In this document: in pieces, positions 1-64,000 of the stretch
How positions within the stretch are numbered: position 1 is the first letter of the stretch
Layout: each line of letters begins with the position of its first letter
From: Sphingomonas limnosediminicola
Lineage (GTDB): Bacteria; Pseudomonadota; Alphaproteobacteria; Sphingomonadales; Sphingomonadaceae
Assembly: GCF_039537965.1 (NCBI RefSeq)
Contig: NZ_BAABBM010000001.1
Coordinates: 1,116,001 to 1,180,000, forward strand
Length of the DNA: 64,000 bases
Reading direction: 5' to 3'
Notes under the pieces: model-generated
Databases searched by the model: none
What the model saw: only the letters and a program-made list of their open reading frames with translations
What the model was told of the DNA's origin: nothing
Translations under genes and position numbers: made by a program

Positions 1-519
1 CGCGCCGACTTCGTCATTCCAGCCAAGCATGTCGTTCAGACAACAGCTCTCGCCGGTAACAAGATTCACCTGCCGCAAGACTCGCAGGTCGATTCGCCGC
101 ATGTGACGGACCTGCTTCGCGGCAAAGAAGTGCTGCTGGTCGAAGACAGCCTGATCATCGCGCTCGATGCGGAAGATCTGCTCGATCGCCTGGGAGCGAG
201 CTCAGTGATGACGGAGTCGAGCGCTGTCGGCGCCATTGCAGCGGTCGAGACCAAGCGCCCTGACATCGCCATTCTTGACATCAACCTCGGCGACCATGAC
301 AGCGTGCCGATCGCCAATCGCCTTGGCGAGCTCGGCGTGCCCTTCATGTTCGCGACCGGATATGGCGAGCAGAGCCAGCTGCCCGATCACCACAAGGCGC
401 GGCCGGTACTGCAGAAGCCATATACGCTGGCGTCGCTCTCGCGACGGCTAAACGATCTGCTCGAGGAGACCGGCGCTAAAGCGTGGAGTCGGTGCTCAGG
501 AAGTCGACCATGCGGATGA
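1..519 (+). CDS. Hybrid sensor histidine kinase, C-terminal receiver part (5' end outside window)
   Basis: The reading frame is open from the first base and ends at TGA 517-519. An internal GTG at 103 could be mistaken for a start, but in-frame sequence upstream (RADFVIPAKHV) looks like the last strand of a kinase ATPase domain. I therefore read this as the tail of a longer protein. From about codon 38 it is a CheY-like receiver: KEVLLVEDS gives the acidic pocket, DIAILDINL holds the phospho-acceptor Asp, FATGY gives the Thr, and LQKPY the conserved Lys. No output domain follows. Hybrid HWE-type kinases in sphingomonads often end this way. The receiver call is firm; the kinase subtype is inference. 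Confidence 0.8.
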   Translation, partial: RADFVIPAKHVVQTTALAGNKIHLPQDSQVDSPHVTDLLRGKEVLLVEDSLIIALDAEDLLDRLGASSVMTESSAVGAIAAVETKRPDIAILDINLGDHDSVPIANRLGELGVPFMFATGYGEQSQLPDHHKARPVLQKPYTLASLSRRLNDLLEETGAKAWSRCSGSRPCG

Positions 520-649
520 CCGTGATCATCAGGTCGGCATTCCCGTCACCTTCATGTCGCTGTCGGCGGCCCTGAGCTGTTTTCCGGTCGGCGAGACTTT
601 ACGACACAAGTGCGAATCCGCGATAGACGCCCGGACAAGGGGGCAAGGA

Positions 650-1654
650 ATGGCCAGAAGAGCGTTCCGGTTCACTGCAGCGGCACTGCTGACGGCGCTG
701 GCCGCGGCGCCGCTCGTGGCGCAAGGCGCCAAGACTTCGGCGCAGCTCGAGCTCGCGCGGCAGGCGGACAAGCTAAAACCCGGCGAATGGGTGTGGCGGC
801 CCGACATTGCGCGCGACGGCCCGGTGCTCGTCTACGTCGACCTCACCCGGCAACGGGCTACAGTCTACCGCAACGGCGTTCGCATCGGCGTCAGCACCAT
901 TTCGTCAGGCAAGGACGGTCACGAAACGCCGACCGGCGTGTTCACCATCCTCGAAAAGGACAAGGACCACCGCTCGCGCACCTACGACGATGCGCCGATG
1001 CCCTTTCAGCAGCGGCTGACTTGGATGGGTGTCGCGATGCATGCGGGCAACTTGCCGGGCTATCCGGCGAGCCACGGCTGCGTCCGCCTGCCGATGGAGT
1101 TCGCCAAGAAACTGTTCGACGTCACGCCGATGGGCGGCACGGTCGTGATCGCCGGCGGCAATGAGGACCCGGTGAAGCGCCCCGCCGCAGGCGTTCTCGC
1201 ACCAGTCATGGCCGGCGTGACCAAGGTGCCGGCAATGCCGCTCTCGCCCGACGGCAAGTTCACCTGGAACCCCGCTGCCGCGCCGACGGGACCGGTGTCG
1301 ATTATCATTTCGACGAAGGATCAGCAGGTTGTGGTACTGCGCAACGGCGTCGAGATCGGCCGCGCGCACGCGGTCGTCGCATCGCAGACCGATCAGCCGC
1401 AGGTGATGACGCTGACCGGCGGCGCGAAACCGGAGTGGATCCAAGTCGGCGTCGGCAGCCTGACCGGCGAACCCGCCGAAATCATCAGCACCGAACGCGT
1501 CGAGCAGATGCACCTTCCGCAGGAATTCGTCACGAATATGCGATCAGTGATCCAACCTGGAACCACGGTGCTCGTCACGCAGGCCAGCGTGAACGCGGCA
1601 TCAACGGGCGTGCAACAAACTGTCATGGATGCCGGCGACGACATCAAACAATAG
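650..1654 (+). CDS. L,D-transpeptidase, YkuD domain
   Basis: A secreted cell-wall enzyme of 334 aa expected to form 3-3 peptidoglycan crosslinks or attach proteins to peptidoglycan. The N-terminus MARRAFRF followed by an Ala/Leu-rich stretch is a signal peptide. The YkuD domain spans about residues 55-165 and holds the catalytic signature SHGCVRLP, with His 142 and Cys 144. A second region (about 215-310), LRNGVEIGRA, resembles a repeat of the strand LDTs use for substrate entry. ATG 650 was chosen because GGGGGCAAGGA precedes it and the signal peptide then starts directly; an earlier in-frame start at 554 would add 32 unrelated residues. It appears monocistronic. Confidence 0.87.
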   Translation: MARRAFRFTAAALLTALAAAPLVAQGAKTSAQLELARQADKLKPGEWVWRPDIARDGPVLVYVDLTRQRATVYRNGVRIGVSTISSGKDGHETPTGVFTILEKDKDHRSRTYDDAPMPFQQRLTWMGVAMHAGNLPGYPASHGCVRLPMEFAKKLFDVTPMGGTVVIAGGNEDPVKRPAAGVLAPVMAGVTKVPAMPLSPDGKFTWNPAAAPTGPVSIIISTKDQQVVVLRNGVEIGRAHAVVASQTDQPQVMTLTGGAKPEWIQVGVGSLTGEPAEIISTERVEQMHLPQEFVTNMRSVIQPGTTVLVTQASVNAASTGVQQTVMDAGDDIKQ

Positions 1655-1811
1655 CGCTGGAATTAGGGGCTGCTGGAAGTGCCCTTTGCGACGGGCCAGG
1701 ACGCTGTCAGGTCTGTAACTTTGGGTCGCTTTTTCCCCTTGGTGACGCAAATTCCACAGATCATGACGCCTTAGGCGAACCGCTACGCAGCCAAGTCGCT
1801 TAGGGCGACGC

Positions 1812-2000
1812 ATGCCGATTTACCGATTGCAGTTCGTTGATTGCTTCAGTGGCAAGATCTTGCGTGCTCGCGCATTCGAGGCACCGACTGACGAAGCTGC
1901 CATTACTTACGCCGAAGGCGCTCGTGGATTGGCTCCGATGGAACTCTGGAACGCAGAACGGATGATCAGGAACTGGGACGCCTTCCCTCCGATCGCGTGA
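1812..2000 (+). CDS. Small conserved protein of sphingomonad type, paralogue of 22221-22448
   Basis: A 62-aa protein of unknown function. It starts MPIYRLQF, carries the run ARAFEAPTDEAAI in the middle, and has PMELWNAERMIRNW near the end. The same order of motifs (YRL.F, G.I..AR.FEAP.D.AAI, MELW...R....W) is seen in the 75-aa protein at 22221-22448, so the two are paralogues. No signal peptide or membrane segment is seen. It stands alone between the transpeptidase and another small gene. Confidence 0.65.
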   Translation: MPIYRLQFVDCFSGKILRARAFEAPTDEAAITYAEGARGLAPMELWNAERMIRNWDAFPPIA

Positions 2001-2127
2001 GCGTCCCGTGGGCTGAAGCAATCCGGCCCCGGGGCTTGGCTACAAATCCCCACCGACGGATCGCGCGCCCAAAATGAACTAGTTTCAGTGCTGCGCGTAG
2101 ACCATTTCGCTATCGAAGGACCAATCC

Positions 2128-2358
2128 ATGCTGCGTGAACCAGAGACGGGCTCGGACGAGCTCCTCAGTGACGAGCCGGGATTCCCTCACAAACCGGAAA
2201 TCATTTTCAGTTTGGCTGATGGCTTAGTCTCGGCGAGCTGGCCGGGCACGGCAACGAGAGTGGTGTTGGGACCGTACGACGGCGTTAAAGCCATGATGCA
2301 AGACTTCCTTGATCAAAGCGCCTTAGGAGACCGCCTCGCCAAGCGCGCCCTTCGCTGA
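2128..2358 (+). CDS. Small hypothetical protein
   Basis: A 76-aa acidic protein of unknown function, starting ATG after the weak ribosome-binding stretch GAAGGACC. The central part (IIFSLADGLVSASWPGTATRVVLGPYDGVKAMM) alternates strand-like and helix-like residues and looks protein-like rather than chance coding. A small hairpin (GCCGGA at 2410-2415, TCCGGC at 2420-2425, loop AAAA) lies about 50 bp downstream and could end transcription, although it has no clear T tract. Confidence 0.5.
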   Translation: MLREPETGSDELLSDEPGFPHKPEIIFSLADGLVSASWPGTATRVVLGPYDGVKAMMQDFLDQSALGDRLAKRALR

Positions 2359-2591
2359 CGCAAGCTAGGGCCTAAGGCGCAGCGAGCGCCTGACCTTATT
2401 TCAAGCTTTGCCGGAAAAATCCGGCTCGAAGCCTCGGACGATCATCAACGCCTCCGTATTAGACCCGATACACGAGTGCCCCGCGAGGTTCGTAATCGAC
2501 GGTCGATAAGCGGCTAGCATTGGGCGCCGATAGGGCACCCTCAAACTGCCTTAGTCTGCAAAGAACTAGTACGAAGGGAAGTTCTAGATGC

Positions 2592-3482
2592 GTGCCGTCT
2601 CGTCTTGGGCCCCGCAATAGCTTCCGGTCTTTGGTGCAGGCATTATCACTTTGGGCCGTTGCGCTTTTGCTGGTAGCAGGGTCCCTTGCAGCGGTCGAAG
2701 CGGGCGTAATTCTCGGACGCAGGCAAGCGCGCAGGCATGCGGCAGGGGCCGCTGAATCCCCGGCCAAATCTAATGTCGAGGGCTACATCATCAGCTCGAT
2801 CTTCGGGCTGCTGGCATTTCTCGTCGGCTTCACATTCTCGATGTCGCTCAGCCGCTACGACGACCGGCGATCATGGATCGCGCAAGAAGCGACGGCGATC
2901 TCAACAGTGTACCTTCGCGCGGAGCTTTTGGACGAGCCATATCGTTCACGCCTCCGCTCCCTGCTCCGTGACTATGCAAGATCTCGTTTGGCCCCGGACA
3001 ACATCACATCCGCCGAAATTGAGACGGGAATTTTGCAGACAGAACGCATTCGCAACCAACTGTGGGATGAGACTAGAACCGCAATTTACCCCGATCGAAG
3101 GTCCGACCTCGCGTCCTATTTCGTTGAGGCGATGAACAATGCGCTGGACATCGGAACCAGGCGAGCCCTTGCCGGCCGAGCTCACGTCCCAACTCAGATC
3201 GTCGCCATCTTGCTCGTCTACCTGCTCGTCGCGGCGATCATGCTTGGCTATCTGATGGCCAAGGAAGGGACGACGCGCCGGCATGAATCCACGCTGCTGA
3301 TCCTCATGTTCGTGGCTTCCATCAACCTGATTTTGGATCTCGATCGGCCACGAGAAGGACTGATCCGGGTTTCGCAGCGGCCCCTTGAGGAATTGATCGC
3401 CTCAATGAACGCGGATGCAGCGAAGGAATCCGTCACCGAGCGACCAACCAAACCGCCAACTGCGGACGAGCATGAGGCCTAA
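2592..3482 (+). CDS. Bestrophin-like (DUF4239-type) four-helix membrane protein
   Basis: A 296-aa integral membrane protein. Hydrophobic segments are seen near residues 18-38 (VQALSLWAVALLLVAGSLAAV), 67-87 (IISSIFGLLAFLVGFTFSMS) and as a pair near 205-250 (TQIVAILLVYLLVAAIMLGYL, LLILMFVASINLIL). The loop after the second segment, SRYDDRRSWIAQEATAISTVYLRAELL, is the conserved block of DUF4239-like proteins, a family related in shape to bestrophin channels; substrate unknown. GTG 2592 is preferred because AAGGGAAG lies about 10 bases upstream; an alternative TTG lies at 2520. The C-terminus is hydrophilic. Confidence 0.6.
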   Translation: MPSRLGPRNSFRSLVQALSLWAVALLLVAGSLAAVEAGVILGRRQARRHAAGAAESPAKSNVEGYIISSIFGLLAFLVGFTFSMSLSRYDDRRSWIAQEATAISTVYLRAELLDEPYRSRLRSLLRDYARSRLAPDNITSAEIETGILQTERIRNQLWDETRTAIYPDRRSDLASYFVEAMNNALDIGTRRALAGRAHVPTQIVAILLVYLLVAAIMLGYLMAKEGTTRRHESTLLILMFVASINLILDLDRPREGLIRVSQRPLEELIASMNADAAKESVTERPTKPPTADEHEA

Positions 3483-3568
3483 TCTTAAAGTTTAAGCGAA
3501 TGGCCAGCCACTCCGACTTCGAAGCCTGGGAGTGCCGGCTTCTTGAAACCGACGAAGCCGAAGTTCGA

Positions 3569-4165
3569 CTAAGCTGCCACCACCGCACGGGCCATCAAAG
3601 CCGCGGCTTCGCCAACGTCAAAGGAACCGCTCAACACCCTCCAACAAGCGAAGTTCAGCGCCACTGCTAATAATGCGCGGGGACTTTCTCCCAACCCGTT
3701 CCCGAGGGTCGCGGCAGCGCGGTCGAAAGTCGGGCCCATTCTCAGCTGCACGATCTCACGGGTCAGATCGTGAACCTCCGCATCGCGAAGCACCGCCGAG
3801 GTAAGCTGCTCATTGCGCGCGTACCAAGCATAAAGGTCCTCCAGGCCCCGGCGAAGGCGCTCCAACCCCGCGGGATGCTCAGCCCAGTCGTCCACATCTG
3901 GAAGAGGATCGCGCTCCAACGCCAACGCTGAACAGGCCACCATCAAGCTCCGGTCGCTCGGGAAGTGCGCGTAGAAGGTATGCCGTTGCACGCCCGCCCG
4001 TTCGGCGATCTGAGCGATGGTGGTTCGCGCGGGACCGACGCTCGTGTGGAGATCGACCGCAGCTTCGACAATCCGTCGCCTGGTCAATTCCTGCTTCTCC
4101 GCGCGCTTGCCCAACGTGTAGCGGCGCGCTTTCGGTACACCTTCGCGTGCATTCGAATTTGACAT
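3569..4165 (-). CDS. TetR-family transcriptional regulator
   Basis: A 198-aa repressor-like protein. The N-terminal helix-turn-helix is clear: TRRRIVEAAVDLH, then TTIAQIAERAGVQRHTFYAHFPS, the usual TetR recognition block. The C-terminal helical half should bind a ligand and dimerise; its ligand cannot be told from sequence. It is divergent from the metallo-beta-lactamase-fold gene at 4222, and a palindrome (4181-4192) lies in the shared gap. Auto-repression and control of the neighbour is the simplest inference. Confidence 0.88.
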   Translation of the reverse strand: MSNSNAREGVPKARRYTLGKRAEKQELTRRRIVEAAVDLHTSVGPARTTIAQIAERAGVQRHTFYAHFPSDRSLMVACSALALERDPLPDVDDWAEHPAGLERLRRGLEDLYAWYARNEQLTSAVLRDAEVHDLTREIVQLRMGPTFDRAAATLGNGLGESPRALLAVALNFACWRVLSGSFDVGEAAALMARAVVAA

Positions 4166-4180
4166 AGGCAGAGATTAGTT

Positions 4181-4192
4181 ACACTATTGTGT
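4181..4192. promoter_or_regulatory. Candidate TetR operator palindrome
   Basis: ACAC-TATT-GTGT, a perfect 4+4 palindrome, sits between the divergent start codons at 4165 and 4222. It is inside the only intergenic space the two genes share, where a TetR-type repressor usually binds. The symmetry is short, so the call is tentative. Confidence 0.4.
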
Positions 4193-4221
4193 GCAGTCAA
4201 ATTGAGTCGTGGAGAAGTCCC

Positions 4222-4944
4222 GTGGCTGCCAAGGTTACCGAACTCACCGACGGCATCTTTCGCTTGTCGGTACTTGTACCCGAAATGGGTCCGCCAAACG
4301 GTTTTGTGTTCAACAGCTTCCTCATTGTCGACGACGAGCCCCTGCTCTTCCACGCCGGTCAGCGCGGCATGTTCCCTTTGTTTCGTGATGCCGTGGCGTC
4401 GGTGATGCCGGTGGAGAGCCTCCGGTGGATCAGCTTCGGCCACGTGGAAGCCGATGAGTGCGGAGCCATGAACCTGTGGCTTGAGGCGGCCCCCCATGCA
4501 GAAGTGGTGCACGGAGCCACTGCCTGCATGGTTTCGCTCAACGATCTCGCCGATCGGCCTCCCCGTTGCGTTGCAGACGGCGAGCTCATCACATCAGGCA
4601 AACGGCGCATTCGCTACTTTGATACGCCGCACGTGCCCCACGCCTGGGAATCCGGTGTGGTGTTCGAGGAGACAAGCGGCATTCTTTTCTGCGGTGACCT
4701 CTTCACGCAGTTCGGGGGTGAAGCGAGCACGCGCGATGACATTGTTCCTGCGGCTATCGCCGCGGAGGATGCATTCCACTCCTCCAGCGTTAATCCAGCT
4801 ACGGCGCCGACGCTTCGTCGTCTGGCCGAACTTAAGCCGACCGGTCTCGCGCTGATGCACGGCCCGACCTTCTTTGGCGACGGCGCAGAAGCACTCAACC
4901 GCCTTGCCGACTACTATGCCGGCCTGCTCAAGGCAGCAGCCTGA
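4222..4944 (+). CDS. Metallo-beta-lactamase-fold protein of the ODP (diiron) type
   Basis: A 240-aa cytosolic protein with the metallo-beta-lactamase fold as in the oxygen-binding diiron domain of A-type flavoproteins, but without a flavodoxin part. Metal-ligand motifs are GHVEADECG near residue 75, DTPHVPH near 137, FCGDLF near 159 and MHGP near 213. The classical flavodiiron motif HxExDH is here HxExDE, which I believe is common in this stand-alone branch. Activity on O2, NO or another substrate is unknown. GTG 4222 follows GGAGAAG with good spacing; an upstream GTG at 4189 lacks this and overlaps the palindrome. It is divergent from the TetR gene. Confidence 0.72.
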   Translation: MAAKVTELTDGIFRLSVLVPEMGPPNGFVFNSFLIVDDEPLLFHAGQRGMFPLFRDAVASVMPVESLRWISFGHVEADECGAMNLWLEAAPHAEVVHGATACMVSLNDLADRPPRCVADGELITSGKRRIRYFDTPHVPHAWESGVVFEETSGILFCGDLFTQFGGEASTRDDIVPAAIAAEDAFHSSSVNPATAPTLRRLAELKPTGLALMHGPTFFGDGAEALNRLADYYAGLLKAAA

Positions 4945-5014
4945 TCCCGCTTTGCGCCCGCGGCCACTTCCACAGATTCTTGCCGCTAGTTGCGCGCTTC
5001 GCTTCCGACGCGGC

Positions 5015-6376
5015 CTAGAATGCAATCCACGTGAAGAGTCTCAGGGCGTTGTTGTCATGCGCATTCGCGCCCGCGAAGTCATAATCGTGCCGGCTGCCGT
5101 TGAACTTGCCGTAGAGCGTATACTGGACACCGAACCTCGCATTGAACCTTGGGCCTAGCGGCGAGTTGCCTCCTCCCCACGGGGTGAAGTCGATCTGGCC
5201 TAGCACGCCGTTGCTATCGGGCCGGCCATTGCCCTCGTACAGATTGAAATTTCTCGAGCCGCTGATGCTGAAGGGGGAAACCGTCAAACCGACCTTGCCG
5301 TGCCAGGTGTAACGGACGGCGGCGCGCCATTCGTTCAGATGATAGCGCGCGCAGGCAGGATCGGTGCCATCGCCGACGAGCGCTAACGCGCAGCTTGCAC
5401 GGAGATCGCCGTTTTCATGCTCGAAGCGAACATTGGCGCTGAGCGAGTCGGACTTGCCCACCGATCTCAACCAGGAGCTGTCGAGTCCCCAATCCGTGTA
5501 GTGATCGGTGAAGCCGCTCGAACGGTCGCGTTCGGGGAAGATCGCCGCGTGGAGCACGTTCGCCCCGATTTCGAATGTGCCACCGGCAAGGTCCGCCTGG
5601 TAAGCAATACGACCGTAGGGTGCGATGCCATGCAGGGACCCGGGGTCTTTGGGATCCATGCCGACGAAATTTAGGAACCCGCGCGAGGGGCTAGAATAGG
5701 CTCCGGCCTCAACATAGACTTTATGGTCGAACCAGCCGTAGGCCGAGAGCCCTAAGGTGTTGCCGCCGAGCGGATCGTCGATCAGCTCCCCGGCACCAGG
5801 CGTTTCCGAAACCGCAGTGTCTGTGAACGGGAAACCCCATGCCGGAAGTGTATTCCAGGGGTCCTGGGCGGTCGGATTGTTGTTCAGTGTCAGGCCAATG
5901 ATCGCGTCTTGTCCGAAGACCTTCGCGTTAGTGACGGCGCGAAGGTCGATATTATCCCAGGACCATGCGCGTCCCACACCGTCATAGGTGACGAGTTGGG
6001 CAAAGCCGCCGAAATGCTCGCCGATTCCTCCGGCAACGAACAGGCTCGCCTGATCGAGCACGAGATTGTCATTGCGGTTTAGGTGCTCCGGGGGCGGAAC
6101 CTGATCCTTTTGGGTATGCGTCCATGATGCAATTGCCATCGCGGAAAGCGGTACCGACTTGTGCATCCGCAACGTGTAGCCGCCCAGCTTGAACTCTCGT
6201 CCGAACTGCGTGAGTTCGGGTCCGAAACCGCCCACGTGGCAAGCCGCGCAATTGCGGCCCGTCTGCTCTGCAAATGCGGGAACGGCCTCTGCCGGACGGT
6301 GGAATGCGAGAGCGATCCCGAAGAGCGCCGCCCCCGGTAAAAAAGCCGATTTCCAGCTGAACTTCATCGCTTTCAT
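5015..6376 (-). CDS. Fused monoheme c-type cytochrome and outer-membrane porin, Cyc2-like
   Basis: A 453-aa exported protein. After a signal peptide ending near PAEA, the mature N-terminus has VPAFAEQTGRNCAACHVGGFGP with one heme-c motif CAACH at residues 43-47, then LTQFGREFKLGGY. The rest (about 75-453) is rich in alternating aromatic and polar strands with Gly/Asn/Asp turns and ends in Phe (LFTWIAF), as outer-membrane barrels do. One heme domain fused to a barrel is the architecture of Cyc2, the outer-membrane Fe(II)-oxidising cytochrome, and the residues around the heme fit that family. The substrate here is inference. ATG 6376 is chosen; it lies 22 bp after the HiPIP stop codon, so the two form an operon. 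Confidence 0.68.
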   Translation of the reverse strand: MKAMKFSWKSAFLPGAALFGIALAFHRPAEAVPAFAEQTGRNCAACHVGGFGPELTQFGREFKLGGYTLRMHKSVPLSAMAIASWTHTQKDQVPPPEHLNRNDNLVLDQASLFVAGGIGEHFGGFAQLVTYDGVGRAWSWDNIDLRAVTNAKVFGQDAIIGLTLNNNPTAQDPWNTLPAWGFPFTDTAVSETPGAGELIDDPLGGNTLGLSAYGWFDHKVYVEAGAYSSPSRGFLNFVGMDPKDPGSLHGIAPYGRIAYQADLAGGTFEIGANVLHAAIFPERDRSSGFTDHYTDWGLDSSWLRSVGKSDSLSANVRFEHENGDLRASCALALVGDGTDPACARYHLNEWRAAVRYTWHGKVGLTVSPFSISGSRNFNLYEGNGRPDSNGVLGQIDFTPWGGGNSPLGPRFNARFGVQYTLYGKFNGSRHDYDFAGANAHDNNALRLFTWIAF

Positions 6377-6398
6377 GGCACACCCCCAAGTCGTGATG

Positions 6399-6674
6399 TC
6401 AGCTCTTTGGAGCATACAGAATGCACCATCCGGCCGGGCTGACCGGGCCTTCGACTTGTTGGCACTGGTTCGGAGCCTGCCAGAGCGCGCATGTTTGGCA
6501 CCGCTGCCCAGACTTCGGGATCGGCTGATAATGCGCCTGCTTTTGCGAGAACTTCTTGGACGCTGCGGATGCTCTGCCGCTCACGGTTACCGCGACTAGG
6601 GAGCCGGCGCCCACCGCCGCGATGTTAAGAAAGTCCCTGCGAGAGACTGGCCCGGACTGCTCTTGGTTTGACAT
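6399..6674 (-). CDS. High-potential iron-sulfur protein (HiPIP), Tat-exported
   Basis: A 91-aa periplasmic electron carrier with a [4Fe-4S] cluster. The N-terminus has a twin-arginine signal, SRRDFLNIAAVGAG, with a cleavage region near GRASA. The four cluster cysteines are at 59, 62, 71 and 84 (C-x2-C-x8-C-x12-C), inside CQTCALW, NQCQQVEGPV and PAGWCILY, which are diagnostic for HiPIP. ATG 6674 is preceded by GGAG; the same frame continues upstream without a Tat signal, so that extension is not coding. It is the first gene of an operon with the cytochrome-porin and would carry electrons between it and the inner membrane. Confidence 0.9.
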   Translation of the reverse strand: MSNQEQSGPVSRRDFLNIAAVGAGSLVAVTVSGRASAASKKFSQKQAHYQPIPKSGQRCQTCALWQAPNQCQQVEGPVSPAGWCILYAPKS

Positions 6675-6964
6675 GGCAATTACTCCACTTCGCATCGTGA
6701 AGAATTGCGCGCGGTATGACCCCTGCGAAATAGGTATATACGCGTACGCTCCGACGTTCAGTGCGCGAACAATCGACGACGGCGGCTGACGCAGATGGAC
6801 GCTTCTCCTCCGCCTCAGAGCTATCGGAGCAAATTTACGGCACGAGCATCGAGACGTCACCGGCGCATCGGCCCCAATGCGTGACCCGCATCGGCATGAT
6901 CGATGCAAAGACGCCTCGATTGAGCTCGCGGGTGACCGCCGAGGCGCTGGTAGTTGGCTGAGGC

Positions 6965-7002
6965 TGGTGGAGCTTAGGGGAATCGAACCCCTGACCTCTG
7001 CA
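6965..7002 (-). other. tRNA-Ala 3' fragment (probable attachment-site scar)
   Basis: Read on the minus strand this is the last part of a tRNA: end of an anticodon stem (TGCAGAGGTC), a perfect T arm (AGGGG-TTCGATT-CCCCT), the acceptor strand AAGCTCC and ACCA. No D arm or 5' acceptor strand follows beyond 7003, so it is not a full gene. A truncated 3' end is the usual footprint of integration at a tRNA 3' end. In that reading the former element lay to the right (above 7003) and the native chromosome to the left. Confidence 0.7.
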
Positions 7003-7027
7003 GTGCGATTGCTCCGTTGTACCTGGA

Positions 7028-7049
7028 AAACCCCAGAAAACTGGGGTTT
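7028..7049. repeat. Perfect 9-bp hairpin next to the tRNA fragment
   Basis: AAACCCCAG (7028-7036), loop AAAA, CTGGGGTTT (7041-7049). It may be a terminator or an arm-type site of the former mobile element. The whole stretch 6675-7474 holds no convincing gene: I see only the HiPIP upstream region, the tRNA fragment, this hairpin, one dispersed repeat at 7189 and the leader of the 7475 gene. Confidence 0.5.
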
Positions 7050-7188
7050 ATGTTTGGAACAAAACCAGCTCAAAGCAGCAAATCTAGCGGTTCGCGATAC
7101 CATTGAGATACCAGCCGAAAATGCCGCAATTCGAAAATTGCAAAGGAAGTCTGGCACCGAATTCGACCGTCAGCGGACCGTTTGCATT

Positions 7189-7219
7189 ATGGCAACTATC
7201 GACCCATTCCTGCCATTAG
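7189..7219. repeat. Dispersed intergenic repeat, copy 1
   Basis: ATGGC, then ATCGACCCATT, then GCCATTAG. Shares the core TTTCGACCCATT (one mismatch) with the copies near 12400, 12755, 13552, 16236, 17575 and 18572. Its ends (ATGGC / GCCAT) are complementary, so it can fold. Confidence 0.6.
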
Positions 7220-7474
7220 ATGTGGAACAAGGGATCTCACTACAGCGATGCTTGCCGCTGAGCTCCTCCTGATCACGTACGTCCTGCCTGGCAGCGTAAC
7301 GTGAACAGAGATTCATCCGCCGGAAAGCAGGAGAAAACACGGAGACTTTAATTGGGCAATTGCTGAGCTCGGAAGAAGCACGCGGGCAAGCATGGCTTCT
7401 CCCGGGTTTTTCCTCCTTAAAATCCGGGAGGAGCCGAGTCCCATTCAAGACACGGGCGCGGCGATGAAGGTCCT

Positions 7475-8935
7475 ATGAAGTCCGCGCACCCCACTGGGCA
7501 CCAGGAATTGGGTGATCGCGCGGAGGGCGACGGCGGAGTGCCTTCCGGCATCGCCGCGATTTGCGCGCTCGTCGTGCTTGGCATGGCAACGATCGCCTTC
7601 GCCTATTGGCCGGGAATCATGATCGACGACGCGCGCTGGCAGTATCAGCAGTCGGTCGATAACGCGTATGAAGACTGGCATCCGCCAGCCATGGCATGGG
7701 TCTGGCATCACCTTATGCTTCTCGAGCCGGGACCTGGGCCGATGCTGTTGCTGCAGCTCTCGCTATACTGGGCCGGCATCGCGATGATCGCGCTTTGGGT
7801 GCATCGACAGGGAAGCCCGCGGCTTGGAGTGCTCGCGGCTTGTGCGGGCTGGTTGCCGGCGCCACTCGCCTTGATGGGGATCGTGGTCAAGGATTCCCTA
7901 ATGGCTGGAACGCTGAGCTCCGCTGTGGGCTTCATGCTGTGGAGCACAACGGCCCTAAACATTTCGCATCGCCGTGCGCTTGGTATCGCGGCGCTCATCG
8001 CCATTCTGCTGGCAGCCACGCTCCGCGCAAACGCCTTCTTGGCTTGCGCCCCACTAGCGCTCGCTGCCTTGCCCCGGTCTTTCCTGTCGAGCGGCCCCCG
8101 CCTTGCCCTGTCAGCGCTGGTATCGACCGCGATCCTCGCCATGGCGCCCGGAGCCGTCGCCGCTGCGCTTCACGCAGAGGATATGGACACCCAGCTTTCC
8201 CTAATCATTTTCGACCTCGGCGGAATCACCGAGCACACCGGCCTGAACCAATTTCCGGATCTTCGAGTTGCGAACCCGGTCGCAGTCAATCACCGTTGCT
8301 ACGATCCGTTTGAATGGGACAGCTACTCGACGTGGGCGCGGAGGCCGTGCCCGCTTGGCTACGAACGCTTTCAGTCGCTCGTCGACGAGGGCGACACGGA
8401 TCCCCGCAGGGTTTGGGTGCATGCCGTGGTCACCCACCCGATCGCTTATGCGCAGCATCGTCTTGCTCATTTCAATATCTCGACCTGGTTCCTCGTCCCC
8501 GACAATCCGGAGCCTACCGCCTGGACGCAATCGGTCTCCAATCCGTGGAATTTCCGCGTAAGCCCAAATCCCGTTCTTGAAGCCGTCGACAGCGCCGCGA
8601 ATGAAGCCGCGAAATCTCCGCTCGGCTGGCCGATTTGCTGGATCGCGCTGGCGCTCGCGGTGCTGATCACTTGCCGATCCGCCAAGCTCGATCGCAACGT
8701 CACTGCGATTTCCGCCTCAGCTCTCCTCTATGGAATGGGCTATCTGGTCTTCGGGGTCGCGGCGGGAGTGCGCTATTACATCTGGACGATGATTGGGGCG
8801 GCCCTCGCCGCGGTCCTAGCGGCCAGCGAACTTTCGCGCCGCCGATCGCCGCTTGACAGGGGCAGCGCCATCTTGCCCGCGGCAATCGTTTTGGTGCCGG
8901 CTGCCTTGGCGGCAGTCGCCCGATTGACCTTCTGA
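7475..8935 (+). CDS. Polytopic membrane protein, GT-C glycosyltransferase-like
   Basis: A 486-aa protein with about ten hydrophobic segments, including one at 22-45 (GIAAICALVVLGMATIAFAYWPG) and several between 100 and 225. The first periplasmic loop has WPGIMIDDARWQYQQ followed by DWHPPAMAWVWH. An acidic pair plus WHP in that place resembles lipid-linked sugar transferases of the GT-C fold. A long soluble loop lies near 235-370. The gene ends 2 bp before the 1139-aa polysaccharide enzyme, so the two are co-transcribed and probably work on the same glycan. Donor and acceptor are unknown. ATG 7475 follows GAAGG. Confidence 0.6.
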   Translation: MKSAHPTGHQELGDRAEGDGGVPSGIAAICALVVLGMATIAFAYWPGIMIDDARWQYQQSVDNAYEDWHPPAMAWVWHHLMLLEPGPGPMLLLQLSLYWAGIAMIALWVHRQGSPRLGVLAACAGWLPAPLALMGIVVKDSLMAGTLSSAVGFMLWSTTALNISHRRALGIAALIAILLAATLRANAFLACAPLALAALPRSFLSSGPRLALSALVSTAILAMAPGAVAAALHAEDMDTQLSLIIFDLGGITEHTGLNQFPDLRVANPVAVNHRCYDPFEWDSYSTWARRPCPLGYERFQSLVDEGDTDPRRVWVHAVVTHPIAYAQHRLAHFNISTWFLVPDNPEPTAWTQSVSNPWNFRVSPNPVLEAVDSAANEAAKSPLGWPICWIALALAVLITCRSAKLDRNVTAISASALLYGMGYLVFGVAAGVRYYIWTMIGAALAAVLAASELSRRRSPLDRGSAILPAAIVLVPAALAAVARLTF

Positions 8936-8937
8936 AG

Positions 8938-11900
8938 ATGGCCAACCGCCAAATCTTTTACGATCCTTCCGGGCGCCGGCGAAAGCGCTTCAAGGTGGCG
9001 GTCATCCTGTTCATCCTGCTCAACCTACTGACCGTCGCGGCCTTGTTCGCGACCATCCGCGTAGTCCCCGCCGAGCGTCCGCTCCCCGTGGCGCTCGAGC
9101 ACGGGATTCCGCAAGCCCCGCCCAAATCGACCCTGCTCGCCCGCACCGGCAGACAAGTGAACCTCGCGATCCTTCGCCTGCTCGGCGCGCAACCTCCCAG
9201 TCCCCGCAGGGTCGGCGCTCAACGAGCGACCCAGGTCGCGGCGTCAATGAGCAAGCGGTTGTATGTCGCGTTTTACACTCCGTGGGATCCTAGCTCGGTC
9301 GCGTCGTTGCAACGGCACATCAACGACATCGATTGGCTTGCCCCGGTTTGGGTTACGGTCACTGGCCCCAACCACCAATTCTCCGTGCTCGCGGACCGGG
9401 ACGGGCGGGCTTTGCTCAACACGACGCCGCACCGACCGCTGATCCTCCCGGTCATTCAGAATTTTCAGAACGGCCAGGTCGATAGCGCGGGCATCAAGAC
9501 ACTGCTTGCCGACCCTCGGCAACGCCACCGCTTCCTCGATCGGCTCGAGCCCTTCCTCCTCGCAAATCATGCTTCAGGAACCGTCTTCGATTTCGAGCAG
9601 CTCGGTCGTTCCGATCAGTTGAGCTATCTTCAGCTGCTGCGAGAAGCGCGTCAGCGGTTCGCGCGGCACGGCTGGCTGATCACCGTTGCAGTGCCGGTCG
9701 ACCAGCAATGGGACCTCCGTCGCTTTTCAGCATTCGCCGATAAGCTGTTTGTGATGGCCTACGACGAGCACTCGAACGACGGGCCGGCGGGGCCCGTTGC
9801 ATCCCAGGAATGGTGGGCGAACTCCGTCGCTGCCGCAGTGCGCGACATCCCTAGAAGCAAGGTCATCGTCGCCATCGGGAATTACGCCTATGACTGGCAT
9901 GACGGCACTGGCGATCCGGAAAGCGTCGAAGAAGCTTGGGTCGATGCGGGCGACAGCGAAACACGGCCGGCGTTCGACCGGGCGAGCGGCAACAGCACTT
10001 TCGCCTATGATGACGAAAACGGACACTCCCACATTGTGTGGATGCTGGACGCAGCGAGCGCGTTCAATCAGCTGACCGTGCTCGACCGCGCGGGCCTGCG
10101 CGAAGTTGCCTTGTGGAGGCTCGGATCGGAGGATCCCGATCTCTGGTCCATCCTTGGCAAATCGGTCGTAATTCCGCGAAACGTCACTGGTCTCGAGCAC
10201 CTCGCGCAGGGCACCAATGTTGACATCGAGGGTCAGGGTGAAATCCTGCGCATCACGGCTCTGCCAACCGCAGGCGAGCGCAAGTTCCTGCTCAGCCCCA
10301 CCGGCCTTATTTCCGGGGTGGATTTCGTGCGCTTACCCCGGCCTTATACGATCACGCGCACGGGATATCAGCGCGGCCTCGTGGCTCTGACGTTCGACGA
10401 CGGGCCCGATCCGCACTGGACCTCGCGGATCCTCGATATTCTGAAATCGAAGCACGTACCTGCGACGTTCTTCGTCGTTGGCGAGAATGCGCTAACCGAG
10501 CGCGGTCTCCTCCAGCGCGAGGTCCGAGAAGGACACGAAGTCGGGAGTCACACCTATACGCATCCGAATCTCGCGACAGCCGACCACACCCGCACCTTAT
10601 TCGAGCTCAATGCGACACAGCGCCTTTTCCAGGCTTTCACGGGACGAACGCTGAAGCTCTTCCGAGCGCCCTTCTTTGGCGATGCTGAGCCGACGACAGC
10701 TGACGAGATCCTGCCGGTGTGGGAAGCGCAGAACCGCGGCTATGTGTCGGTCGGTCTTCACGTCGATAGCGAGGACTGGCAGCGGCCGGGCGTCCCAGCG
10801 ATTGTCAACAATGTCCTGTCGCGCGTGCTTAGCGCGCCATCCACCTGCAATGACGAATCTGACGCCCAATGCAGTCGCAACATCGTATTGCTTCACGACT
10901 CTGGCGGAGATCGCAGCCAGACTGTCGCGGCGCTGCCCATTCTCATTGATGCGCTGCGTGCGCATGGATATCGTTTTGTCCCCGTATCGGAGCTTGCCGG
11001 TCTGTCGCCAAATCAGGCCATGCCGCCGCTTTCCAAGTCAGATCATCTCGCCGCTCGGATCGATCTCGGCCTGTTCGAGCTTGTCGGGTTCAGCGTCCGG
11101 GCGCTCGGGTTCTTGTTCGCCGCGGCCATTACGTTGGGCATCGCCCGCGCTCTGGTCCTTTCGGCGCTGGCCCTCGTCTCCGCTTGGAAGGAGATGCGTC
11201 GGCAGCCTCCTCCGATCGTCGGAAACACGTTCGTCAGTGTCCTCATCCCGGCGTTCAACGAAGAACGCGTCATCGAGCGCTGCGTGTTGGAGGTCTTGGC
11301 AAGCACAGACGTGCGGCTCGAGGTCATCGTGATCGATGATGGCTCGACTGACCGTACGTCGGAAATTGTCGAACGCGCTTTCCGCGATGATCAACGCGTG
11401 CAGCTGCTGATGCTCGAGAACGGAGGCAAAGCGCGAGCACTCAATCAAGGCTTGGCGCTTGCAAGGAGCGACCTGGTCATCGCGCTCGATGCCGACACGC
11501 AATTCGAATCCGACACCATCGCCCGCCTCGCCCGATGGTTCGCTGCCGATGAAAGGCTTGCCGCTGTCGCCGGTAACGCCAAGGTCGGCAACCGCATCAA
11601 CCTCGTCACGAAATGGCAGGCGCTCGAATATGTGACGGCGCAGAACCTCGAACGGCGGGCGCTCGCGCGGATGGGGGCGATGACCGTCGTGCCGGGCGCC
11701 GTCGGAGCCTGGCGCAAGACAGCGATCGCCGGGGTCGGCGGCTATCCGCCGGAGACGCTCGCCGAAGACCAAGACCTGACAATCGCGGTTCAGCGCGCTG
11801 GCTGGAACGTTGCGTACGACCAGACCGCGATCGCCTGGACGGAGGCTCCGCAGTCTTTTCGGCAGCTAGCACGTCAGCGGTTCCGTTGGGCTTTCGGCAC

Positions 11901-12357
11901 CATCCAGTGCGTCTGGAAACACAAGGGCATCATGGCAAATCGCCAGCCTCGCGGGCTAGCCTTTGTCGGCCTTCCGCAAACGATCCTATTCCAACTGCTG
12001 TTCGCGCTGATCTCGCCGATCATCGATCTGGCGTTGGTCATTAACGTCTTCTGGACGGTCAGCTCGATCCACGAGCACGGCTACACGGCCGTTAAAGGCG
12101 ACTTGTACGAGGTCGCTTTGTTCTGGATTATCTTCGCGGCCATCGACCTAACTGCGGGCCTAATCGCCTTCACGCTCGAGCGGCGCGAGAACTGGCGTTT
12201 GATTGCTTGGCTGCTCCCCCAGCGCTTCGGATACCGACAGATCATGTACTACGTGGTTATCAAAGCCGGTGTGCAGGCACTTCGTGGGCCGCGTGTGGGT
12301 TGGTCATCGATTGCCCGATCAGGCCAAGTTGCCCCCCGCGCCAACGCGAAAGGGTGA
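8938..12357 (+). CDS. Three-domain polysaccharide enzyme: GH18-like hydrolase, CE4 deacetylase and processive GT2 synthase
   Basis: A 1139-aa inner-membrane protein. A membrane segment at about 18-42 is followed by a GH18-like domain (about 100-420) with FDFEQ near 218 as the catalytic acid pair and VMAYDEH further on. A NodB-type deacetylase (about 480-690) has TFDDGPD near 485 and SHTYTHPN near 536, the metal-binding residues. After another membrane helix (about 720-750), a family-2 glycosyltransferase (about 763-1000) shows VIDDGSTD, ALDADT (DxD) near 849, EDQDL near 943 and QRFRW near 980, the mark of processive synthases such as chitin or poly-GlcNAc synthases. Terminal membrane helices follow. 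Synthesis, deacetylation and trimming of one beta-linked aminosugar polymer is inferred. Confidence 0.85.
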   Translation: MANRQIFYDPSGRRRKRFKVAVILFILLNLLTVAALFATIRVVPAERPLPVALEHGIPQAPPKSTLLARTGRQVNLAILRLLGAQPPSPRRVGAQRATQVAASMSKRLYVAFYTPWDPSSVASLQRHINDIDWLAPVWVTVTGPNHQFSVLADRDGRALLNTTPHRPLILPVIQNFQNGQVDSAGIKTLLADPRQRHRFLDRLEPFLLANHASGTVFDFEQLGRSDQLSYLQLLREARQRFARHGWLITVAVPVDQQWDLRRFSAFADKLFVMAYDEHSNDGPAGPVASQEWWANSVAAAVRDIPRSKVIVAIGNYAYDWHDGTGDPESVEEAWVDAGDSETRPAFDRASGNSTFAYDDENGHSHIVWMLDAASAFNQLTVLDRAGLREVALWRLGSEDPDLWSILGKSVVIPRNVTGLEHLAQGTNVDIEGQGEILRITALPTAGERKFLLSPTGLISGVDFVRLPRPYTITRTGYQRGLVALTFDDGPDPHWTSRILDILKSKHVPATFFVVGENALTERGLLQREVREGHEVGSHTYTHPNLATADHTRTLFELNATQRLFQAFTGRTLKLFRAPFFGDAEPTTADEILPVWEAQNRGYVSVGLHVDSEDWQRPGVPAIVNNVLSRVLSAPSTCNDESDAQCSRNIVLLHDSGGDRSQTVAALPILIDALRAHGYRFVPVSELAGLSPNQAMPPLSKSDHLAARIDLGLFELVGFSVRALGFLFAAAITLGIARALVLSALALVSAWKEMRRQPPPIVGNTFVSVLIPAFNEERVIERCVLEVLASTDVRLEVIVIDDGSTDRTSEIVERAFRDDQRVQLLMLENGGKARALNQGLALARSDLVIALDADTQFESDTIARLARWFAADERLAAVAGNAKVGNRINLVTKWQALEYVTAQNLERRALARMGAMTVVPGAVGAWRKTAIAGVGGYPPETLAEDQDLTIAVQRAGWNVAYDQTAIAWTEAPQSFRQLARQRFRWAFGTIQCVWKHKGIMANRQPRGLAFVGLPQTILFQLLFALISPIIDLALVINVFWTVSSIHEHGYTAVKGDLYEVALFWIIFAAIDLTAGLIAFTLERRENWRLIAWLLPQRFGYRQIMYYVVIKAGVQALRGPRVGWSSIARSGQVAPRANAKG

Positions 12358-12399
12358 TTGTATCTAAGATGATGCGGCGATCTGTCACAGTGTGGGCCA

Positions 12400-12430
12400 A
12401 ATGACAGCTTTCCACCCATTACGGACGCTG
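12400..12430. repeat. Dispersed intergenic repeat, copy 2
   Basis: AATGACAGCTTTCCACCCATT then ACGGAC; one change (CC for CG) in the shared core. Lies 43 bp after the three-domain enzyme. Confidence 0.55.
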
Positions 12431-12548
12431 GCGTGCCTGAAAGGTGCGCCCCATCGCGTCGCTCTCTAGCGATTGTAGTCTTTACCTTGAATTAATTTGC
12501 AATTTGGACAGATTGCCATCGCCGGATCGTCCGCATGGGAGCGGGCCA

Positions 12549-12749
12549 GTGGAGTATGTAGGTCGCATCCTTGTTGAGGATGTCAGTGGTTGTCGCTTCG
12601 ACATTCACCAATATCGAAAGCGCCGTCTCCTGTTTCGCGTGACCAAGTTCGCGCTGGATACTGGCGAGGAAGTGCAGCGCCTGGACGCCAACACTTTCGT
12701 GATCGCTAGTACGCGCGAGTCTTTGATACTCGTTGATATTGAAGAGTAG
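12549..12749 (+). CDS. Small conserved hypothetical protein
   Basis: A 66-aa strand-rich protein. The run FDIHQYRKRRLLFRVTKFALDTGEEVQRLDANTFVIASTRESLILV reads as an all-beta fold and resembles small sphingomonad proteins of unknown role. GTG 12549 follows GGAGCGGG; the frame extends upstream to 12444 but that part looks unrelated. A competing frame on the opposite strand (12492-12782) is less protein-like. No partner gene is evident. Confidence 0.55.
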   Translation: MEYVGRILVEDVSGCRFDIHQYRKRRLLFRVTKFALDTGEEVQRLDANTFVIASTRESLILVDIEE

Positions 12750-12754
12750 CCCTC

Positions 12755-12782
12755 GTGTCCGCTTTCGACGCAAAGCAGACAC
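12755..12782. repeat. Dispersed intergenic repeat, copy 3 (palindromic form)
   Basis: GTGTC.GCTTT, centre CGACG, AAAGC.GACAC: the most symmetrical copy, with near-perfect 11-base arms. It lies between convergent genes ending at 12749 and 12801 and could act as a bidirectional terminator. Confidence 0.6.
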
Positions 12783-12800
12783 CCGAAGGGCTATTGCTAA

Positions 12801-13502
12801 TTAGGCGTCGGCACTGGCAGGCACCCAAGTGAGTGCCTCAAGCAAAGCATTGGCCGCTGGCTCGCTCGACGATGGATTTTGACCCGTGATGAGCAATCCG
12901 TCGCGCACGACATGAGGCTTGAAGGGTTCCGCCTTGCTGAACTTCGCGCCAAGCTGCTTCAGCGTGTCTTCGAGCAGGAATGGAACAACGTTAGTCAGAC
13001 CAACGGCGTCCTCTTCTTCATCCGTAAATCCTGTGACGGACTTCCCATCAACAAGCGGCGCTCCATTTTGCGCCTTGACGTTTTTCAGCACCGCTGGAGC
13101 ATGACATACGAGCGCGACCGGCTTTCCGTCGGCGATCGTCTGTTCAATTAGCGCTTTTGATTGCGCATCTTCCGCGAGGTCCCAGAGGGGCCCGTGGCCG
13201 CCGGGATAGAAGACTGCGTCGAAGTTGGATGATCGAACTGAGTCCAGCCGCGCCGTGGACGCCAGCAGCGCCTGCGCTTCCGCATCGCTCTTGAAGCGGC
13301 GCGTGGCATCTGTCTGCGATTCAGGTTCATCGCTCTTCGGGTCGAGCGGAGGTTGGCCGCCCTTTGGACTAGCAAGAGTAATCTCCTGCCCTGCGTCCTT
13401 CAGCACGTAATAGGGGGCCGCAAACTCTTCGAGCCAGAAACCGGTCTTCTTGCCCGTGTCACCCAGCTGATCATGACTGGTGAGAACCATCAGGATTTTC
13501 AT
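12801..13502 (-). CDS. DJ-1/PfpI family protein (type 1 glutamine amidotransferase-like)
   Basis: A 233-aa cytosolic protein of the DJ-1/PfpI superfamily. FYPGGHGPLWDL near 95 and VALVCHAPAVL near 130 give the nucleophile elbow, with Cys followed by His, and an acidic residue is available earlier (GFWLEE). The layout fits the YajL/HchA-like branch with stress-related protease, chaperone or glyoxalase activities; which applies is not clear. ATG 13502 is preceded by GGAGA; an upstream in-frame start at 13565 would add 21 residues without a ribosome-binding site. Confidence 0.85.
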   Translation of the reverse strand: MKILMVLTSHDQLGDTGKKTGFWLEEFAAPYYVLKDAGQEITLASPKGGQPPLDPKSDEPESQTDATRRFKSDAEAQALLASTARLDSVRSSNFDAVFYPGGHGPLWDLAEDAQSKALIEQTIADGKPVALVCHAPAVLKNVKAQNGAPLVDGKSVTGFTDEEEDAVGLTNVVPFLLEDTLKQLGAKFSKAEPFKPHVVRDGLLITGQNPSSSEPAANALLEALTWVPASADA

Positions 13503-13551
13503 CGGCGCGTCTCCATCGTTTAACCGCCCCGATGCGCAGATAGGAACAAGC

Positions 13552-13580
13552 TGGCCGCATTCCACCCATTGAGGACATTA
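13552..13580. repeat. Dispersed intergenic repeat, copy 4
   Basis: TGGCCGCATTCCACCCATT then GAGGACATTA; a diverged copy located between the divergent genes 12801-13502 and 13723-14202. Confidence 0.5.
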
Positions 13581-13722
13581 ATTGGGGTTTGAATGGAAGC
13601 GCTTCCAAGATAGTCTTCTCGTTCAGCCCTACTGCGCTTTCAAACTAGGGGCGATTGTCCGCCGAAGTTTTCAAATTGATGCAGCCAGTCTTTCCCGTAC
13701 GCTTTCCAAGGAGCCTCCCAAC

Positions 13723-14202
13723 GTGAGTGACCAAACACCAGGTGAAAAGTCAGGAAAGCCGCTATCGCTGAGTGGGGAGACTAGCCGGATCATCCAATCC
13801 TTGGCCGGATCGCAGGGTGATGCAGTTGAGGCCGAAACCGAGCCCGGAAATAATCCGCAAAATGTCTTGGACATTTCCGAGCAAGCTGTGGCTAGAGTCT
13901 TCGATCTGTGGCGAGCGCGCTCCGACTACTTTCCTGATGATCTATGCTCTGACCCCGCATGGCTTATGCTGTTGGAACTCCTGCTAGGGGAACTTCAAGG
14001 TCGGCGGGTGTCGCTAATGAGGCTTTGCAACGTCTCTGCCGTTCCCGCCAGCACAGCGCATAGATGGATCAAATGCTTAGAGCGTTATGGCTATGTAATT
14101 CGGCGAACTGACCTGCAGTGTGGAGAGGACGAGTTTGCAGAGCTTTCACCCAAAGGTCGTTCAGCTTTGAATCGCTATTTTCACCATGTAGTTCAATTCT
14201 AG
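13723..14202 (+). CDS. Winged-helix (MarR-like) DNA-binding protein, family A copy 1
   Basis: A 159-aa protein with a disordered acidic N-terminal half and a winged-helix C-terminal half. The latter reads RVFDLWRARSDYFPDDLCSDPAW, then LLELLL, then a recognition helix VPASTAHRWIKCLERYGYV and a wing. The pattern DPxW...LL...(S/T)T..RW...LE is shared with 54974-55336 and 62653-63009. GTG 13723 is supported by AAGGAG at 13707-13712; the longer frame from TTG 13582 overlaps the repeat and has no site. Targets are unknown. Confidence 0.68.
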   Translation: MSDQTPGEKSGKPLSLSGETSRIIQSLAGSQGDAVEAETEPGNNPQNVLDISEQAVARVFDLWRARSDYFPDDLCSDPAWLMLLELLLGELQGRRVSLMRLCNVSAVPASTAHRWIKCLERYGYVIRRTDLQCGEDEFAELSPKGRSALNRYFHHVVQF

Positions 14203-14231
14203 AAATCGAAGTAGCAACGCCTTTGACTTAC

Positions 14232-14672
14232 ATGACCCCTCTTGCACTCAAACACACGTGGCCGCTTTGGGAGCAGCCGAGACATTTTGAACTCGGGCAT
14301 GTCCTAAATTGTGCCGTTACAGAAATTATTCCGCCTGCATCGGTGGGCGCACTCAATCTGCACCATGTCGGATGCTGGGAATGTGACCTTTCTGACAACG
14401 CTCTTACGTGGTCCGGCGGAGTCTACGACCTGTTCGGTCTCCCAAGAGACGCGGATGTCAGCCGCGAACAAGCGGCAAGTTATTATTGCGAGGATTCACG
14501 TGCGAAAATGGAAAGTCTCCGTGCTCACTCGATTAAGCATCAGCGCGGCTTTACGTTGGACGTACAGATTTCCACTGCGGCAAACCAGAATCGCTGGATG
14601 CGGCTGATTGCCGTTCCAGTCTGCAACGGAGACCGCGCTATCGCCCTGCATGGGCTGAAACTCGTGATATAA
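14232..14672 (+). CDS. Single PAS-domain protein
   Basis: A 146-aa protein with one PAS fold and no output domain. Motifs are VGCWECDLSDNALTWSGGVYDLFGLPRDADVSRE (first half), then TLDVQISTAANQNRWMRLIAVPVCNGD (last strands). Stand-alone PAS proteins of this type are frequent in sphingomonads, where they may feed two-component kinases. It follows the winged-helix gene by 30 bp, so the two may be one unit. ATG 14232 is chosen so that the protein does not overlap its neighbour. Confidence 0.7.
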   Translation: MTPLALKHTWPLWEQPRHFELGHVLNCAVTEIIPPASVGALNLHHVGCWECDLSDNALTWSGGVYDLFGLPRDADVSREQAASYYCEDSRAKMESLRAHSIKHQRGFTLDVQISTAANQNRWMRLIAVPVCNGDRAIALHGLKLVI

Positions 14673-15270
14673 ATGGGACGGGAGCCCCCGCATGATTGCC
14701 GGTCGATAGCAACCGGATGACTGCGCCAAGCTTCAAATGTGCGCTCTAAAGGAACTTTGTAGTTCGATTTCCGCTGCCGGTTTGCAGCGGCCGCGGAAAG
14801 CGCAGGGCTCTGCCGAGCCAGCGACCGGAATTTCTGTGCGGCATCGTCCATGGGCGCTTGAGCGTCCATTGGCTTTCGGTGTTCGGAGGTGCGCGCAAGT
14901 GTCTTACGATCAGGGCCATGCAGCGAGAATCAAGGAGATTCGCGCGGTTCCAAGGCTAAAAGTTCAACGAATCCACAGTTTTGTGCGAGGCGCGCCAGAC
15001 CTATTCCGGTAGCCGCTGCAACAGCCCGCCGCTCGATGCGTCCGGAACATCCCTTAACTTAACGGGGCTTAAACGGCGCCGTGACTCATTCATCTGCGAG
15101 CAAGGTTGGGCTGAACAGTCGCCCGCCCCGAGGCGTTCGCGCGCAGGCTGGATGACGCAATCCGTCCTGCGAAATAGATGAAGCTCTGACCGCCCGACAC
15201 GCCATGACCAAGGCGGCCGGACGAATGATCGCGAACGCGTCGAGCTGGTCAATCTAAAGGAGCAGAATTA
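14673..15270. other. Gene-free stretch upstream of the OmpA-like gene
   Basis: About 600 bp with only short, unconvincing frames on both strands. It should hold the promoter of the OmpA-like gene; AAAGGAGCAG just before 15271 is its ribosome-binding site. I see no RNA gene or mobile-element trace. Confidence 0.4.
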
Positions 15271-16188
15271 GTGAGTATTCTCAAGCGATCGATGGTTCCC
15301 TTGCTGCTGGCCGCCGCGGCTGCGGTGCCAGCCTGGAGCGGCCTTTCTGCACAGGTGCAGGAACAGGTCGAGGGCGCGAATGCGATTATGGTGACTGGCC
15401 AGATGCCGGCCGATCTGACCAGGTTGCCGAAAGGACCTGAGGTGAGGGGAATCATTTCCGCGCGCAAGGGCGGGCAGATGCAGGTCACCGGCGCAGACGG
15501 CAAGAGCACGGCAATCCTTGTTTCCCAAGCCACCGATATCAGGTCGAGCGGAGGCCTTCTCGGCCTCAATCGCGACAAGCTTGCCGCGGACTCGCTGCTC
15601 AACGGGCTGCCGGTCACGGTCAGGACGGTGCAATGGGGCGGCGGCCTGGTGGCGACCCTTGTGAGGCTCACGAACAAGAATCTCGCGACCGCTTCGATGA
15701 TCCGCAACGGCACCGCGCAGCGCTTCGGTGAGCACGATGTGGCCATTGCCCGGAATGCGGCGGCGACCGAGGCGCTCCGCGGACGCGTGGGCGATATCGA
15801 CAAGTACGATATCAAGGGCACGACGAACATCTACTTCGACACTGGCAAGTCGGCGCTATGGCGTGACGAGGAGGCCCAGCTGTGCGCGGCTGCCAATCAA
15901 GCCAAGGGAATGGAGAACGCGCTGCTGCTCGTCGTCGGCTATACCGATGCGGTCGGAAGCGAGGACTATAACCAGGTCTTGAGCGAACGGCGCGCTGCCA
16001 AGGTCGTCAACCATCTGCAGCAGAAATGCGGCTGGGCGCCCTATCGCATGCTGACCCCAACCGGGATGGCCGAGGCGGATCCGGCGGCAGATAACACAAC
16101 CGCCGAAGGCAAGGCGCAGAACCGTCGCGTCGCGGTGAATATCATGGTCAGCAAGGCCGTCGAGGGTCTTGAACAGCAGGGGGGCTGA
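15271..16188 (+). CDS. OmpA-family outer-membrane/peptidoglycan-binding protein
   Basis: A 305-aa exported protein. The signal peptide (MSILKRSMVPLLLAAAAAVPAWSGLSAQ, shown in two pieces by charge and hydrophobic core) is followed by a region of unknown fold (30-175). The C-terminal OmpA domain has TNIYFDTGKSAL, VVGYTDAVGSEDYNQ and LSERRAAKVVNHL, ending QNRRVAVNIMV. It should anchor the envelope to peptidoglycan. GTG start with AAGGAGCAG upstream. A strong hairpin follows the stop codon, so it is monocistronic. Confidence 0.83.
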   Translation: MSILKRSMVPLLLAAAAAVPAWSGLSAQVQEQVEGANAIMVTGQMPADLTRLPKGPEVRGIISARKGGQMQVTGADGKSTAILVSQATDIRSSGGLLGLNRDKLAADSLLNGLPVTVRTVQWGGGLVATLVRLTNKNLATASMIRNGTAQRFGEHDVAIARNAAATEALRGRVGDIDKYDIKGTTNIYFDTGKSALWRDEEAQLCAAANQAKGMENALLLVVGYTDAVGSEDYNQVLSERRAAKVVNHLQQKCGWAPYRMLTPTGMAEADPAADNTTAEGKAQNRRVAVNIMVSKAVEGLEQQGG

Positions 16189-16195
16189 AACGCCA

Positions 16196-16219
16196 GGGGG
16201 CGGGCTTTCGCCCGCCCCC
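16196..16219 (+). terminator. Rho-independent terminator of the OmpA-like gene
   Basis: GGGGGCGGGC (16196-16205), loop TTTC, GCCCGCCCCC (16210-16219): a perfect 10-bp GC stem starting 8 bp after the stop codon, then GATTT. Confidence 0.8.
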
Positions 16220-16235
16220 GATTTGGCGGGCGCCT

Positions 16236-16265
16236 AATGTCCGTTTTCGACCCAAAGCAGGCACT
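16236..16265. repeat. Dispersed intergenic repeat, copy 5
   Basis: AATGTCCGTTTTCGACCCAAAGCAGGCACT in two halves (TCCGTTTTCGA, CCCAAAGCAGG); like copy 3 it has AAAGC in place of ATT. The rest of 16266-16809 holds no gene I can support; it ends with the leader of the Crp/Fnr gene. Confidence 0.55.
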
Positions 16266-16809
16266 CTCGTCGATCGCAAAGGGGTCGGCGGAATCACTCA
16301 GTTTCCATTGGCAGGCTTCGGCAGGAGTCTCCGTTCGCGCTCCAGGGCATGCTCTACACAATAGAGTTGCCCGGTCACGACAATGGCCGCGGCCTTGGAG
16401 CAGCTAGCGGCCGAACACCTTTGCAGTGACTCTGACATTAGCAAGACCCGCAACGAGATTTGTCAAAAAGGTCGTGACGGCCCGACGCGGGGCAATGCTG
16501 CGTCGGGCCGGAAACTCGACCCTTCTCTGCACTCTTTGCTCAGGGAGCAGGGACGCGACGAGTCTCCCACCAAGCGTAAGTTGCTGGATCAACAACTGGA
16601 AGTGACATGGGTTAGTCCGCACGCTCTATTGCGAGCAGGCCTTGAAGATCACCGCTGGGCGAGATTCCCACGAATCTGATTTTGGGGAAATGACTTCGTT
16701 CAAACCCATCAAGCGAATGATGCTGATTTAGATCAGTGTTCATTCAGCTCGAATTAGGCTTCCCTTCCCACTGAACAGCTTTGCTGTTTGAGCCGGGAGG
16801 ACGAATTAC

Positions 16810-17562
16810 GTGGAGCACGTTCCAGTACAGCGCTTCTGCGAGTTTATGACGCCGAGTACGATCGAGCTTCAGTTTCTCGACGAATTGAAGAGTGACCAAC
16901 GCGAATATCGCCGCAAAGAGGTCATCACTCGCGAGGGGGAGAAAGTAGCAAACGTCTTTCTCCTGAGGTCTGGCTGGGTGACGAGCAGTTTCGCCGTTGA
17001 TTCCGGCAAGCGGAATCAGTTGGTCAAACTTCATTTTCCGGGCGATGTTCTGGGCCTGCCAAGCATCGCCCTGACTAAAACAGCAGAGACGCTAATCGCG
17101 GCCACGCCGACCAAGGTCGATGTGATCCCGATTGAGCGATTGGCGTCCATGTTCGAGCGCGCGCCGAGGCTCGCATTCACACTCTTCCTGAGCACTCAGC
17201 AGGAGCGGCTCATGCTGATGGATCACTTGGCCGCAGTAAGCCACACGAGCGCCCAGCAGCGGGTCGCGGCCCTCCTCATGTACGTCCATCGGCGGCTCAA
17301 GCTATTCGGCGAATGTTCGGACGTGCTCGACTTGCCGATGTCCCAGCAGCAGATTGCGGATGCCGCAGGACTCACATCGGTGCATGTCAATCGAACGCTT
17401 GGAGAACTCAAGCGAGCCGACCTGATATGCACCGAGGGCAAGGTTATCAGGCTGCTCGACATCGATCGGCTCGAGGAACTCGCCGCATTCCCTGACCGCG
17501 CCTCGGTGAGGAATCCATGGTGGCTCACCTCAATCGGGCAACAGCCTTTCATGGGTGACTAA
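16810..17562 (+). CDS. Crp/Fnr-family transcriptional regulator
   Basis: A 250-aa regulator. The N-terminal cyclic-nucleotide-like barrel (about 25-140) shows ITREGEKVANVFLLRSGWV and LHFPGDVLGLPSIAL. A long dimer helix follows, then an HTH_Crp domain with LPMSQQQIADAAGLTSVHVNRTLGELKRADLI (about 177-208). No cysteine cluster of Fnr type is visible at the N-terminus, so the signal is unknown. GTG start, preceded by GGGAGG. It stands alone. Confidence 0.85.
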   Translation: MEHVPVQRFCEFMTPSTIELQFLDELKSDQREYRRKEVITREGEKVANVFLLRSGWVTSSFAVDSGKRNQLVKLHFPGDVLGLPSIALTKTAETLIAATPTKVDVIPIERLASMFERAPRLAFTLFLSTQQERLMLMDHLAAVSHTSAQQRVAALLMYVHRRLKLFGECSDVLDLPMSQQQIADAAGLTSVHVNRTLGELKRADLICTEGKVIRLLDIDRLEELAAFPDRASVRNPWWLTSIGQQPFMGD

Positions 17563-17574
17563 ACCGCGCAACCT

Positions 17575-17605
17575 AATGGCAGCTTTCGACCCATTCCTGC
17601 CGCGA
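17575..17605. repeat. Dispersed intergenic repeat, copy 6
   Basis: AATGGCAGCTTTCGACCCATT then CCTGCC; exact core. Lies between convergent genes ending at 17562 and 17633. Confidence 0.6.
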
Positions 17606-17632
17606 GGTTTGAGAAACGCTCGGATCAGGCCA

Positions 17633-18454
17633 TCACACCCGCATGATCGCCTTCGCAGTCGCATGCCACCATGGCTTGTCCCACAACAGGTTCACGGCAG
17701 CGGTGACTACGATGAAAGCCGGGAACCAGATCTTGTAAGCTTCATGCACGCGGCGGTTGCGGATCACGTCCCACACGAACATCGGCGCAATCGCTAGCAG
17801 CACGTATAGGTCGGTCGTGATCGGGCTCGCCGGCATCGTCGTGGGCAGCCAGGTCATCCTGTCGATCGCCGCGCCCAGCGGCACTGCGATCGCCAGGATC
17901 ACCATTCTCTTGTGCAAGCCGCAATCCCGCTCCCTCGCGGTAAGCGCGACGGTGATGAACACCGCAAACATGATTCCCGCCGCCATTTGCAGCAACAGGA
18001 TATTCTCGACGAGCGGCAGCACCGGCGCCAGTGCCGCGCGGACCTGCGGCGGTCCGAAGGTCGCTCCGCCCCACACCTGGTAATACATTGTCGGCGCCAG
18101 CATGAACCCAGCGACGACCAAGGCCGCGGCAAGCGTAATACCGAGCACGCCAAGCTGCATGTGCAGCGCTTTGCGTCCCGTTGCCATCAACCACGTCTGC
18201 GCCAAGAGCAGCAACAGGAATGATCCCATCAGCACCGCATGGATGTGGAGAATAGCCGGGAAAGGCGGCCGCGCCCCGGCTTTCACCATAGCCACCTTCA
18301 TCATAGCATCGGGGATGAACCCGACCAGCACGATGACGATGAACCACGCCGCCATGAGAACATAGATCCAGCGGTCAATCGCATGCGCTCTCGTCGTCCC
18401 AGACAAAGCATCCGGCCGCCGCTCGTTGTTCAGCTTTCCCGCAATCGTTGCCAT
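17633..18454 (-). CDS. Polytopic membrane protein of unknown function
   Basis: A 273-aa protein with about seven hydrophobic segments (for example IYVLMAAWFIVIVLVGFIP near 30-48, AVLMGSFLLLLLAQTWLM near 72-90, LGVLGITLAAALVVAGFML near 101-120). Histidines sit inside or beside segments (ILHIHAVLMG, KALHMQLG), as in heme-b membrane proteins and DUF2306-like families, but I cannot assign a family with certainty. No signal peptide beyond the first helix. Apparently single gene. Confidence 0.6.
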   Translation of the reverse strand: MATIAGKLNNERRPDALSGTTRAHAIDRWIYVLMAAWFIVIVLVGFIPDAMMKVAMVKAGARPPFPAILHIHAVLMGSFLLLLLAQTWLMATGRKALHMQLGVLGITLAAALVVAGFMLAPTMYYQVWGGATFGPPQVRAALAPVLPLVENILLLQMAAGIMFAVFITVALTARERDCGLHKRMVILAIAVPLGAAIDRMTWLPTTMPASPITTDLYVLLAIAPMFVWDVIRNRRVHEAYKIWFPAFIVVTAAVNLLWDKPWWHATAKAIMRV

Positions 18455-18571
18455 GGCGTGTCCCCCTCGCCCGAATGACTTGTCAGCTCGATATCACAAG
18501 CTTCGCACCCTCGGTACCCGGCGATTGCGGGGTTTCGCAGGACACAGCGTCACCCGGTGCGCCTCGGCCGG

Positions 18572-18602
18572 ACGTCTGCTTTCGACCCATTGTTGCCATT
18601 AG
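18572..18602. repeat. Dispersed intergenic repeat, copy 7
   Basis: ACGTCTGCTTTCGACCCATT then GTTGCCATTAG; exact core. It is the last clear copy in the window; none was seen in the flagellar cluster. Confidence 0.6.
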
Positions 18603-18701
18603 CGGAGGGTCAATTTTGAGCCTGCCAACACTAGCCCGCCAACTCACCGACTTTCAAACATCGCGAGAAATCATCTGTGGGATAGAAGGGGCTCACAACA
18701 A

Positions 18702-18733
18702 GGCCCGCCGCCATGGAGGTAAGGCGGCGGGCC
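18702..18733 (-). terminator. Terminator downstream of the Gly/Ser/Asn-rich protein
   Basis: GGCCCGCCGCC (18702-18712) and GGCGGCGGGCC (18723-18733) form a perfect 11-bp stem with a 10-base loop, 31 bp after the stop codon of the gene ending at 18765. T-rich flanks lie on both sides. Confidence 0.7.
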
Positions 18734-18764
18734 ATTTTGTACACCGCGTGCGGGTCTGCCGAAC

Positions 18765-19421
18765 CTAACGACGATTCTCGCGGTCCGACCGGGCCCGCGC
18801 GTGGCCCTGACCGGATGCCGAACCGCTTGCTGACCCGTTCCCGCTGGCGCTCATCGATGCAGAGTTAGTGAGGCCGCTTGCGGAGGCATAAGCGGAGTTC
18901 ACGGCGGCGCTCGCAGTTCCGGCCACCTGTCCGGCAGCCGCGTCGACCTGGTTGGTGCCGACGCCTTGGAGGCCTAAGCCGACACTCTTATTGGCGGACG
19001 CGCTGCCTGAGGCCGAACCGTTCGTTCCAAGCGTGTTCCCGATCGCCGTCGTGTTCGTGACCGAATTGGCTGTGCCCGTCACCGTACCGGCAAGCCCGAC
19101 ATTGCCGTTTGCCGAACCGTTCCGCGTATCGACGGAATGATTTCCGGAAGCACTCGCCGAGCCCGTAGCGAGGCCGCTAACGCTATTGGTGATCGATGCA
19201 GGACCGCTCAGGCTGCCCGTTAGGTTGCCGGCAGCATTGCCGACGCCATTTAGCGTTCCGCCAACATTGCCAAGACCATTGAGGCCACCTCCAACGGTAC
19301 CTCCAAGCGTCCCGTTCACCGTGCCAGTCACCGCTCCAGTGACACCGCCCAGCAGCTGGGCCGAAGCCGGCACCGCTACAAATGCCAGTGCTGCAGCACC
19401 CGAAAGAATGAACTTGTTCAT
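18765..19421 (-). CDS. Exported low-complexity Gly/Ser/Asn/Thr-rich protein
   Basis: A 218-aa protein with a signal peptide (MNKFILSGAAALAFVAVPASAQ). The mature part is made of irregular short repeats: GTVNGTLGGTVGGGLNGLG early, GSASGSASAN and SGNGSASGSASGQG later, with TGTA and NSV blocks between, ending in a charged tail ARSDRENRR. There are no cysteines in the mature part. It could be a surface or matrix protein. ATG 19421 has AAAGGAG upstream. It lies next to an exported subtilisin-like protease on the same strand (83-bp gap), which may process it; that link is inference. Confidence 0.7.
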   Translation of the reverse strand: MNKFILSGAAALAFVAVPASAQLLGGVTGAVTGTVNGTLGGTVGGGLNGLGNVGGTLNGVGNAAGNLTGSLSGPASITNSVSGLATGSASASGNHSVDTRNGSANGNVGLAGTVTGTANSVTNTTAIGNTLGTNGSASGSASANKSVGLGLQGVGTNQVDAAAGQVAGTASAAVNSAYASASGLTNSASMSASGNGSASGSASGQGHARARSDRENRR

Positions 19422-19504
19422 GCCAGTCTCCTTTTGTCCAACGGGGGCTTTCTCGGCCCCCATCATCTGGACAACGACAGCAGTTCAGCCTTTCATCCGC
19501 TGGT

Positions 19505-20842
19505 TCATTTCACTCCGACCATTTTCGGATCGATGCGGCACTCGAAGCAGACGATCCCGCGTCCGATCCGGCCGGATCCGCGACGCGCTTCGGAAGCAAG
19601 CCGTTCAGGCGAACCGGCAACGAGTAGCCGCGCGGCCGCGAGCGGCGCCGCAAAGCTCGTCCCCCGAACCCTGGCGTACCCTTGTCCGGGTAGAGCTGCC
19701 GCCATGTCCGCGCCCGGTGCCGCAAAGTCGAGATGTATTGCCTTTCCAGCCTCAGGAAGGGCGTGCCCTCGGGCATCGACAGCCGTCACTGCGATGACGC
19801 CGGGATAGGAAGCTGGAAATTGGGGAGGTGCAGCTGGGCCGTCATTGCCAACCGCCGCCACCACTCGGATGCCGCGGCGCTGAACGGCGTCGATTGCCCG
19901 GGCGACTACTCCATTCTGAGGGCCGACGAGGCTGATGTTGATTACTTGTACTCCGTGCGAAGCCAGCCAGCCGAGCGCCGGCACAATGGCGGAGGCGGAT
20001 CCTGCCGCCCGGCTGCCGCCGTAGACGTCGGCGACGTAGAGCTTTGCTTTAGTGGCCGCGCCGCGAAAGGGACCTTGGCTCCCAACGAGCAGAGAAGCGA
20101 CGGCGGTGCCATGCCCGGTCGGCTTTGGTGCGCCCGCGAAACCGTTTTGCTCGATCGCTGCGCCGGCAAGTGACGGGTGCGACGCGACACCGCCGTCAAT
20201 CATCCCGATGACGCGCCCGCTACCGGCTCCGGCGAGGGACGCCAGCCCAGCGGTGAGCGGCATCAAGGATCCGCCCGCAGGTTCGAATACATGATCATAA
20301 TCAACTTGCATCTGTGGCACAGCAGATCTCAGTTTCCGCATAGCTTCGCGAAGGCTCATGCGAGATGGAACCGCGAGCTTGACGAGCCGGATGCCGAGCG
20401 CCGGCTCGACATCTTGTGCGATGACTGCAAAGCCTGCGCGTGAGGCAAGCTGCAGCGAAGCAAGATCCGGATCGATGGTGATCAGGACTCCGCGTCGCGC
20501 GGGCTGACCGCGGTCGTCCGCTTCAAGCGCATCTTGGTTCTCGCGGATGAGCTCGACCAGCCGCATCTTGCGAAGGTCGGCAAGCACCGACGGCCCGGCA
20601 TCGGCAACCGTCTGAGGCAATCCCTGGACCCGGTCGAGGGTGGGACGAACGACCTGCTGCCGCACTTCAGGGGAGCCCAGCACGTCCTGCAGCACCGGCC
20701 CGGTAACCGGCAGATTGCTGACCGGGCCGGGGACGCCGACCGGCGGCAGCGCAAGTTGTCCCAATAGCTGCGCCCCGGCCCCGCCCGCACAAGCGCTGAT
20801 CGCCAGCGCCGTGCAAAGAAGATGGCGTACAAATCTGGACAT
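19505..20842 (-). CDS. Exported S8-family serine protease (subtilisin-like)
   Basis: A 445-aa secreted protease. Signal peptide (LLCTALAISACAGGAGAQ), a Pro/Val-rich linker and a prodomain-like region (about 90-190), then the catalytic domain: Asp 216 in GMIDGGVASHP, His 244 in GHGTAVASLL, Asn 333 in AAVGNDGPA (oxyanion hole) and Ser 396 in GTSFAAPLAA. All triad residues are present. It diverges from an ECF sigma factor 30-70 bp away, with an inverted repeat in between. S8 proteases next to ECF/anti-sigma pairs are seen in sphingomonads; a role in signalling or in processing the neighbour's product is inferred. Confidence 0.87.
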   Translation of the reverse strand: MSRFVRHLLCTALAISACAGGAGAQLLGQLALPPVGVPGPVSNLPVTGPVLQDVLGSPEVRQQVVRPTLDRVQGLPQTVADAGPSVLADLRKMRLVELIRENQDALEADDRGQPARRGVLITIDPDLASLQLASRAGFAVIAQDVEPALGIRLVKLAVPSRMSLREAMRKLRSAVPQMQVDYDHVFEPAGGSLMPLTAGLASLAGAGSGRVIGMIDGGVASHPSLAGAAIEQNGFAGAPKPTGHGTAVASLLVGSQGPFRGAATKAKLYVADVYGGSRAAGSASAIVPALGWLASHGVQVINISLVGPQNGVVARAIDAVQRRGIRVVAAVGNDGPAAPPQFPASYPGVIAVTAVDARGHALPEAGKAIHLDFAAPGADMAAALPGQGYARVRGTSFAAPLAAARLLVAGSPERLASEARRGSGRIGRGIVCFECRIDPKMVGVK

Positions 20843-20870
20843 CCGTGATCCTCTTTATCATCCGTCCCAT

Positions 20871-20902
20871 GGATGAAACGAGCACCAGGCGTCGTTTCAT
20901 CC
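20871..20902. promoter_or_regulatory. 11-bp perfect inverted repeat between protease and sigma factor genes
   Basis: GGATGAAACGA (20871-20881) and TCGTTTCATCC (20892-20902) with a 10-base spacer. It sits between the divergent protease start (20842) and the likely sigma start (20915), where an operator or RNA hairpin would act. If the sigma gene instead begins at 20873, the repeat would be inside its coding region. Confidence 0.5.
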
Positions 20903-20914
20903 GCATGGGTGTCG

Positions 20915-21421
20915 ATGGATCAATCGGAATCGTTCGAGGATGGGCTAACGGCGCTGCTTCCGCGGCTCCGGCGCTTCGCGCATACGCTCTCCAGAAATCC
21001 CGCGGACGCAGACGATTTGACGCAGGCCACGATCGAACGGGGATTGCGCTCGCAAGCACAGTGGGAGCCCGGGACGCGGCTCGACAGCTGGCTCTATCGG
21101 ATTATGCGCAACCTGTGGATCGACACGGTGCGCTCGCGTGGACGAAAAGAAGATCTCCACGCGCCGGTCGAGCAGGCGGAGCAGATCGGCGAGGATCCGA
21201 GACCCGCGATCGAAGCGTCTATCGACCTCCAGAAGGCGATCGCCGCCATGGAGCGCCTACCCGACGAGCAACGCGAAGTTGTCGGACTCATCCTGATCGA
21301 GGGCTTCGGTTATCGCGAATGCTCGGAAATTCTGCGGCTCCCGATCGGGACGGTCTCGAGCCGATTGGTGCGTGGTCGCACGGCCTTGTTGCAGATGATG
21401 GGCACTCCGCATGGTGACTGA
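20915..21421 (+). CDS. ECF-type RNA polymerase sigma factor
   Basis: A 168-aa sigma-70 family protein of the extracytoplasmic-function type. Region 2 reads RRFAHTLSRNPADADDLTQATIERGL with FDSWLYRIMRNLWID-like residues (LDSWLYRIMRNLWIDTVR); region 4 reads LPDEQREVVGLILIEGFGYRECSEILRLPIGTVSSRLVRGR. ATG 20915 is favoured because it leaves room for a promoter; an in-frame ATG at 20873 lies within the inverted repeat. Neither has a strong ribosome-binding site. The last 11 bases overlap the anti-sigma gene. Confidence 0.85.
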   Translation: MDQSESFEDGLTALLPRLRRFAHTLSRNPADADDLTQATIERGLRSQAQWEPGTRLDSWLYRIMRNLWIDTVRSRGRKEDLHAPVEQAEQIGEDPRPAIEASIDLQKAIAAMERLPDEQREVVGLILIEGFGYRECSEILRLPIGTVSSRLVRGRTALLQMMGTPHGD

Positions 21422-22124
21422 CGAAACATTCTTTGCTTGGCTCGACGGCGAGCTTGATGCCGAAGAGGCGGCCCGCGTCGAGGCGGACGTTACCGCCGAT
21501 CCGCGCCTCTCGGCGATGGCTGCCGAGCATCGCGCGATGCAGGCGAAGCTGAAGGCCGCTTTCGATCAAGTGATCGATGCTCCCTTACCCGAGCGTCTGG
21601 TCGCGGCTGTGCGAATGCCGCCGCAAGCTCGGGTGATCGACTTGGCCGAGGCGAGAAAGCGGCGCGAGCCCCGGTCCTGGCGATCAATTACGCGTTGGGG
21701 ATCGATGGCAGCAACGCTTGCTGCCGGGGTGCTCATCGGCACGCTCGCCCACCAGACGCGTGATGTCTCGCCAGTCCAAGTACATGGCGGCAAGATATAC
21801 GCCGCGTCCGCACTCAACGATGTGCTAAGCAATGAGCTGGCGAGTACGCCACGCGGCGACGTGCGCATCGGCGTCACCTTCCGTGATCAATCTGGCGTCA
21901 TTTGCCGCAGTTTCACCGACCAATCCTCGAGCGGCCTCGCTTGCCGTGAAGGCAAGGGATGGCGCGTGCGCGGACTATTCGGCGCGCCTGAAGGCCAAAA
22001 CGGGAATTACCGAATGGCTGCGGGTATGGACCCGAACCTCGCCGCCCTGGTGGACTCGACCATTGCAGGCGAGCCGTTCGATGCCGCCCAAGAGAAAGCT
22101 TCGCGGGATAAGGGTTGGCACTGA
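21411..22124 (+). CDS. Membrane-bound anti-sigma factor
   Basis: A 237-aa protein. The cytoplasmic N-terminus has FFAWLDGELDAEEAARVEADVTADPRLSA, a typical anti-sigma helix set but without the HxxxCxxC zinc motif. One membrane helix (about 97-113, MAATLAAGVLIGTLAHQ) leads to a periplasmic C-terminus of about 120 aa with ICRSFTDQSSSGLACREG, two cysteines that could form a disulfide. It starts inside the sigma gene, so the two are translationally coupled and expected to bind each other. Confidence 0.8.
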   Translation: MVTDETFFAWLDGELDAEEAARVEADVTADPRLSAMAAEHRAMQAKLKAAFDQVIDAPLPERLVAAVRMPPQARVIDLAEARKRREPRSWRSITRWGSMAATLAAGVLIGTLAHQTRDVSPVQVHGGKIYAASALNDVLSNELASTPRGDVRIGVTFRDQSGVICRSFTDQSSSGLACREGKGWRVRGLFGAPEGQNGNYRMAAGMDPNLAALVDSTIAGEPFDAAQEKASRDKGWH

Positions 22125-22220
22125 AGAACACTTCGCTCTCTAACCCAAGCCTCGCAGTAGAGCGGCTACCGGAATAAATGACGCCTGCCGGTCGTGAGCT
22201 TCTCAAGAACGGGGAAGCGT

Positions 22221-22448
22221 ATGGCTCATTATCGATTGTATTTCTTTCGCTCGGAAACTGGTCGGATTCGAGAGGCTCGAGAGTTCGAGGCTCCCCATGA
22301 CTTTGCGGCCATATACCAATCGACCGAGTGGCGATCCGGAGAGCAGATGGAACTGTGGTCAGGTTCCCGTAGGGTAAAGCGTTGGGCTTCCGGCGGTCTT
22401 GACTCAACTCGCGTGGCAGATGGTTTTCAGACTATTACGCAAACATAA
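22221..22448 (+). CDS. Small conserved protein of sphingomonad type, paralogue of 1812-2000
   Basis: A 75-aa protein. MAHYRLYFFRSETGRIREAREFEAPHDFAAI and QMELWSGSRRVKRWASGG repeat the motif order of the 62-aa protein at 1812. Function unknown. GGGGAAG lies just upstream of ATG 22221; the frame from 22194 has no such site. Confidence 0.65.
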   Translation: MAHYRLYFFRSETGRIREAREFEAPHDFAAIYQSTEWRSGEQMELWSGSRRVKRWASGGLDSTRVADGFQTITQT

Positions 22449-22710
22449 ATCTTGCCAGCATCTGACGACATGGAAGTGCGCTGCAACGGCTGGACATAGC
22501 CATGTAGGTCATCCCTGAAGTGGACGCAGTTATCGCCAGTAAGAGCAGCCTGGCAATTAACGCCAAAAAGACTAGTCGTTTCGCCACTTGCCGCCGCCTT
22601 CCAAGCTCGGATGGACGAACTCAAAGATTCAACCGGACTGGATATATCGCTAAGATCGGATTTACATCCGCTCCGCATACCTGAGCCTAACGGGCTCGGG
22701 GGAGCCCTCG

Positions 22711-23790
<1,080 letters not shown>

Positions 23791-23838
23791 CGCGCGGCAA
23801 ACGCCCCAACCCACTCGCGTAGCCCCAATCGCCGCCTT

Positions 23839-24696
23839 TCAGGCGCGGCCGCTATTGCTGGGCGACATCCACCCCAGAGTGATCGAGATCCGGCGGTTGA
23901 CGGGATCATAGGGGTCGGAGGGATTATACGGCTCGCGGTCAGCGACACCTTCGATGCGCAGAAAGCGGCTCGAGGGAATCCCATCCATCATCAGGCTCTG
24001 GCGGGTCGCGTCAGCCCTTGCGCTTGACAGGGTCCAGTTGTTGCGGCCGCCGGCCGAAAATTGTGACGCGTCGGTGTGCCCGCGGACACGAATGTCATTG
24101 GGCAGCCCCGCGATCGCGTTCGCGACCAAGGGCAGCAGTCGCGATGCTTCAGGGGTCAGCACGTTGGTTCCGACAAGGAACATCGAGAAGTTCGCATCGT
24201 CGACCAGGTCAACGCGAAGGCCATCGGTTGTTTCGGTGAACCTCAGACTTTTGGCGAACCGGTTGAGGGCCTGGTCGCGCGACAAACGGTTGCGCAGCAG
24301 CTGCTGAAGCTGCGCAAAGCGCGCCCGGTCGGCAGTCTTTTCCGCGCTATCCTTGTCACCGCCGGTATTCGCTTTGGGAATTGCGATGGTCCGCTCGCCC
24401 GTCATGCCCGCTCGGCTTGGGTACTTGTCCTTGGCGATGATGGCATCGCCGCCGAGCAAGCCATCGGAACCGGCGGCGTCGTCTTTCTTCTCGACGATGG
24501 TTGGCGCAAAGTAATCGGCGAGTGCCTTGCGCTGCTTCTCGGTCGTTGCACCGAGCAGCCACATCAATAGGAAGAAGGCCATCATGGCCGTGACGAAGTC
24601 GGCGTAGGCAACCTTCCACGCGCCGCCGTGGTGACCGCCATGACTCATGACGATCGGCTTTTTAATGATGATCGGACGCGCTGTTTCGTCGGCCAT
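23839..24696 (-). CDS. motB: Flagellar stator protein MotB
   Basis: A 285-aa inner-membrane stator subunit. One helix (AYADFVTAMMAFFLLMWLL) holds the proton-binding Asp 33. A plug-like region follows, and the C-terminal OmpA-like domain (about 145-275) shows NVLTPEASRLLPLV, RVRGHTDAS and SSARADATRQSLM for peptidoglycan anchoring. The start lies 1 bp beyond the motA stop codon, so the two are coupled and share the sigma-28 promoter upstream of motA. Confidence 0.95.
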   Translation of the reverse strand: MADETARPIIIKKPIVMSHGGHHGGAWKVAYADFVTAMMAFFLLMWLLGATTEKQRKALADYFAPTIVEKKDDAAGSDGLLGGDAIIAKDKYPSRAGMTGERTIAIPKANTGGDKDSAEKTADRARFAQLQQLLRNRLSRDQALNRFAKSLRFTETTDGLRVDLVDDANFSMFLVGTNVLTPEASRLLPLVANAIAGLPNDIRVRGHTDASQFSAGGRNNWTLSSARADATRQSLMMDGIPSSRFLRIEGVADREPYNPSDPYDPVNRRISITLGWMSPSNSGRA

Positions 24697-24697
24697 A

Positions 24698-25561
24698 TCA
24701 GCGGGTCCGCATGCCGTCGAACACCTCGGCAAAGCTAGGCTGATTGCTGTGCTCAATGCCCGAGCGGGCGGCTTCGATCACCAGCGGGATTGGATGATTG
24801 TAAAGCGAGGCGACGATGATCTGCTTGACCGTATGGTACATCGCAAGATCGGCCTCGATCACCTGCTTAGCGCGGTGTGCGAACGGCCCCACCAGGCCGT
24901 AAGCGAGCAGCACGCCGAGGAAGGTTCCCACAAGCGCGGAGCCAATCATCGCGCCGAGAATCTCCGGCGGCTTGTCGATCGACCCCATGGTCTTCACGAC
25001 GCCGAGCACGGCCGCGACGATGCCAAGCGCCGGGAGCGCATCGGCCAGGTTCTGCAGGCTCTCGGCGGGTTGCAACGAATGATGGCTCCGGTTCTTGATG
25101 CTGTTGTCCATCACCTCTTCGACCGCGTGGGGGTGAAGCGTACCGGAAGAAACGACCACCAGTCGCAACGTGTCGGTGATCAAGTGGATGAGCACCGGGT
25201 CTTTCATCAGGCGGGGATATTCTTGGAAGATCTCCGAGGATTCCGGCGCCTCAATGTGCGGTTCGAGCGCGACAGGCCCTTCAGTCCGGAGCATTTTCAT
25301 GAGTCGGATCACAAGGAAGATGCAGTCGAGGAAATCTTGCCGCTTGAACTTGGGGCCCTTGAAGACTTTGGCCAGTCCAGCGGCGAGCGCTTTCAGTTCC
25401 CTAGTCGAGTTGCCGATAATGAGCGAGCCGACGCCCGCGCCGCCGATGATCAGCATCTCGTGTGGGAGCGCATGAAGGACCGGAGTGAGATTGCCGCCGG
25501 TAAATGCGAATCCGCCGAAGACCATCGCAATGAGCACGACGATCCCGATTATCTGAAACAT
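24698..25561 (-). CDS. motA: Flagellar stator protein MotA
   Basis: A 287-aa protein with four membrane helices that forms the torque-generating proton channel with MotB. Seen are MFQIIGIVVLIAMVFGGF at the start, the cytoplasmic loop with RLMKMLRTEGP (charged residues that face FliG), and LPALGIVAAVLGVVKTMG and GTFLGVLLAYGLVGPFA with the conserved prolines. Typical length for the longer MotA class. Confidence 0.95.
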   Translation of the reverse strand: MFQIIGIVVLIAMVFGGFAFTGGNLTPVLHALPHEMLIIGGAGVGSLIIGNSTRELKALAAGLAKVFKGPKFKRQDFLDCIFLVIRLMKMLRTEGPVALEPHIEAPESSEIFQEYPRLMKDPVLIHLITDTLRLVVVSSGTLHPHAVEEVMDNSIKNRSHHSLQPAESLQNLADALPALGIVAAVLGVVKTMGSIDKPPEILGAMIGSALVGTFLGVLLAYGLVGPFAHRAKQVIEADLAMYHTVKQIIVASLYNHPIPLVIEAARSGIEHSNQPSFAEVFDGMRTR

Positions 25562-25598
25562 GGCGACAGTAACTCCAGCAGGCGAGGCCTCACAAGAA

Positions 25599-25625
25599 GA
25601 TACGGCCGCGAAGAGGTTGGATTTA
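25599..25625 (-). promoter_or_regulatory. Sigma-28 (FliA) promoter of motAB
   Basis: On the minus strand TAAA (25625-25622), 15 bases, GCCGTATC (25606-25599), close to the FliA consensus TAAA-N15-GCCGATAA, ending 38 bp before the motA start codon. Confidence 0.75.
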
Positions 25626-25627
25626 GG

Positions 25628-26458
25628 TCAGGATAAGAGGTCGATGAGCGAGCGGCGATTGATCCTCGCGAACGCCGACTGGGCTGCTTCGAGCGTCAAC
25701 TGCTGCGCATTCAACGTTGCAATTGCCGTCGTGAGGTCGGTCTTTTCGAGACCCGTGCGTTCGGCTGCGAGATCGACATTGCGGGTCTCGTTGCTGTCGG
25801 CGAGGCGATCGAGCCGCGATGCGCCATTACCGATCGTCGCTGCGACCGAAGCGCCGTGCTGGATCAATCCGTCAGCGATCGACAGCGCACTATCGAGCTG
25901 GGCCCTGTTCCCGCTCCCGACCGCCAATGCCATGGTTTCGAGTTGCTGCGTGATCGCAACACCCGAATATTGAAACACGTTCGCGCTCGTCGGGACGGGA
26001 GCAAACACAATTCCTTCGCCAAAGCGCATCGACCGTGCCGGGCCGCTGCTGAACAGGGGCTGCCCGAGGGATGACTCGGTCTGGCTGAGGGCGCCGAGCT
26101 CGTGGGCAATCGCCCGGATTTCGGCAGCGATCGTGTCCCGCGCGCTTTGCGGCAGCGATCCGGACGAGCCTTGGATCGTCAATTCCTGCACTCGCGCGAG
26201 CCGCTCGTTGAGCGTCTTCAAAACCCCATCGGCCTGGTTAGCGAGCGACGAGCCCAGTTCGATATTGCGCTTCCACACATCGGAATCCGCTTGGGCCTGG
26301 CGGATGCCGGCAATGCGCACCGATGCCCCGGGATCATCGGATGGCTGCTGAAGCCGGTTCCCGGTCGAGATCTGGATCTGCGTCGTCTCGATCGCCTTTG
26401 CCAGGCGTGACTGGCGGGCGATCTCGAAGGTCATCCGATTGCCGGTTGCGTTGATCAT
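25628..26458 (-). CDS. flgL: Hook-filament junction protein FlgL (HAP3)
   Basis: A 276-aa flagellin-like protein that joins hook and filament. N-terminal TFEIARQSRLAKAIETTQIQISTGNRLQQPSDDPG and the C-terminal helix (LAAERTGLEKTDLTTAIATLNAQQLTLEAAQSAFARI, split here only for reading) match the FlgL ends. Last gene of the flgB-L unit; 10 bp separate it from flgK. Confidence 0.92.
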   Translation of the reverse strand: MINATGNRMTFEIARQSRLAKAIETTQIQISTGNRLQQPSDDPGASVRIAGIRQAQADSDVWKRNIELGSSLANQADGVLKTLNERLARVQELTIQGSSGSLPQSARDTIAAEIRAIAHELGALSQTESSLGQPLFSSGPARSMRFGEGIVFAPVPTSANVFQYSGVAITQQLETMALAVGSGNRAQLDSALSIADGLIQHGASVAATIGNGASRLDRLADSNETRNVDLAAERTGLEKTDLTTAIATLNAQQLTLEAAQSAFARINRRSLIDLLS

Positions 26459-26468
26459 GTCACGCTCC

Positions 26469-27800
26469 TCAAATCGCTTGCAGGATGGACTGGAAGGTCT
26501 CGCGGGCGACTTGGATCACCCGCGCTGAGCCCTCGTAAGCCTGCTGAAAACGAAGCAGCTCGGCGGCCTCGTGGTCGAGATCGACGCCGGACAGTTCAGC
26601 GCGAGCCGCAAGCGCTCCATCGCGGCGTGTTGAGGCGGCGGAGTCCTGCGCCTTAGCGGCCGAAACCATCTGCGCGTGGGCCGCGATCATCTGGGCCCAG
26701 CCCTGCTCCGTACCACCTTGTCCTCGCAGGTTCGCGAACGACAGAAGATTGCCGTTGTCACTGAACGCATCGGCAGCGGCGACATCATTCGGAGCGAGCG
26801 GCAAGGCGGCAAGCGAGGCAGCGGTCCCGCCGAAACTCACTAAAGGGCCACCAGGATTCCCATTGAGGTCCTTGCCCGCCTGGTGGGCAGCATTGAGCTG
26901 GGTCGCAAACTGGCCCGCCAGCTGGTCGAGCTCCGAGCGCTCGCCGGAGATCGTCGACGCGGCTGCGGTCAACCCGGACAGGCTTCCAGAAGCCGGAGCA
27001 ATGGCCGCGCCGGCAAGGGTCAGGGACAAAGTGCCGTCGGGCGCACCAGTCACTCCAAGCGGTGAGATCAAAGGCCCGGCGAGCAGCGCGGGACCGCTGC
27101 TTCCGATGACTTGGACAGTCGCCGCGCCATGTGCATCCAACGTCACCGAGATTGGCAAAGCGCCGGATAGAGAGTCGAGGAGCCGGTCGCGCTCGTCCAT
27201 CAGCGAAGCCTGGTTGGTCGAGCCCTCGCGCGAACGGAGCAAGGCTTCGTTGACACGCTGCAGCGCGGCGACGTCGGAATTGACCTGGTCGACGCCTGTA
27301 CTAGCGGCCGTCGCGATCCCGTCGGATACGGATTGAAGTTGCGCTGCGGTGGTGCGGAACGCGTCTACGGTATTGCCGACGGACTGAAGAAAGGAGAGCC
27401 GCCAGGCATTGTTGGTGGGATCGGCCGCAAGCGTGTCGGCCGCATTGAACATCGCAGTCAACGACTGACCGACGCCATTCTCGCCGTCATCGAGCGCGCG
27501 CTCCCCGGCCTGAAGCCATTGCAAGCGTACCGTCGCCCGCTCGGCACCGCCGATCGAAGTGCGTGAATCTTCAACCAGCCAGTCGTCGACCGAGCGCTGA
27601 ACCCCGTTTACCAACACGCCGCCGGGCGACGTCTGCGCCCTATAGAGAGGCATGTCGCCTGACCCTGCGGCTTCGGCGAGGCGGGTCGTCCGGCGGACAT
27701 AGCCCGCGGTCTGGGCATTGGCGATATTGTCGCTGGTCGTCCCAAGCGCGTCGCGATAGGCTCTGAGGCCTGATGCGCCGATCGACATCAGATCGGTCAT
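26469..27800 (-). CDS. flgK: Hook-filament junction protein FlgK (HAP1)
   Basis: A 443-aa junction protein, shorter than the roughly 550 aa of enterobacteria. N-terminal MTDLMSIGASGLRAYRDALGTTSDNIANAQTAGYVRR and C-terminal SGVDLDHEAAELLRFQQAYEGSARVIQVARETFQSIL are the helical ends that polymerise. It overlaps flgJ by 4 bp (ATGA). Confidence 0.94.
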   Translation of the reverse strand: MTDLMSIGASGLRAYRDALGTTSDNIANAQTAGYVRRTTRLAEAAGSGDMPLYRAQTSPGGVLVNGVQRSVDDWLVEDSRTSIGGAERATVRLQWLQAGERALDDGENGVGQSLTAMFNAADTLAADPTNNAWRLSFLQSVGNTVDAFRTTAAQLQSVSDGIATAASTGVDQVNSDVAALQRVNEALLRSREGSTNQASLMDERDRLLDSLSGALPISVTLDAHGAATVQVIGSSGPALLAGPLISPLGVTGAPDGTLSLTLAGAAIAPASGSLSGLTAAASTISGERSELDQLAGQFATQLNAAHQAGKDLNGNPGGPLVSFGGTAASLAALPLAPNDVAAADAFSDNGNLLSFANLRGQGGTEQGWAQMIAAHAQMVSAAKAQDSAASTRRDGALAARAELSGVDLDHEAAELLRFQQAYEGSARVIQVARETFQSILQAI

Positions 27801-28096
27801 TTGCTCCCTCCCCGTGGCCCGAGCTGGCGCTCGATCATCTCCGCAATCCCAAACCGTCCGAGCGCTGCGATACTGTCTGCAGTGCGCGTGTCGGCCATCT
27901 CGCGGAAATTATCGGTGGCGCTGGAATCGAACGGATCGTCGGTCAGCTTCGCCTGGCGCATGCTGGCGATCATCTGCCGCAGGAACACCGCTTCGAACTG
28001 CTCGGCAACCTTCTTAAGTGCGGGATCAATCGTCGGCGACGGCGAGCCCGCCGCGGCGGTCGGCCGTATAGCGCCGGCGGTCGAGAGATTGCTCAT
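27797..28096 (-). CDS. flgJ: Single-domain FlgJ (rod-binding protein)
   Basis: A 99-aa protein that matches only the N-terminal rod-capping half of FlgJ: KKVAEQFEAVFLRQMIASMRQAKLTDDPFDSSATDNFREMADTRTADSIA. The peptidoglycan hydrolase half is missing, as in many alphaproteobacteria; a separate lytic transglycosylase gene lies at 34727. Overlaps flgI and flgK by 4 bp each, showing tight coupling. Confidence 0.9.
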   Translation of the reverse strand: MSNLSTAGAIRPTAAAGSPSPTIDPALKKVAEQFEAVFLRQMIASMRQAKLTDDPFDSSATDNFREMADTRTADSIAALGRFGIAEMIERQLGPRGGSK

Positions 28097-29211
28097 TGGA
28101 TCACCAGCTCGGCCTTGAGTGCGCCGGCCTGCTTGAGTGCCCCGAGAATGGCGACGAGATCGCCCGGCGAGGCGCCCAGGCGATTGATGCTGTCGACAAT
28201 GTCCGAGAGCTTCGCGCCACGCGGCATCAGGAACATGGGACTGCCCTGCTCCTCGACATTGATCGCGCTCGATGGCGTGACGACGGTCTGTCCGCGGCTG
28301 AACGGCGCCGGCTGCGAGACCTGCGGCTCTTCGTCGATGCGAACGGTGAGCTTGCCGTGACTGACGGCCGCCGGACCGACCCGAACCGCGCCATTCATGA
28401 CGACCGTTCCGGTACGTGCATTGACAATGACCCGTGCCGGCGCGTCGGCGGGGGTGATTTCGAGATTCTCGATGCGGCTCATCAAAGCGACACGCGCCTC
28501 CGCGCCGACTGGTGCGGCGATTCGGATGGACGTCCCGTCCATAGCGCGCGCGGCACCGTCGCCCATCGCGCGATTGATTGCATCAGCGACGCGCTTTGCG
28601 TTGGTGAGATCGAAATCAGAGAGGTTGAAACTGAGTTCGAATCGGGTCGCGAAGCCGGTCTCGACCGCTCGCTCGATGCTTGCTCCGCCCTCGATCCGGC
28701 CGGCGGCGGGATCGTTGACGACGGTCTTCGACCCGTCGGCGGCATCTACTCCCAGTCCGCCGATGACGAGATTGCCCTGCGCCATTGCATAGATCTGTCC
28801 GTCAGCACCCAGCAGCGGGGCAAGCACCAGCGTACCGCCGCGCAGCGACTTGGCCTTGCCGATTGCCGAAACCGTTACATCGAGCCGTTGGCCAGGCTTA
28901 GCGAACGGTGGAAGCTCCGCGGTGATCATCACAGCCGCGGCATTTTTGAGGGCCGGATTGATGCCCGCGGGGAGGTTAAGCCCGAAGCGCGACACCGCGC
29001 CTTTGACGCCCAATGTAGAATAATCGAGGCTGTCGTCGCCGGTGCCGGCGAGACCAACCACGATGCCGTAGCCCGTCAGCTGGTTACTCCTGAGGCCGTC
29101 GAACTGACCGAGATCCTTGATCCGTTCGGCATTGGCACGACCCGGGAACCACGCGACGAAGAGCGCAATTACGAGCAGTAGCCGGATGGCGGGGCGATGG
29201 AGCGCTAGCAT
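28093..29211 (-). CDS. flgI: Flagellar P-ring protein FlgI
   Basis: A 372-aa periplasmic ring protein, exported by a signal peptide (LLLVIALFVAWFPGRANA). The mature start ERIKDLGQFDGLRSNQLTGYGIVVGLAGTGDDS and NVEEQGSPMFLMPRGAKLSDIVDSINRLGASPGDLVAIL near the end are classical. Normal length. Two bp separate it from flgH. Confidence 0.96.
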   Translation of the reverse strand: MLALHRPAIRLLLVIALFVAWFPGRANAERIKDLGQFDGLRSNQLTGYGIVVGLAGTGDDSLDYSTLGVKGAVSRFGLNLPAGINPALKNAAAVMITAELPPFAKPGQRLDVTVSAIGKAKSLRGGTLVLAPLLGADGQIYAMAQGNLVIGGLGVDAADGSKTVVNDPAAGRIEGGASIERAVETGFATRFELSFNLSDFDLTNAKRVADAINRAMGDGAARAMDGTSIRIAAPVGAEARVALMSRIENLEITPADAPARVIVNARTGTVVMNGAVRVGPAAVSHGKLTVRIDEEPQVSQPAPFSRGQTVVTPSSAINVEEQGSPMFLMPRGAKLSDIVDSINRLGASPGDLVAILGALKQAGALKAELVIQ

Positions 29212-29213
29212 CG

Positions 29214-29885
29214 TCAGAAGGGGCTGATCACGGAGAAGAAGCGCTGCAGCCAGCCCTGGCGCGACGCCCGGGCGATCTCGCCCTTTCCGATATAAAGAAT
29301 TTTGGCATCGGCAACACGCGTCGAGAGCACACGGTTGTCGGCACTTATATCGGCGGCGCGCACGATCCCCGAAAATTGCACATGCTCGTCGCCGCGGTTC
29401 AAGGTGAGCAGCTTCTCGCCGCGCACCAGCATGGTTCCGTTTGGATATACTTCGGCGATGGTCACACTCAATTGCCCCGACAGTTGATTGGACTGGGCAG
29501 CACTGCCTTCACCTTTAAACGACTGCGTGCCGCCCATGTTTACATCCGAGGGCGAAAAGAAGCTGAGCGGACCGGTCACGGGCGGCGTCAAACCGATGCT
29601 TCCGTCGCGCCCCGTTTTGGCAGAGGTCGTCTTCTGGGCGATGGTCCGCTCTATGAGATCGATGGTGATGAGATCGCCGGGCCGCCCAGCGCGATTGCCT
29701 GAGGTCAGCGGCGTGAAGCTTCCCTGGAAAATCGCGCCATTGGCCGCCGACGGCGGTGCCGGTAGCGCGTAGGTCGGCGTGAAATCCGGTCGCTCGCGCG
29801 CCGCGACGGGCGTCGCGACGCACGCGGTGACAAGGTACCGGGCCAGGACCCAGGCAATGCGCCGGCTACAATTGCTGGTTCGCAT
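29214..29885 (-). CDS. flgH: Flagellar L-ring lipoprotein FlgH
   Basis: A 223-aa outer-membrane ring protein. N-terminal hydrophobic stretch ends in the lipobox LVTAC. The body has RAGRPGDLITIDLIERTIAQKTTSAKTGRDG, then GEGSAAQSNQLSGQLSVTIAEVYPNGTMLVRGEK, as in FlgH. The start overlaps the flgG end by 20 bp. Confidence 0.94.
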   Translation of the reverse strand: MRTSNCSRRIAWVLARYLVTACVATPVAARERPDFTPTYALPAPPSAANGAIFQGSFTPLTSGNRAGRPGDLITIDLIERTIAQKTTSAKTGRDGSIGLTPPVTGPLSFFSPSDVNMGGTQSFKGEGSAAQSNQLSGQLSVTIAEVYPNGTMLVRGEKLLTLNRGDEHVQFSGIVRAADISADNRVLSTRVADAKILYIGKGEIARASRQGWLQRFFSVISPF

Positions 29886-30654
29886 TTTTCATCATTTCAT
29901 CGGCAGCCTGGATCATTTTCGAATTGACCTCGTAGGCGCGCTGCGTCTCGATCATGTCGACCAGCTCTTCGACCACGTTGACGTTGGAGGATTCGAGCGC
30001 GCCAGAGCGGATCGAGCCGCGGCCTTCGAGCCCAGCAGCGCCAGTCTGCGGCGTCCCCGAGGCTGCTGTTTCGAGCAGCAGATTATCGCCGATCGGCTGA
30101 AGGCCGGCATCGTTGACGAAGCGCGCAGTCTCCACCTTTCCGAGCTCGGTCGGAGCGGTTTCACCTGCGACGATTGCAGAGACGGTGCCGTCAGCGCCGA
30201 CGCTGATCGAGGTCGCACCCTGCGGCACCTGGATCTGCGGCTGAAGCGGCATCCCGTCGCCCGTCACGACGGTTCCCTCAGGCGAGAGGCTGAAGTTACC
30301 GGCGCGAGTATAGGCGGTGCGCCCGTCGGGCATCTGCACCTGGAAGAAGCCGCTACCCTCGATTGCCAGGTCGAGCGCGTTCCCGGTGGTGGAAATCGAT
30401 CCCTGGGTGTTCATCCGCTCTGTTCCGGTCATTTGCACGCCGGTCCCGAGGTTGAGGCCCGTCGCATATTTGTTCTCGGCCGAGGACGAAGTGCCGGCGG
30501 CAATGATCTGCTGGTAGGCAAGACTCTCGAAGCTTGCCCGATCCCGCTTGAAACCGGTGGTGTTCACGTTGGCGAGATTATTGGCGATGACCTGCATCCG
30601 CCGGTTCTGCGCATCGAGGCCCGAACGGGCGACCTGCAAGGCTTGGTTGCTCAT
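29866..30654 (-). CDS. flgG: Flagellar distal rod protein FlgG
   Basis: A 262-aa rod protein. N-terminus ALQVARSGLDAQNRRMQVIANNLANVNTTGFKRDRASFESLAYQ and C-terminus LESSNVNVVEELVDMIETQRAYEVNSKMIQAADEMM are FlgG signatures. Its normal length contrasts with the short FlgE. Confidence 0.96.
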   Translation of the reverse strand: MSNQALQVARSGLDAQNRRMQVIANNLANVNTTGFKRDRASFESLAYQQIIAAGTSSSAENKYATGLNLGTGVQMTGTERMNTQGSISTTGNALDLAIEGSGFFQVQMPDGRTAYTRAGNFSLSPEGTVVTGDGMPLQPQIQVPQGATSISVGADGTVSAIVAGETAPTELGKVETARFVNDAGLQPIGDNLLLETAASGTPQTGAAGLEGRGSIRSGALESSNVNVVEELVDMIETQRAYEVNSKMIQAADEMMKNANQQL

Positions 30655-30666
30655 GAGCGAGGTTCC

Positions 30667-31410
30667 TTATTGAGGAAGCCGCATCAGCTCGGCCGACGCA
30701 CCATCAAGGTCGCGGGCCGAGGTGATGAGCTTCAATTGGGTGTCCCAAGCGCGGCTCGCGTCGATCATGTCGACCAGCGCCTTGGTGGCCGAGACATTGG
30801 ATTCCTCCAGCTGCCCGCTTGTGACGTGGGCATCCGGATCGACGGGCAGAACGCCGCCGCCCTTGACCCGGAACAGACCATCGAGGCCCTTGGCGATGGC
30901 GCTTCCGGCCGGGCTTGCGATCTTCAGGCGATCGACTTCCTGGGACTGCGATGGATCGCCTCCCGCTGGAACGACGAGGATCCGGCCGTCTTCGGCGATG
31001 GAAATCTTGTCGGCGGGCGGAAGCGTGATGGGCCCGCCCTGGCCCAAGACGGGGCGGCCGTCACCGGTGGTGAGGAGGCCACTTGAACTCAACTGAAGGT
31101 CGCCGCGGCGGGTGTACGCCTCGTCTCCGTCGTCGGCCTGCACGGCCAGAAGGGAATCGCCACCGAGCGCGATATCGAGGTCGCGCCCGGTGGCCGTGAT
31201 CGATCCGGCTTTCATGTCGGCATTGACCACTTCTTCGCTGGCCATCGCCCGGTCGGTCAGGCTCGGCCCGTCGAGCCACAGGGCCTGCGCCTCGGCGATT
31301 TCGCCGCGGAAGCCCGGTGTCGAGGCGTTGGCAAGATTGTTTGCCGTCGCCTGCTGCCGGGCCATCGCGCCGCGCATCGCCGAAAGGCTCGTATAGATGA
31401 GGCGGTCCAC
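30667..31410 (-). CDS. flgF: Flagellar proximal rod protein FlgF
   Basis: A 247-aa rod protein: MDRLIYTSLSAMRGAMARQQATANNLANASTPGFRGEIAEAQAL at the start and GQLEESNVSATKALVDMIDASRAWDTQLKLI at the end. Twelve bp before flgG. Confidence 0.94.
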   Translation of the reverse strand: MDRLIYTSLSAMRGAMARQQATANNLANASTPGFRGEIAEAQALWLDGPSLTDRAMASEEVVNADMKAGSITATGRDLDIALGGDSLLAVQADDGDEAYTRRGDLQLSSSGLLTTGDGRPVLGQGGPITLPPADKISIAEDGRILVVPAGGDPSQSQEVDRLKIASPAGSAIAKGLDGLFRVKGGGVLPVDPDAHVTSGQLEESNVSATKALVDMIDASRAWDTQLKLITSARDLDGASAELMRLPQ

Positions 31411-31418
31411 GGTCTGGA

Positions 31419-32246
31419 TCAGTTGATGTTGATGACCGCCTGGGTCATGTTCTTGGCGGTCTCGATCGCCTTCGCGTTGGCCTGGAAGTTCCTCTGCGCA
31501 GAGATGAGCGCGACGAGCTCTTCGGTGACATCGACGTTGGCACGCTCGAGTGCTCCCGACCGAATGCTCCCCAGGGGCCCGTTGGTTGCGGTGTTAATGA
31601 GCGCCGCGCCGCTTTCGCCGGTCGATTGCCAGTGGGCATCGCCAACCGGGCGAAGCCCCTCGACCGCTGTGAAGCTCGCCATCGCGACCTTTCCGAGCAT
31701 TTGCGTCGAGCCATCGGCGTAGGTTGCCGTCACCAGGCCATCGATGCCGATGGAGACGTTGGCCAGGGTTGCCGTCGGATCGGTCGGCGAATTCGCCGGA
31801 AGCACCAGGTCCTGCGCATCGGACAATGCAGTGGACGTCGCATTGCCATTGGCGTCGACGGGGAGGACCTGGAGCTTGGAACCGATTGTGTCGACAACGT
31901 TGCGGTTGGCATCGACGCCGAAGGCGCCGTTGCGAGTGTAAGTGACTTCTGCGCGCGGCGGGGCGCCGCGAACGACGAAAAAGCCCTCGCCGGCAATGCC
32001 GAGATCGAGCGTCTTGTCGCTCGCCTCGAGCGTGCCTTGAGTGAACTGCTGGACCACGCCGTTGAGGCGCACGCCCTGGCCGGCCGTCATTTTAGTCGAT
32101 TGTGTCGGCGAGCTTGCGAACAGATCGCCGAACTGGGCGCGGCTGCGCTTGAAGCCGGTCGAGCCGACATTAGCGAGGTTGTTGGAAATGGCGCCGAGGT
32201 CGGTCTGTGCCGCCTTGAGCCCGGAGAGCGAAGTATAGAAGGACAT
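31419..32246 (-). CDS. flgE: Flagellar hook protein FlgE, short form
   Basis: A 275-aa hook protein. The ends are clearly FlgE (SFYTSLSGLKAAQTDLGAISNNLANVGSTGFKRSRAQF and ERANVDVTEELVALISAQRNFQANAKAIETAKNMTQAV). The middle is much shorter than the roughly 400 aa of E. coli or longer forms of other alphaproteobacteria, so most of the outer domain D2 must be absent. It lies after flgD and before flgF, as usual, and has AAAGGAA before its ATG. Confidence 0.93.
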   Translation of the reverse strand: MSFYTSLSGLKAAQTDLGAISNNLANVGSTGFKRSRAQFGDLFASSPTQSTKMTAGQGVRLNGVVQQFTQGTLEASDKTLDLGIAGEGFFVVRGAPPRAEVTYTRNGAFGVDANRNVVDTIGSKLQVLPVDANGNATSTALSDAQDLVLPANSPTDPTATLANVSIGIDGLVTATYADGSTQMLGKVAMASFTAVEGLRPVGDAHWQSTGESGAALINTATNGPLGSIRSGALERANVDVTEELVALISAQRNFQANAKAIETAKNMTQAVININ

Positions 32247-32260
32247 GGTGGTTCCTTTCT

Positions 32261-32560
32261 TCAGATCGAAGTTGTGCTGGAGGGTGTTGCCGACGACGCT
32301 TTGATCTCGGCGAGCAGTGCGGTCTGCGACCGGATCTGGTCGGCGATGGAACTCAGCGTGTCGTTCATCTGGCTGATCCCAGCGAGGCTGGAGAATTGCG
32401 CCATCTGCGCAATCATCTCTTTGTTATCGACCGGCTCGAACGGATCCTGCTGCTGAAGCTGGGTGGTCATCAGGGCGAGGAAATCGGACTCGCCGAGCGA
32501 CTGGCCGTTGCTCTTGGGCTGAACGACGATGTCAGACCCATTGATTGGTGGAATGCTCAT
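32261..32560 (-). CDS. flgD: Hook-cap protein FlgD, minimal form
   Basis: A 99-aa protein matching only the conserved N-terminal part of FlgD: ESDFLALMTTQLQQQDPFEPVDNKEMIAQMAQFSSLAGISQMNDTL. The C-terminal Tudor/FnIII-like part (over 100 aa in other bacteria) is missing. No frameshift remnant is visible, because flgE follows 14 bp later. Overlaps flgC by 4 bp. Confidence 0.92.
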   Translation of the reverse strand: MSIPPINGSDIVVQPKSNGQSLGESDFLALMTTQLQQQDPFEPVDNKEMIAQMAQFSSLAGISQMNDTLSSIADQIRSQTALLAEIKASSATPSSTTSI

Positions 32561-32961
32561 TGTCCCATCCTCAAGGTTTCGCTGATCAGGCCCTTGGCGG
32601 TTTGCAGGACCTGGACATTGTTTTGATACTGGCGGGCGGCTTCGATCATCTCGACGAGCTCGGCAGCGCTATCGACTGACGCTTCCCACACGTCGCCATT
32701 CTTGTCGGCGAGCGGATGGGTCGGATCGTGCTTCTTGATGGGGTTGGTCCCGGCGGTGGCGATGCGCTCGACCTCGACGGTTGCGCGGCCGGCGCCGTCC
32801 ATGACCGTGCGGAAGACTGGCTTCATCGAGCGGAAGGCGGTCGCCTCACTGCCGCTCACCGAGGCTGCGTTGGCGAGGTTGGAAGCCGTCGTGTTGAGGC
32901 GCACAAGTTGCGCCGACATCGCGCGTCCCGAAATATCGAAGATCGACAGCGGAGCGCTCAT
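32557..32961 (-). CDS. flgC: Flagellar rod protein FlgC
   Basis: A 134-aa rod protein: SIFDISGRAMSAQLVRLNTTASNLANAASVSGS at the start and ELVEMIEAARQYQNNVQVLQTAKGLISETLRMGQ at the end. ATG 32961 is 1 bp after the flgB stop codon; the longer frame upstream is a flgB shadow. Confidence 0.95.
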   Translation of the reverse strand: MSAPLSIFDISGRAMSAQLVRLNTTASNLANAASVSGSEATAFRSMKPVFRTVMDGAGRATVEVERIATAGTNPIKKHDPTHPLADKNGDVWEASVDSAAELVEMIEAARQYQNNVQVLQTAKGLISETLRMGQ

Positions 32962-32962
32962 G

Positions 32963-33304
32963 TCACTCTCCCTTGAGCGCGCGGCTGATCGTCGCGACCC
33001 GCGCCTGGAGGAACGACAAGCTCGCCCGGTAGCCGAGTGCATTCTCAGCGAATGCGGTCTGCTCGGTCGAGAGTTCGACCGTATTGCCATCTATCGATGA
33101 CTGAACCGGAACCCGATAACGAATTGCACTCTCGGGATCCGAACCTTCCTCGGCAGCCTTAAGCGCGGCGCCGAAATCGAGATCGCGCGCCTTGTAATTG
33201 GGGGTCGCCGCGTTCGCGATGTTGGACGCAAGCATAGCCATACGCTGGTTGCGCAATTCGAGCGCGGTTGCGTGAATTCCAAAGAGGCCATCGCTGCCCG
33301 CCAT
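32963..33304 (-). CDS. flgB: Flagellar rod protein FlgB
   Basis: A 113-aa rod protein, first gene of the flgBCDEFGHIJKL unit. It shows FGIHATALELRNQRMAMLASNIANAATPNYKARDLDF and ends LSFLQARVATISRALKGE. GGGAGGAG precedes ATG 33304. A sigma-54 promoter lies 40 bp upstream. Confidence 0.95.
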   Translation of the reverse strand: MAGSDGLFGIHATALELRNQRMAMLASNIANAATPNYKARDLDFGAALKAAEEGSDPESAIRYRVPVQSSIDGNTVELSTEQTAFAENALGYRASLSFLQARVATISRALKGE

Positions 33305-33343
33305 GATCAAACTCCTCCCCCGGGATCGGGACGCAGCGATCAA

Positions 33344-33359
33344 AGCAACACGTATGCCA
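33344..33359 (-). promoter_or_regulatory. Sigma-54 promoter of the flgB-L operon
   Basis: On the minus strand TGGCAT (33359-33354), 5 bases, TTGCT (33348-33344). Consensus is TGGCAC-N5-TTGCW; one change at -24. GC of the -12 element to start codon is about 40 bp. Confidence 0.7.
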
Positions 33360-33495
33360 ATTGGGTTTTGCTTATATTTTTCAGTAAGTTGATACAAAAG
33401 ACCTACCTGCGCCTGACGACAGGCTGACTAGAGTGTCAAATTGCCGACGCCGTTCGCCGTTGGTTTGCCTGCGCGTCCTTCGAGCTGGCGCCGTT

Positions 33496-33511
33496 TGGCA
33501 CTGAACTTGCA
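33496..33511 (+). promoter_or_regulatory. Sigma-54 promoter of flgA
   Basis: TGGCAC (33496-33501), TGAAC, TTGCA (33507-33511): exact match to the -24/-12 consensus, 38 bp before the flgA ATG. It points away from the flgB promoter; the 137 bp between the two probably hold activator sites. Confidence 0.8.
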
Positions 33512-33549
33512 GATTGCCCGGGGACGCTTTTCTCGATGAGGACGATCCG

Positions 33550-34020
33550 ATGAAGATCCATCTGCTGACGAGCCTGACGATGACCATCGCGACGGCGACG
33601 TCGGCGGCGCCCGCCTACCAGGATTTCGACGCGCTCGACGCGCGCATCGCGTCGCTGGCGGGTTCAGCGACTGCCGTTCCGATCGACAGGAGGATCAAGC
33701 TTGTCCCCTGCCCCGAGGAACCGGAAATCTCAGGGCCGGCAGGCGGTGCTCTTACGGTCCGCTGTCCGGCGCTCGGCTGGAGGATAAGGGTTGCGGTGAC
33801 CGGCACGAGCGGAACTGCCGGGCCGGCTTCATCGGTGCTGGTGCATCGCGGCGATGCAGTTGAGCTGGTAGCCCACGGCGACGGCTATTCTGTGTCCTCG
33901 GTCGGAGTAGCGCTGGAGGAGGGACCGGTCGGCGGAGCGATTCGAGTCAAGATCCCGACATCTCCTTCGCCCGTGGCGGCGGTCGTCGCCCGCGCTGGCG
34001 TGGCTTCCATTTCGAATTAA
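33550..34020 (+). CDS. flgA: Flagellar P-ring assembly chaperone FlgA
   Basis: A 156-aa exported protein. Signal peptide (MKIHLLTSLTMTIATATSAAPA), then a region with two cysteines (LVPCPEEP and TVRCPALGW), then a SAF-like end with VLVHRGDAVELVAHGDGYSVSSVGVALEEGPVGGAIRVK. It is shorter than the 220-aa enterobacterial FlgA but the ending is diagnostic. Its stop codon overlaps the -35 element of the flgM promoter. Confidence 0.82.
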   Translation: MKIHLLTSLTMTIATATSAAPAYQDFDALDARIASLAGSATAVPIDRRIKLVPCPEEPEISGPAGGALTVRCPALGWRIRVAVTGTSGTAGPASSVLVHRGDAVELVAHGDGYSVSSVGVALEEGPVGGAIRVKIPTSPSPVAAVVARAGVASISN

Positions 34021-34044
34021 AGAAAACCTGTGATGTGCCGTTTT
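34018..34044 (+). promoter_or_regulatory. Sigma-28 promoter of flgM, overlapping the flgA stop codon
   Basis: TAAA (34018-34021), 15 bases, GCCGTTTT (34037-34044). The TAA stop of flgA is the first three bases of the -35 element. The flgM ATG is 46 bp downstream. Confidence 0.75.
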
Positions 34045-34090
34045 ATTCGTCAACGGGCGCAATGCCGCCCAGCGACGAAGGAGCGAAACG

Positions 34091-34363
34091 ATGGTTGACC
34101 TTCCTGGGCCAGTGCCGCTGCGTGGGACTGCGGCATCGCCGCGGGCGCAAGCCAAGCCCGCGATCAGCAGCACGCCGAAGGTCGCGAGCGATGTCGCGGG
34201 CAAGAGCCTGCCGCAGCTTGTCGAGCTTGCCAACGAACTGGCGAGCGGGCCGCCCCCGCTCGATTATGCCCGCATTGCCCAGATCAGGGCCGCGATCAGC
34301 ACCGGCACCTATCGCATCGATCCCGAAAGGATTGCGCAAGCGCTCACCGGGAAGGGTCGATGA
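34091..34363 (+). CDS. flgM: Anti-sigma-28 factor FlgM
   Basis: A 90-aa protein. The C-terminal half LVELANELASGPPPLDYARIAQIRAAISTGTYRIDPERIAQAL is the FliA-binding helix set; the N-terminus is Pro/Ala-rich and flexible as expected for an exported anti-sigma. AAGGAG precedes the ATG. It overlaps flgN by 4 bp. Confidence 0.9.
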   Translation: MVDLPGPVPLRGTAASPRAQAKPAISSTPKVASDVAGKSLPQLVELANELASGPPPLDYARIAQIRAAISTGTYRIDPERIAQALTGKGR

Positions 34364-34674
34364 GCGGATATCTCGAGCATGTGATTGCCTGCCAGGGCCA
34401 GCTGATCGAGGCGCTCGATTCGCGCCGCGCGGCGGCGATCGAGGTGGCAACGGCCCAACTTGCCGATGCGCTCGGCGCGCTTGGCGCCGAGGGTGCGCTC
34501 TATGGAGTTGAGGCGGGCCGCGTCGATCACGCGATGCGCCAGGCCCAGGCCGCGCGGATTCGTGTCAATGTCCTGTCGGACTGGACCCGTCAAAGAATTG
34601 ACCGACTCGCCGAAATCCGTTGTGGCTCCACCGCAACCTATTCGAACAAGGGCATAACTACGCCAGTCGCCTGA
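34360..34674 (+). CDS. flgN: FlgN-like export chaperone
   Basis: A 104-aa helical protein (LEHVIACQGQLIEALDSRRAAAIEVATAQLADALGAL) in the normal FlgN place directly after flgM. FlgN keeps FlgK and FlgL unfolded for export. Sequence identity of FlgN is always low, so the call leans on position, length and heptad-like helices. Confidence 0.68.
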   Translation: MSGYLEHVIACQGQLIEALDSRRAAAIEVATAQLADALGALGAEGALYGVEAGRVDHAMRQAQAARIRVNVLSDWTRQRIDRLAEIRCGSTATYSNKGITTPVA

Positions 34675-34675
34675 T

Positions 34676-34691
34676 TGGCACGAAGCTTGCT
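34676..34691 (+). promoter_or_regulatory. Sigma-54 promoter of the transglycosylase-flhA-fliA unit
   Basis: TGGCAC (34676-34681), GAAGC, TTGCT (34687-34691): exact consensus, 36 bp before ATG 34727. It puts fliA, the sigma-28 gene, under sigma-54 control. Confidence 0.85.
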
Positions 34692-34726
34692 CATGGTTTC
34701 TCCGAGTTCAGCACGGAGGAACTGGA

Positions 34727-35518
34727 ATGTCAGTCACAGGAGCCGCGAAACCGGGCCCAAGCGCGCACGTGCTCCGCTCGATCGCGGATGCCTCCCAGAA
34801 GACCGGCGTTTCGTTTGACTATCTCTTCAACCAGGCAAGGAGCGAAAGCGGGTTCAACCCAGCTGCGCGGGCGCCGACCTCGAGTGCATCGGGGCTTTAC
34901 CAGTTCACCCGCCAGACGTGGCTTGCCACGCTTGACGCGCATGGCGCCGAGCACGGGCTCGGCTGGACCGTTGATGCAATCCAACGCCTGCCCGGCGGCA
35001 GATTCGCAGTAGGCGATGCGGATACGCGGCAGGCGATCCTCGACCTGCGGAGCGATCCCACCGCATCGGCGGCAATGGCGGCCGAGCTTGCCTCGGACAA
35101 TGGCAATTTCCTTTCCCGTGAGCTTGGGCGCGATGCCACCGCGACCGATCTCGCCCTTGCCCATTTTCTCGGGGCAGAAGGGGCTGCCAAATTCCTGACA
35201 GCCTTTGCCGCCAACCCCGACGCGTCAGCGGCGCCGCTGTTTCCGGAGGCGGCCGCAGCCAATCGTGCGGTCTTTTATGATCAGGGCGGCGCGCCAAGGA
35301 GCCTCGCTGCAATCCACACACGCTTTGCGGCCATGGCGGGCGGTGAAGCTCCTGCTCAGCCAAGGCCCGCGACCTTTCACCAGGAGGTGAGCAGCGAAAC
35401 CCGCTCATCTGGCTGGAGTGGCGCCACTCCCAATTTTGAGCCCATGCCAAAGCATCTTTCGCTCTCGTTCGCGCAAGCTGCCTATCGTCGGCTCCAGGCC
35501 ATGGGCAGCGGCCAATGA
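34727..35518 (+). CDS. Flagellum-associated lytic transglycosylase (SLT fold)
   Basis: A 263-aa protein with an SLT-like catalytic domain (about 10-150): FDYLFNQARSESGFNPAARAPTSSASGLYQFTRQTWL holds the catalytic Glu in RSESGF and the GLYQF motif. No standard signal peptide is visible, so it may leave through the flagellar secretion system like FlgJ. The rest is Ala/Pro-rich. The stop overlaps flhA by 4 bp, and a sigma-54 promoter precedes it. It probably supplies the peptidoglycan hole that the truncated FlgJ cannot make. Confidence 0.8.
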   Translation: MSVTGAAKPGPSAHVLRSIADASQKTGVSFDYLFNQARSESGFNPAARAPTSSASGLYQFTRQTWLATLDAHGAEHGLGWTVDAIQRLPGGRFAVGDADTRQAILDLRSDPTASAAMAAELASDNGNFLSRELGRDATATDLALAHFLGAEGAAKFLTAFAANPDASAAPLFPEAAAANRAVFYDQGGAPRSLAAIHTRFAAMAGGEAPAQPRPATFHQEVSSETRSSGWSGATPNFEPMPKHLSLSFAQAAYRRLQAMGSGQ

Positions 35519-37617
35519 CCGGCGCCAAAGGACAATGGCTTCAGGCTGCCAGCGAAGGGGTGCTCCCTATCGCCATCCTGATGCTCGTCGTGCTGATGAT
35601 CGTTCCGGTACCGTCGCTGGTCCTCGACATCGGCTTTGTTGGCAACATCATGGTGTCGCTTGCAGTTCTGATGGTGGCGCTCAATGCCGCGCGCCCGCTC
35701 GACTTCTCTGCCTTTCCGACGGTGCTGCTGTTCGCGACCCTCTTCCGGTTGGCGCTCAACGTTGCCTCCACCAGGGTCGTCCTAGTCGACGGTCACCACG
35801 GTCCCGCAGCTGCCGGGCACGTCATCGAAGCGTTCGGCAGCTTCATCATCGGCGGCAACTATATTGTCGGCCTGTTCGTGTTCGCCGTGCTGATGATCAT
35901 CAACCTGGTGGTCATCACCAAGGGCGCCGGGCGCGTGTCCGAGGTCTCGGCCCGCTTCACGCTCGATGCGCTACCGGGCAAGCAGATGGCGATCGACGCC
36001 GACCTTAACGCCGGTCTCATTGTTCCAGAGGAAGCAAAAGCGCGCCGCGCCGATGTCGCGACCGAAGCCGATTTTTACGGTTCGATGGACGGTGCATCGA
36101 AGTTCGTGAAGGGCGACGCGGTCGCCGGCGTACTAATCCTCGTGGTCAATATCTTTGGCGGACTCCTCCTCGGCGTCGTCAGCCACAAGCTCGGGGTCGG
36201 TGAGGCGGCGCGAACCTACGTGCAACTGGCGATCGGCGATGCGCTTGTCGCACAGGTACCTGCCTTGCTGCTGTCGATCGCGGCCGCCGCGATTGTGACG
36301 CGCGTCAGCTCGCCGCTCAATCTGTCGCGGCAGATTTCGAGCCAGTTCGCGAAGCCCGGAGCCTGGGCACCGGTCGCCGCGATTCTCGGCATTCTCGGGC
36401 TCCTGCCCGGAATGCCGCACATCATCCTGTTGCCCGCTGCGGCCGTTGCGGGTTTCGCAAGCTGGCGCCTTTGCAGGGCTGCCGCGGCAGCGAGGGCCGC
36501 GACCCCGATCGAGGAGGCCGCCGAATCTCCGCAGGCGATCAGCTGGGCCGAGGTCAGCGATGCCGTGCCGATCACGCTTGAGCTTGGCTATCGACTGGTC
36601 GCGCTGGTCGACGAGCGCAAGGGCGCGCCGCTGATGAGCCGCATCACTGGCATCCGCAGACAATTGTCGCGCGAGCTCGGCTTTGTCCTTCCACTGGTAA
36701 GGGTGAAGGATAATCTTGCGCTCCAAGGCAATCGCTACCGGATTATCATCGCCGGTGTCGCTCTGGGCGAGGACGAAGTCTTTCCAGGCGAGCTCCTTGC
36801 GCTCGCCGCGGGGGACGATCCCGATCCGATCGACGGGCGAGCAGTGAAGGACCCGAGCTTTGGGCTCGACGCGACCTGGATCGATGAGGGGCGTCAGGCC
36901 GACGCCGTAGTTGCGGGCTATACGGTGGTCGACGCGCCGACGGTGGTTGCAACCCATCTCAATAATCTCGTCACCGCGCACTCCTCGACCCTGTTTGGGC
37001 TCGACGAGGGACAGGCGCTGATCGACCATCTCAAGGACCATTATCCCCAGCTTGCGCAGGGCCTCAGTCCGCAGCCTTATTCGCTGGCGACGATTACCAC
37101 GGTCTGTCGCGCGCTGCTTGCCGAACGGGTCCCCTTGAAGGACTTCCGTCGCATCGCCGAAGCGATGGTCACGCTTGCTCCGCGTCAGCTCGATACGCCG
37201 ACGCTCGTCGAGGCGGTGCGCCAGGAGATCGGTGCGCTCATCCTGCAGACGATCGTACCGGTGAAGCTCGCGCTTCCAGTCATCACCTTCGATGCCGAAC
37301 TCGAACGATTGCTTTCCCAGTCGGTCGCAGCGGGTCCTGGAGCAGCGTGGCCGTTCGAGCCTGATCTCGCGCGGCGCATCGTCTCGTCGGTGAGCAATGC
37401 CGTGCAGCCTTATCTCATGGCCGCGCGCAGCTTTGCAGTCGTGACCTCGCCGGCCTGCCGTCCAGCTCTGTCGCGGCTCTTGCGCGCTCACCTGCCGGAC
37501 GTTCCAGTCCTCTCATTCCTCGAAATTCCCGAAACAAAGGCGGTCGAAGTGATCGCGGTCGTCGGCGGGGCGGAACCCGCGCTCGAGGCCCTGCCCGCCC
37601 TTAGCGGAGACCTATAA
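35515..37617 (+). CDS. flhA: Flagellar export gate protein FlhA
   Basis: A 700-aa export-gate protein. About eight N-terminal membrane helices (through about residue 320) include the conserved FHIPEP-type block DLNAGLIVPEEAKARRADVATEADFYGSMDGASKFVKGDA and FIIGGNYIVGLFVFAVLMIINLVVITKGAGRVSEVSARFTLDALPGKQMAID. The cytosolic C-terminal half with LVRVKDNLALQGNRYRI receives substrates and chaperones. Normal length. Coupled to the upstream transglycosylase and to fliA (1-bp overlap). Confidence 0.97.
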   Translation: MTGAKGQWLQAASEGVLPIAILMLVVLMIVPVPSLVLDIGFVGNIMVSLAVLMVALNAARPLDFSAFPTVLLFATLFRLALNVASTRVVLVDGHHGPAAAGHVIEAFGSFIIGGNYIVGLFVFAVLMIINLVVITKGAGRVSEVSARFTLDALPGKQMAIDADLNAGLIVPEEAKARRADVATEADFYGSMDGASKFVKGDAVAGVLILVVNIFGGLLLGVVSHKLGVGEAARTYVQLAIGDALVAQVPALLLSIAAAAIVTRVSSPLNLSRQISSQFAKPGAWAPVAAILGILGLLPGMPHIILLPAAAVAGFASWRLCRAAAAARAATPIEEAAESPQAISWAEVSDAVPITLELGYRLVALVDERKGAPLMSRITGIRRQLSRELGFVLPLVRVKDNLALQGNRYRIIIAGVALGEDEVFPGELLALAAGDDPDPIDGRAVKDPSFGLDATWIDEGRQADAVVAGYTVVDAPTVVATHLNNLVTAHSSTLFGLDEGQALIDHLKDHYPQLAQGLSPQPYSLATITTVCRALLAERVPLKDFRRIAEAMVTLAPRQLDTPTLVEAVRQEIGALILQTIVPVKLALPVITFDAELERLLSQSVAAGPGAAWPFEPDLARRIVSSVSNAVQPYLMAARSFAVVTSPACRPALSRLLRAHLPDVPVLSFLEIPETKAVEVIAVVGGAEPALEALPALSGDL

Positions 37618-38351
37618 TGCTTCATGCACCCGTTCAGCACGATGAGTTCACCTATCGGCGTAACCCCAATCCGAATGGCCCCGACGCGCTTGTCAGAAAA
37701 CATCGCGAGCTCGTTCGCAAGGTCGCCTGGCACGTCCATTCGGGGGTCTCAACCCGGATCGAACTTGAGGACTTGGTGCAGATCGGTCTCGTCGCATTGG
37801 TCGAGGCCGCCCGAACCTTCGAGGATCGCGGTGCTGCCTTTGCGCCTTATGCAGCAATGCGGGTGCGTGGTGCGATGATCGACCATTTGCGTCGCGAAGC
37901 GATGATGTCGCGCAGCGGGATGGCCAATCGCCGCATGCTCGCCACGACTCGCGCCGGTCTCGAATCCAGGCTGAGCCGCCGGGCGAGCGATCGTGAAATG
38001 GCCGAGGAGCTTGGCCAATCGCCCGAGGAATATCATTCTATGGTCGCCTCTGCCCAGCCGCTCGAACGGGAATCAATCGACGAGGTCTATGCCGACGACC
38101 AGCCCTGGTTCATGGATCTTGGTGATCGGGCCGACACGATTATTGAGCGCGAGCAGCTATTTGCAGGAATGGCAGCCGCAATCGCCGAGCTTCCCGAGCG
38201 GGAGGCGATGGTGCTCCAGCTCTACTTCGTCGAGGAGCTGAACCTTGAAGAGATCGGGGAGATTCTGGGCATCGGCGCGACGCGGATCTGCCAGATCAAG
38301 AAAGCCGCGCTTGCCAAACTCAAGGCGTGCCTCGAGGCTCGCTTCGAATAG
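37617..38351 (+). CDS. fliA: Flagellar sigma factor FliA (sigma-28)
   Basis: A 244-aa sigma factor. Region 2 reads VQIGLVALVEAARTFEDRGAAFAPYAAMRVRGAMIDHLRREAMMSRS; region 3 RRASDREMAEELGQSPEEYHSMV; region 4 LPEREAMVLQLYFVEELNLEEIGEILGIGATRICQIKKAALAKL. It should read the TAAA-N15-GCCG promoters seen before flgM, motA and flagellin, and be held by FlgM. It converges with fliS. Confidence 0.95.
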   Translation: MLHAPVQHDEFTYRRNPNPNGPDALVRKHRELVRKVAWHVHSGVSTRIELEDLVQIGLVALVEAARTFEDRGAAFAPYAAMRVRGAMIDHLRREAMMSRSGMANRRMLATTRAGLESRLSRRASDREMAEELGQSPEEYHSMVASAQPLERESIDEVYADDQPWFMDLGDRADTIIEREQLFAGMAAAIAELPEREAMVLQLYFVEELNLEEIGEILGIGATRICQIKKAALAKLKACLEARFE

Positions 38352-38420
38352 GCGCCGGGTGCCGACGCATCGCGCGGCATCGAACTTGACCAGTCGGCGC
38401 CACAGAGGCAGCCTCTTCGC

Positions 38421-38807
38421 TCAGGCTGGCTCGCGAGCTCGGATTTTTGCCCAGGCGGCGAGCAGCTCTGCAACCGAGCCGCGGATCGCCTTGAGCTTGC
38501 CAGCATCGCCCGTCTGCACGCAAAGCGACAGCTCCTTCTGCATCGCCCGATAGATTTCGGAGAGGGTTCGGGCGACACTGCCACCGCGCTCGAAATCAAG
38601 GCTCGCCTCGAGCGCCAGGAGGATCGAGGATGCGCGCTCGCGTGAGGCCCGGTAGGCCTCGAGTTTTCCTTGCGCGACCGCGGTCGCCGTAATGTCGAGC
38701 GCCCCGACGAGCTCCTCGTAAAGGATGGTCACAAGCTCGTGCGGACTGGCCACCTCGATGCGGCTCGCGATCGACAATGCGCGATACTTTTGTTGGGCTG
38801 CGTACAT
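38421..38807 (-). CDS. fliS: Flagellin export chaperone FliS
   Basis: A 128-aa helical protein: MYAAQQKYRALSIASRIEVASPHELVTILYEELVGAL is the standard FliS start, followed by amphipathic helices. It binds the C-terminus of flagellin in the cytoplasm. ATG 38807 overlaps the end region of fliD by 1-3 bp, so they form one unit. Confidence 0.9.
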   Translation of the reverse strand: MYAAQQKYRALSIASRIEVASPHELVTILYEELVGALDITATAVAQGKLEAYRASRERASSILLALEASLDFERGGSVARTLSEIYRAMQKELSLCVQTGDAGKLKAIRGSVAELLAAWAKIRAREPA

Positions 38808-38808
38808 G

Positions 38809-40173
38809 TCAGTTGTTGCTGCTTGTCCAGACCTTGACCTGCTGCTCAAGGTAGCTCTGGGTCGCCTTCAGGGCGGAGATGCGCGAATCCAGCGTGCCGA
38901 ACTGTTTTTCGAGCCGGCTGCGGTAGGCCGCCTCGCGCTCATCCATTCTCGACTGGTCCTTGACGATACCGGCGGACTCGCTGTCGAGCCTTTTGCCGAG
39001 GCTCGCGAGCATTCCATTGGTGCCGGTCGCTCCATCGCTGAGCTTCTGGAGCGCGACCGCGATCCCCGGATCGCTGGTGGCGGTATGAGTGGAGTCCCGC
39101 GTCGGCGAAAACAGCGCCTCGACGGCGTCCGGATTATTCTTCAGCGCGGTATCGAGCTTTGCCGCGTCAAGGCTGATTGTGCCGTCGCGATTGGTGGCGA
39201 TGCCAATGTCCGACAGCCGGCTAATCGTTGGATCGCTGCTGAGCGGGGTCGACAGGAAACTGCTCAACTGACGGTCAAGTGTGCGAAGCGCGCCGTCACC
39301 GCCGGTTGCGGTGCGTGCGGCCTCCATGTCCTTCTTGAGCGTATTATAGACACTGACGAAGTCCTGGATCGTCTGGCGTAGCGGCTCGGTGGGACGCGTG
39401 ACGCCGATGGAAACCGATGTCCCGGGCGACGCCTTTTTGATCGTGAGCGTGACGCCCGAAATGACGTCCGCGACGGAGTTGCTGTCGCGGACATAAGCGA
39501 CGCTATCGAGGGTGAACTTAGCGTCTTGCGCCGCCTGCCCCAGCGTCATGGTGCCGCCGCTTCCATAAGCGAAGCCCTGTAGCGCAGCATCGGTCGACGT
39601 CAGAGTGAAAGCCTTTGCGCTTCCCGTTTGCCCGCGCAGCACCAGCCGCGATCCGTTACCGTCCGAGACTACACTCGCGCTGACGCCGCTGCCGCTGATG
39701 TTGATTGCCGAGGCAAGGCCATTCAAGCTGTCGTGCGCGGCGTCGATGCTGATCGCGAAATCCTGACCGCCGACCGACAGTGTCATGTTGCCTTGGCCGA
39801 TAGACGCCGCCGGGTCGGCGACATAATCTGAATAGACCGTCTGGGACCGAGCGAGCTGGTCGATAACAATTTCGCTTGCGAGATTTCCGATTCGTGCTCC
39901 GGCGTTCGCCACTGCCGACAGCGCGCTCGTGTCGGAGGGGCTCGGCTGCGATTGCATTGTGCCGCCGGCAACGAGTTCGGTCAGCGACTTAGCGAAGCTC
40001 TCTAAGTCCGAGCGCGCCTGCGCGACCGCGCTGATCTTTGATTGCACGGTCTGCAACCTCTTGGCGAGCATGTTGGCCTTGGGTGCGCGCGATGCATTGG
40101 CGAGATCGTCGACCAGCTTGGCCGTATCAAGGCCTGAGCCGCCGCCGAGGCTACTGACGATTGACGTGACCAT
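38809..40173 (-). CDS. fliD: Filament cap protein FliD (HAP2)
   Basis: A 454-aa cap protein. N-terminal SIVSSLGGGSGLDTAKLVDDLANASRAPKANMLAKRLQTVQSKISA and C-terminal SRMDEREAAYRSRLEKQFGTLDSRISALKATQSYLEQQVKVW are typical helical ends; the middle has the D2-D3 strands. AAGGAGCAG precedes the ATG. Confidence 0.94.
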   Translation of the reverse strand: MVTSIVSSLGGGSGLDTAKLVDDLANASRAPKANMLAKRLQTVQSKISAVAQARSDLESFAKSLTELVAGGTMQSQPSPSDTSALSAVANAGARIGNLASEIVIDQLARSQTVYSDYVADPAASIGQGNMTLSVGGQDFAISIDAAHDSLNGLASAINISGSGVSASVVSDGNGSRLVLRGQTGSAKAFTLTSTDAALQGFAYGSGGTMTLGQAAQDAKFTLDSVAYVRDSNSVADVISGVTLTIKKASPGTSVSIGVTRPTEPLRQTIQDFVSVYNTLKKDMEAARTATGGDGALRTLDRQLSSFLSTPLSSDPTISRLSDIGIATNRDGTISLDAAKLDTALKNNPDAVEALFSPTRDSTHTATSDPGIAVALQKLSDGATGTNGMLASLGKRLDSESAGIVKDQSRMDEREAAYRSRLEKQFGTLDSRISALKATQSYLEQQVKVWTSSNN

Positions 40174-40192
40174 AGCTGCTCCTTCCCTGATC

Positions 40193-40218
40193 TAAACGGC
40201 GGCAACTGGTTCTTTTGA
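40193..40218 (-). promoter_or_regulatory. Candidate sigma-28 promoter of fliD-fliS
   Basis: On the minus strand TCAA (40218-40215), 14 bases, GCCGTTTA (40200-40193), just upstream of fliD. The -10 is good but the -35 and spacing deviate from the three better copies, so this is tentative. Confidence 0.4.
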
Positions 40219-40242
40219 AGGGCATCGTTCAAAGTTTTTGCG

Positions 40243-41400
40243 CTAATGCGCAGGCCTTGAAGCGGTCGCCCCAATGGGGTGCCCGTTCTCGTCGAACCTC
40301 TTGCCCTCCGGAACCAGAACGGAGGGCTGCTCGACCCCTTCAGCGAGCGACTCCTCCAGGCGGAAGACGAAGGCCAGGACCGTTGCGACTGCAATGAACA
40401 GGTCTTCGGCAATCACCTGGCCTGCGCGCGAAGTGAAATAGATTGCGCGGGCAAGCTGCGGGTACTCAAGCGTCGGAACGGCGCCCTCGCGGGCCAGCGC
40501 CTTGATTGCCTTGGCGGTCTCGCCGCGCCCGCGCGCGACGACTATTGGGGCGCCGTCTTTCATCGGATCGTAGCGCAGCGCGATTGCGAAATGGGTCGGA
40601 TTGGTGAGGACCACGGTTGCTTCCTTGACCGCCTTGCGCGCTGAACCGCTGAGCACTTCGTGCTGGCGCTGGCGGATCGCCCGTTTGACCTCGGGCGAGC
40701 CTTCGGTCTGCTTCATGTCCTCACGCACTTCTTCCTTGCTCATGCGCAGGCGCCGATTGCGCTGGAAGATCTGCACGGGCACGTCGATCAGCGCGATCAG
40801 CAGCAGGGACGCGGCGAGGACCGAAAGAGCGAGGCGAAACAGTGAACCGATGGCGGCAGCCGATGAGCGCGCATCCATTGCGGCAAGGGAGAACAGTCCG
40901 CCGACATGCCTGGTTAAAAGCCAGTAGCCCGCCGCGCCGACCACAAGGGTCTTTGCAAGCGATTTGCCAAGCTCGACCAGCCCATTCAGGCTGAAGATGC
41001 GCTTGATCCCCGAGACGGGATTGATCCGGTTTGCCTTGAAGGCGAAGGCGCCGGTCCTGAATCCAAGCGACCCCAAAATGGCGGGCCCCATAGCCGAAGC
41101 GACTAAGGCAAGACCGAACAAGGCTCCCACTGGGACCGCGAGCGGGATCAGAAGCCGCGCTAATGACCGCCAGGGATCGAAGTCGGTGAGTTCCGACCGG
41201 CTGATCGTGAGGCCGCCAGCAACTAGATGCTGGCAAGTACCGACGAACAATGGGCCGACGAGCCATGCCCAGAGCGCGCCCGCGCTCAGCACCAGCGCAG
41301 TTCCGAGCTCGCGTGACTGAAGCAGGTCGCCCTCGCGCTCGGCCTCCTGCCGCCGGCGCGGCGTTGGCGCTTCGGTTTTCTGGTCGGCCTCAGCCGCCAT
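40243..41400 (-). CDS. flhB: Flagellar export switch protein FlhB
   Basis: A 385-aa protein with four membrane helices and a cytosolic self-cleaving domain. The start AAEADQKTEAPTPRRRQEAEREGDLLQSRELGTALVL and the cleavage motif NPTH in VVLTNPTHFAIALRYDP are diagnostic. It switches export from hook to filament substrates with FliK. It overlaps fliR by 11 bp and ends the long fliE-flhB unit. Confidence 0.96.
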   Translation of the reverse strand: MAAEADQKTEAPTPRRRQEAEREGDLLQSRELGTALVLSAGALWAWLVGPLFVGTCQHLVAGGLTISRSELTDFDPWRSLARLLIPLAVPVGALFGLALVASAMGPAILGSLGFRTGAFAFKANRINPVSGIKRIFSLNGLVELGKSLAKTLVVGAAGYWLLTRHVGGLFSLAAMDARSSAAAIGSLFRLALSVLAASLLLIALIDVPVQIFQRNRRLRMSKEEVREDMKQTEGSPEVKRAIRQRQHEVLSGSARKAVKEATVVLTNPTHFAIALRYDPMKDGAPIVVARGRGETAKAIKALAREGAVPTLEYPQLARAIYFTSRAGQVIAEDLFIAVATVLAFVFRLEESLAEGVEQPSVLVPEGKRFDENGHPIGATASRPAH

Positions 41401-42166
41401 GCGCGAGCCCGGCGGCCTGGTCGAGGCCCTGGCGGATTGCCGCAAGGATTGCGTCGGCCAGAAGTGGCGCGGTCATCGCAAGGAGAATGATGCCGGTCAC
41501 CATCGCCGCCGGCATTCCGACACTGAACAGGTTGAGCGACGGGGCCGAGCGGCTGAGGACGCCGAGGATCAGCTGGACGAGCACCAGCGCTGCGGCGACC
41601 GGCAGCGCGATTGCGAGCCCTGCAGCGAAGATCAGGCCGCCGAGCGTTGAAAGTTCGGCGAACAGCTGGAGGGGAACGGCGCCGCCGGCCGGAAACGCGC
41701 CGTAGCTTTCAATGAGTATGCGGGCGAACAGCAGATGGCCATCGCTCGCGAGAAACAGGAAAGTCGCCATCATCATCAGAAGCTGGCCGACGGCCGAGCT
41801 CGACTGGCCGCTCACCGGATTGACCATCGATGCAAAGCCAAGCCCCATGGCGTTACTGATGGTCTCTCCCCCAACGAGCGCGGCTGCAAAGCCCACCTGA
41901 ACGGCAAAGCCGAGCGCGAGACCGATCACGATCTCTCCTAGGGCGAGAAACAAGCCCGCGGCAGAAATCATGCCGTCGGCTGGCAAATGAACACCCGAGA
42001 GCTGTACCGCGGGAATGCCGATGGCGAGCGCGATCACGAGGCGAAGCTGGAGAGGTACTTGCGTCGAGCCAGTGAGCGGGGCCGCGAACAATGCGGCGCC
42101 TGGCCGGAGTATTGCCACCATCCAGACAAGCAGCTGCTGCTCGATCCCGGCGAAGCCTTGCGGCAC
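41390..42166 (-). CDS. fliR: Flagellar export protein FliR
   Basis: A 258-aa membrane protein with six hydrophobic segments, such as AAGLFLALGEIVIGLALGFAVQVGFAAALVGGETI, the conserved FliR block. It shares one base with fliQ. Confidence 0.94.
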   Translation of the reverse strand: MPQGFAGIEQQLLVWMVAILRPGAALFAAPLTGSTQVPLQLRLVIALAIGIPAVQLSGVHLPADGMISAAGLFLALGEIVIGLALGFAVQVGFAAALVGGETISNAMGLGFASMVNPVSGQSSSAVGQLLMMMATFLFLASDGHLLFARILIESYGAFPAGGAVPLQLFAELSTLGGLIFAAGLAIALPVAAALVLVQLILGVLSRSAPSLNLFSVGMPAAMVTGIILLAMTAPLLADAILAAIRQGLDQAAGLAHGG

Positions 42167-42435
42167 TAGCGCGCGACCTCGGGAATCCGTGCGAACATCT
42201 CGCGCGTGAAGTCCGCGAGCAGCATCATGATGCTGCCGCCGAAGATCGCAAGGCAGATCCCCACGACGATGAGCTTGGGGACGAAACTCAAGGTCTGCTC
42301 GTTGATCGAGGTTGCCGCCTGGATCATGCCGAAGAGGACGCCGGCCACCAACGCCGGAATCAACAGTGGCGCGGAGGCCAGAGCAAGCACCCAGAGCCCA
42401 TGCTGGGCAATGCCGATATATTCGTCGGCGCCCAT
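42166..42435 (-). CDS. fliQ: Flagellar export protein FliQ
   Basis: An 89-aa protein with two membrane helices (LWVLALASAPLLIPALVAGVLFGMIQAATSINEQTLSFVPKLIVV), which is the FliQ pattern. One bp separates it from fliP. Confidence 0.95.
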   Translation of the reverse strand: MGADEYIGIAQHGLWVLALASAPLLIPALVAGVLFGMIQAATSINEQTLSFVPKLIVVGICLAIFGGSIMMLLADFTREMFARIPEVAR

Positions 42436-42436
42436 C

Positions 42437-43105
42437 TCAGCTCCTCACGAACGAGGAGGCGAGAGATCCCATGGTCAAAGCCCAGCCGTCGACCAAGACG
42501 AACAGCAGCAACTTGAAGGGCATCGAGACGATGGTGGGCGATAGCATCATCATGCCGAGCGACATCAGCGCCGAGGCGACTATGAGGTCGATGATCAGAA
42601 AGGGCAGGAAAATGAGGAACCCGATCTCGAACGCCGTCTTTAGCTCGCTGGTCGCGTAAGCCGGGAGGAGGATCGAGAAAGGGACCGCCTCGGGCGAAGC
42701 AAATTTGGGCGCCTTGGCGATGCCCGCGAACATTGCGAGGTCTGTCTTGCGCGTCTGGGCGATCATGAAGGCGTGCAGCGGCTTGCCCGAGCGCGCGAGC
42801 GCCTCGTCGACGCTAATCTCCTTGCGACTGTAGGGTTCGATGGCGACGCGGTTGATGGTCGACGTGACCGGCTGCATGATGAACAGGGTGAGGAACAGGC
42901 TGAGTCCCACCAGGACCTGGTTGGGCGGCGTCTGCTGGAGCCCGAGCGCCTGACGCAGGATCGAGAGTACGATGATGATCCGGGTGAAGCTGGTCATCAT
43001 CAGGACCATGGACGGGAGTACGGTCAGCGCTCCCATCAGGATCAACAGCTGGAGTGGGAGGGACATCTGCTGACCGTTTCCCGCGGCGTGCAAGAGGCTA
43101 TCCAT
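42437..43105 (-). CDS. fliP: Flagellar export protein FliP
   Basis: A 222-aa core gate protein. [49 protein letters not shown] and [36 protein letters not shown] are hallmark blocks. It lacks the long signal peptide seen in some FliP. It starts inside fliO. Confidence 0.96.
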
Positions 43106-43367
43106 CGATGAGCTCAGGCCCGGCTTCAGTTAGCAGCGTGACCTGCCCCCGGCTGACCGCGATCAGCAACCTGCGTTCATCGAAGCTCACGACGGCAAGC
43201 TTGCTGCCGGGGCCGAGCGGAATCGCGTCGACCAGTCGCACCGAGCGATCCTGGACACGCATTGCAGGAAGGCCGAGCTGAAGCCTTTTCCAGAGCCATA
43301 GGCTCGCCCAGGCAAGCCCGCCGACCAGCGGAACCAGGATCACAAGTCGAAGGATATATTCGCCCAT
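43098..43367 (-). CDS. fliO: Flagellar export assembly protein FliO
   Basis: An 89-aa protein: one membrane helix ([21 protein letters not shown]), then a small cytosolic part with [42 protein letters not shown], typical of FliO. Shares a base with fliN. Confidence 0.87.
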
Positions 43368-43720
43368 CAGGCGGCCCGCCGATCCTGCGTTCGGCGATCG
43401 GTGCTTCGGCGGTCGGCGCCGGCGCGGCGGTCGACGATCTCGGTGACGCGAATGCCATAACGGCCCTCGATGGTGACCACTTCGCCGCGAGCGATCAGTG
43501 TGCCGTTGGCGAACACGTCGAGCAAGGCATCAGCTTCGCGGTCGAGCTCCACTACGCTGCCCTTAGCGAGGCCGAGAAGGTCGCAGAGCTTGAGCGAAGC
43601 TGAGCCGACCTCGACCGAGATGCGCAGCGCAACACCGGAGAGAAGGTCAAAATTCTGGTCGAGCAGGTCAGTTGCCTGTTCGATGTCGCTCGCGCTCGGG
43701 GCGCTTGCCATGTCGGTCAT
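43367..43720 (-). CDS. fliN: Flagellar switch protein FliN with arginine-rich tail
   Basis: A 117-aa C-ring protein. The SpoA domain shows LLSGVALRISVEVGSASLKLCDLLGLAKGSVVELDREADALLDVFANGTLIARGEVVTIEGRYGIRVTEI. After it comes a tail of about 23 residues with four DRR-type units (DRRAGADRRSTDRRTQDRR), not usual for FliN. It lies 18 bp after fliM. Confidence 0.92.
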   Translation of the reverse strand: MTDMASAPSASDIEQATDLLDQNFDLLSGVALRISVEVGSASLKLCDLLGLAKGSVVELDREADALLDVFANGTLIARGEVVTIEGRYGIRVTEIVDRRAGADRRSTDRRTQDRRAA

Positions 43721-43738
43721 GGAAAAACGGATCCTTCT

Positions 43739-44578
43739 TTAGAGATGTTCGATGCAAACGGCGGCGCGGCCGCCTGACTCGCCAGCACTCCCGCGTGCAA
43801 AACGGAGCCCTGCGATTAAGAGGTCGATTTGGGCCGGCAGGCAGACCGGGATGACGTCGCCCGCGCGAAGATTCATGAGCCGAGCCAGCGGCAATTCGGG
43901 CTGAGCGAAGACGGCGCGGACCGGGAAAGAAACATCGAGCGCGCAATCCATCAGGCGCGCCTGCCAACTCTCATCGGCAAGCTCCTCTCCTGTGGCTGGC
44001 GTAGCCGACTGAAGACCAGGAAGGGCCTCAAGCATGGCGATGGGAAAGCGGCATTCGATCTCGAATGGCGCGTGGCCGTCGAGGGTCACGCTAAAAACCT
44101 GGATCGCCACTGGGCCATCGGTCGGCCCGGCGTCGTCATCGAGCGCCGCGCGGATTTGCGCGAAAGGCTGCCAAGCCGCGCCAAGAAGCGCGCAGAAAGC
44201 CGAGGCGATGCGCTGGAAGAAGCGCGCCTCGGTCGGTGACAGCCGTTCGCGCTCGAGCACCTCGGTGCCGGCGCCGCCATAATAAAGGTCAACGAGGCGC
44301 ATCACGCTAACCCGGCTGATCATCAGCTCAGCCGTTCCCTTGAGCGGCTCGAGGCGAATGCGTTGGACCGCAAGACCTTCGCTTGTCGGCGTCTTCTCGA
44401 GACGGACTGGAGTTAAGGCGACATGCGCGCGAGCCGCCATGAGGCCCTCAAGGAGTTCAGCGATGCCCCGCGCAAGTTTATGCCCGGCTCGCTCGAGCCC
44501 GGGATAGGAAGCGCATTCCTCAGCGCGCCTTACAAGGTTCGCCTTTGTCACCCTGCTACCGGAAGCAACCGGGCTCAT
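43739..44578 (-). CDS. fliM: Flagellar switch protein FliM lacking the CheY-binding N-terminus
   Basis: A 279-aa C-ring protein. The middle domain keeps VMRLVDLYYGGAGTEVLERERLSPTEARFFQRIASAF, with the GGxG motif that contacts FliG, and a SpoA domain ends the protein (LARLMNLRAGDVIPVCLPAQIDLLIAGL). The usual first residues with a LSQxEIDALL motif that bind phospho-CheY are absent: it starts MSPVASGSRVTKANLVRRAEECA. The start overlaps fliL (ATGA), so no longer start is possible. Confidence 0.9.
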   Translation of the reverse strand: MSPVASGSRVTKANLVRRAEECASYPGLERAGHKLARGIAELLEGLMAARAHVALTPVRLEKTPTSEGLAVQRIRLEPLKGTAELMISRVSVMRLVDLYYGGAGTEVLERERLSPTEARFFQRIASAFCALLGAAWQPFAQIRAALDDDAGPTDGPVAIQVFSVTLDGHAPFEIECRFPIAMLEALPGLQSATPATGEELADESWQARLMDCALDVSFPVRAVFAQPELPLARLMNLRAGDVIPVCLPAQIDLLIAGLRFARGSAGESGGRAAVCIEHL

Positions 44579-45198
44579 TGGATGACCAGGCTAGTGAAGT
44601 AGATATTGTCGACGCCGCCAAAGCCTTCCTTGTCGCGGAGCACCTTGTTGGTGGCTGCGGTCAGCTGCTGCTGAAGCGCCTGCTTGCCGCGATTGGTGGA
44701 GAGAACGGCCGGGTCCTGCTCGGCAAGGACCATCAATGCGGCCGAGCGGATCGGCACGGTCTGGCGTTTGATGTTCTCGACGACGCGATGGTCGTAATAG
44801 GTCGCGAAGCTCAGGCCGACCTGGATGATGCCGCCGTTGGCAAGGTTGGCGGTGAACGGCTGATCGAGCGGAACGTAGGTGACCTCGAACTTGCGCGGAT
44901 CGACCGCGACGCGATCGCTGGTCACCGAGACGGTCCCGAACTTGGGTGCAGATTCCTTGCTTTCCCCACCTTCGGGGCTAGCGGAGACGTCTCCATTATC
45001 GCTGCGCTCGACGAGCTTGGGCCGGCTTGGATCTTCGGTTGCGCCCGCCGCGAGCAAGCCGTGCGAGGCATAGACGCCAACGCCGACGCCGCCACCGATC
45101 AACAGCGTCGCGCCGGTGAGCGTAAGCAGCATGATCTTGAACTTGCCCCGCTTCCTGGGTTCGGCGGGCATCGCCGCGGCGGGCTTCTTGGTCGACAT
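44575..45198 (-). CDS. fliL: Flagellar basal-body protein FliL
   Basis: A 207-aa inner-membrane protein: Lys/Pro-rich start, one helix (IMLLTLTGATLLIGGGVGVGVYA), a linker rich in Glu/Ser, then a periplasmic FliL domain with VDPRKFEVTYVPLDQPFTANLANGGIIQVGLSFATYYD. It supports the stator near MotB. Confidence 0.9.
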   Translation of the reverse strand: MSTKKPAAAMPAEPRKRGKFKIMLLTLTGATLLIGGGVGVGVYASHGLLAAGATEDPSRPKLVERSDNGDVSASPEGGESKESAPKFGTVSVTSDRVAVDPRKFEVTYVPLDQPFTANLANGGIIQVGLSFATYYDHRVVENIKRQTVPIRSAALMVLAEQDPAVLSTNRGKQALQQQLTAATNKVLRDKEGFGGVDNIYFTSLVIQ

Positions 45199-45218
45199 GA
45201 AATGTTTCCTTCCTGAGC

Positions 45219-46460
45219 TCAGGCGTAGCGTCCGTCAGGGCGCAGTTCGTTGGTGGATTGAGATTGTTCAGCGGCCAGCGGTGCGGCCTCGATAGGGAGC
45301 GCTAAGGGCGCGTTCGGCCGGTCGTGGCGCTCGCGGTCGGCGCTGCCGCCGCCCAGCGTCACATTCGTCGCGGCGACCTTGAGACCATTGGCGCGCATAT
45401 CGTCGTTCAGCTGATGCTGCGCCTGCGCGACGGTCGCCCGGCTCTGATCGTCGTGGGTGCGGATCGTGACGGCGACGCCGGCATCGGATGAATGGAGACG
45501 CACGTCGAGCGGGCCGAGCTGGTCGGCGGTCAGCCGGAACGCGGCACGGCCGCTTGTCCCGGAGAGCGAGGCAATGTCGCGCATCAGAGCGTCGAGTTGC
45601 TGGAGCTCGGGATCCACGTTTGTCGCGACAGCGTTGGCACTTGCCGGCGACAGGTGCGGCACAGAGCCCAGTGGCTTTGCGTGCATTAGCGCTGCCCCGA
45701 GGACTTGGGTGTCGACCGATGTCGCCAGGCTCGCTGCGGCGTGCAGCGCGGGCGCGGGCGAGTTCAGGCGATCGTCCGAGCCGTCACGTCCGCTCGGCAA
45801 CAGCGAAGATGCTGGTTGGTCTCCGGCAGGCATGGCTGCCATTGGCAGAGCTCTTTCCGACGGCACGTTGCCGCCAGGCAAAATTGCGGCGCGTGCGGCC
45901 GGCGGCGGCGGGACAGCGATCGCTGCGACGGCGGCAAGTGCCTGCTGGATGGTCCAGGACGAAGGCTCGCCGGTTGGTTGCTTTTCGCGACGGGCTGCGG
46001 CCGGCTCCTTGTCCGCCTCGCGCAGGCGGAGGGTGCGTGCGGGACCTCCCCGCGCGGACCCTGATTGCAGAGTTGCGAGCACCATCGCCGCCGCAAGGGC
46101 TATTGCGGGCTCGCCGGCAGGGTCGGTTTCCGCCGTTGTTGCGGGCATCGTGCTCTGAAAGGGCCGTCGAGCAATGGCTGCATCGACGTACTCCTGCGGC
46201 GGACAAGTGGCAGGTGTCGCGTCGTCGGCGACAACCGCGTCGGCCGCCTGTGCCATATCAGCCATTGTTCCGGTCTGCGCGACAGCCGGTGGCGGAGCGG
46301 TGGGTCCGCGATCTTCAACGGCTTCCGGCTGCGCTGCGACACCGAAGCATGCCGCCGCAGTCGACAGCAACTCGGTGAAGCCGGTAGCCGGCGAAGCGTT
46401 CGCAGCATCGGTGACACAGGCCGAAAGCTCGGCAGACAAAGGCAACGAAACAGCGCTCAT
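45219..46460 (-). CDS. fliK: Flagellar hook-length control protein FliK
   Basis: A 413-aa secreted ruler protein, Ala/Pro-rich over most of its length. The C-terminal switch domain (about 300-385) is recognisable: FRLTADQLGPLDVRLHSSDAGVAVTIRTHDDQSRATVAQAQHQLNDDMRANGLKVAATNVTLGG. ATG 46460 has AGGAGGA upstream; the longer frame is a fliJ shadow. It overlaps fliJ by 4 bp. Confidence 0.88.
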   Translation of the reverse strand: MSAVSLPLSAELSACVTDAANASPATGFTELLSTAAACFGVAAQPEAVEDRGPTAPPPAVAQTGTMADMAQAADAVVADDATPATCPPQEYVDAAIARRPFQSTMPATTAETDPAGEPAIALAAAMVLATLQSGSARGGPARTLRLREADKEPAAARREKQPTGEPSSWTIQQALAAVAAIAVPPPPAARAAILPGGNVPSERALPMAAMPAGDQPASSLLPSGRDGSDDRLNSPAPALHAAASLATSVDTQVLGAALMHAKPLGSVPHLSPASANAVATNVDPELQQLDALMRDIASLSGTSGRAAFRLTADQLGPLDVRLHSSDAGVAVTIRTHDDQSRATVAQAQHQLNDDMRANGLKVAATNVTLGGGSADRERHDRPNAPLALPIEAAPLAAEQSQSTNELRPDGRYA

Positions 46461-46876
46461 CCGCGCTTCCTCCTGATTCGTGTCGGACGGTTGGCGTCGT
46501 CGCGCAGGGACTGGCCCCTCTCCTCGCCTGCGGCAGCCCGGTCGCGGAGCCGTTCCGTGCCATCCTTGCGCGTGCCGGCGGCAAGGCGCGCCGCCCATGC
46601 CTGCTCGTGACGCGCCTCGGCGGCGCTGATCGGATGAGAAAGGTCACCCTCCGCCCGACCCAGGCGCTCGTGCATCTCGGACATCGCGTGGAGCGACTGT
46701 CCGTGGCTCGAGCCGAGCGCCGGGCGAAGGCTTGCGCGCAGATCACCGATGCGGCGCGCGACGCCTAGCAGTTCGGCAATGCGCCGTTCCGCCGCAGCCT
46801 CGCGTGCCGCGGCGACGCGATGCTCAACCACCCGCACGCGTAGGATCCTGTTGCAGCGCTGGGACAGCCGGCTCAC
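46457..46876 (-). CDS. fliJ: Flagellar export protein FliJ
   Basis: A 139-aa coiled-coil-like protein rich in Arg, Ala and Glu (RVVEHRVAAAREAAAERRIAELLGVARRIGDLRASLRPAL). Recognised by position between fliI and fliK and by helical composition; FliJ sequences diverge widely. Confidence 0.75.
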   Translation of the reverse strand: MSRLSQRCNRILRVRVVEHRVAAAREAAAERRIAELLGVARRIGDLRASLRPALGSSHGQSLHAMSEMHERLGRAEGDLSHPISAAEARHEQAWAARLAAGTRKDGTERLRDRAAAGEERGQSLRDDANRPTRIRRKRG

Positions 46877-48204
46877 GCGCCAAATCCTTCGATTAGCGCG
46901 ACGCGGGAGTCGTCAAGCGCAAAGCGCTCGCCGGGCTCCTGACGGAGGAATGCCAGCATATCCTCGCGCCGGGCAATTGCCTCGTCGAGCGCGGGATCGT
47001 TGCCAGCAGCGTAGGCGCCCATCAGCAGGAGATCCCGGTTTTCCTCAAAGGCGGACCACAAGCGACGGAAGTGCGCTGCTGCCGCAAGGTGAGCGGTGTC
47101 GGTGACGTCGGGCATGGTGCGTGAGAGCGAGCGCGCCACATCGATCGCCGGGAACACGCCCTGCTCAGCAAGCGGCCGCGACAAGAGGATGTGTCCATCG
47201 ACGATGGCGCGAGCGGCATCGACAATTGGATCGTCGGTATCGCCGCCGTCAGCGAGGACGGTATAGATTGCAGTGATCGAACCGCCGCTACGGGAGTCTG
47301 CTCCGGCACGCTCGACCAGGCGCGGGATGAGGCCGAGTGCCGAAGGAGGATATCCCTTCATGGTCGGCGGTTCACCAAGGCCGAGGCCAATTTCGCGCTG
47401 CGCGTGTGCAACCCGCGTCAGGCTGTCGATCAGGAGGAACACCTTCTTTCCCTGCTCGCGGAAATATTCGGCGATCGCGGTCGCGCGCATGGCGGCCCGA
47501 AGACGAAGCAGCGGCGCATGGTCGGCTGGAACGGCGACCACCACCGACCGCGGCTTGAGGCTGCGGGTGATCTTGGTCTCGACAAAATCGCTAACCTCGC
47601 GGCTACGCTCGCCGATCAACCCGGCAACGATCACGTCGGCGTCGACGCCCGCGAGCATCTGGCCCATCAGAACCGACTTGCCGACGCCGGAACCCGCAAT
47701 GATCGCGACTCGCTGGCCAACGCCGACGGTCAGAAGTGCATTGACCGCGCGCACGCCGACGTCGAGCGGACTGGTGACGCGGCTGCGGCGCAGCGGATTT
47801 ACGCGCTGACCCGCCAGTGGCCATGCGAGCCGGCTCGAAATTGGTCCGCGCCCGTCGAGTGGCTGCCCGTGGGCGTCGATTACTCGTCCAAGGAGCGCAT
47901 TGCCGCACTGGGCAAGCCCTCCATGCCCGTCGGGCTCGACCCGGCTTCCGGCCGCGACCGGTGCGTCGTTGTCGAACGGGAGGATGAGGCTGCGGTTTCC
48001 ATGGAATCCGACCACCTCGCCGCGCAGCAGGGTCTCGCCTGCTGCGGCAATGCGAACTGCGGTTCCGAGCGGATGGGTGAAGCCTTCGGCCTCAAGCATC
48101 GCGCCTTCGTGTGCGACGAGCCGGCCGATGCGACGCGGGCCCACGGACTCAAGGGCGATCGCCGCCGTGACTGCTGCCCCCGAGCTGACAAGGCGACTGT
48201 TCAT
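46873..48204 (-). CDS. fliI: Flagellar export ATPase FliI
   Basis: A 443-aa ATPase related to F1-beta. Walker A IAGSGVGKSVLMGQM, LIGERSREVSDFVE, Walker B KVFLLIDSLTRVAHAQREIGLGLGEPPTMKGYPPS and DDPIVDAARAIVDGHILLSR are all present. It drives substrate unfolding at the export gate with FliH and FliJ. Overlaps both neighbours by 4 bp. Confidence 0.97.
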   Translation of the reverse strand: MNSRLVSSGAAVTAAIALESVGPRRIGRLVAHEGAMLEAEGFTHPLGTAVRIAAAGETLLRGEVVGFHGNRSLILPFDNDAPVAAGSRVEPDGHGGLAQCGNALLGRVIDAHGQPLDGRGPISSRLAWPLAGQRVNPLRRSRVTSPLDVGVRAVNALLTVGVGQRVAIIAGSGVGKSVLMGQMLAGVDADVIVAGLIGERSREVSDFVETKITRSLKPRSVVVAVPADHAPLLRLRAAMRATAIAEYFREQGKKVFLLIDSLTRVAHAQREIGLGLGEPPTMKGYPPSALGLIPRLVERAGADSRSGGSITAIYTVLADGGDTDDPIVDAARAIVDGHILLSRPLAEQGVFPAIDVARSLSRTMPDVTDTAHLAAAAHFRRLWSAFEENRDLLLMGAYAAGNDPALDEAIARREDMLAFLRQEPGERFALDDSRVALIEGFGA

Positions 48205-48773
48205 TGCGCTAAACCTTCAAGACCGAGCTGCTCGCGCAGCGCTTCGAGGTGAGTCGCGACGCCGTCCTCAACCCAGCCGGTCGAATCCTCGATGCGCAGC
48301 GAGCCGCGCGACAGGTTCGGATCAGCGACCACCGGGAGTGGAAGGACCGAAGGATCGAGGAGCGCGAGGTCCTCGGGATGGAGGCGAAGAGTGGCGGCGC
48401 GCTCGGCCTCGGCGATGAGGCCTGCTGCGCGGCGCGCGCGCATCAGCAGAAGGTTGGTGTCGACGGCGAGCTCGCCTGCCGTTAGCCGAACCAGGCGCTC
48501 GACGGTCTCGGCGATGAGCAATGCGAGCTCTTCGCTTGGCCCGGGCTGAAGCGCTTCGCATGCGGCGACCAGGGTGGCAAATTGCTCGCGCTCCCCGGCA
48601 AACAACTGCTCGGCATCGGCGAGTCCTTGCTGGTAACCGAGCGCGAAAGAGTCATCCGCCGATGCGGCCGGCAATGCGGCAACGGCCGCGCTGGCAGCGG
48701 TGTGCCGCAACAGCGGCCGGAAGCCCGCAAGTGGGCGCGCCTCTGCAAGCCGTACGGCCTGGAACTCAGACAT
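48201..48773 (-). CDS. fliH: Flagellar export ATPase regulator FliH
   Basis: A 190-aa protein. FALGYQQGLADAEQLFAGEREQFATLVAACEAL is the typical central helix and LRIEDSTGWVEDGVATHLEALREQLG the end. ATG 48773 lies within the fliG end (8-bp overlap). Confidence 0.85.
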   Translation of the reverse strand: MSEFQAVRLAEARPLAGFRPLLRHTAASAAVAALPAASADDSFALGYQQGLADAEQLFAGEREQFATLVAACEALQPGPSEELALLIAETVERLVRLTAGELAVDTNLLLMRARRAAGLIAEAERAATLRLHPEDLALLDPSVLPLPVVADPNLSRGSLRIEDSTGWVEDGVATHLEALREQLGLEGLAQ

Positions 48774-49803
48774 AATCGTCCTCACCGCCAAGCTGGATCT
48801 CGCCCGCGTCGGCAAGCTTGCGAGCGGTCGCGAGGATCGTCCGCTGCGCTTCCTCGACCTCGGCCCGCTTGGCGGGTGCACTTTCTGCCATCTCGTCGCG
48901 GATCGTGTCAGCGGCTCGGCTCGACATGCAGCCGAGCATCTGTTCGAGCAACTTGGCTTCGGCGCCGCGCAGCGCAAGGCTGAGCACCGACCCCTCGACG
49001 GCCCGGAGGACCGCGCCGAGGCTCTTGGAATCGAGCGCCGCGAGGTCCTCGAACACGAGCATCTCGCGTTCGATCGCGGCGGCAAGCGCCTCGTCGCTCT
49101 GCTTGATGGAGGCGATCAGCCTTTGGCCGTCGGCTTTGCGCATGCGGTTGACGATCTGCGCAGCTTCGGCGGCGCCGCCGACCTTAAGAGGCGGTGCCGA
49201 AGCACCGCGCGAGGAGTAGTCGGAGAGGAGCTGTTCAAGATCCTCGATCGCTTCGCGGCGGACCTTGGTGAGTCGAGCGGCGCGGGCGAGCAGATCTGCC
49301 TGGGTCGCCTCGTCGAAGTCGCAAAGGGCGTTGGCCGCGGTTTCAGGAGTGAGCACTGCAAGGATCAGCGCGCCGACCTGTGCATGCTCGGCCTTGAGGA
49401 TGTCGGCGATCGTGTCGACCTCCATCCACCGCAGCAGATCGAGCGCGACAGCGCTGCTCCTCGGCGCAATCTGGGTCAGGATATTGTCGGCGCGGACGTT
49501 GCCGAGCGCGTGGGTAAGGACCGAGCGAACATGAGGCTCGACTCCGACCGAGAGGGCGGATGTCGCGCGGCACCGGGCAACGAACAGGTCGAGCGCGGCC
49601 TCAACCGTTGTCTCGTCGGCATTTGCGACTTTGAACATGCTCTCGCCGAGCCGGCGAACGGTCGAGGGATCGAGCGCTTTGACGATCTCGCCAGCATCCT
49701 CGTCACCGAGCAGCATGAGGAGAATCGCCGCCGCGGTCGCGCCGTCGACTTTGGGCGAGGCGCTCTCGACGCCTTCGAGCTCGTCCTCGACGTCCTCGCT
49801 CAT
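48766..49803 (-). CDS. fliG: Flagellar motor switch protein FliG
   Basis: A 345-aa rotor protein with the three FliG domains: AAAILLMLLGDEDAGEIVKALDPSTVRRLGESMFKVA at the start, a middle armadillo part, and a torque helix region MLVFEDLAALDSKSLGAVLRAVEGSVLSLALRGAEAKLLEQMLGCMSSRAADTIRDEM that meets MotA. Confidence 0.95.
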   Translation of the reverse strand: MSEDVEDELEGVESASPKVDGATAAAILLMLLGDEDAGEIVKALDPSTVRRLGESMFKVANADETTVEAALDLFVARCRATSALSVGVEPHVRSVLTHALGNVRADNILTQIAPRSSAVALDLLRWMEVDTIADILKAEHAQVGALILAVLTPETAANALCDFDEATQADLLARAARLTKVRREAIEDLEQLLSDYSSRGASAPPLKVGGAAEAAQIVNRMRKADGQRLIASIKQSDEALAAAIEREMLVFEDLAALDSKSLGAVLRAVEGSVLSLALRGAEAKLLEQMLGCMSSRAADTIRDEMAESAPAKRAEVEEAQRTILATARKLADAGEIQLGGEDDYV

Positions 49804-51431
49804 TTGCGCGCCTCGACGAGCTGGCGGACAACCATCGCCGCTTTCTCGCGGTCCTGACGCACGAAGTTGCGGACGAGGTCGGCGCGCGCCTCGTAGCTCG
49901 GCGCCGTTTCGATCATGTCGAGGGTGACGGTCGGAAGCCGCGCCTGCGAGCCGGGTGCTCCCTCACCACCGTCACTAGCGAACTCTTCGCCGAGCGCCCT
50001 ACTGCGGAGCGACTTCATCAGCGGCCGGCCAACAAACAGGAAGGCAAACAGAGCGGCAACGAGCGCACCCACCTGGCGAACCAGCGGCAGGAACCAGCCG
50101 CTTTCCCAGAAGCGTACCGAACTTTCCTCGACTGGGGCGAACGGACGCGAGGTTACGACTACCTGGTCACCGCGCGTCGCGTCGAAACCGACGGCGCCCT
50201 TCACCAAATTCTCGATCGCTGCGAGCTCGGCTGGGGTGCGCTTCTTGTCGGCTTCGTTGAGGGCGACGGCGACGCTCAGCCGGTGGAGCCGGCCTTCGGG
50301 CTGATGGGTGACCGAAATCTCGCGGCCAACGTCGAAGCTGCGCGAATAGGTCTCGGTCGACTGGTTGTCGTTCGAAGATTGCGCGGCCTGCTGCGGCGGC
50401 GGCTGGTTTGAGAGCTGCGATGCTGGCGGCGGCTGGTTAGAGAGCGCTCCCGGGATGCCGGCGGCCGGGACATTGGCATTGGCAGCAGAGGTCTTGTTGC
50501 CCTGCTCGCTGCGCAGCGCGCGATCGTTCTGCGGATAACTTTCCCGCGTCGATTGGCTTTCCGATGCATCGATGTCGGCATGGACTTCGGCGGTATAATT
50601 GCCGGCGCCAAGCATTGGCGTCAGGAGGGTCGCCAGCGCCTGTCGGTAGCGGCCCTCGGCCTGGAGCTGGAGCTCGAAGTTTTGGTCATTGGCAACCGAG
50701 GCGTCGCGCGACATCAGCGCACCCGACTGGTCGACCACGGAAACGTCGCCCGGCGACAGTCCGCTGACCGACGAGGAGACGAGCTGCTGAACGGCCCGCA
50801 CCTGGGCTTCGGACAAGGTGCGCCCGGTCTGCATTGTCAGCATGACCGAGGCCGCGGGCGGGCGCTCGTCGCGCACGAAGGGGCTCGGGTCGGGCGTTGC
50901 AAGATGGACCCGCGCGATCTTGATGCTGTCTATCGCCTCGATCGTCCGGGCAAGATCGGCCTCGTGCGCCGCGCGCAGCGTCTCGCCTTCGACTGCCCGG
51001 CTTGAACCCAGTGGGAGATTCGCGACCAAAGCGTCCCCCGCGGGGGCAGCCTTGGGCAGGCCTTGCCCGGCGAGAAGGATTCGCGCGCGCTGGAGATCGC
51101 CCTCGCCCACTTCGACGGCGCCAGTTGAGCTGTCGATCGAATAATTGATGCCGGAGGCGGAGAGTGCGCTGACGACGGCCGACTTATCAGCGTCGGTCAG
51201 ACCCTCAAACAGGCTGCGCTGCGGCGGGGTCTGGAACGACCACCAGGCGAGTGCGGCAATGGCCATGGCGCTGAGCGCCCCGACCATCGGCAGGCTGCGG
51301 CGGACGGCGGGCTGATCCATGAACGCGCGCAATGGTTCGAGGCGCGCCGGGAGAGTAAATGACGGAACGCGCACCTGTCGGGCAGCAGGCACCGCAACGG
51401 CGGCCGATTCAGCGATGATTTCTCCGGCCAT
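49800..51431 (-). CDS. fliF: Flagellar MS-ring protein FliF
   Basis: A 543-aa ring protein with membrane helices near 47-65 (LPMVGALSAMAIAALAWWSF) and near 435-455 (VRQVGALVAALFAFLFVGRPL). Between lie the ring-building motifs LFEGLTDADKSAVVSALSASGINYSI and RARILLAGQGLPKAAPAGDALV. The C-terminus (ARADLVRNFVRQDREKAAMVVRQLV) binds FliG. Overlaps fliG by 4 bp. Confidence 0.96.
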   Translation of the reverse strand: MAGEIIAESAAVAVPAARQVRVPSFTLPARLEPLRAFMDQPAVRRSLPMVGALSAMAIAALAWWSFQTPPQRSLFEGLTDADKSAVVSALSASGINYSIDSSTGAVEVGEGDLQRARILLAGQGLPKAAPAGDALVANLPLGSSRAVEGETLRAAHEADLARTIEAIDSIKIARVHLATPDPSPFVRDERPPAASVMLTMQTGRTLSEAQVRAVQQLVSSSVSGLSPGDVSVVDQSGALMSRDASVANDQNFELQLQAEGRYRQALATLLTPMLGAGNYTAEVHADIDASESQSTRESYPQNDRALRSEQGNKTSAANANVPAAGIPGALSNQPPPASQLSNQPPPQQAAQSSNDNQSTETYSRSFDVGREISVTHQPEGRLHRLSVAVALNEADKKRTPAELAAIENLVKGAVGFDATRGDQVVVTSRPFAPVEESSVRFWESGWFLPLVRQVGALVAALFAFLFVGRPLMKSLRSRALGEEFASDGGEGAPGSQARLPTVTLDMIETAPSYEARADLVRNFVRQDREKAAMVVRQLVEARK

Positions 51432-51435
51432 CGCG

Positions 51436-51777
51436 TCAGACCGGCATGTTCATGATGTCGCGGTAGGCGGACAGAAGCTTGTTGCGTACCTGCAGCGTGG
51501 CTTCGAAACTGAGTGAGGCTTTTTGGCGCTCGACCATCACTTGGACGATGTCACTGGTGTCGCCGCGCTCATATGATTCGGAGATCGCGCTCGCCTTGAC
51601 CTGCTGGTCGTTGACCGCGCGCACCGCGTCGACCAGCGTCTTGCCGAACGAGGTCTCGCCCGCTGCATCGACGCCGTCGCTCGACGGGTTTCCGGCGGCG
51701 CGTTGGAGCGCCTGGTTCTGGTTGAGGATGGCCGAACGTAACTGCAGCAGCTTCCCCGATTCAATCCCCGTGATCAT
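51436..51777 (-). CDS. fliE: Flagellar MS-ring/rod adaptor FliE
   Basis: A 113-aa protein. SFGKTLVDAVRAVNDQQVKASAISESYERGDTSDIVQVMVERQKASLSFEATLQVRNKLLSAYRDIMNMPV is the diagnostic C-terminus. First gene of a run that extends with overlaps or short gaps to flhB. ATG 51777 is chosen; the longer frame reads into promoter DNA. Confidence 0.93.
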   Translation of the reverse strand: MITGIESGKLLQLRSAILNQNQALQRAAGNPSSDGVDAAGETSFGKTLVDAVRAVNDQQVKASAISESYERGDTSDIVQVMVERQKASLSFEATLQVRNKLLSAYRDIMNMPV

Positions 51778-51828
51778 GTCCCGGTCGTCCCCCAAAGCGT
51801 TGCCCCACGCGGGCTCGCCAAGCATTAA

Positions 51829-51844
51829 AGCAAATGCTGTGCCA
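51829..51844 (-). promoter_or_regulatory. Sigma-54 promoter of the fliE-flhB operon
   Basis: On the minus strand TGGCAC (51844-51839), AGCAT, TTGCT (51833-51829): exact -24/-12 consensus, 52 bp before the fliE ATG. Confidence 0.85.
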
Positions 51845-51936
51845 GACAGACATTCGGGTGATTTTTCAGCTGCCTGGTGGCCTGAGGCACGAGGCCGGTC
51901 GCGAGTGGGCAGTCGGCATTCCGACAGGTGGGTGAT

Positions 51937-51963
51937 TAAAGGTTTTCGACGAAGTGCCGTTTC
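51937..51963 (+). promoter_or_regulatory. Sigma-28 promoter of flagellin
   Basis: TAAA (51937-51940), 15 bases, GCCGTTTC (51956-51963), 69 bp before the flagellin ATG. It diverges from the fliE sigma-54 promoter. Confidence 0.75.
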
Positions 51964-52031
51964 CTTGGCTGGGCGGCCCGACTGGTTGGGCTGCTGCAGG
52001 GGCAACACTGCCAGAAAGGAATCTAAGAGCC

Positions 52032-52847
52032 ATGACCGTCATCAACACCAACGTTTCGGCGCTTCGCGCCCAGAACAGCTCGCGCCTCGCCAGCAAGTCG
52101 CTGGGGGAAGCCATGGACCGCCTATCGAGCGGCAAGCGCATCAACAGTGCCAAGGACGACGCAGCCGGCCTCGCGATTGCGACCCGCATGGACGCCAAGG
52201 TCCGCGGTCTCACGCAGGCCGTACGCAATGCCAACGACGGCATTTCGCTGGCCCAGACTGCCGAGGGCGCGATGGGCGAAGTGTCGAACATTCTGGTGCG
52301 CATGCGCGAGCTGTCGGTTGAAGCCGCCAACGGCACGGCGGCGGCCACTGACCGCACCGCGATCCAGACCGAGGTCACGCAGCTCATCGGTCAGATCGAC
52401 GACATTGCCGGGCGCACGGACTTCAACGGCACCAACCTATTCAATGCCGCTGGGACGTTCAGCATTCAGACCGGCGTCAACTCGGGCGAAACGGTCGATA
52501 TCGACTTCGTCGCGATGAACTCGACCGGCCTCGGGGTGAACTCGGTCGACATGTCGACGGCCGCTGGCGCTTCTTCCGCAATGGCGCTTATCAGCACGGC
52601 GATCGACACGGTCGCGACGCAGCGCGCCAATGCCGGCGCGTCACAGAGTCGCCTGGAGGCAACCGTCAACAATTTGACGTCGACTGCCACCAATTTGACG
52701 GAAGCCAAGTCGCGCATCCAGGACGCCGATTTCTCCGAGGAATCGACAAAGCTCGCGACTGCGCAAATCCTGTCGCAGGCGTCGACCGCCATGCTGGCGC
52801 AGGCCAACCAGAGCCAGCAGGGGGTGATGAACCTGCTTCGCGGCTAA
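52032..52847 (+). CDS. fliC: Flagellin
   Basis: A 271-aa filament protein. The N-terminus [52 protein letters not shown] and the C-terminal helix ([46 protein letters not shown]) are standard. Only about 80 residues lie between, so the outer D2-D3 domains are absent. AAAGGAA is upstream. It is the only flagellin gene in the window. Confidence 0.97.
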
Positions 52848-52863
52848 GCGGCACCGAGGGAGG

Positions 52864-52892
52864 GGCGGCTTCGGCAGCAGCGCCGGGCCGCC
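52864..52892 (+). terminator. Probable flagellin terminator
   Basis: GGCGGC (52864-52869) and GCCGCC (52887-52892) can pair, followed by TTTCCTTT, 17 bp after the flagellin stop. Confidence 0.6.
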
Positions 52893-52943
52893 TTTCCTTT
52901 GCCCTTGAGGAACTGAAGTAATTCGAGGGATGCTTAGAGACTG

Positions 52944-53180
52944 ATGCAGCTGCCATTTACGAACAATAACCCGCCAAATGAGCGTCCGGCGCAACCGCCT
53001 TCGTCCTCGCCCAAGTGGGCGTACCTCACGAATGAGGTGGAGTTGTTTCGGAGACGCGCGCTCGAGTGCCGTCAGGCCGCGGAACGCACGCCCCATGGCC
53101 CTTGGCGGCTCCACCTCGAGAGTATAGCTGAGGAACTCGACAAAGAGGCTGGATGGATTGCGAGCGCGATCAAGCGCTGA
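52944..53180 (+). CDS. Small hypothetical protein
   Basis: A 78-aa protein. The half EVELFRRRALECRQAAERTPHGPWRLHLESIAEELDKEAGWIA forms two amphipathic helices, a pattern seen in many short alphaproteobacterial proteins of unknown role. Weak ribosome-binding site. The following 365 bp (53181-53545) hold nothing I can support. Confidence 0.55.
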   Translation: MQLPFTNNNPPNERPAQPPSSSPKWAYLTNEVELFRRRALECRQAAERTPHGPWRLHLESIAEELDKEAGWIASAIKR

Positions 53181-53545
53181 TCCTGACATTCTGAAGCAGA
53201 ACAATTTTCAGGGCCTCGCGCAACGCGCTTCGACGGGTAGCGTCCCGAGGACCCATGATATGAAGCGTCAGAGCCGACATCGCGGTCGAACCCGCTGGGC
53301 GACCTGCGCCTTAATAGCGCCACCGCCGGGGCCCTAGCAGAGCGAGACATCGCCGCTAAGTCCTTCGTGAGCGCTGCTCAAAGTCCAACACCATAACGGT
53401 GCTGTAAAAAGGGAGCAGGTCATAGCCGCGCGATGACGCGATACATCCAAAAGCGTGCCCGCACGTCCACGGTGCGCGTCATTTCCTCGGCTCTAGCATT
53501 GAGGGCTTGCCTTCGACGGCGCAGCCGGTGTTCTACATTCAGAAA

Positions 53546-54055
53546 ATGCCAACTCACCTCAGAAAAGTAGGTCGACCAGTGATCTCGCTCGACGACGAAG
53601 GTTCGGCAACCACGATCCTCACGGCGCGGCAGGCGCAATGCCTGCGCGGCGTACTTGAGCTGAAGTCTGCCAAGGAGATCGCCCGCGACCTCGGGATCAG
53701 TCCTCATGCCGTCGAGAAGCACCTGCGGATTTGCCGCGAGAAGTTCGGAGTCGCCACCAGTGCTGAAGCCGCCCGTTACTTTGCACGTCAGTCGAGAGGT
53801 AACGAGTTCCCGCACTACGACATCTCGGACCTCGTATCGGGGAGCCACACGAGGGATGGTGGGCCCGTCCTCGAGCAGCCAGCGACACCGAACTTGGCTG
53901 CGCTCGAGGAGACATATGGAGCCCTTTCAGACGACCACCCGCTCACGCCCCTCCAAACGCTTCTGGCCATCGCTGCAGTGTCCTTCGTGTCGATCGTGGG
54001 GCTGCTGCTCCTGGTCGCCTGCGCCGAGGGGATCCGGAGGCTGGTGACGAACTGA
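53546..54055 (+). CDS. LuxR-type helix-turn-helix protein with C-terminal membrane anchor
   Basis: A protein of about 169 aa. The N-terminal half has a LuxR-like DNA-binding domain: LTARQAQCLRGVLELKSAKEIARDLGISPHAVEKHLRICREKFGVATSAEAARYF. A Gly/Pro linker leads to one membrane helix near the end (TLLAIAAVSFVSIVGLLLLVAC). A membrane-tethered LuxR-type regulator has no receiver or ligand domain, so its signal is unknown. Start uncertain: 53546 (ATG), 53507 or 53579 are possible; none has a strong site. Confidence 0.72.
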   Translation: MPTHLRKVGRPVISLDDEGSATTILTARQAQCLRGVLELKSAKEIARDLGISPHAVEKHLRICREKFGVATSAEAARYFARQSRGNEFPHYDISDLVSGSHTRDGGPVLEQPATPNLAALEETYGALSDDHPLTPLQTLLAIAAVSFVSIVGLLLLVACAEGIRRLVTN

Positions 54056-54084
54056 CCGGGCTTCTGATCAAGAGGAACTCGGAC

Positions 54085-54432
54085 ATGCTGAACGTGAGAC
54101 TGAATGCAGCGCGCAAGATCGCCGACGCGTTGATCCCAAGCGAAGCCGACATCGAGACTGCCATTGCCAGCACGTCGCGTCTCATCGCAGCGATCGCGGA
54201 AGGTCGGGCTGAAACCAACCTCCCCGTCGCCATGGGTCAAGATAGCCTCGCCGCCTTGAGCGCGACCATGGCCGCGCTCATCGAAGCGCGCGGCAAAATC
54301 GCGACCGCTCATCAGGCACTCGCCCAGGATCGCATCGACGCAGGGCTTCGCGCATATGGCATGGGTGACGTCAGCGATTGCCCGTCGACTGGCGCCCTCG
54401 GCCTGGTGGAAATGTCGCGGTCGGCCGCCTGA
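54085..54432 (+). CDS. Small helical protein of unknown function
   Basis: A 115-aa protein: NVRLNAARKIADALIPSEADIETAIASTSRLIAAIAEGRAETNLPVAMGQDSLAALSATMAALIEARGKIATAHQALAQDRIDAGLR. Continuous helices, no membrane segment. Thirty bp after the LuxR-type gene and probably co-transcribed. AAGAGGAA precedes the ATG. Sphingomonads carry similar proteins without known role. Confidence 0.65.
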   Translation: MLNVRLNAARKIADALIPSEADIETAIASTSRLIAAIAEGRAETNLPVAMGQDSLAALSATMAALIEARGKIATAHQALAQDRIDAGLRAYGMGDVSDCPSTGALGLVEMSRSAA

Positions 54433-54474
54433 TCAGTTGTCGGGATCCGGTCAACAACGCAGAGCGAGACGGTG

Positions 54475-54930
54475 ATGAGAGTCGAAGTCTATCTCCTGTT
54501 GCTCAGTGTGGCGACCGGATCCGCGATCATCTTTGGAACACGTGGCGAGCGCTGGCTTGGAGCGACGATCCTTGCGGGCAATGTACTCACGCTTCTGGTC
54601 GAGCGGATTTTGGGGGAAATCTACGCGTCGGTCTCGTTCGGCTACCTGGCGCTGGATGCGCTTCTCGCCGCGACCCTCTGCTTGATCGCTGTCAGGTTTC
54701 CCAGCTGGGTCGCGATTTGCGTCGCTGCATTTCAGATCAACGGGACGCTTGGCCACCTCGTAAAGCTGCTTGCGATCCACACGATCCCGTTCAGCTATGC
54801 TTTCCTTCTGAAGGTTTGGGCGTGGCCGATGGTGCTGTCGCTGTTTGCAGCTCGCTGCCTCCCCGCGATGCGCACTACCCTCCTCGCAAGAAATTGGCGT
54901 CCATTAGCCCGCCGGTACGGCAGGCCTTGA
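54475..54930 (+). CDS. Small polytopic membrane protein
   Basis: A 151-aa protein with four to five hydrophobic helices (VYLLLLSVATGSAIIFG, LGATILAGNVLTLLV, YLALDALLAATLCLIAVRF, WAWPMVLSLFAARCL). No family recognised. It lies in the same direction as the two genes before it and starts 42 bp after 54085-54432. Confidence 0.65.
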   Translation: MRVEVYLLLLSVATGSAIIFGTRGERWLGATILAGNVLTLLVERILGEIYASVSFGYLALDALLAATLCLIAVRFPSWVAICVAAFQINGTLGHLVKLLAIHTIPFSYAFLLKVWAWPMVLSLFAARCLPAMRTTLLARNWRPLARRYGRP

Positions 54931-54973
54931 CTAGGCGCACCTACCTCCATCTTCCTTAAAGGGACCAAACCAA

Positions 54974-55336
54974 TTGTGCTCAAATAGCCAGACGCGCTCG
55001 GCCGACACCCATCGTCTCTCACACTTCGCCGGCGAGTTGCTTTCAATCCGTCGGGCTCGCGGCAATGCCACTTCTGACGAACTATTTGGCGAGCCTGGTT
55101 GGGATATGCTTCTGGCCCTCTATAGCAGGGAAATCCCACTTACGGTCAGCACGTTAAGCAATGTCACGAGGCTGCCGGAGTCCACAGGAACTAGATGGGT
55201 GGCAGTGCTCGAGAGCCGCCGCCTTGTCAGTCGCCTCGAGAGTCCAGGCACCCCCGGCCCCGATCTTGTTTCGATAACCGACGAAGGTCGCAACATTTTG
55301 GAACGATCGCTTCGCGCGATTTTGAGCGCGGCCTAA
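54974..55336 (+). CDS. Winged-helix (MarR-like) DNA-binding protein, family A copy 2
   Basis: A 120-aa protein: LLSIRRARGNATSDELFGEPGWDMLLALYSREIPLTV, then the recognition part RLPESTGTRWVAVLESRRLVSRL and VSITDEGRNILERSLRAIL. It shares (D/E)PxW..LL.LY and (S/T)T..RW...LE with 13723-14202 and 62653-63009. The start is TTG, with AAAGGGA upstream. A member of the small IGAxVDLA family follows at 55617. Confidence 0.72.
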   Translation: MCSNSQTRSADTHRLSHFAGELLSIRRARGNATSDELFGEPGWDMLLALYSREIPLTVSTLSNVTRLPESTGTRWVAVLESRRLVSRLESPGTPGPDLVSITDEGRNILERSLRAILSAA

Positions 55337-55616
55337 GATTGGTAATGTCTGTATCGACGGGATCTGAGCAGTAACGAGTCTTGTTTGCTACGCTGGTAAA
55401 GTGCCGGCGAGACATTCCATCACACTTGAGCATCCAGACGAAAACCCGCCCACTGCTGCCACGCCGGCGGCAGCACGACAAAGTGGCCGCCGATCGTGCA
55501 ACGATGGCGAAGTCATTGCTTGCGCTTACTTGCCAGTCAAACGGCCATTTGAAACATGTTTGACCAGTGTTAACGTGCATAAGCCCGCAGCCGTTTGTCC
55601 GGGGAAGTAAAAGCGT

Positions 55617-55805
55617 ATGAGCATCAACGCGTCTGGGGACAATCACGACAAACTTCACGAAGCGCTTTCGCTTCTCGAGCATGCGCTCAAGTTGCTCGAT
55701 GAAACTGATGCGCCAAGCCAAATCGGCGCATATGTAGATTTAGGCGCGTGTCACTTGCGCACTGTGCTTCAAGAGGGGCGGCCAATTGGCGCCAGTAAAT
55801 CATAG
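55617..55805 (+). CDS. Small IGAxVDLA-family protein, copy 1
   Basis: A 62-aa protein: LHEALSLLEHALKLLDETDAPSQIGAYVDLGACHLRTVL. Two helices joined by a short loop. The same pattern (AL.LL..A.ELLD....(G)(E/Q/H)I.A..DLA...L) is found at 57214 and 62484. GGGGAAG lies upstream of ATG 55617. Function unknown. Confidence 0.62.
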   Translation: MSINASGDNHDKLHEALSLLEHALKLLDETDAPSQIGAYVDLGACHLRTVLQEGRPIGASKS

Positions 55806-55983
55806 GTGAGCAGGGATTTGCTCAAGATCGCCCAGAGTAGCCCATCTGGTGCGCTCCGTTTAGAGCCAGACGCGGCGCTCCCAAGCCTGCATCGGCTGGC
55901 TGCTCAAACGTTCGCCAGGCTGTGCGCAATAGGCAGAGCGTAGTCTAATCCTATTGGTGTCATCAGCGCCGGAAACCTTCGTA

Positions 55984-56232
55984 TCAGACAATATTGCTGC
56001 CAGGCAGGTAGCTCTCGATCATGGCAGTGGCGACCAAATTGTTCGAGGCCATGCGTCGATGCCGACGGACCGCTGCGTTCGCCTGCCATTTCCAGCGGAA
56101 CACTCGGATTTCTTCGTGCCACTTCTCCAATACGATGCATTCGAGCAGTGGTGCAGACCGCAGAGTAACTTTCCAGTAGCTCCGGCCAAAACCCGTTTGG
56201 GGCAGCGGAACGAAGGGGAGCTGTATATCCAT
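55984..56232 (-). CDS. Possible small protein, low confidence
   Basis: An 82-aa frame rich in aromatic and basic residues (GFGRSYWKVTLRSAPLLECIVLEKWHEEIRVFRWKWQANAAVRRHRR) that looks more protein-like than the opposing frame at 55954-56274. No good ribosome-binding site. I do not recognise the family. The rest of 55806-56538 shows nothing else. Confidence 0.3.
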   Translation of the reverse strand: MDIQLPFVPLPQTGFGRSYWKVTLRSAPLLECIVLEKWHEEIRVFRWKWQANAAVRRHRRMASNNLVATAMIESYLPGSNIV

Positions 56233-56538
56233 TTGCGCCCATCTAGCTCCATCGGCGCACTGCTTTCTCGGTAGTCCGTTGCTTTCTTCACGGAGCGGGG
56301 GATCGCAGCGAGCGCTTAGACTGGGACTGATTACCAGCGGTCATTCAGCGGACGCGATGGCATGAGCAGTGGATCGCATGTCGGGCTATTCGCAGTCGAG
56401 AGCTGCGGATCGCTCCATAGCGGGGTGGCGCCAATTGGGTAATCAATAGGACCGTTTTGGATGGTCGCGGCTCCAACCATCTCCAGTTTGGCGCAAGGTG
56501 TAAACGCCAATTAGGCTGTAGTTCGTCAAGCCTGTGCG

Positions 56539-56745
56539 ATGTTGCTGTTCGCCGCCTACGCCAGCGCCGCTTCCGCTCTTCCCGCTCGCGCCGAAGTTCG
56601 CGCCATGGCGCGCGTGCGCATCGAACGAGCCGCGACGGCGAGTGCGAAAGAGTGGGAGCAATCAAGAGACCCCTCGAAGAGAGAGATCGTTATCCGCGAT
56701 GCAGGTGGCGAACTAATATTGGTCAGGGTCATCGAGTATGAGTGA
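56539..56745 (+). CDS. Small exported protein of unknown function
   Basis: A 68-aa protein: a short hydrophobic leader (MLLFAAYASAASALPARA), then VRAMARVRIERAATASAKEWEQSRDPSKREIVIRDAGGELILVRVIEYE, whose VRIER...REIVIRD...(L/V)R.IEYE pattern I associate with small sphingomonad periplasmic proteins. Ribosome-binding site is weak. Role unknown. Confidence 0.55.
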   Translation: MLLFAAYASAASALPARAEVRAMARVRIERAATASAKEWEQSRDPSKREIVIRDAGGELILVRVIEYE

Positions 56746-56911
56746 CCGACACATCCTAAGCCTTTTGGCTCACATTCACGCACTTTCACGCTTGCCCGAT
56801 GGCAACCTAGTCGCAGCGGCCGACGGACGCATAACCGAGACGTCGTCAGCAGAGTTTATGCTCTCAAATGTCCGTCTTTCTGTTCGACTGCAACGCTCTC
56901 CGCGAGGTTGC

Positions 56912-57019
56912 GAGTTGGTCGACGCTGATGCCTTTGAGCACGGCGACGTGATAGGCGAGCAGTTGCACAGGAACGGCTAATGCGAGTGGCGCGGTGAGCG
57001 GGTGGACGGCCAGCATAAC
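56912..57019 (-). pseudogene. Fragment resembling the GlmS (glucosamine-6-phosphate synthase) C-terminus
   Basis: On the minus strand the frame reads PLALAVPVQLLAYHVAVLKGISVDQ. GlmS and related SIS-domain proteins end with a very similar block (VPLQLLAYH.A...G.DVDQPRNLAKSVT). Here the ending after VDQ and everything upstream is unrelated and too short, so it is a decayed remnant, not a working gene. The flanks 56746-57213 hold no intact gene. Confidence 0.5.
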
Positions 57020-57213
57020 GGCTCGCAAACGCTGTCTAGATCCGTCAACTACGTAGTCGTCGGCGCCTACAACGCGATTTTGCCTCTGTTGCGTCGCGTC
57101 TAATAACAAACCCAGATTATCACTGATTAGCGGAAGTCCGGATGTCTGTTAGTAGACGCCAATCGTGATCGAGGTGCCTTGACGGCACTCAGGCAAACGC
57201 GGTGGGGGAAACT

Positions 57214-57423
57214 GTGAACGATATGCATTCGGGAACGCTACGAAGCGAAGGAACGGCGGCGCTTGGGCATATGGAGCAGGCACTCGAATTGCTTGATCAA
57301 TGCAGCCGCACCGGCGAGATCGGAGCGCAGCTCGACTTAGCAATCTGCCGACTTCGCGAACTTATCGTCACCGAGGGACTGAGCGAAGTGACAGCCTCGG
57401 TAAGTCGGCCGCTAGCGAGCTAG
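57214..57423 (+). CDS. Small IGAxVDLA-family protein, copy 2
   Basis: A 69-aa protein: ALGHMEQALELLDQCSRTGEIGAQLDLAICRLRELIV. Same architecture as 55617 and 62484. GTG 57214 follows GGGGGAA; the alternative GTG at 57202 is the edge of that site. It lies convergent to the fimbrial chaperone gene. Confidence 0.62.
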   Translation: MNDMHSGTLRSEGTAALGHMEQALELLDQCSRTGEIGAQLDLAICRLRELIVTEGLSEVTASVSRPLAS

Positions 57424-57446
57424 ATAGAAGCTGTTCAACAACTATC

Positions 57447-58139
57447 TCAATAGGTTCGCCGCTGTGACTGTCCCGCCGATCGAAGTGTATAACTGACCGG
57501 CAAATCTGCGGGAAGATCAAGCGTCCAAGCTGCGTTCGGATAAAGTCTTTTTCCCGGCAACGAGGTGCATGCATGGCCGTTGCTGCATTGCTGACCCTCC
57601 ACAACCTCAACGCTGACGTTGCCGGAGTTCTTGAAGGTAAGTTTCCTGCCATTTCTCGCGCCAATGACGTTGACCGTCGGTCGGACGGGCCGGATCAGCA
57701 CAAGTACGTCATACCCCACGACGACCTTAAGCCCAGACTCTGCCGACTTCAGTGCGCCGACGGTGGGCTTGATTGTGACGCGATAGACGTGCTCGCGGTC
57801 AGGGCTCGCTGACAAGTTAGCGAACCTGACGAGCCGTCGCTGACCGGCTTCAAGGATCATACGCGCAGGAGCGACCAAGAGACCTAAATTCTCTGGGTCC
57901 GGGTCACGGCGGTCTCTCTGAGACGGCATCCCCGCGTCAACGATTTCCCGTGGATCAATGGAAACGAAGCTGCGCTCCGGCGAATTGTTCCAGACCTCGA
58001 CGTCCTCACGCGACTGCTTACCTGGTTGTAAGTCGACGATTAGCTCGCTGAGCACGAGTTCCGCGTGAGCAGGGCCCGGAACGATTATCCATGCCAACGT
58101 CGACACGCCAATCAGCACCATGGATTTCGCTGTTTTCAC
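57447..58139 (-). CDS. Fimbrial chaperone (PapD-like), alternative chaperone-usher type
   Basis: A 230-aa periplasmic chaperone. Signal peptide (VLIGVSTLAWIIVPGPAHA), then the first Ig-like domain with LSELIVDLQPGKQSREDVEVWNNSPERSFVSIDP, then LLVAPARMILEAGQRRLVRFANLSASPDREHVYRVTIKP, the subunit-binding strand and the conserved Arg. The second domain is shorter. It folds pilin subunits and hands them to the usher. It overlaps the usher by 4 bp. Confidence 0.83.
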   Translation of the reverse strand: MKTAKSMVLIGVSTLAWIIVPGPAHAELVLSELIVDLQPGKQSREDVEVWNNSPERSFVSIDPREIVDAGMPSQRDRRDPDPENLGLLVAPARMILEAGQRRLVRFANLSASPDREHVYRVTIKPTVGALKSAESGLKVVVGYDVLVLIRPVRPTVNVIGARNGRKLTFKNSGNVSVEVVEGQQCSNGHACTSLPGKRLYPNAAWTLDLPADLPVSYTLRSAGQSQRRTY

Positions 58140-60586
58140 TGGCAGACAACCTTTCCCACCGAGGCATAATCGTTGCTCACTGCCGCGTTGCCAATCGGTA
58201 GACGGCAGCTAGCTTCGCCTGCGCCGCCGATCATCACAGCATCACCGCGCCTCACGTCTATTTGGAAGAACCCGTTTTCGTTGGTCTGGGCAATGTTCTT
58301 GGCAGTCTGGACCAAGGCGTTAGCCATCGGCCTCCCGGCGGGTGAGACTGCCTGCCCGAACAGGGTGAAATACGATTCCGCATCCCATGCGAGGGCCCTC
58401 ACGTTTCCGGGATAAAGGGTAACTTCGCGTGCGGCCGTATCATAACTCACATTGACAGCTTCGACAGGAACAAGCCGCACCCTGTACGTGCGGTAGCCAG
58501 GAACGAACAAAGACAGCCGCTCGCCGACGCGTACCCGCCCTTTGGAAACATCGTCGACCAACACGTCGAACGTTGCGTCACGCGCATCACCGTTCACTGT
58601 GACAACGAAGGCGCTCTGCTCCGGCGAGCGTGCGCCAAGAGCCTCCACCGAAGAGCCAAGAGCGAAGCCGGACTGGAAACCAATGTCATATTGTGCGCCG
58701 CCCTTGCCCTCAAGATCGTGCAGAATATCGGCCCGGCCATTCCCGAAATTGCCGTAGAATGTCCCGCCAGCATGGAGAAAGGAGCTGCTGATGTTCCGAT
58801 CTACTCCGGCCTCTACATTGAAGAGCGTTTGGGCCTGGGTTTCATGCGAGAATTGTGCGGTCAAATTGGACACGACCCGGGACACTCCACCTCCGCCGCT
58901 TTCATTCTGATAGGCTCCGCCGGTGGTACTCGAAATCGACATTCTGCCGGACGTAAGCAGTGCTCTGAATCCGGCGAAGGCGGCCGTCGCGGTCCGCGTT
59001 TTCTGTGCCGAAGCCTCGAACACCAATTGAATTCGATTACGCGACACAAGCGGCCAAGTGATATTTGGTCCAACGGTGTAGTCAGCGGCGTAATCGTGGT
59101 CCTTCCGGTAGGAGGCAACAATTGAGAGGTAGCCGCTGCCGAGGCGAATACCGACGCTTCCCGTTGCTTGTGTATACGACCCATTTGCAAGCTGGATGCC
59201 GGTTGGTGGAGTGAAATCAAACGTATTCGCATATGACGAAAACGGAATGAGCGGACCGTCCTTCGACCAAATGTGCCGTATATCGAGATTGGCAGTAAAG
59301 GGCCCCTGTCCGGAGGTACCGAACTGCAAAAGTCCCCCGGCATCGCCTGTGCTCGACACGAGACCGGCCGCACGGAGCCGGACTGGACCTTTGATGAACC
59401 AGGCCCCACCCTCAACGATCAACTTGTGTTGTGTTCCGAGCGCCGACACATCTAGCGCAAAGTTGTTGGACAGCCGCCAGGCTGATCCCGCCTGATAGTA
59501 GAAGGTGTTCGACGCACTGACCGGCTGGTGGGGACGCGTATTCGCAAGGAACCCTCCAAATGCATAGAAGATCGGATGGCCTGCCGGCGCCACTTGCTCG
59601 TTCTTCACAAAGAAGCGGCGTTCCTCGCGCACACTGCCATTCGGCTCATGAATTCTAAGGACGACTGTGTAGGAGCCGCTCGTCAGGGCAGACGTGTCGA
59701 GGTCAATGTTGCCTGCTGGATAGGAACGCGAGCTGACGAGGCGCCCGTCGACAAGGAGCTCAACCCGCGATGGCTGGGCGAGGAACACGATCAAAGGCGT
59801 TCCGCGCAATGCCTCTTGATCTGCCCAGGTGTCGAACTGGGTCCCGACCCCAGCACCGATAATTCGTCGCTGACCTATGAACTCATTGCCCGGGGCCCAA
59901 AACAGTCCCGCGGAATAGCGCAAGCTCTTACTATCAAACTCGCCGACAAGATCATCAACGACAAAGCCCAAATGGGAGGCGACTGACGTATTTGCCCGGA
60001 TACGAGCGTTGCGAAGCGCGATGATCGTGCGGTTCTGGAAGTTGTAAGCTGAGGATCCGCCGATTGTGCCTGACGCGTTGATTCCGATCGCGTTGGTTAG
60101 TGAAAGCGACGCATCCGGCGTCGGCAGATACCCCTTCTCAAGGGTAGTTGAAACGCGCAAAAATCGCGGATTTACGAACAGGTCGACTCGAAACCGATCT
60201 TCGTCGTAGATGATTTCGGCGACATCCGGACTAATCACGCCGCAATCACCAGCGTTCGACATCGAACACGCTAGATCGCTGTGTGTCGGCAATGTCGACG
60301 CAAGCGCTGACTGAAGCTCTGGCGCCGCAATGAGGTCAGGAACCTTCGCAATGACTTCGCTGGGAGACTTAAACGTTAGGCGGCCCGGGCCTATTACGGC
60401 TAGCGCTTCGGCGACCTTCCGATCGCCGAAATACACGTCAACAAGCGTGACTCGGTCGCTCGAGAGGTTGTCGAAACCAGGGGGAGAACCCTCCATGGCT
60501 ATGTTCGCGCCGGTAGCTTCGCATGCTCTCGGGACTAATATGGTTAACGCCAAAAGTGGCGCGAGATGGCCCAGTGATTTGCGCAT
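58136..60586 (-). CDS. Outer-membrane usher of an alternative (TcfC/alpha-like) fimbrial system
   Basis: An 816-aa protein: signal peptide, N-terminal chaperone-binding part (about 30-130), a 24-strand-type barrel of Gly/Ser/aromatic strands (about 200-640) and C-terminal domains. DLFVNPRFLRVSTTLEKGYLPTPDASLSL and RVELLVDGRLVSSRSYPAGNIDLDTSALTSGSYTVVLRIHEPNGSVREERRFF are usher landmarks; the latter resembles the E-set domain of TcfC-like ushers. An end with FTLFGQAVSPAGRPMANALVQT looks like a carboxypeptidase-regulatory-like domain. ATG 60586 lies 12 bp after the upstream pilin gene. Confidence 0.8.
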   Translation of the reverse strand: MRKSLGHLAPLLALTILVPRACEATGANIAMEGSPPGFDNLSSDRVTLVDVYFGDRKVAEALAVIGPGRLTFKSPSEVIAKVPDLIAAPELQSALASTLPTHSDLACSMSNAGDCGVISPDVAEIIYDEDRFRVDLFVNPRFLRVSTTLEKGYLPTPDASLSLTNAIGINASGTIGGSSAYNFQNRTIIALRNARIRANTSVASHLGFVVDDLVGEFDSKSLRYSAGLFWAPGNEFIGQRRIIGAGVGTQFDTWADQEALRGTPLIVFLAQPSRVELLVDGRLVSSRSYPAGNIDLDTSALTSGSYTVVLRIHEPNGSVREERRFFVKNEQVAPAGHPIFYAFGGFLANTRPHQPVSASNTFYYQAGSAWRLSNNFALDVSALGTQHKLIVEGGAWFIKGPVRLRAAGLVSSTGDAGGLLQFGTSGQGPFTANLDIRHIWSKDGPLIPFSSYANTFDFTPPTGIQLANGSYTQATGSVGIRLGSGYLSIVASYRKDHDYAADYTVGPNITWPLVSRNRIQLVFEASAQKTRTATAAFAGFRALLTSGRMSISSTTGGAYQNESGGGGVSRVVSNLTAQFSHETQAQTLFNVEAGVDRNISSSFLHAGGTFYGNFGNGRADILHDLEGKGGAQYDIGFQSGFALGSSVEALGARSPEQSAFVVTVNGDARDATFDVLVDDVSKGRVRVGERLSLFVPGYRTYRVRLVPVEAVNVSYDTAAREVTLYPGNVRALAWDAESYFTLFGQAVSPAGRPMANALVQTAKNIAQTNENGFFQIDVRRGDAVMIGGAGEASCRLPIGNAAVSNDYASVGKVVCQ

Positions 60587-60598
60587 CTCGGCCAGCAA

Positions 60599-61129
60599 TC
60601 ATTCCGGGCCGACGACGAGCGTCAGCGTTCCATTGTACGTGCCTGCAGTCGCGCTCGAGAGCGCCAAGGAACGAAGGACGAGTACGAGGCTGGCAGATGT
60701 CGCTGGCCCGCTAGCGCAAGTCTGCTGTGTCGCGGAGCTGAACTGGCCCGTCAGCGGAGTGTTTGGCGCAAGTTGCACGCCCGAGCTCTGCCCGGATGAA
60801 CCGCTCCATTGCACTTCGTATGGAAGGGACTGCAACCCAGATGACAGTTCGAAAGCACCCGCCGAGCCATTACCGCTCGCTGTGATGTTGTAGCCATTGG
60901 TGCTGGTGTCGGCGAACAGGCAGACGCTCTCGCTGCGAATTGCATCGACGCTCAAGTTGGTGATGGAGCCGAAAGCAACGTCGCTGAGCTGAGTGATGCG
61001 GACCTTGTTGCTCGCAGCAAGCGCCGGAGTGCAGCCCAGCATTCCGGGCACGCCGAAGGCGTGAGCGAGCATGGCCGCGGCTGCGAAAGCCGCAAGACGT
61101 GCGCATACGCTGCGTTCGCGCCTGCGCAC
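60599..61129 (-). CDS. Pilin-like subunit 2 of the chaperone-usher locus
   Basis: A 176-aa exported protein. After a signal peptide (ending PALAAS), the mature part reads VRITQLSDVAFGSITNLSVDAIRSESVCLFADTSTNGYNITASGNGSAGAF, with a second Cys later (QQTCASG) for a disulfide, and ends GTYNGTLTLVVGPE. It shares the plan NGYN(I/V)TA(S/T)G.G, Y.V.W.GS.GQ(S/T)SG and G(T)LTLVV.PE with the next gene. GTG 61129 has AGGATGG upstream and gives a length like its paralogue; the frame extends to 61213. Confidence 0.72.
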   Translation of the reverse strand: MRRRERSVCARLAAFAAAAMLAHAFGVPGMLGCTPALAASNKVRITQLSDVAFGSITNLSVDAIRSESVCLFADTSTNGYNITASGNGSAGAFELSSGLQSLPYEVQWSGSSGQSSGVQLAPNTPLTGQFSSATQQTCASGPATSASLVLVLRSLALSSATAGTYNGTLTLVVGPE

Positions 61130-61199
61130 GATGCCATCCTGACCGGCTATCGCTGAAGCTGCGGTGGCTAGGAAACGGGGCGCCACCACAACAGCGCCA

Positions 61200-61745
61200 T
61201 CACTCGGGCGCAACGACCAGCGTCAATGTGCCGGTGTAGGTCGTGGCAGCTTGCATGGTCTGCAGACTGGCCGTCGACATTTTTACGACCAGGCTCGCAG
61301 TTGCTGTGGCTCCCGACGAACACGTTGCGCTCGTTGCCGTGGATGTGAGCCCGGTGAGTGCCGACCCAGCGCTTAGTGCAGTGCCCGACGTCTGCCCGGT
61401 GCTTCCCGCCCATTCAACGCTATACGGAACTGTAAGCGCGCCGTTGGCGAGTGTGAAAGCTGTCCCGGTGCCGCTACCGGTCGCCGTTACGTTGTATCCG
61501 CGCGTGCTGGTGTTGCTCCACACGCAGACGTTCTGCGCTTTCGCCGCCGGCGTCGCTGGATCCTGGTTCAAGAAAGAAACATCCGTCAGACCGGTCAGCT
61601 GCACACGGTTCGGAACTGACGCTCCAATCGAGATCGATCCCGTCGAAGTTGTGCCAAGGCTGCCCTGAGATGCCGCCTGAGCTCCTCCGGATAGCAGTGC
61701 AAAAACGCTGGCTACTGCGAGCCGGCGAGACCGAGCCTTTATCAT
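61200..61745 (-). CDS. Pilin-like subunit 1 of the chaperone-usher locus
   Basis: A 181-aa exported protein. Signal peptide (VASVFALLSGGAQA), then SIGASVPNRVQLTGLTDVSFLNQDP, VCVWSNTSTRGYNVTATGSGTGTAFTLANG, VPYSVEWAGSTGQTSGTAL, a second Cys (ATCSSG) and an end TYTGTLTLVVAPE. It is a paralogue of the gene at 60599. The pair probably gives major and minor fibre subunits. Confidence 0.74.
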   Translation of the reverse strand: MIKARSRRLAVASVFALLSGGAQAASQGSLGTTSTGSISIGASVPNRVQLTGLTDVSFLNQDPATPAAKAQNVCVWSNTSTRGYNVTATGSGTGTAFTLANGALTVPYSVEWAGSTGQTSGTALSAGSALTGLTSTATSATCSSGATATASLVVKMSTASLQTMQAATTYTGTLTLVVAPE

Positions 61746-61904
61746 TGTCCATCCCCACGTCGACCGAACTCAAGTTCGATCCGTTTTGGAGATAACAGCA
61801 GTCGCGTAAAGATTGTGTTAAACGCTCAGTAAGCCGAAACGGTTAGCATGTGAGTACCTAAGGTCGGCAGAAGTCGCTGGCGGCGCTTTTGCCTGGTGCC
61901 GTCT

Positions 61905-62267
61905 TTATTCGGGGACGATCATGATCAACCGCGTGACACGGGACGCGTCATCTCCCAAATGATCGAACGAGCGTGGGATCCCAGCTCCTGGCGCTTCGTT
62001 AGGCTCCGTCAACTCAGCTTCCGTTACAGAGTAGCGCAGCGATGACGAAACGTTACTCGCAATCTTATAATTGAGAAGGGCCGTCATTTGGCCTGCCACC
62101 CCCTCCGCGTCTTCATTAACGGTAAAGGTCGGCATCACGCTCACGCTGACACGGATAGTTGCTTGAGAACGGCTATCTAGCTTGCCGCGAATTTGCTGCG
62201 AGCTTGCGACGCTGGGTAGGAGAGCGGCCGATAACCATGCAGCAGAGCGCAGCTTGAAATTTCTCAT
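61905..62267 (-). CDS. Small exported protein of the fimbrial locus
   Basis: A 120-aa protein with a signal peptide (AAWLSAALLPSVASSQ) and a strand-rich mature part: SQATIRVSVSVMPTFTVNEDAEGVAGQMTALLNYKIASNVSSSLRYSVTEAEL, ending LIMIVPE, which resembles the ends of the pilin-like neighbours (LVV.PE). It could be a further subunit; the function is not proven by sequence. It lies 160 bp upstream of the pilin genes, same strand. Confidence 0.6.
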   Translation of the reverse strand: MRNFKLRSAAWLSAALLPSVASSQQIRGKLDSRSQATIRVSVSVMPTFTVNEDAEGVAGQMTALLNYKIASNVSSSLRYSVTEAELTEPNEAPGAGIPRSFDHLGDDASRVTRLIMIVPE

Positions 62268-62483
62268 CCGCGCCTCGAACGTGAAGTAACTCGTTCAAGT
62301 TTTGCCGAGATGAGATGAAGCAATGTTTGCGATCGGAACCTACTCGGAGCGAACTTTATCCGATCTGGATATATCAACGCGTAATCTTGGCGGTTTCAGT
62401 CTGCAGAGGGACCAAAGTACAGATTGAAAAGCCGGGCGCCTATCGCTATTTTTAACGGAAATTTAACATCGGCGGGAGTATCA

Positions 62484-62705
62484 ATGAACGACAGCGTCAC
62501 TCCCAGGCATATCGCGTTAGGCGAGGCCCTGCAGCTTCTTCGATTGGCAATCGAAGTGCTGGATCGCGAGGCGGCTCCTGGGCACATCGCCGCTCATGTC
62601 GACCTGGCCGCTCATGAACTTGAGCAGGCAATCTTGGCACTTGGCCATAGTTCTAGGAAACCAGAATCGGGTGGCGAAGATCTCGGAAAAGTCTGCACAT
62701 CTTAG
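62484..62705 (+). CDS. Small IGAxVDLA-family protein, copy 3
   Basis: A 73-aa protein: LGEALQLLRLAIEVLDREAAPGHIAAHVDLAAHELEQAIL. It has the family pattern, with I.AHVDLA in place of IGAxVDLA. GGGAG precedes ATG 62484. Its 3' end overlaps the winged-helix gene on the other strand (62653-63009) by 53 bp, so transcription converges there. Confidence 0.62.
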   Translation: MNDSVTPRHIALGEALQLLRLAIEVLDREAAPGHIAAHVDLAAHELEQAILALGHSSRKPESGGEDLGKVCTS

Positions 62706-63009
62706 CCTTCCCCTCCGCACTGAGCCGCATTCGAAGGTCGGTTTGCTTCACTCCTATTAAAATGCACTCAACCCAGCCGCGCTCTTCGAGCACGGTAATC
62801 CAGCGCGCCAATGTGGTAGGAGGGGCGATCCAATCGAAGTCTTTCGTCGCCAACTGTTCACCCTTTGATGTCGAAAGGTACAGTTGAAGTAATATCTCCC
62901 AAGCTGGATCCCCGAAGATCTCCGCGCCGAGGATCTGTTGGCGCATGCGGTGTAAGCGCAGGATCACCTCTACCTGATGCTCGATGTTCGCCCATGCTGT
63001 GTTGTCCAA
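62653..63009 (-). CDS. Winged-helix (MarR-like) DNA-binding protein, family A copy 3
   Basis: A 118-aa protein: VEVILRLHRMRQQILGAEIFGDPAWEILLQLYLST, then APPTTLARWITVLEERGWVECILIG and LRMRLSAEGKAKMCRLFRDL. It matches the plan of 54974-55336 and the C-terminal half of 13723-14202. TTG 63009 is preceded by GAGGGA; like copy 2 it uses a TTG start. A longer frame to 63138 lacks a site. Confidence 0.68.
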   Translation of the reverse strand: MDNTAWANIEHQVEVILRLHRMRQQILGAEIFGDPAWEILLQLYLSTSKGEQLATKDFDWIAPPTTLARWITVLEERGWVECILIGVKQTDLRMRLSAEGKAKMCRLFRDLRHPILVS

Positions 63010-63299
63010 ACGGCATCCCTCGCGCAGCGTAGCGCCACCGCACAACGCGCAGCGCACCGGCAAAAATCTCGCAGTCTTTGAGAAATCAGCTCGGCACGCT
63101 GACCTGCCCGCGTAAGCAGATTCGGAACTGTCGCGCAAGCAGACATGCCAGAACCCGAAACGACAATCATGTCAGCCGCCGCTGACCTCCTAGACTCGCC
63201 GAGTTGTCATCGCGAATTCGGTCCGGATCGGTGGAAGTTTGCGGCATAATTAACGGTTTCCATCCATTCTGCCCGCTTCGGATCACGAAGAGATCAAGT

Positions 63300-63950
63300 G
63301 TGCAGGATCGGCAACGGCAAAGCGAAGATCGAGGGGATACGCGCAGCAGCGTCTACATAGCCGCGAGCATGTCCTGCGCCGGTATCTCCAGCGCAGCAAA
63401 AATCCGCAATCTTTCGAGCACTGGAGCGTTGATCGAGACTCCAATCACGCCCACAGCGGGCTCATCAATCCGGCTGCTGCGCGGATCGCTAGCGGTGGAC
63501 GGCAAAGTCGTATGGGCCACCAACGGCCGCTTTGGCGCGCACTTTCTTCGCGAGGTTATTGTCTCTGACTGGATCGCTCCAGCCAAGAACGCTCAACAGG
63601 ACCGTGTGGACAAGGCCGTCGCTCTCGTAAGGTCTGGTGCAGCGGCGGTAAGCTCGCAAGCCAGGCAAACCGCTACTCGAACACAGGAGCCGATTCCCTT
63701 CGAGGCATCAGAGCTTGCGGCTGAGTTGGCGGAAGTGTGTCGCTTCATTGACGCGATTGGAGCCACTCTTGCGGCGGACGCGGACCTGTTGCGACGCTTT
63801 GAAGGCCCGCTTCAGAACCTTGACATCGCAGCTCAATCCATCGGCGCCGTAGCCGGCGTGTTGACCGGTAGAAATGAGATGGACGGTAACCGCGGCGAGC
63901 GCTTATCGGCGCTTAGGGCCAGCCGCATTGCCGCGATGGCGAAGTACTAG
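63300..63950 (+). CDS. PilZ-domain protein with helical C-terminal region
   Basis: A 216-aa protein. Residues about 20-75 look like a PilZ fold (KIRNLSSTGALIET, then LRGSLAVDGKVVWATNGRFGAHFLREV). The upstream RxxxR motif that binds c-di-GMP is only weakly matched (DRQRQSEDRGDTRSSV), so nucleotide binding is uncertain. The rest is helical (AAELAEVCRFIDAIGATLAADADLLRRFEGPLQNLDIAAQSIG). GTG 63300 has GAAGAG upstream; the frame could begin at 63204. Confidence 0.68.
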   Translation: MQDRQRQSEDRGDTRSSVYIAASMSCAGISSAAKIRNLSSTGALIETPITPTAGSSIRLLRGSLAVDGKVVWATNGRFGAHFLREVIVSDWIAPAKNAQQDRVDKAVALVRSGAAAVSSQARQTATRTQEPIPFEASELAAELAEVCRFIDAIGATLAADADLLRRFEGPLQNLDIAAQSIGAVAGVLTGRNEMDGNRGERLSALRASRIAAMAKY

Positions 63951-64000
63951 TGCCGCTATTAGGCTAAGGAAGCGTTCAACTCTTCAACCGCAGCTACGCT

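Follow-up and report, generated by a model that had tools for sequence, protein, structure and literature searches.

An outer-membrane Cyc2-type cytochrome-porin encoded beside a HiPIP in a sphingomonad: a candidate minimal unit for electron uptake from extracellular iron

Can a sphingomonad draw electrons from a donor outside the cell with the products of only two genes? The question is raised by a gene pair on the reverse strand of the window, the whole 64-kb stretch of DNA analysed here. The first gene encodes a Tat-exported, PioC/Iro-like HiPIP of 91 aa (P0001, 6399..6674; Pfam, NCBIfam and PDB matches). The second, whose start follows the HiPIP stop after a 22-bp gap (6377..6398), encodes a Cyc2-type fused cytochrome-porin of 453 aa (P0002, 5015..6376; homology and motifs), present as a single copy in a search of the genome. 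A sequence-only reading had described the pair as a Tat-exported HiPIP with four cysteines, followed 22 bp later by a barrel-like protein with one CxxCH and a terminal Phe, and was right in both description and coordinates. An alternative in-frame ATG of cyc2 lies upstream at 6415 and would yield 466 aa, overlapping the HiPIP gene; we prefer the 453-aa start because of the signal peptide recognised by reading and because the relative G1005 has the same layout, with a 25-bp gap. The two genes form a compact unit that probably takes electrons from dissolved extracellular iron.

In passages of Keffer et al. (PMC8406198), Cyc2 is recognised by the signature AXPXFAR[Q/K][T/Y], presented there as the consensus of all Cyc2 homologs, by CXXCH, PXL, a 16-strand porin and a minimum length of 365 aa. 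The heme region of P0002 reads AVPAFAEQT-GRN-CAACH-VGGFG-PEL. Its signature, AVPAFAEQT (residues 31–39, 6260..6286), agrees at all fixed positions except R, which is E at residue 37, a mismatch on a strict reading. The heme c site CAACH (residues 43–47, 6236..6250) is the sole CXXCH of the protein, lies near the mature N-terminus and has C43, C46 and H47 unvarying in alignment A4. The PXL motif, identified by sequence comparison as PEL (residues 53–55, 6212..6220), begins five residues past the heme His, where the published spacing is four, and the C-terminal residue is Phe. As for length and similarity (at least 365 aa, BLASTP 1E-5), P0002 has 453 aa and matches the Cyc2 of A. ferruginosus with E 9e-28, a pairwise and not a database value. 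Neither deviation is peculiar to P0002: the window's clade in the 54-row tree has 14 rows, none of which keeps the signature R (nine have E) and each of which has the five-residue spacer before PXL (residues 48–52 in P0002). Marker searches demanding the signature R would overlook such proteins. To our knowledge, no characterised Cyc2 falls in this subclade.

No Pfam or NCBIfam family scored above its cut-off for P0002, a PDB sequence search gave no match, and no relative was found in the viral contigs scanned. Among 7996 candidates scored, however, 2153 were homologs of the cytochrome-porin at E<=1e-3, which argues that the protein is not a chance reading frame. AlphaFold2, together with Foldseek and VIA-align, predicts a 16-strand beta barrel for residues 77–452 (5021..6148), that is, the 16-strand outer-membrane porin by which Cyc2 is recognised. 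Plug residues 18–73 have pLDDT <50 almost throughout, so that the position of the heme is not supported by the model; of the barrel with heme plug expected earlier, the model gives the sixteen strands but does not resolve the plug. The sequence-only reading would have dropped the Cyc2 assignment had similarity round the heme been missing and the fold not been a barrel; the similarity is clear both round the heme and along the chain, a barrel is predicted, and the assignment withstood this test. By its sequence, P0002 is a Cyc2 homolog.

The HiPIP passes the cut-off of 22 for the Pfam family HIPIP (PF01355) with 25.0 bits and has the four Cys residues (59, 62, 71 and 84; 6423..6500), putative [4Fe-4S] ligands that do not vary in the nine-row alignment A2; their ligating role we presume from the HiPIP family. 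Export is indicated by the twin-arginine signal SRRDFL (TIGR01409, 17.7 bits, cut-off 16.7) and also by PF10399 (24.5, cut-off 24). The top NCBIfam model is Iro (NF041615) with 64.2 bits, under the equivalog cut-off of 100, and among solved structures PioC (6xyv, E 1e-11, residues 39–90; PDB sequence search) is the nearest relative. HiPIPs are high-potential carriers. PMC10654088 gives their range as +0.05 to +0.5 V. PioC of Rhodopseudomonas and Iro of Acidithiobacillus are likewise small HiPIPs of this type, yet the partners given for PioC in the same source are the decaheme cytochrome PioA and the porin PioB. A Pio/Mto conduit consists of a decaheme cytochrome and a 26-strand porin, whereas the window pair has one heme site and 16 predicted strands, and neither the 64-kb window nor the 19 kb round the pair yielded an open frame with more than one CXXCH.

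Comparison Cyc2 proteins were sought with rusticyanin as bait, which gave 18 loci, seven of them with Cyc2 within the stretch covered (several stretches being short), including those of Acidithiobacillus ferruginosus, ferrivorans and ferrianus. Six of the seven were compared; L131 was left out as the second contig of the strain of L130, with the same Cyc2. P0002 aligns near end-to-end with four Acidithiobacillus or Acidithiobacillus-like Cyc2 at 26.7–28.1% identity (E 1e-33 to 5e-26 within the 54-sequence set); for two further rusticyanin loci from MAGs, one Cyc2 has 26.2% identity and the other aligns in two pieces. The Cyc2 of the Acidithiobacillus rus operon, a 16-strand porin according to PMC8406198, thus shares with P0002 homology over nearly the full length, a single N-terminal CXXCH and an aromatic C-terminal residue, and differs from it in sequence (~27% identity), in R instead of E and in a shorter spacer between CXXCH and PXL. 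By elimination, it is cluster 2 of Keffer et al., as far as that source (PMC8406198) describes the clusters. In contrast to the rus operons, no cytochrome c is encoded within 3 kb of the window pair, no other CXXCH frame being found within about that distance, and no rus genes were read in neighbouring ORFs. A HiPIP scan of the Acidithiobacillus-type loci gave no match, in agreement with their labels on the tree, L093, L085, L138 and L083 being visible for less than 2 kb on one side.

A second comparison is with Mariprofundaceae, the family of Mariprofundus ferrooxydans PV-1. We take family f188 to be this one, since one of its genomes has a Cyc2 recorded under the name of a protein from Mariprofundus aestuarium. 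Their Cyc2 shares with P0002 the heme-region motif and the spacing ahead of CXXCH, but the barrels are not alignable by BLASTP and only ~40 residues match, chiefly round the heme, with 23 of 40 residues in M. aestuarium. Cyc2 of A. ferrooxidans and of neutrophiles are described as likewise matching mainly at the heme in the part of PMC5566968 that compares them. A third comparison is with a Bradyrhizobium cluster of Cyc2, a HiPIP and three periplasmic cytochromes c (Percak-Dennett 2017, as cited in PMC5566968). Likened by description only, it too is alphaproteobacterial and has Cyc2 and HiPIP genes in one cluster, whereas in the window the HiPIP is the only carrier gene. A Cyc2 with a clustered HiPIP is therefore already known from Bradyrhizobium, and so are Cyc2 homologs in organisms with no recorded iron oxidation, as passages of PMC8406198 and PMC5566968 note. 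Less ordinary are a clean exchange of the carrier at one locus and a HiPIP paralog at nirK.

The exchange became apparent from 11 Cyc2 loci of the family, eight from the family sample and three more from the genus sample, nine of which could be judged on both sides. A HiPIP gene lies upstream of cyc2 at three of the 11 (the window's genome, G1005 and G154), and at eight a gene for a monoheme cytochrome c overlaps the cyc2 end downstream (G111, G227, G090, G134, G003, G234, G1024 and G1031). None of the loci has both carriers or neither, in agreement with a scan by HiPIP profile; the contig of G154 ends just after cyc2, so that a cytochrome c is possible there, and that of G1031 begins 153 bases ahead of cyc2, so that a HiPIP is possible there. 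Outside the family, a HiPIP lies downstream of cyc2 in G252 and is divergent in G794; two lie upstream, in G317 and G677. Caballeronia sp. SBC1 has a more distant type of HiPIP upstream of Cyc2, with a two-CXXCH cytochrome. No fewer than six changes on the tree are required to explain the HiPIP neighbour, with seven HiPIP rows among 46 labelled; a further ten rows went unlabelled for want of usable context (four named sphingomonads, five Mariprofundaceae and, on a short contig, G752). In 110 of 500 shuffles the number was as low, i.e. the label is unclustered, and we thus rejected a single origin of the HiPIP neighbour with plain vertical inheritance. With the carrier alternating while the outer-membrane protein stays the same, these loci offer a natural experiment on which protein takes electrons directly from Cyc2.

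Do the two genes also occur together across genomes? In the class, five of seven HiPIP genomes have Cyc2, more than expected (p 3.8e-7), a count that leaves out two of nine genomes (G328 and G531) with stops in the matched frames. Some of the genomes tested had also served as seeds of the profile; without the three seed genomes, two of four HiPIP genomes have Cyc2 (p 0.0036). In the family, Cyc2 is found in two of four HiPIP genomes (p 0.005), both of them seeds: p rises to 0.08 without the window's genome, and without both seeds (G000, the window's own genome, and G154) none of two HiPIP genomes has Cyc2. The statistics hence support co-occurrence at class level but not within the family. Relative to G1005, dN/dS is 0.054 for cyc2 (NG86, 395 codons up to the frame break in G1005) and 0.144 for the HiPIP (NG86, 91 codons), values that suggest purifying selection on both. 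By reading of translations, the G1005 pair sits near groEL-like and glutamate-cysteine-ligase-like genes, a different neighbourhood, which argues for a pair moved or kept as a unit.

We favour, as the fairly likely reading, a minimal outer-membrane electron-uptake unit with Fe2+ as the most likely donor and the HiPIP as connection to the respiratory chain. The Cyc2-type barrel would admit the dissolved donor, most likely Fe2+, to a monoheme cytochrome plug on the periplasmic side; Fe2+ would reduce the heme of the plug within the barrel, and the PioC/Iro-like HiPIP encoded next to Cyc2 would then accept the electron from the heme. From the HiPIP it could reach an aa3-type oxidase, NirK or bc1, and the outcome may be extra energy beside organics or removal of Fe(II). 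The steps at Cyc2 are proposed on the model given in passages of PMC8406198, that at the HiPIP on the gene order and the precedent of PioC; loading with heme, orientation, identity of the donor, the HiPIP as direct acceptor, the downstream route and Fe(II) oxidation by this Cyc2 are likewise proposed. As to the route, the genome has a COX1–COX2 pair, aa3-type by reading, a second, quinol-oxidase-like COX pair with COX_ARM, and genes for cytochrome c1 and cytochrome c assembly. Points against Fe2+ uptake through this unit are the change from R to E, the longer spacer, the low-pLDDT plug, the Iro score below cut-off, the co-occurrence in the family and the absence of Cyc2 from 67 of 71 genus genomes. 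If it holds, some sphingomonads are part-time iron oxidisers, and biological Fe(II) oxidation is to be counted more widely.

In this subclade the signature R has given way to other residues, E above all, a change that would also suit the same conduit working on another substrate or in another direction, with reduced organics, other metals or disposal of electrons to Fe(III) or humics, and with the HiPIP as partner either way. We regard this as a possible but clearly less likely explanation. It draws on the many organisms that have a Cyc2 homolog but no known iron oxidation, on further functions that the authors of PMC8406198 and PMC5566968 leave open in passages of these papers, and on Cyc2 isoforms of acidithiobacilli that PMC10715153, in the part concerned, ties to Fe(III) reduction; on the other hand, the high potential of HiPIPs favours oxidative uptake, and the nearest solved HiPIP, PioC, comes from an Fe(II) oxidation operon, the photoferrotrophic pio.

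A more specific and rather doubtful extension of Fe2+ uptake through the pair concerns nitrite. The genome encodes a second HiPIP (77% identity to the first over 81 residues by BLAST, 70% over 91 codons) directly upstream of the copper nitrite reductase NirK (TIGR02376, 318.7, cut-off 296.3), in a cluster at about 2795954–2802577 of contig C1 of G000 (locus L110:7955–14578) with a qNor-like COX1 protein, NnrS and a Crp/Fnr regulator. This partial denitrification cluster, with the HiPIP as a possible donor, suggests that a HiPIP could feed nitrite reduction. Since the second HiPIP adjoins NirK, HiPIP may be a shared wire, from Cyc2 to its own HiPIP and from the NirK-linked HiPIP to nitrite, the carrier having been swapped in this lineage from cytochrome c to HiPIP. 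The idea is weakened by the lack of a second such neighbourhood: tblastn found no NirK near a HiPIP at six further loci, from five alphaproteobacterial genomes, or at one in G155. The HiPIP locus L164 has a qNor homolog ~3.4 kb off, and round the weak HiPIP match of G172 the surroundings were only read. Twelve plasmid records carry a HiPIP; three of the four examined have no annotated NirK or Cyc2, and the fourth, the unannotated L168, gave no tblastn match. The nitrite reading is further lowered because the family co-occurrence of HiPIP and Cyc2 vanishes without the seed genomes. The one paper listed by a narrow literature search for this link concerns a bioleaching metagenome. If true, a sphingomonad would perform enzymatic nitrite-dependent Fe(II) oxidation with neither decaheme conduit nor dedicated cytochrome c, and the nirK-linked paralog makes a direct enzymatic link from Fe(II) to nitrite testable.

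Distribution bears on the remaining explanations. Counting the window's genome, a Cyc2 homolog is found in eight of 249 sampled genomes of the family, four of 71 of the genus and 13 of 385 of the class; in the phylum, 89 of 398 genomes match the Cyc2 profile, many of them mostly small genomes of family f188. Cyc2 is thus dispensable for the 67 genus genomes that lack it. In trees of 54 and 56 rows, which leave out G1005 with its frame break in cyc2, the window protein groups with those of Sphingomonas sediminicola, S. agri and Sphingomicrobium in a well-supported clade rich in sphingomonads and distant from Mariprofundaceae. The pair had been called rarely reported from sphingomonads; our literature search indeed showed none among the papers listed, but homologs do exist in sphingomonad genomes (S. 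sediminicola, S. agri, Sphingomicrobium MAGs and Polymorphobacter). Patchy distribution and a small two-gene unit would also suit a porin for Fe(II) detoxification or redox sensing that oxidises Fe2+ outside the inner membrane with no meaningful energy gain; we think this improbable, as electron-carrier genes recur beside cyc2, which points, though not decisively, to a coupled chain rather than to dissipation. A decaying or chance pair with no function is very improbable: most sampled genus genomes lack the pair, an adjacent tmRNA-like fragment hints at past integration and the G1005 cyc2 match splits into two frames near its 3' end, but dN/dS values of 0.05 and 0.14, intact motifs and the pair order kept in G1005 speak against it.

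The patchiness also fits horizontal transfer, reported for Cyc2 in the relevant part of PMC12442345. Foreign base composition as evidence of transfer was rejected, with GC of 60.1% for cyc2, 61.2% for the HiPIP and 61.7% for the window. Among the 20 genomes with an A1 match, two had weak rusticyanin matches and none one above cut-off. Acidithiobacillus ferrooxidans YQ-N3 and two Acidiphilium have plasmids (L004, L005 and L009) with Cyc2-like genes followed by a c-type cytochrome, which suggests that Cyc2 moves on plasmids. Layout and match score are identical between A. ferrooxidans and A. cryptum, and the A. multivorum gene is annotated as two pieces.

In the surroundings of the pair, no sigma-70-like promoter was found in 4900–7200. 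Upstream of the HiPIP, 70 bases on the reverse strand (6965–7034) end in T-arm, acceptor and CCA and match the Rfam tmRNA, a large deletion apart, at 36.3 bits (gathering 47); ARAGORN found no tRNA or tmRNA in the window, and the match is absent from the G1005 stretch. The fragment is possibly an old integration scar. On the other side, convergent with cyc2, an ODP-family metallo-beta-lactamase is encoded on the forward strand (4189–4944; PF19583, 50.1 bits), beside a TetR regulator (3569–4165).
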